A DNA stretch of 14,585 nucleotides from Candidatus Zixiibacteriota bacterium. GTDB taxonomy: Bacteria > Zixibacteria > MSB-5A5 > GN15 > PGXB01. The translations under genes were made by a program, and so were the position numbers. Position 1 is the stretch's first letter, and each line of letters begins with the position of its first letter. This document shows positions 1-14,585 of the stretch, piece after piece. The notes under the pieces are model-generated. The model worked only from the letters and a program-made list of their open reading frames with translations. It made no database searches and was not told the origin of the DNA. Where the stretch lies: contig JAAERC010000561.1 of NCBI GenBank assembly GCA_024230695.1, forward strand, positions 1-14,585, read 5' to 3'.

Positions 1-699
1 ATAGAACTTGAAAATCTAGTTGATCTACAGAAAAAAATCGCTGAAGTAAAAGCCGATTTTGGTGTTGCTTTTGACGGCGATGCTGACCGGATGTTTCTGG
101 TTGATAAATTTGGAAATCAGGTCGGCGGCGATATGGTTACCGCTTTGGTTTCCGACAATCTCCTCAAAAAAAATCCGGGCGAGACTATTTTATACAATCT
201 TATCTGCTCAAAGGCGGTGCCGGAACTGGTAGAACGCAGGGGCGGAAAAGCGATTAAAACCCGCGTAGGACACGCCCTGATAAAGCCGTTAATGAAAAAA
301 CATAACGCGATATTTGGCGGTGAGCATTCCGGTCATTTCTATTTCAGGGATTTCTGGTTTTCAGATTCGGGACTAATAGCATTTTTGGTCTGTCTTGATC
401 TCTTAAGCCGCGGAAATGTTCAATTGCATGAAAAAATTGCCGAAATCGACCCATATTTCAGATCGGGCGAGATTAATACAAAGGTTGATTCTGTAAAGGA
501 AAAAATCGAGCAAATCACAGAATTCTGTTCTGATGCCGAAATCGATCAAATGGACGGAGTCAGTGTCGCTTATGAGGATTTCTGGTTTAATGTCCGGCCA
601 TCGAATACTGAGCCGCTATTAAGATTAAATGGCGAGGCGGTCTCAAAAGAGATTTTAGATGAAAAACTCGAAAAGATACTGACTATTATTCGTTCATAA
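1..699 (+). CDS. Phosphomannomutase/phosphoglucomutase, C-terminal part (5' end outside window)
   Basis: This is the C-terminal 232 residues of an alpha-D-phosphohexomutase, which interconverts hexose 6-phosphates and 1-phosphates (mannose or glucose) for nucleotide-sugar and envelope polysaccharide synthesis in the cytoplasm. The reading frame is open from base 1, so the gene begins upstream of the window; the first ATG, at 91, falls just after the metal-binding loop and cannot be the true start. Family signatures are in the right order: metal-binding loop DGDADR at fragment residues 25-30, sugar-binding loop GEHSGH at 107-112, and phosphate-binding loop RPSNTEP at 199-205, near the C-terminus. 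The catalytic-serine domain is missing only because of the window edge. Full-length relatives have about 450 residues. The motifs do not separate mannose from glucose specificity, so no symbol is given. It ends at TAA, 61 bp before a strong terminator. Confidence 0.93.
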   Translation: MELENLVDLQKKIAEVKADFGVAFDGDADRMFLVDKFGNQVGGDMVTALVSDNLLKKNPGETILYNLICSKAVPELVERRGGKAIKTRVGHALIKPLMKKHNAIFGGEHSGHFYFRDFWFSDSGLIAFLVCLDLLSRGNVQLHEKIAEIDPYFRSGEINTKVDSVKEKIEQITEFCSDAEIDQMDGVSVAYEDFWFNVRPSNTEPLLRLNGEAVSKEILDEKLEKILTIIRS

Positions 700-760
700 T
701 TTAATTGGCAATTTTGTCATTTTCATAGTTTTTAATCTGACCATAAATATTTCTCATATA

Positions 761-788
761 AAAAAGCCCCCCGTAAGGGGGGCTTTTT
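761..788. terminator. Bidirectional intrinsic terminator between convergent genes
   Basis: A perfect 12-bp stem, AAAAAGCCCCCC (761-772) with GGGGGGCTTTTT (777-788), closes a 4-nt GTAA loop. The six G:C pairs are flanked by A/T runs on both sides, so each strand reads as a GC-rich hairpin followed by a U-tract. It sits between the end of the phosphohexomutase gene (699) and the end of the opposing secreted-protein gene (826), as expected for a shared terminator. Confidence 0.93.
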
Positions 789-825
789 ATATGGTGTGTT
801 TCTGAAATTAGAGTCAGGCTAGACG

Positions 826-3477
826 TTATTTCAGAAGTACCATTTTCTTAGTCGCACTGAATTCGTCAGTAGTGAATTTGTAGAAATACATTCCACTAGC
901 AACATCAGTAGCATCCCAGATAACCTGGTAGTTACCAGCTTCACTGTATCCTGAGAAGTCCTTAACCAGCTGACCAGAAACGTTATAGATGGAGATGTTC
1001 CAGTTAGAAGCAACTGGTAAAGCATATCCAATAACGGTTTCAGGGTTGAACGGGTTAGGATAGTTCTGCAAGAGAGCAAAGTTATCCGGTACAAGCTTCA
1101 TAGCAACTTCGAGCTGAGCACCGAAATAATCGGAGGCTTCAACACGAACCAGATTGGCATCACCTTCAACGCTGAAAATACTACCAGCACTGAGAACTTC
1201 ACGTCCAATGTTATAAACAAGAACATGAGTATTACCATTAATATAACCATGTCTAATAGTCATATTATTGGCATTATCAGCGAGAGTAGGAAGAATTTCA
1301 TTGTCAAAGACAAACAGAGCCGCACCAACTTCAGTTCCACTCAGATTAACATTGTTGTCAGTGACTTCAATGGTGATCTGTTCTGGAGCAAGCTTGCCAA
1401 GGTTATCAGCATAAGGAAGAGCATCGCCAATGATGATTCTTATGAGATAAACAAGGTCAGCAACTGAAAGCGGTGTGCCATCAGCATTAATATCTGTGGC
1501 CGCAGTCTGACCAGCAGGATTAATAGTGAAGGCCGCTCCACCAGCAATAAAGTAGTTGGTGAAGACAACAGCGTCTGCAACTTCATTCATAATACCATTC
1601 AGGTTGATATCACCACGATCATCAATTTCTTTCTTACAGATGATCTTGACGAAACCATTTTCAAAGATAACCGCGCCAAGCGGTCCCTTGAAAACTTCTT
1701 CTTCTTCTGGATCGCCAGCCTGAACGATATCATAACAGTCTTCTTCCGGACCATAGTAACCAAAGTCACCATCGTCTATGATCTCTCCCCAATCAGGATC
1801 AATAACCTGGTTGGCCAGATAGAGGAAGTTACCAGTAGTATCTGAAAGGGTGTTATCGCCACAGTCGCGCCAGTAGAAACGAATTGGCACAATCTGACAT
1901 TCGTAATTCAGATCACTGGAAACCTGGAAGTTCATATAAGCCAGGTCAGCATCTACTCCACCATAAACATGGTCATTGGTGTTAAGAATACCATCATTGG
2001 TTTCTCTCAAACCGACGATACGCAGTAAGCCTGTTGGGCAACCGCCACCGCAGTTATCGACAAAACGATAAGTGAAGTATTCAAATTCTTCAAGATTTCC
2101 TTCGGTGTCAGTTAGAGCCGAGCCCGGGGTCACTAATAAAGCGGCCAGAGCTGAAGCGTCATAAGCAACGAGGAAATCAAAACCACCAATAGGATCAGGA
2201 CCAACGCCAAGCGGATTCATTGTAATCGAAACAGTTGCAGTTGAGCCCATCAAGACGCCTTTACCTTCATCGCCAAGTTCATCTTCGATGTCAACATAGA
2301 AACCAGTGACATGGATGTCAAAGCATAAGGTATCAGCATTTTCAGGACTGCAAGGTGTGCAAGTTTCTGCGCCATCATCAACAAGAATACAAAGGGTGAA
2401 ATCACCAGTGTAGCCCATGTCAAATCCAGCAATATCCCAGCTCCATTCACCCGTAGGACCGTCAACAACAAGTCCGGTACCAAAAGTGGTCGGGCCATCA
2501 AAGCTAAGCATTGAATAATTAAGAGCTGAAGGACCAAGATATGGTCCCTGATCTTCGGCATTTACGCCGCCAATTAGCTCAATACCCAAAGTGGTATAAA
2601 TCACGTCTGTAACCGGAATGTCGCCTGTGACGTTGATAACAACATCAGCATCGTCTTTCCAGCCAGCCCACATCTCATCGCCAAATAGTGGCGGAGTGTT
2701 CTGGACACAAACGTAAACTTCGCAACTATCGGCATCGCCACATTTATCGGTCGCAACAACGGTGAAGTAGTTATCACAAACATCTTCTCCGCCGGTCGCC
2801 CAAGTAACGTCACCGGTAAAAGCATCAATAACTGCTGCTGAAGGTGAATCGCCTACGAGACTAAATAGAACAGTCTCACATGCATCAAGATCCTCAAATG
2901 TTATACCAAATGTAACTGTTTCACCAAAGTGGACAGTCTGATCATCAGGACAAGTGATTTCAGGAAATTGATTAACTATTGTTAACAAGCCGTCGTCAAA
3001 ATCAGGAGTAATCTCAACAATAGGATCACAACCAACAAACAACGAACCATGCGTAAACGGATCATCGACAGTAGCACTGACTACAGTAATAGCTCCTGTG
3101 CAGAGATCTTCAGTATCAAAATGAAGGGTTCCGATTGTGGTTGTGCCAGCAGTAATGCAGGCATCAGCCAAAACGTCGCCCATATAGCCAGCAACACGAA
3201 CCACATTACCATCAATGATAGTAGTGGTGGAAAGCGTTAAAGCGGCTTCAGTAAATGTAAAACTGCTAAAATCTCCGCCAACTTCAAAGATTGCCTCGAA
3301 AGCGCCGAGATTATCTATGCTAGTCACATAAACGCTCATATCAGCTGTTACACAACGAGGGACATCTTTGTTCTCAAACGATATCTCGTAATCCTGCGCA
3401 GATGCGAACGAATACGTGAAAAGGAGTAAGAATGAAGCCAGCAACAAAGATAAATACGATTTTCTTTTTTGCATCAT
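826..3477 (-). CDS. Large secreted protein with cohesin-like domains, internal dockerin and C-terminal T9SS-type sorting tail
   Basis: An 883-residue exported protein. Residues 1-28 form a signal peptide: basic MMQKRK, a hydrophobic leucine-rich core, then ASAQ. Residues 29-168 look cohesin-like, 172-260 and 262-391 are cysteine-containing Ig/cadherin-like segments, and about 394-590 is a second cohesin-like beta segment. Residues 621-690 are a dockerin type I-like pair of Ca-binding repeats (RGDINLNGI, then TDINADG). About 695-800 is another beta domain. Residues 802-883 are a typical Por-secretion/FlgD-like tail: NYPNPFNPET, then YNVSGQLV, then GMYFYKF, ending KKMVLLK. Such tails direct export by the type IX system in Bacteroidota and occur widely in FCB candidate phyla. 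The likely site is the cell surface or outside the cell; ligand and role are unknown. ATG ATG at the start is preceded by AAAGGAG at good spacing. A long leader and its own promoter lie upstream. Domain limits between the signal peptide and the dockerin are approximate. Confidence 0.88.
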   Translation of the reverse strand: MMQKRKSYLSLLLASFLLLFTYSFASAQDYEISFENKDVPRCVTADMSVYVTSIDNLGAFEAIFEVGGDFSSFTFTEAALTLSTTTIIDGNVVRVAGYMGDVLADACITAGTTTIGTLHFDTEDLCTGAITVVSATVDDPFTHGSLFVGCDPIVEITPDFDDGLLTIVNQFPEITCPDDQTVHFGETVTFGITFEDLDACETVLFSLVGDSPSAAVIDAFTGDVTWATGGEDVCDNYFTVVATDKCGDADSCEVYVCVQNTPPLFGDEMWAGWKDDADVVINVTGDIPVTDVIYTTLGIELIGGVNAEDQGPYLGPSALNYSMLSFDGPTTFGTGLVVDGPTGEWSWDIAGFDMGYTGDFTLCILVDDGAETCTPCSPENADTLCFDIHVTGFYVDIEDELGDEGKGVLMGSTATVSITMNPLGVGPDPIGGFDFLVAYDASALAALLVTPGSALTDTEGNLEEFEYFTYRFVDNCGGGCPTGLLRIVGLRETNDGILNTNDHVYGGVDADLAYMNFQVSSDLNYECQIVPIRFYWRDCGDNTLSDTTGNFLYLANQVIDPDWGEIIDDGDFGYYGPEEDCYDIVQAGDPEEEEVFKGPLGAVIFENGFVKIICKKEIDDRGDINLNGIMNEVADAVVFTNYFIAGGAAFTINPAGQTAATDINADGTPLSVADLVYLIRIIIGDALPYADNLGKLAPEQITIEVTDNNVNLSGTEVGAALFVFDNEILPTLADNANNMTIRHGYINGNTHVLVYNIGREVLSAGSIFSVEGDANLVRVEASDYFGAQLEVAMKLVPDNFALLQNYPNPFNPETVIGYALPVASNWNISIYNVSGQLVKDFSGYSEAGNYQVIWDATDVASGMYFYKFTTDEFSATKKMVLLK

Positions 3478-3898
3478 TATAATGCTCCTTTAAACAATTT
3501 AAAGGTTCATTAAACTAAATTAAGTAATAGGTATCTTTTAAATCAGATTTAAAAAATATCCCATTAGATTCCGAACTTGTGCTACAGACGAGGTGTCGGA
3601 TTAACCTCGCCTCAATCTTTCTATAAAAAGATTACAATCTTCAAATTTATAAGAAGTCTGAATAAACCAGAAGTCTTAAAGAACTTGAAAATGTTCTTTA
3701 AAAAGAAAGGATTAAGCTTTGTTTTTGGAAATATTAAAATGATTACAAGATGTTCCCATCCTATCACCATCTTAAAATATTTTAAAGGCTTGTCGATAAG
3801 AGCTTATGAAAACTGTAAGCTTATAACCAGTATAACCTTACAAAAGGTGCGTCAGCCGCTTAACAGAAGTGATTCTATAACACAACTATTCCCTGGAC
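3478..3898 (-). promoter_or_regulatory. Long, hairpin-rich 5' leader of the secreted-protein gene
   Basis: About 420 nt separate the predicted transcription start (near 3898) from the ATG at 3477. Local perfect hairpins include a GC-rich 6-bp stem, CGAGGT 3589-3594 with ACCTCG 3604-3609; a 7-bp stem, 3614-3620 with 3627-3633; and a 9-bp stem, 3676-3684 with 3693-3701. An 8-bp direct repeat, AGAAGTCT, occurs at 3652-3659 and 3669-3676. A Shine-Dalgarno AAGGAG (3485-3490) precedes the start. I do not recognise a known riboswitch class, and no hairpin has an adjacent U-tract, so regulation is only a possibility. No credible protein gene is seen in it. Confidence 0.4.
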
Positions 3899-3904
3899 AG
3901 CCCC

Positions 3905-3932
3905 TATATAACATATAATTCCTATTTGTCAA
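3905..3932 (-). promoter_or_regulatory. Sigma70-type promoter for the secreted-protein gene
   Basis: On the minus strand a perfect -35 TTGACA (3927-3932) is followed after 16 bp by TATATA (3905-3910), giving a start near 3898. The same arrangement (TTGACA, 16 bp, TATATT) occurs before the mrp-like gene at 14133-14160. It is the best promoter match between 3478 and 4629. Confidence 0.65.
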
Positions 3933-4231
3933 GAATTATTTTAATATAATTCAAAATAATCGCAAATACTATCATTCGTAGTAATACAATTAGTGAAAAT
4001 GACCCAAAATACGACACAAAATTAATACTCATATTCGCGATTATTTTATCACAAACCATCAATTTTTCTATAAAACTGTTCATAATCAATCGATCAGCCC
4101 AGCTCTCAACGCCATATTTGATATCTTGAATTTGTCAAAATCTCAACCGATCCAGACACAGAATATTCAAACCTAGATATAGCAATTAGCCTCAGAATTT
4201 TCCATATCAATCTCCCCAAATATATCAACTA

Positions 4232-4247
4232 TGTGATTTTTTTCACA
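4232..4247. promoter_or_regulatory. CRP/FNR-family operator-like palindrome, site 1
   Basis: TGTGATTTTTTTCACA is an exact match to TGTGA-N6-TCACA, the classical cAMP-receptor-protein consensus. The same 16 bp recur at 4547-4562. A weak extended -10 on the minus strand (TGC TATATC, 4176-4184) would place this site near -71, a position used by class I CRP activation, but that promoter is speculative. Confidence 0.6.
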
Positions 4248-4307
4248 AATTCACTCACTTGAACGAAGTAGCATAGAGGATATCAGGTAATCATAAACGA
4301 CCTTATA

Positions 4308-4325
4308 TTGTGATAATTTTCACAA
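4308..4325. promoter_or_regulatory. CRP/FNR-family operator-like palindrome, site 2
   Basis: TTGTGATAATTTTCACAA has perfect 6-bp arms around the TGTGA-N6-TCACA core (4309-4324). Its centre is 77 bp from that of site 1. Confidence 0.6.
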
Positions 4326-4470
4326 TCTCGCCGTTTTGAATTAAAAACATGTCACAATATATTGACATATCAAACAATAAAAAACGGGTAATATATTGAT
4401 TTAAAACCAAAAATATAGGCCTTTTGAAATGGCCATAATCTTCAAAAGATAGCTAATAAGCCATTGTATC

Positions 4471-4488
4471 ATGTGAATTATTTCACAT
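4471..4488. promoter_or_regulatory. CRP/FNR-family operator-like palindrome, site 3
   Basis: ATGTGAATTATTTCACAT has perfect 6-bp arms around the TGTGA-N6-TCACA core (4472-4487). Its centre is 163 bp from site 2 and 75 bp from site 4. Confidence 0.6.
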
Positions 4489-4546
4489 TCTTTCATATAA
4501 ATGAGCCAAAATATATTGAATATATAGTAATATTTGGGATAATTTA

Positions 4547-4562
4547 TGTGATTTTTTTCACA
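4547..4562. promoter_or_regulatory. CRP/FNR-family operator-like palindrome, site 4
   Basis: TGTGATTTTTTTCACA is identical to site 1, including the T6 spacer and the flanking A and AA. It lies 68 bp beyond the stop codon of the outer-membrane protein gene. Confidence 0.6.
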
Positions 4563-4629
4563 AACTCTTATCGTTTTTGCTCCACAAAACAGGCAATTTG
4601 AAGATGTAATTGTAATCAAAGAGAGAGGG

Positions 4630-5931
4630 TTAGAACCTATAAGAAAGGCCTCCTGAGATCAAATACAGGCGGCTATTATCGCTCTGGGTGTCATGAAATT
4701 CGAGATCAAATGACAGCAAAATATCGAGATTCAGGCCGCCAAACAGTCCCATACTTCCAATAATATTGGCTCTTTCAAACAGAAATTCGGACCTGTAAAT
4801 TGACTTATTTCGGTAGATCCGCTTTCCAAATTTGTTTTCAACCATCAAAAACAGCCCTTTCGATCCAAAATAATCGAGCCCAAAAATAGCCATAATTTCA
4901 GTATAATCATCGTCATTTGAGTAATCTGAGTCGGTATTCAGAAGCTCTATTTCGGGTCCTATAAAGGTTGATAATGCCGAAAAACGGCCAAAACTCTGTC
5001 CCGCAAAAAGGCCAAAACGAGCCAAATAATAATCATCATTTATGAAATCATTTTGCGAAAAATTGAAATATTCCACATTTTGTCTGGCCCTCAGAAAGTA
5101 ATTTTCGCCCAGCGGCATCTTGGTATCAGCATTAAGGCTTATCAAAAAATAGTTTTCCCGGTTGTCTAATTGGTTATAATTCCTTGATTCAAATCCCAAA
5201 TCGGCGGTTAAATAAGCCCCAAAAACTGACCCAAAATAGCCCAAATTTCCTCGAAAAAGAGCATAATCAAGTTGGTTTGAATCAGGAACATCTCTGATTT
5301 CAAAGGCCGAATTAAAGGAAATAGAATTAAAATTGGGCGTAAAATAGTTAAAACCGAGCTCAATTCCATATCTTGAATAGTTATAAATATATGATTCAAC
5401 TGTGTCAAATCTGACACTTTCTGAATAGATTTTTGAGCGTAAATCAACCATATTTGAAAGCCGATAACGGTAATCAAAATTGCTATTTAGGATAACAAGC
5501 TCTTCTCCGGGGTCGGCGGTCCCCTTATAATTTTCCTTTAATTCTAATCGAAAATTACCTACAAATTGGCTTTTATGCAAAGTTTTTCCTATCCGTGCGG
5601 TGCCCAAAATACGAAATAATTCACCGGTCTGTTCCCATCCAATTTCATAATTTTGGTCGATATTTTTACTATTTTCGGAATCAGAAGAATAACCCAAATA
5701 GAAAAAACCTTTCTTATCGTCAAGATAATCTTTCTTTAATAAGGCTGATTTTAGTGATGAATCCGGGTCTAAATAGGTATCCTCAGACTCAAGAAAATAC
5801 TCCTGCGAGATATAGTCATATCCAATACCGGCCCGTAAATCAAAACCGCCGGAGCTGTCAGCAATAACAACTCCGGCATTAATTATATAAAGGCTAAGTG
5901 CCAGATATATCAATCGAATTATTTGTCTCAA
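4630..5931 (-). CDS. Putative outer-membrane beta-barrel protein of unknown function
   Basis: I do not recognise the family. The 433-residue product begins with a signal peptide: MRQIIR, a hydrophobic core to about residue 23, and probable cleavage near VIA-DS. The rest is made of short alternating polar/aromatic segments rich in Tyr, Phe, Asn, Asp and Ser (for example YFLRARQNVEYFNF and FGLFAGQSFGRF). It ends LSYRF, with the terminal Phe typical of substrates of the outer-membrane assembly (BAM) machinery. A transmembrane barrel is therefore inferred. The start is TTG at 5929-5931, three bases after the stop of the upstream gene, with GCGGGG as a weak ribosome site; no other nearby start keeps the whole signal peptide. 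This tight spacing implies co-transcription, and probably coupled translation, with the helical-repeat gene, and hence control by the sigma54 promoter at 7009-7025. No terminator is visible after the stop codon. Confidence 0.75.
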   Translation of the reverse strand: MRQIIRLIYLALSLYIINAGVVIADSSGGFDLRAGIGYDYISQEYFLESEDTYLDPDSSLKSALLKKDYLDDKKGFFYLGYSSDSENSKNIDQNYEIGWEQTGELFRILGTARIGKTLHKSQFVGNFRLELKENYKGTADPGEELVILNSNFDYRYRLSNMVDLRSKIYSESVRFDTVESYIYNYSRYGIELGFNYFTPNFNSISFNSAFEIRDVPDSNQLDYALFRGNLGYFGSVFGAYLTADLGFESRNYNQLDNRENYFLISLNADTKMPLGENYFLRARQNVEYFNFSQNDFINDDYYLARFGLFAGQSFGRFSALSTFIGPEIELLNTDSDYSNDDDYTEIMAIFGLDYFGSKGLFLMVENKFGKRIYRNKSIYRSEFLFERANIIGSMGLFGGLNLDILLSFDLEFHDTQSDNSRLYLISGGLSYRF

Positions 5932-5934
5932 ACT

Positions 5935-6966
5935 CTATAACCCCGCCATTTTTTTGGCCTTTCTCAAGCTTATCTGAGCCGCCTTGATATTTGCGGCACA
6001 GGCCTCAGAATCTCCAGAAAGGCAAAAACGCTCGGCTTTATTCAGATTTTTATTGGCGGTTTTGAGCAGTTTTTGAGCTCTTTTATCGCCGCTTTCTCTA
6101 ATTAAACCAGCAACCCGGTCGAAATCTGCTTTTAATCTATTTAGCTTCTCGGTCTGAATATCATTATCCTGGCACATTTCAATAGCTGAATTAAGGCGTT
6201 GATTCATTCCTCGAAGCCTGTTTTCAATTGCCTTAAATCCTATATTATCCTGATTGCTCTTGATCTTTGCAAACCTGTTTCTGACCTCATTCAAGATCTG
6301 TTCGGCTTGATTATTTCCGCAATTTTCCATCAAATTTTCAACGCGAATGATTTTATTTTCAAGTCTTTCAATTTGATTACGTAAACGATCCTGATCCCCA
6401 TTTGTCTCTTTAACCCGTTCTATCAGGCGTTTCAGCCTGTTTTCGACCTGTCGCGACAACTTGAGAGCTGGTCGTAATTGTTGATTATGATAGAATTCCC
6501 GGGCACGACGTTGATTTTCCTGGGCTGTATTATAGAGCGATTCTATTTTATTCCCGACATCGTTGGGCATATTTGCTCTTACTCTATCAAGAAGTTTATC
6601 GGTTTTCTCAATTTGGCGACGAACCAAATTTTCATTTTCATTAGACTGTCGATTGAGTAAAGCGGCATTTTTGGCCTTATCTCTGGCGCTTTTCGTTAAA
6701 ATAATACCACTCGTAAAATTCCCTCCCATTCCCATATTTCGGGACTGAGTTTGAATCTTTTCGGCCAGCTTTAATAACTCACTGCCCTTATCAATTCCTG
6801 AGCTGGAAATTATATTCCGGGCCTGGTTGATAACCTCATTAGTTATTCCAAATTCTTGGTCAAAACGATTTCGAGTCTGCTGTTGTTGTTGCTGGCTATA
6901 AACAAACGATGGTATCAGCACTGCAATAACTAAAGTAACTATTAACATTTTTGGCAATTTTTTCAT
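5935..6966 (-). CDS. Exported all-helical protein with four internal repeats, unknown function
   Basis: The product has 343 residues from the ATG at 6966. That start has AAGGAG six bases upstream (6973-6978) and a proper signal peptide: MKKLPK, a hydrophobic stretch to about residue 20, then FVYSQ. The same frame is open up to an ATG at 7071, but that start would put a non-secretory leader before the signal peptide and lies upstream of the sigma54 promoter, so it is rejected. After a short poly-Gln run (25-30) the mature protein is charged and helical. I see four related units of about 75-80 residues (roughly 41-104, 112-185, 193-266, 271-343). Each has an amphipathic helix, then a hairpin of the pattern LL-x2-A-x3-N-x2-A and A-x7-L-x-K/R-A. 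There is no transmembrane segment or lipobox. A periplasmic scaffold or partner of the neighbouring barrel protein is inferred; no enzyme motif is visible. Confidence 0.8.
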   Translation of the reverse strand: MKKLPKMLIVTLVIAVLIPSFVYSQQQQQQTRNRFDQEFGITNEVINQARNIISSSGIDKGSELLKLAEKIQTQSRNMGMGGNFTSGIILTKSARDKAKNAALLNRQSNENENLVRRQIEKTDKLLDRVRANMPNDVGNKIESLYNTAQENQRRAREFYHNQQLRPALKLSRQVENRLKRLIERVKETNGDQDRLRNQIERLENKIIRVENLMENCGNNQAEQILNEVRNRFAKIKSNQDNIGFKAIENRLRGMNQRLNSAIEMCQDNDIQTEKLNRLKADFDRVAGLIRESGDKRAQKLLKTANKNLNKAERFCLSGDSEACAANIKAAQISLRKAKKMAGL

Positions 6967-7008
6967 TTTTTTCTCCTTTTTTTCTTTTTTCAATTCAGAG
7001 AAATAAAC

Positions 7009-7025
7009 ATCAACTATCGTGCCAA
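7009..7025 (-). promoter_or_regulatory. Sigma54 (-24/-12) promoter for the helical-repeat and barrel genes
   Basis: The minus strand reads TTGGCACGATAGTTGAT against the sigma54 consensus YTGGCACGRNNNTTGCW. Every fixed base matches except the C of the -12 GC, which is A. GG (7022-7023) and GA (7010-7011) are separated by exactly 10 bp. Transcription would start near 6998, 32 nt before the ATG at 6966. The gene immediately upstream encodes a sigma54 activator, which strongly supports the call. Confidence 0.8.
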
Positions 7026-7034
7026 AACAAAAAA

Positions 7035-7049
7035 CAATAGAATCTATTG
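7035..7049. repeat. 15-bp palindrome upstream of the sigma54 promoter
   Basis: CAATAGAATCTATTG has perfect 7-bp arms around one central base. Its centre lies at about -44 from the predicted sigma54 start, closer than enhancer-binding proteins usually sit, so it may instead bind another regulator or an accessory factor. Confidence 0.4.
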
Positions 7050-7097
7050 CACAACAATCACTTATAATCACAAGCCGACTTTCTCAAACCTAATTTC

Positions 7098-7111
7098 GTA
7101 CCTTCTGGTAC
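7098..7111. promoter_or_regulatory. Candidate upstream activator site for the NtrC-type regulator
   Basis: GTACC-TTCT-GGTAC is a perfect 5-bp inverted repeat centred at about -106 from the predicted sigma54 start, within the range typical of enhancer sites. It lies just after the stop codon of the activator gene. It could instead be a weak hairpin, but no U-tract follows on the minus strand. Cognate binding is inferred only. Confidence 0.35.
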
Positions 7112-7121
7112 TATTTGGCCG

Positions 7122-8462
7122 TCAATGTCCACCTATTGAGTGGTATTTCATCCTTGAATATAGTCGCCGCCTCGTAATTTTCAGCAGTTTGGCCGCATCT
7201 GTTTTATTACCACCCGCCTTTTTCAAGGCATCCTCAATCATATGTTTCTCGGCGTCTTCCAGTCCGCTGGATGAATCTTTTGAAAAATCAACATCAAGCG
7301 GTGCCCGCTCAGTTTCATCCTCGATTCCAATATGCTCGATCTCGATCTTTTTTCCTGAGGCCAAAATCATCGCTCGTTCCAATATATTTTTCAACTCTCT
7401 GATATTACCCGGCCAATCGTATGACTTAAGAAGCCCCAACGATTCATCAGATAGATCAGGAAAAGCATATTTTTTTTTCTTAAGAAAATATTCTGATAGC
7501 TCTTTTACATCATCAATCCGCTCGACCAAAGTCGGGATCTCAACCGGGAAAACGTTTAATCTGAAATACAGATCCTCGCGAAAATTGCCGTTTTTGATTT
7601 CCTCTTTAAGGTTCCGATTTGTGGCCGCAATAATTCGAACATCAACTTCCACATTATCAACCCCACCAACCCGAACAAATTGCCTTTCTTCCAAAACCCG
7701 TAACAGCTTGGTCTGCAAAGCCGCTGAGGTCTCTCCTATCTCATCAAGAAAAATTGTACCGCTGTCAGCCAGTTCAAACCGTCCCCGTTTTTGCGAGACC
7801 GCTCCGGTAAAAGCTCCTTTTTCATGGCCAAAAAGTTCTGACTCCAATAATGTCTCGGTCAAAGCGGCACAGTTGACCGCAATAAATGGCTTATCTTTCC
7901 GAGTTGAATTTTCATGGACCATACGAGCGGCCAACTCTTTACCAGTGCCGGAACGACCATACAGTAAAACGCTGGTATCGGTCGGGGCGACTTTTGAAAT
8001 CATATCGAGCATGTTTGCCGCAGCCGATGATTTTCCAATAAAATTATCAGAAGTAAGATTTTTGAGATCGCCTGCCATCAGCTTGGAAAGACCTGAAAGT
8101 GCCTGTTTTTCGGACAACCGTTGACACAATATAACCAGCTCATCCATTGGAAACGGCTTCTGAATATAATCGGCGGCACCGTTTTTCATCGCCTGAACAG
8201 CCGATTCAACCGACCCAAAAGCTGTCATCAGAATAACATCTCCCCCGCCTTTTTGTTTCGCCTTCTCAAGAATATCAATTCCGGTCACTTTGGGCATCGA
8301 AAGATCTGTGATAATTATATCATATGAATGTTCTTCAATAAGTTTCAGTGCCGACTCGGATGAATTGGATGATGTGACAACAAACCCCTCATTATTAAGG
8401 GCGTTTTCAATCAAAACGGTCATCTTCCGTTCATCATCTATAACAAGAATATTTTTTGACAT
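7122..8462 (-). CDS. NtrC-family sigma54-dependent response regulator
   Basis: A 446-residue cytoplasmic activator with the full three-domain layout. Residues 1-115 are a receiver with acidic pocket DD (9-10), phospho-acceptor D53 in TDLSMP, T80 and K102. Residues 140-375 are the AAA+ domain: Walker A GRSGTGKE (169-176), the sigma54-contact loop GAFTGA (216-221), Walker B GTIFLDE (235-241), and the DLYFRLNVFPVEIP stretch. Residues 403-440 are a Fis-type helix-turn-helix (GGNKTDAAKLL). It would be phosphorylated by the kinase encoded two bases upstream and hydrolyse ATP to open sigma54 promoters. The Walker A has Arg where Glu is usual (GESGTGKE); catalytic Lys and Thr positions are intact, so activity is expected. 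AAGGAAA upstream of the ATG serves as ribosome site, inside the end of the kinase gene. A near-consensus sigma54 promoter lies directly downstream at 7009-7025, which is its most likely target. Confidence 0.96.
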   Translation of the reverse strand: MSKNILVIDDERKMTVLIENALNNEGFVVTSSNSSESALKLIEEHSYDIIITDLSMPKVTGIDILEKAKQKGGGDVILMTAFGSVESAVQAMKNGAADYIQKPFPMDELVILCQRLSEKQALSGLSKLMAGDLKNLTSDNFIGKSSAAANMLDMISKVAPTDTSVLLYGRSGTGKELAARMVHENSTRKDKPFIAVNCAALTETLLESELFGHEKGAFTGAVSQKRGRFELADSGTIFLDEIGETSAALQTKLLRVLEERQFVRVGGVDNVEVDVRIIAATNRNLKEEIKNGNFREDLYFRLNVFPVEIPTLVERIDDVKELSEYFLKKKKYAFPDLSDESLGLLKSYDWPGNIRELKNILERAMILASGKKIEIEHIGIEDETERAPLDVDFSKDSSSGLEDAEKHMIEDALKKAGGNKTDAAKLLKITRRRLYSRMKYHSIGGH

Positions 8463-8464
8463 AT

Positions 8465-9802
8465 CTATTTTTCCTTATCGGCAGATGGCAGAGATAATAC
8501 AAACGTCGTTTGTTTTTTATCATCAACTTCGACATCTATTGTTCCGCTCATCGCTTCCATTAGTTTCCGTGTATGAAATAGCCCAAGTCCGGAACCTGTT
8601 GTTTTAGTTGTATAGAACGGCTCAAAAATATTTTTTATTATTTTTTTATCAATTCCGGGGCCATTATCAGATACATATATATGTGTTTTATTTATATAAT
8701 GTTTAATATCCAATTTTATTTCCGGGTTAGTCGAATCAGCCAAGGCATCTGATGCATTTAGAATCAGATTTATAATCACCTGCCGTAAGGCAATCGGATC
8801 AGCCAATACATTATTATTTTTCTTATCTTCTATTTCATTTTTCGATTCAAATTTCAGTAGAATATTTTCATTGTTTAATCGGGGAGCAAATTTGGTAATT
8901 ATTTCAGTAACTAACTCATTTATGTCTATCAGTTTTGTTTTTAGAATCAACTTACCAGAGGCAAAACCGAGGTATCCACTGACTATCTGATTAAGACGAT
9001 CGATCTCCTCTATAATAAAATCAGCCTCCGGTTTATTACTTTCTTTTTTAAGACTTTCTGCCGATGCCCGCATAATCATCAATGGGTTTTTCACCTCATG
9101 TGACACTACCGCCACCATCCGTCCCAGATTTGCCTGCGACTGTGAGAGCATAATCGAGCGTTCGGCCAAACCAATTTTCCTATGGACCATAAAAAACAGT
9201 ATTCCAAATAAAAGACCAAATCCCACTGAGACGGCGGTTGATATATAGAGGGAACGTCGCAGACTAAAAAGATCATCGGTATAGTCAACATCGGCTTCAA
9301 TACCAAGCACAGCCCGGACTTCGCCAGTGCTGTCAAAAAGAGGGGCAAAGGCGGACTTTAGAATAAAATCATCGGTTTGGTAACTGGCCGAAACCGATGG
9401 TAAATATTCATCGCTTCTATTAAAAAAGATAGAGTCGATAGCATCTCTGTTTAGCGAGACTAAATAATAAATAGAATCTTCATCAAATGATGTTGTCACC
9501 AGATAATTATATTCTGTGTCAAGAATAAATACTTCGGACAACGAATCAACCGTTTTGATCTGCTCCAGTTTATCAAGCGCTTTTTCATAGCCAGAGAGAT
9601 AGCCATCGGCAAGAGTAGAAACAGTTTCAGCATCCAGTCCCGACGCCCCCAGTGACACAAGTGAGGTAAGCCGACGGGATAGTTGTTCTTCAAAACTGTT
9701 TTCAGTTTGGGCATAAAACAACCACCAGGTCAGATTCACAATCACTATTAGCAGGCCGGTAAAAAATATCACGGCCAATGAGCGTCGATTAAAAGAATTC
9801 AT
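8465..9802 (-). CDS. Membrane sensor histidine kinase (NtrB/AtoS-like)
   Basis: A 445-residue inner-membrane kinase. It has a transmembrane helix at about 8-30, a periplasmic sensor region at about 31-185, and a second helix at about 185-206. The cytoplasmic core contains the H-box SHEVKNPL with phospho-His H235, the N-box NLILNASDA (345-353), G1 DNGPGI (379-384), the F-box FEPFYTTK (393-400) and G2 GSGLGL (403-408). No separate PAS or HAMP domain is obvious by eye; the periplasmic part, with a VFILD segment and VRAVLGIEAD, could be a dCACHE/PAS-like fold. The stop is two bases from the response-regulator start, so the two are co-transcribed and surely cognate. The signal is unknown, but the sensor faces the compartment where the two downstream gene products should act. 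AGGAG directly abuts the ATG with no spacing, which is unusual; an in-frame TAG just upstream rules out an earlier start. Confidence 0.95.
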   Translation of the reverse strand: MNSFNRRSLAVIFFTGLLIVIVNLTWWLFYAQTENSFEEQLSRRLTSLVSLGASGLDAETVSTLADGYLSGYEKALDKLEQIKTVDSLSEVFILDTEYNYLVTTSFDEDSIYYLVSLNRDAIDSIFFNRSDEYLPSVSASYQTDDFILKSAFAPLFDSTGEVRAVLGIEADVDYTDDLFSLRRSLYISTAVSVGFGLLFGILFFMVHRKIGLAERSIMLSQSQANLGRMVAVVSHEVKNPLMIMRASAESLKKESNKPEADFIIEEIDRLNQIVSGYLGFASGKLILKTKLIDINELVTEIITKFAPRLNNENILLKFESKNEIEDKKNNNVLADPIALRQVIINLILNASDALADSTNPEIKLDIKHYINKTHIYVSDNGPGIDKKIIKNIFEPFYTTKTTGSGLGLFHTRKLMEAMSGTIDVEVDDKKQTTFVLSLPSADKEK

Positions 9803-9873
9803 CTCCTAATAATCAAGTTTCTTTATATCCAAATCAAGCAGAAACTGAATATTTAAAAATTGAGTTACAAATT

Positions 9874-9882
9874 ATTATAACA
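9874..9882 (-). promoter_or_regulatory. Extended -10 promoter for the kinase-regulator genes
   Basis: The minus strand has TGTTATAAT, a perfect extended -10 (TG-N-TATAAT). No good -35 is seen 16-18 bp upstream, which extended -10 promoters tolerate. Transcription would start near 9867, about 65 nt before the kinase ATG. Confidence 0.5.
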
Positions 9883-9932
9883 GTATTAGAAAAATAATCT
9901 ATTATTCTGTTTCAATATCTCTTAATTTTCCC

Positions 9933-9961
9933 TTTACTTAACCCGATAAAGAAGTTAAATT
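9933..9961 (+). promoter_or_regulatory. Probable promoter of the ileS operon
   Basis: TTTACT (9933-9938), a 17-bp spacer and TAAATT (9956-9961) each match the sigma70 consensus at four of six bases. It lies in the 195-bp divergent gap between the kinase gene and ileS. No T-box leader, tRNA-like structure or terminator hairpin is visible before ileS. Confidence 0.4.
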
Positions 9962-9997
9962 ATCAGGCTTTAAACATATATTTGCGGTGATTATAAA

Positions 9998-12900
9998 ATG
10001 AAATTTGACCAACTAAAAGATTTTACCATCCCGAAACTTGAAGAGAAAGTTCTCAAATTCTGGGATGACGAAGAAATATTTAAAAAATCTCTCACGGCCG
10101 CCAAGGACCGTCCTCATTTTGCTTTTTATGAGGGCCCGCCTACTGCAAACGGCCGACCGGGAGTGCACCATACAATATCCAGAACGATCAAGGATGTTAT
10201 CTGCCGTTATAAATCAATGAAGGGATTCCGCGTTGACCGTAAGGCCGGCTGGGATACTCATGGGCTACCGGTGGAAATCGAGGTGGAAAAAGCTCTTAAT
10301 CTTGATACCAAAGCCAAAGTAGTCGAATACGGTATTGAGAAATTTAATGCCAAATGCAAAAAATCAGTTTTTAAATATCTTGACGAATGGAACGATATTA
10401 CCCACAAAATCGGATACTGGCTTGACCTTGAGGATGCCTACGTGACCCTTACCAGTGAATATATTGAATCGGTCTGGTGGATTTTGAAAAATTACTTTGA
10501 TCGGGATTTAATATATAAAGGATTCAAAACGGTACCATTCTGCCCCCGATGCGAAACTGGGCTGTCCAGTCATGAAGTCGCCCAGGGGTATGCCGAAGTA
10601 TCCGACCCTTCGGTCTTTATTAAGGTCAAAGCGGCCGATGCTGACTTCTCTTATCTGGTATGGACAACTACTCCCTGGACACTACCATCAAACGCCGCCC
10701 TTTGTATGCGTGCCGACGCCAGCTATGCTCTTGTTGAATTCAAAGGGGAGAAGCTTGTTCTTGCCGAGGCTTTGACCCCCAAGATTCTCGGGGAAGGTGC
10801 TACCATTATTGAAGTTAAGAAAGGTTCAGAATTCCTGAATAGAAAGTATGTTCCGATTTTTGATACCTTTAAAGATAAGGCAGACAAGGCTTTTTATGTG
10901 ATCAATGGCGATTTTGTTACGATGGAAGATGGCTCTGGAATCGTCCATATTGCCCCCGGATATGGTGCGGATGATTACGAAATCGGCCAAAAATGCGGTC
11001 TTCCAGTGCTTCAGGCTGTTACTGGAAATGGTTATTTTATTGAATCTGCTGGTAAATATGCCAATAAATATTTTAAAGATGCTGATCCTGAGATCACAAA
11101 AGATTTAAAAGACTCCGGTAAATTATTAAAAACCGAAGCTTATATTCATAACTATCCTTTCTGCTGGCGTTGTGATTCGCCGTTGATATATATCTCTCGA
11201 GATTGCTGGTATATCAAAACTACTCAATTTAAAGAGCAGTTGATAAAAAATAACAATGCCATTAATTGGTATCCCGATGAAATTCGAGTCGGACGGATGC
11301 TCAATTGGTTAGAGAATAATGTTGACTGGGCGCTGTCTCGGGAACGTTTTTGGGGAACACCTCTGCCGATCTGGATCTGCGATAATCCATCCTGCAACCA
11401 CAAGACGGCGGTTGGTTCAATAGAACAACTTCGGAATGACGGAATCGATGTTCCAGAGGAGCTCGAACTGCATAAGCCGAATATCGATTATATCAAACTG
11501 AAATGCGAAAAATGCGGCGACTCGATGACCCGAGTCTCAGAAGTGATCGACACTTGGTTTGACTCCGGCGCGATGCCGTATGCTCAATGGCATTACCCGT
11601 TTGAAAACAAAGAGATGTTTGAAAAAAAATATCCGGCCGATTTTATTTCCGAAGGGGTCGATCAAACGCGCGGCTGGTTTTATTCACTGCTGGCGATCTC
11701 AACCATGTTATTTAATAAACCAGCCTTTAAGAATGTGATCGTTATGGATATGATCCTTGATACCAGCGGCAAAAAGATGTCGAAGCATAAGGGGAATGTC
11801 GTTGATCCGTTTGAAGTAGTCGCAAAACATGGAGCCGACCCGCTACGCTGGTATATGCTTAACAATTCGAACCCATGGTTGCCTACTAAATTTGACGAAG
11901 AGCAATTGATCGAGGTTATCAGAAAATTCTTCGATACCCTCAAAAACTCATACGGCTTCTTTGCTCTCTATGCAAATATCGATAATATTTCAGAGCGCGC
12001 ATCGAATGATAATAAACCGGTCGCAGAATTTCTTGAGAGTCTGGCCGGAGAACCTGAACTGACTGATCGCTGGGTCATCTCGCGCTTTAATACGCTGGTA
12101 AAAAATGTGACTAACCGTCTTGATAATTATGATTTAACGCCAGCTACCAGGATAATAACCGATTTTGTTATCGACGATTTATCCAACTGGTATATCCGTC
12201 TTAATAGAAGACGATTCTGGGCTCCGAAAGATGATCCATCAAAGATGCGGGCCTATCTGACCTTGTATTCGATACTACATGGGACATTTAGTTTGATCGC
12301 TCCGTACTGCCCATTTATATCGGAATTTCTTTGGAATGAGCTGACCAAACCTGAAAAAAGCAATGGACGACCGGAATCGGTTCATATGACCGAGTATCCA
12401 GCCTGTAATGAGGAGCTGATACTGACCGATATCGAAGAATCGATGGCGCTGGCACAGAAAATCGTCTCAACCGGACGCGCCGCACGAAACCGCAAAAACC
12501 TTAAGGTTCGCCAACCATTGGCCGGGGTGAAAGTTAATATTCCGGGAAAGAAACAGTTTGACAAAGTTGGGCCGGTTTTGCAAATAATCAAAGACGAACT
12601 CAATGTCAAAGAGGTCGAAGAGCTTAATGATGTTTCCGAAGTGGTCAGCTACGCGGCCAAACTTAATTTTGCTTCGGCGGGATCGCGTCTTGGGAAAAAC
12701 GCCAAAGAAACAGCGGGCAAAGTTATCGAGCTATCTCAGGATGAAATCAAACAATTTCTGTCGTCAGGCGTAATTAAATTAGATGCAGGCGGGACTGAAA
12801 TTGAATTATCGACAGATGATTTGATTATCACCAAAAATGAAAAAGATGGTTTTGCTGTTGACAGCACAGATGGAATAACTGTTGCATTAAAAACTGAAAT

Positions 12901-13177
12901 TAACGATAATTTACGTGACGAGGGTTTTGCCAGAGAAATAGTCAACAAGGTTCAGAACATGAGGAAATCCTCTGGGTTTGAAGTAACCGACCGGATAGAG
13001 ATATTGGTTGATACGATCGACCCATTAAAATCGGCACTTGATAAATATCGAGATACGATTTGCAGTGAGACTCTGGCCGACAATATGAAGCTGATTAACC
13101 CGCTCCCGGATAGTTGCGAAGGAAAAAGTTGGAATATAAATGGCGTGAAAGCAGAAATCGCCGTTAATAAAAAATAG
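9998..13177 (+). CDS. ileS: Isoleucyl-tRNA synthetase, type 2 (IleRS2-like)
   Basis: A 1059-residue cytoplasmic class I synthetase that charges tRNA-Ile with isoleucine. The nucleotide-binding start of the Rossmann fold reads EGPPTANGRPGVHH (about 45-58), and the second signature KMSKH is at 593-597. The CP1 editing domain is marked by WTTTPWTLPSN from W222 and GYGADDYEIG at 321-330. WFDSGAMPYAQ and VDQTRGWFYS are typical core stretches. Cysteine pairs (CPRC, CWRC, CEKC) suggest structural zinc sites. The length and long C-terminal extension fit IleRS2, the eukaryote-like type, not the roughly 940-residue type 1. The HIGH motif is GVHH, the swapped GXHH form reported for mupirocin-hyper-resistant IleRS2. 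The start ATG follows GGTGA at seven bases. It heads an operon with the dksA-like gene and lspA. Confidence 0.97.
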   Translation: MKFDQLKDFTIPKLEEKVLKFWDDEEIFKKSLTAAKDRPHFAFYEGPPTANGRPGVHHTISRTIKDVICRYKSMKGFRVDRKAGWDTHGLPVEIEVEKALNLDTKAKVVEYGIEKFNAKCKKSVFKYLDEWNDITHKIGYWLDLEDAYVTLTSEYIESVWWILKNYFDRDLIYKGFKTVPFCPRCETGLSSHEVAQGYAEVSDPSVFIKVKAADADFSYLVWTTTPWTLPSNAALCMRADASYALVEFKGEKLVLAEALTPKILGEGATIIEVKKGSEFLNRKYVPIFDTFKDKADKAFYVINGDFVTMEDGSGIVHIAPGYGADDYEIGQKCGLPVLQAVTGNGYFIESAGKYANKYFKDADPEITKDLKDSGKLLKTEAYIHNYPFCWRCDSPLIYISRDCWYIKTTQFKEQLIKNNNAINWYPDEIRVGRMLNWLENNVDWALSRERFWGTPLPIWICDNPSCNHKTAVGSIEQLRNDGIDVPEELELHKPNIDYIKLKCEKCGDSMTRVSEVIDTWFDSGAMPYAQWHYPFENKEMFEKKYPADFISEGVDQTRGWFYSLLAISTMLFNKPAFKNVIVMDMILDTSGKKMSKHKGNVVDPFEVVAKHGADPLRWYMLNNSNPWLPTKFDEEQLIEVIRKFFDTLKNSYGFFALYANIDNISERASNDNKPVAEFLESLAGEPELTDRWVISRFNTLVKNVTNRLDNYDLTPATRIITDFVIDDLSNWYIRLNRRRFWAPKDDPSKMRAYLTLYSILHGTFSLIAPYCPFISEFLWNELTKPEKSNGRPESVHMTEYPACNEELILTDIEESMALAQKIVSTGRAARNRKNLKVRQPLAGVKVNIPGKKQFDKVGPVLQIIKDELNVKEVEELNDVSEVVSYAAKLNFASAGSRLGKNAKETAGKVIELSQDEIKQFLSSGVIKLDAGGTEIELSTDDLIITKNEKDGFAVDSTDGITVALKTEINDNLRDEGFAREIVNKVQNMRKSSGFEVTDRIEILVDTIDPLKSALDKYRDTICSETLADNMKLINPLPDSCEGKSWNINGVKAEIAVNKK

Positions 13178-13189
13178 ATTGGAGCACAG

Positions 13190-13573
13190 ATGAAAAAATC
13201 TGAACTAAAAAAGTATGAAAAGCTCCTCCTAAAAAAGAGAGAGGAGATGGTGACACAACTGAATGAGCGTAAAACTCAGATTGATTCTACCATCAAAGAA
13301 GCAACAGGAGATATTTCCAGTTATTCTTACCATATGGCCGATCAAGGCACCGATGCTATGGAACGGGAAAAGGCATTTATGCTTGCCTCCAAATCGGGAC
13401 GATTGCTTTATCATATTGATGAAGCACTTCGCCGTTTGCGCAAAGGTGAATATGGTAACTGTCACACCTGCGAGAAACCAATTAGCAACGCCAGGTTAGA
13501 AGCTGTTCCTCATGCTCGTTACTGCATCGATTGCAAAGAAAAAGAAGAGAATGCCAAAAAAAGCCTGCGCTGA
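13190..13573 (+). CDS. DksA/TraR-family C4 zinc-finger protein
   Basis: A 127-residue protein with the DksA/TraR layout. An N-terminal helical hairpin (about 3-80) is followed by a four-cysteine zinc finger with C91, C94, C112 and C115 (CHTC, then CIDC). The hairpin tip MADQGTDAMEREKA, with D51 and D55, resembles the acidic tip that DksA inserts into the RNA polymerase secondary channel. This size class includes DksA-like and YocK-like proteins; whether it works with ppGpp cannot be told from sequence. The ATG lies 12 bases after the ileS stop with GGAG at five-base spacing. The last 23 bases overlap the lspA start, so it is co-transcribed with both. The C-terminal tail is Lys/Glu-rich. Confidence 0.93.
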   Translation: MKKSELKKYEKLLLKKREEMVTQLNERKTQIDSTIKEATGDISSYSYHMADQGTDAMEREKAFMLASKSGRLLYHIDEALRRLRKGEYGNCHTCEKPISNARLEAVPHARYCIDCKEKEENAKKSLR

Positions 13574-14096
13574 CCTAAAAAAACTAATTGTTCCATCGCT
13601 AATACTGATTGTGGTAGCTCTCGCCGATCAGCTAACTAAAATATGGGCCGTTGCCAAGCTATCAGAGGGTGAAATATATCAATTTCTTGGCAATTTTTTC
13701 CAGTTTAAGTTGATTTATAATGAAGGCGGAGCTATGGGTACCAATTTTGGCGGCCCCGCTTTTTATCTTATCTCAGCAATTGCTATTTTAATATTAGTTT
13801 TTTACTTCATTTATGCCAATCGCTCACAAAAATTTATCGCTAATTCTATGTCTCTGATCGCCGGGGGAGCAGTTGGCAATATAACTGATCGAATTCAGAC
13901 TGGCAGAGTGGTAGATTTTCTCGATGTTGACTTTTTTGATTTTGATATGTTTGGAAGAACGATTGAGCGATGGTGGACATTTAATATCGCTGATGCCGCT
14001 ATCACAGTTGGTATAATTATTCTAATGGTTTATATTCTATTTTTCTCAAAACATCTGCAGGTTTCAGAACCGGCATTGTCCGAAGAATCAAAATAA
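13551..14096 (+). CDS. lspA: Lipoprotein signal peptidase (signal peptidase II)
   Basis: A 181-residue inner-membrane aspartyl protease that removes signal peptides from diacylglyceryl-modified prolipoproteins. It has four hydrophobic segments (about 11-27, 68-88, 98-110, 146-166). Family motifs are DQLTK (26-30), NEGGAMG (57-63, usually NxGaaFg), and the catalytic aspartates D123 in GRVVDFLD and D148 in FNIADAAI. The start is taken as the ATG at 13551 (MPKKACADLKK), giving a normal N-terminus; the frame is open to an ATG at 13512, but that adds a basic 13-residue stretch entirely within the dksA-like gene. It overlaps the dksA-like gene by 23 bp with a weak GAAGAG ribosome site, suggesting translational coupling. 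An ileS-lspA linkage is common in bacteria. Confidence 0.95.
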   Translation: MPKKACADLKKLIVPSLILIVVALADQLTKIWAVAKLSEGEIYQFLGNFFQFKLIYNEGGAMGTNFGGPAFYLISAIAILILVFYFIYANRSQKFIANSMSLIAGGAVGNITDRIQTGRVVDFLDVDFFDFDMFGRTIERWWTFNIADAAITVGIIILMVYILFFSKHLQVSEPALSEESK

Positions 14097-14132
14097 ATCT
14101 ATTTTTTTCTCTAACATTTTATTTCAGCAAAC

Positions 14133-14160
14133 TTGACATCATTAATTGGAACAATATATT
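14133..14160 (+). promoter_or_regulatory. Sigma70-type promoter for the mrp-like gene
   Basis: A perfect -35 TTGACA (14133-14138) and TATATT (14155-14160) are separated by 16 bp. The start would fall near 14167, about 44 nt before the ATG at 14211. No hairpin terminator is visible between the lspA stop and this promoter, only a T-rich run (14102-14108), so some read-through from the ileS operon is possible. Confidence 0.65.
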
Positions 14161-14210
14161 GGCTATCTTGTTGTATGGGAAAAGAAAACATATAGATATA
14201 AGGTTATTAT

Positions 14211-14585
14211 ATGAGCCAGATAGATAAAGAAAAGGTAATGGATGTTCTCGGTCAAATAAATGACCCGGAACTTCGCAAACCATTGACCGAGCTTGACATG
14301 ATCAAATATGTCGAGATAAATGGTACGACAGTCAAGGTCGGTGTCTCGCTAACTATCGCGGGATGTCCTCTTAAGAAAAAAATCACCGAAGATATCACAT
14401 CAAAAGTTGGTGAACTTGAAGGGGTTGAAAACGTTGAAGTCGATCTCGGAGTAATGACCGACGAACAACGAAAAAATTTGACAACAAAACTGTATGGTGA
14501 CCGCAAGGGTCAACCGCTTCAACAGATTGATGATGGCCCAACCGCAGTTGCCGGTGATTTCGCCAAACGAGTAATTGCTATTTCA
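14211..14585 (+). CDS. Mrp/ApbC/NBP35-family Fe-S cluster carrier, N-terminal part (3' end outside window)
   Basis: The first 125 residues of a probable Mrp-type P-loop ATPase that carries and inserts iron-sulfur clusters in the cytoplasm. Residues 1 to about 90 form a MIP18/DUF59 domain: VLGQINDPELRKPLTELDMI, then a short beta hairpin, then TIAGCPLKKKI with the conserved Cys at 52, and VEVDLGVMTDEQR. A linker follows, and the fragment ends AKRVIAIS, exactly where this family continues into the deviant Walker A SGKGGVGKS. The P-loop itself lies beyond the window, so the ATPase part is inferred. The ATG is chosen for AAGG at seven-base spacing (14200-14203). It has its own promoter at 14133-14160. 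Confidence 0.87.
   Translation, partial: MSQIDKEKVMDVLGQINDPELRKPLTELDMIKYVEINGTTVKVGVSLTIAGCPLKKKITEDITSKVGELEGVENVEVDLGVMTDEQRKNLTTKLYGDRKGQPLQQIDDGPTAVAGDFAKRVIAIS

Follow-up and report, generated by a model that had tools for sequence, protein, structure and literature searches.

The window, the 14,585-nucleotide stretch of Candidatus Zixiibacteriota DNA analysed here, carries four genes on its minus strand, as read from its open reading frames: a sensor histidine kinase, an NtrC-type response regulator, an exported all-helical repeat protein (HEL) and an outer-membrane beta-barrel (BAR). The kinase (8465..9802, 445 aa) matches Pfam HisKA (1.1e-10) and HATPase_c (4.9e-23), preceded by an N-terminal transmembrane segment, a periplasmic domain of about 150 residues and a second transmembrane segment, which we read from the sequence. 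In a scan of its 46-member family, dCache_1 gave a weak match in two members and none in the window's own kinase. The regulator (7122..8462, 446 aa) comprises a receiver, an AAA+ domain and a Fis-type helix-turn-helix, with all Pfam matches above cut-off (Response_reg 2.2e-27, Sigma54_activat 2.5e-71, HTH_8 2.7e-14), and its translation contains the GAFTGA sigma54-contact loop in the AAA+ domain; judged by these domains and this loop, it is an NtrC-type enhancer-binding response regulator. HEL (5935..6966, 343 aa) starts at an ATG with AAAGGAG ahead of it and begins with a signal peptide, as read from the sequence, and BAR (4630..5931, 433 aa) has a TTG start and a C-terminal aromatic residue. 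The gaps are 2 bp between kinase and regulator, 155 bp between regulator and HEL, and 3 bp between HEL and BAR. This gene order, the two short gaps and a sigma54-like site had been claimed in the first-pass annotation, and all are visible in the window sequence.

Upstream of HEL lie two putative control sites, both on the minus strand. The sigma54-like -24/-12 element (TTGGCACGATAGTTGATG, 7008..7025) has a perfect -24, and its -12 reads TTGA where the consensus is TTGC; considered in isolation, the site has one mismatch. The proposed operator (upstream activating sequence) of the regulator (7097..7112) reads AGTACC-AGAA-GGTACG, matches TGTACC-N4-GGTACA at 10 of 12 positions and is the only site in the window to reach at least 10/12. 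The element lies 73 bp downstream of it.

Neither HEL nor BAR was recognised as a known family in the first-pass annotation, and both do fall below the cut-off of every known family in the Pfam, NCBIfam and family scans. A homologue search returned 32 HEL proteins besides the window's own, and the only Pfam matches to HEL are weak helical ones below cut-off. The window's BAR has no Pfam match at E<=1; at E<=0.01 the 64 members of its family yield a single match, to DUF481 in one protein, and neither they nor the window's BAR match TonB-dependent receptor plug or TonB_dep_Rec domains. Single-protein structure predictions agree with the labels "helical" and "barrel", giving 10 helices for HEL (pLDDT 88.9, pTM 0.51) and 20 strands for BAR (pLDDT 83.5). 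A fold search with HEL found nothing at E<=0.001; its top-ranked structural rows are mostly designed helical proteins. PDB sequence searches with alignments A1, A2 and A5 returned only designed, coiled-coil-like or chance-level matches. (A2 comprises 23/24 sequences, a fragment being omitted; alignments A3, A4 and A6 comprise the window's sequence with 68/71 HEL, 63/65 BAR and 45/57 kinase references, respectively.) BAR differs from TonB-dependent receptors and MtrB-type large barrels, whose strands number 22 or 26, in its 20 predicted strands and in having no plug domain match, and its identity to them is 5-12%. The N-terminal domain of Borrelia BB0323 is also among the closest known systems.

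Of 76 regions taken from 75 genomes across the phylum, 55 show the full order kinase, regulator, HEL, BAR, and 11 of the other 21 are intact as far as the contig end. In 67 of the 73 loci used (73/77; L052, L108, L109 and L110, with HEL broken or cut, are omitted from element and operator counts), a strict GGCAY-N5-TTG element lies in the 150 bp ahead of HEL; its overall frequency in these loci predicts 0.49, so the element is not there by chance. The first-pass annotation had named joint recurrence of the four genes and the sigma54 site as its support, and this recurrence does hold through the phylum, with the sigma54-like site conserved upstream of HEL orthologues. Five of the six loci lacking the strict element (L057, L067, L069, L073, L076 and L079) carry GGC-N7-TTG and differ from the pattern at the position of the A or of the C/T. 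Since the loci share ancestry, counting them does not amount to counting independent events. In five genomes the kinase and regulator are unlinked from HEL-BAR, which fits the scattering that the first-pass annotation had named as evidence against it; yet these genomes keep the element upstream of HEL-BAR and encode a regulator orthologue elsewhere, and their regulators sit inside the same clade as the linked ones (100/98), separate from 14 paralogues. As for HEL-BAR beyond the phylum, the last protein search (A4) returned 20 proteins, of which 19 were already in an earlier search and one was new (P0058); those with names are Zixiibacteriota. One protein from the HEL search, P0033, carries an Acidobacteriota label in its source. 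A sigma54 gene was found in 10 of 12 genomes and had no match in the other two, whose assemblies may be incomplete. Our literature search found no paper combining Zixibacteria with sigma54; Zixibacteria combined with two-component, outer membrane and periplasmic led to a salt-lake survey, in the part of its text available.

Of 73 HEL upstream regions, 68 contain the operator consensus TGTACC-N4-GGTACA at a match of at least 10/12, compared with 0.6% of 1980 background windows, a count that is partly circular since the consensus was derived from HEL upstreams. The site lies a median of 76 bp upstream of the sigma54-like element, mostly 73-105 bp. The upstreams of LP, a lipoprotein family mostly unlinked to the HEL-BAR locus and preceded by the same pair of operator and element, provide a more independent test, as does a phylum-wide composite scan. 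The pair (operator >=9/12) stands ahead of 59 of 82 first-copy LP genes, the best copies from 82 of the 96 genomes in which LP was matched, and ahead of 0/900 shuffles, 0/90 reverse strands and 0/8 second-copy LP genes. Seven LP genes used as seeds had been chosen partly via the operator: four of them count towards the 59 and three lack the pair, and the count without seeds is 55/75. The strict pair is missing at 23 of the 82 genes, and at 18 even by a looser rule. Across 132 genomes the composite pattern gave 85 matches in 61 genomes (33 ahead of HEL, 40 ahead of LP, 12 elsewhere) and its reversed control one; the exact composite is missing in 23 of 76 HEL-bearing genomes. The exact palindrome alone shows no genome-wide excess (46 sites in 13 genomes vs 62 for the reversed pattern), and only its position beside the element stands out. 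TGTACC-N4-GGTACA is likely the regulator's operator.

In seven genomes LP is part of this locus, in divergent orientation on the far side of the kinase, and these are the same seven linked loci that have a >=10/12 operator ahead of the kinase; in an eighth (G126) LP lies one gene further. A small exported DxDGDG family also has the pair upstream. One genome (G056) has the composite promoter, once only, ahead of a Metal_resist protein (PF13801, 9.3e-9, 36 bits, cut-off 29.2), and G126 has an LTXXQ-like lipoprotein with a sub-threshold match; neither Metal_resist nor LTXXQ appears on the list of 25 families compiled for HEL members. With the same pair ahead of LP, the DxDGDG family and the Metal_resist protein, and with the regulator unlinked in five genomes, the module is not the self-contained one that had been proposed. 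Comparison among genomes shows the locus, its putative operator and promoter, and the membership of the proposed regulon.

The -12 base is the unusual part of the promoter. The canonical -24 GG and the 10-bp spacing to the -12 are present in the 67 loci with the strict element and in the window, although the spacing is built into the search pattern, so that only the frequency (67/73 vs 0.49) is evidential. The base itself is A or T in 61/67 HEL and 55/59 LP promoters (A in the window). Canonical TTGC sites occur elsewhere in these genomes. We rejected TTGA as a phylum-wide sigma54 -12, since in six genomes 14 of 30 TGGCAC-N5-TTGC sites looked at are promoter-like, compared with 5 of 30 sites ending in TTGA (Fisher p 0.025), and two of those five TTGA sites are regulon members. 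Counting all sites, TTGC sites are hardly over-represented (42 vs 35 for the reversed pattern), and TTGA gave 57 vs 26. The -12 C is the usual mark of a sigma54 promoter and is missing in 62/67 HEL and 56/59 LP sites, which would suit GGCAY-N5-TTG[AT] being another regulator's site or the promoter of another sigma factor. We regard this as very improbable: the -24/-12 spacing is kept, within a pattern that prescribes it, a GAFTGA activator adjoins with a putative operator at enhancer distance, and TTGC takes the same place in a minority (5/67 HEL, 3/59 LP). In the available part of a study of activator-bypass promoters, the -12 C is not strictly conserved, and in E. coli it is said to restrain basal transcription (PMC4551910).

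A close known parallel is ZraPSR of E. coli and Salmonella, in which, according to the portions of the reports at hand (PMC4987338, PMC7657598), a kinase and an NtrC-type regulator likewise drive exported protein(s) from sigma54 promoters; a further likeness may be the Metal_resist protein under a regulon-type promoter in one genome. The present system differs in that HEL has 343 aa and no LTXXQ/Metal_resist match listed, in its barrel and lipoprotein, and in its -12. The NCBIfam equivalog cut-offs for ZraR (380.2 of 760 bits) and ZraS (118.5 of 479 bits) are missed, as is that for AtoC. PrsK/PrsR of the PEP-CTERM system, as far as the accessible text describes it, similarly joins a sigma54-related two-component system to exported proteins, and its models TIGR02915/TIGR02916 are also missed (369.6 of 502.6 and 81.7 of 300 bits). 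In a comparable way, the regulon might serve to make a structure at the cell surface (matrix, adhesion or secretion), with HEL-BAR exporting or anchoring LP and DxDGDG proteins. The proposed targets whose sequences we read look exported or lipoprotein-like, and PrsK/PrsR and an RpoN-dependent PEP-CTERM gene have been published, in the excerpts available, but given the missed regulator cut-off we find this reading improbable. A role of the regulon in acquiring nutrients or metals is also rather unlikely; in that reading BAR would be a specific channel in the outer membrane, HEL and LP would be its partners in the periplasm and at the surface, and a Cache-like domain would let the kinase detect a small solute. 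Transporters (BtuB, FecA, Fiu) make up most of the solved barrels that rank nearest to BAR, the kinase sensor weakly resembles Cache in the two dCache_1 matches, and one genome has the Metal_resist protein; against this, BAR has no plug or TonB-receptor family match, and at 5-13% identity its similarity to those barrels is generic.

Sequence does not yield a function for HEL, BAR or LP. The reading we favour, and hold to be rather probable, is that the locus is the core of a phylum-wide sigma54 envelope regulon, a ZraSR-like envelope-stress response. The stress part is suggested by the one Metal_resist gene and by the sub-threshold LTXXQ-like lipoprotein of another genome. The membrane kinase would respond to a condition beyond the inner membrane by phosphorylating the NtrC-type regulator, which would bind TGTACC-N4-GGTACA upstream of the -24/-12 promoter and remodel sigma54 polymerase there. 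Induction would yield HEL in the periplasm with BAR in the outer membrane, and LP from a separate promoter of the same build; in some species the set may also include the small exported protein of the DxDGDG family or a Metal_resist protein of the ZraP type. We infer the direct binding, the phosphorelay, the use of sigma54 and a stress role in maintaining the outer membrane. Conserved absence of the -12 C would be expected to make the promoters leaky and so supply basal protein ahead of induction. More tentatively, the A or T at -12 may be kept phylum-wide so that leakage by sigma54 polymerase stays at a set basal level, which the two-component system only tunes up, with the main products HEL, BAR and LP possibly forming an assembly, not yet described, for maintenance of the outer membrane or for transport.

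For this uncultured phylum, the analysis defines a proposed regulon of one regulator, one proposed operator and at least three protein families of no known function. Sharing it places the HEL, BAR and LP families in the envelope, where they can be tested jointly. The entire regulon appears to have given up the -12 C, and this non-consensus base turns the E. coli point about C and basal transcription, as made in the available part of PMC4551910, into an evolutionary test. In these bacteria, a kinase/regulator pair appears to switch on unstudied outer-envelope proteins through one shared, slightly unusual start signal.

The four minus-strand genes and the 2-bp and 3-bp gaps noted in the first-pass annotation are borne out by the window sequence. 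The sensor histidine kinase (8465-9802) carries HisKA and HATPase_c domains (Pfam), and its sensor is, weakly, at best Cache-like. The NtrC-type response regulator (7122-8462) combines a receiver with a sigma54 AAA+ domain, which contains GAFTGA, and a Fis-type helix-turn-helix (Pfam and translation). Downstream lie HEL (5935-6966, 343 aa), an exported all-helical protein that by reading has an ordinary signal peptide without a lipobox, and the barrel protein BAR (4630-5931, 433 aa). Outer-membrane barrels often terminate in an aromatic residue, as BAR does by sequence reading. Both proteins fall below every Pfam and NCBIfam cut-off. Pfam matches in the HEL family are scattered helical ones, any one family occurring in at most 7 of 69 members, and the BAR family gave one DUF481 match among 64 members. 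The HEL structure model has ten helices (pLDDT 88.9, pTM 0.51); that of BAR has twenty strands (pLDDT 83.5, pTM 0.72), a count that may be off in a model built from an alignment of only 23 rows. To our knowledge, few if any solved barrel structures have exactly 20 strands. Also encoded in the window (826-3477, minus strand) is an 883-aa protein that has a sorting tail for type IX secretion (PF18962, TIGR04183) and matches cohesin below the cut-off.

Candidatus Zixiibacteriota is the title of four of the five named HEL-bearing records; the fifth bears the name Ignavibacterium, but its genome groups with them. The title of contig DYGG01000018.1 (locus L005), Ignavibacterium sp., looks wrong; its genome is placed in the phylum of Zixiibacteriota record G004. 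Our first HEL profile matched 75 of 132 genomes of the phylum. Rebuilt from those loci, it matched 81, of which 76 (the first 75 plus G126) lay at E below 1e-20, nearly all with a single copy. The BAR profile matched 73. Comparing the lists gave 71 genomes with both, 2 with BAR only (G077, G093; partial matches), 5 with HEL only (G047 and G082, at contig ends; G045, G126, G129) and 54 with neither; completeness is not given for the 132 genomes, so absence is soft. The 71 include G061, whose BAR match is weak and elsewhere in the genome.

The first-pass annotation named joint recurrence of the four genes and the sigma54 site as support for its proposal, and its neighbourhood claim fared better than could be told from sequence alone: 55 of 76 fetched regions (75 genomes) have kinase, regulator, HEL and BAR in order on one strand, and 67 of 73 HEL loci have the strict element GGCAY-N5-TTG (window 7008-7025), 39-99 bp upstream of the start (0.49 expected). 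Contig edges removed the kinase alone in 4 regions, BAR alone in 4, and kinase plus regulator in 3. Three regions (L088, L089, L103) contain kinase, regulator and HEL, but BAR does not follow HEL, and in two (L052, L079) other genes intervene between the pair and HEL. In L052 (G054) these encode 181 and 607 aa, and HEL has one in-frame TAA; in L088 an 862-aa gene (2571-5159) follows HEL, and both its ends look like those of the 883-aa protein.

Five regions hold HEL-BAR without an adjoining pair (L092, L095, L098, L100, L101; BAR is cut in L095, and L101 has only ~1.5 kb of upstream sequence). The sigma54-like element is kept in all five as well, so it does not merely reflect where the regulator gene ends. 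The best match to the regulator in these genomes, at 48-51% identity, is on a different contig (next best by score, 41-46%). In a tree of 86 regulators the five fall inside the linked-regulator clade (100/98), beside the linked G128 and G129, and 14 paralogues are separate from them. A kinase adjoins two of these regulators (L176, L177), lies ~0.5 kb away in L180 and is partial in L178; L179 stops at the regulator. Pair and HEL-BAR are thus kept in the same genome even when not neighbours.

Upstream of HEL, a dyad search returned GTACC-N4-GGTAC at 39 of 72 loci; the runner-up outside this dyad was present at 11. With TGTACC-N4-GGTACA as consensus, this proposed operator scores at least 10/12 in 68 of 73 HEL loci, compared with 0.6% of 1980 background windows. 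Its median distance upstream of the -24 GG is 76 bp, and in the window it lies at 7097-7112 (minus strand), 73 bp upstream of the element. Scores are weaker in the five unlinked loci (9, 9, 10, 10 and 10 of 12). Across 13 genomes the exact palindrome is not enriched (46 sites versus 62 for the pattern read backwards); it is its placement, not its genome-wide frequency, that stands out.

G004 (2.6 Mb) has just two exact operators: one precedes HEL and the other a lipoprotein gene unlinked to it, the second operator being followed by a GGCACGAGGTTTGA element at the same spacing. One of three exact operators in G089 and one of six in G030 likewise stand before members of this family, with an element equally far downstream. 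This family, LP, has ~360 aa, a conserved FGGYTATDEAPAFGDP stretch and GxFxGxW repeats; three members tested had no Pfam match under E 0.5. Its profile matches 96 of 132 genomes at E<=0.001. Operator and element stand at the right spacing in 59 of 82 LP upstreams (one per genome), that is, in 51 of 62 HEL-bearing genomes and 8 of 20 without HEL. The controls gave 0 of 900 shuffles, 0 of 90 reverse strands and 0 of 8 second-copy LP genes; a looser rule gave 64 of 82 versus 6 of 1800 shuffles. The two genomes nearest the window (G001, G002) have a 10/12 operator and a GGTAC-N5-TTGA variant before LP. A second LP copy, more divergent in sequence match, is present in many genomes; 0 of 8 such copies tested had the operator (L296-L303). 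Position, too, links LP to the system: in seven genomes LP is divergent, beyond kinase and regulator on the side opposite HEL; in G126 it lies one gene further, separated from the kinase by a lipoprotein-like gene that matches LTXXQ below threshold; and in G125, G130 and G131 it sits beside an unlinked kinase (by reading in G130). An operator of at least 10/12 precedes the kinase in 7 of 55 linked loci (L093, L094, L102-L106), exactly the seven divergent-LP genomes, and may serve LP, the kinase or both.

Searched in 132 genomes, a single composite of operator and element matched 85 times, in 61 genomes, compared with once when the pattern was reversed; going by coordinates, 40 matches stand before LP, 33 before HEL and 12 elsewhere. 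It is present in 53 of 76 HEL-bearing genomes and 8 of 56 without HEL, and at both HEL and LP in 17. Seven of these 12, spread over six genomes (G022, G030, G031, G032 twice, G033, G052), stand before genes of a third family, proteins of ~100-160 aa that have a signal peptide and contain a DxDGDG stretch. Another, in G056, stands before the gene for a 181-aa exported protein that matches Pfam Metal_resist above cut-off (9.3e-9) and CpxP/Spy weakly, far under their cut-offs; ZraP belongs to the Metal_resist family. Two more, both in G076, lie ahead of other lipoprotein-like genes, and the last two (G060, G003) meet contig ends. The closed, self-contained module of the first-pass annotation therefore does not hold, as operator and element also occur at LP genes, mostly unlinked, at DxDGDG genes and, in one genome, at a Metal_resist gene.

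Canonical sigma54 promoters have C after TTG. At HEL elements this base is A 45, T 16, C 5 and G 1 times, and at LP elements A 34, T 21, C 3 and G 1. Of 12 genomes tested for a sigma54 gene, 10 had one match each. Among other sigma54-like sites in six genomes, 14 of 30 with TTGC were promoter-like, including by reading FtsX-like permease genes and one response regulator, versus 5 of 30 with TTGA, two of the five being regulon members. Loss of the C thus seems, in a small sample, to be a property of this regulon. PMC4551910 describes the -12 C as not strictly conserved at activator-bypass promoters and cites in vitro work in which it keeps basal transcription in check; leaky basal transcription is accordingly predicted at the regulon promoters. 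Canonical TGGCAC-N5-TTGC sites precede three FtsX-like permease genes (by reading) in three genomes (L128, L130, L142). Upstream of each site, at 75-77 bp, lies an operator-like match of 8/12, which may point to a sister regulator with a related operator. TTGC sites in L123 (G030) and L144 (G028) have operator-like matches of 10/12 and 9/12 at 80 bp and exported-looking proteins downstream, which are possible further regulon members.

Taken together, the pair very probably controls HEL-BAR and LP, and we lean towards an envelope-stress response. The membrane kinase, NtrC-type regulator, sigma54 promoters and exported targets resemble a ZraSR-type system, from which this one differs in its effector set. 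PMC4987338 has ZraR controlling zraSR and zraP, with a part in envelope stress. According to PMC7657598, ZraR has few direct targets in E. coli (zraSR, zraP, mgtA); it was active in, for example, ethanol and phosphate-depleted media, and the authors connect this activity with envelope stress. In summary, the system is a sigma54 regulon under an NtrC-type two-component pair, with envelope effectors that are unstudied and promoters that have an unusual feature.
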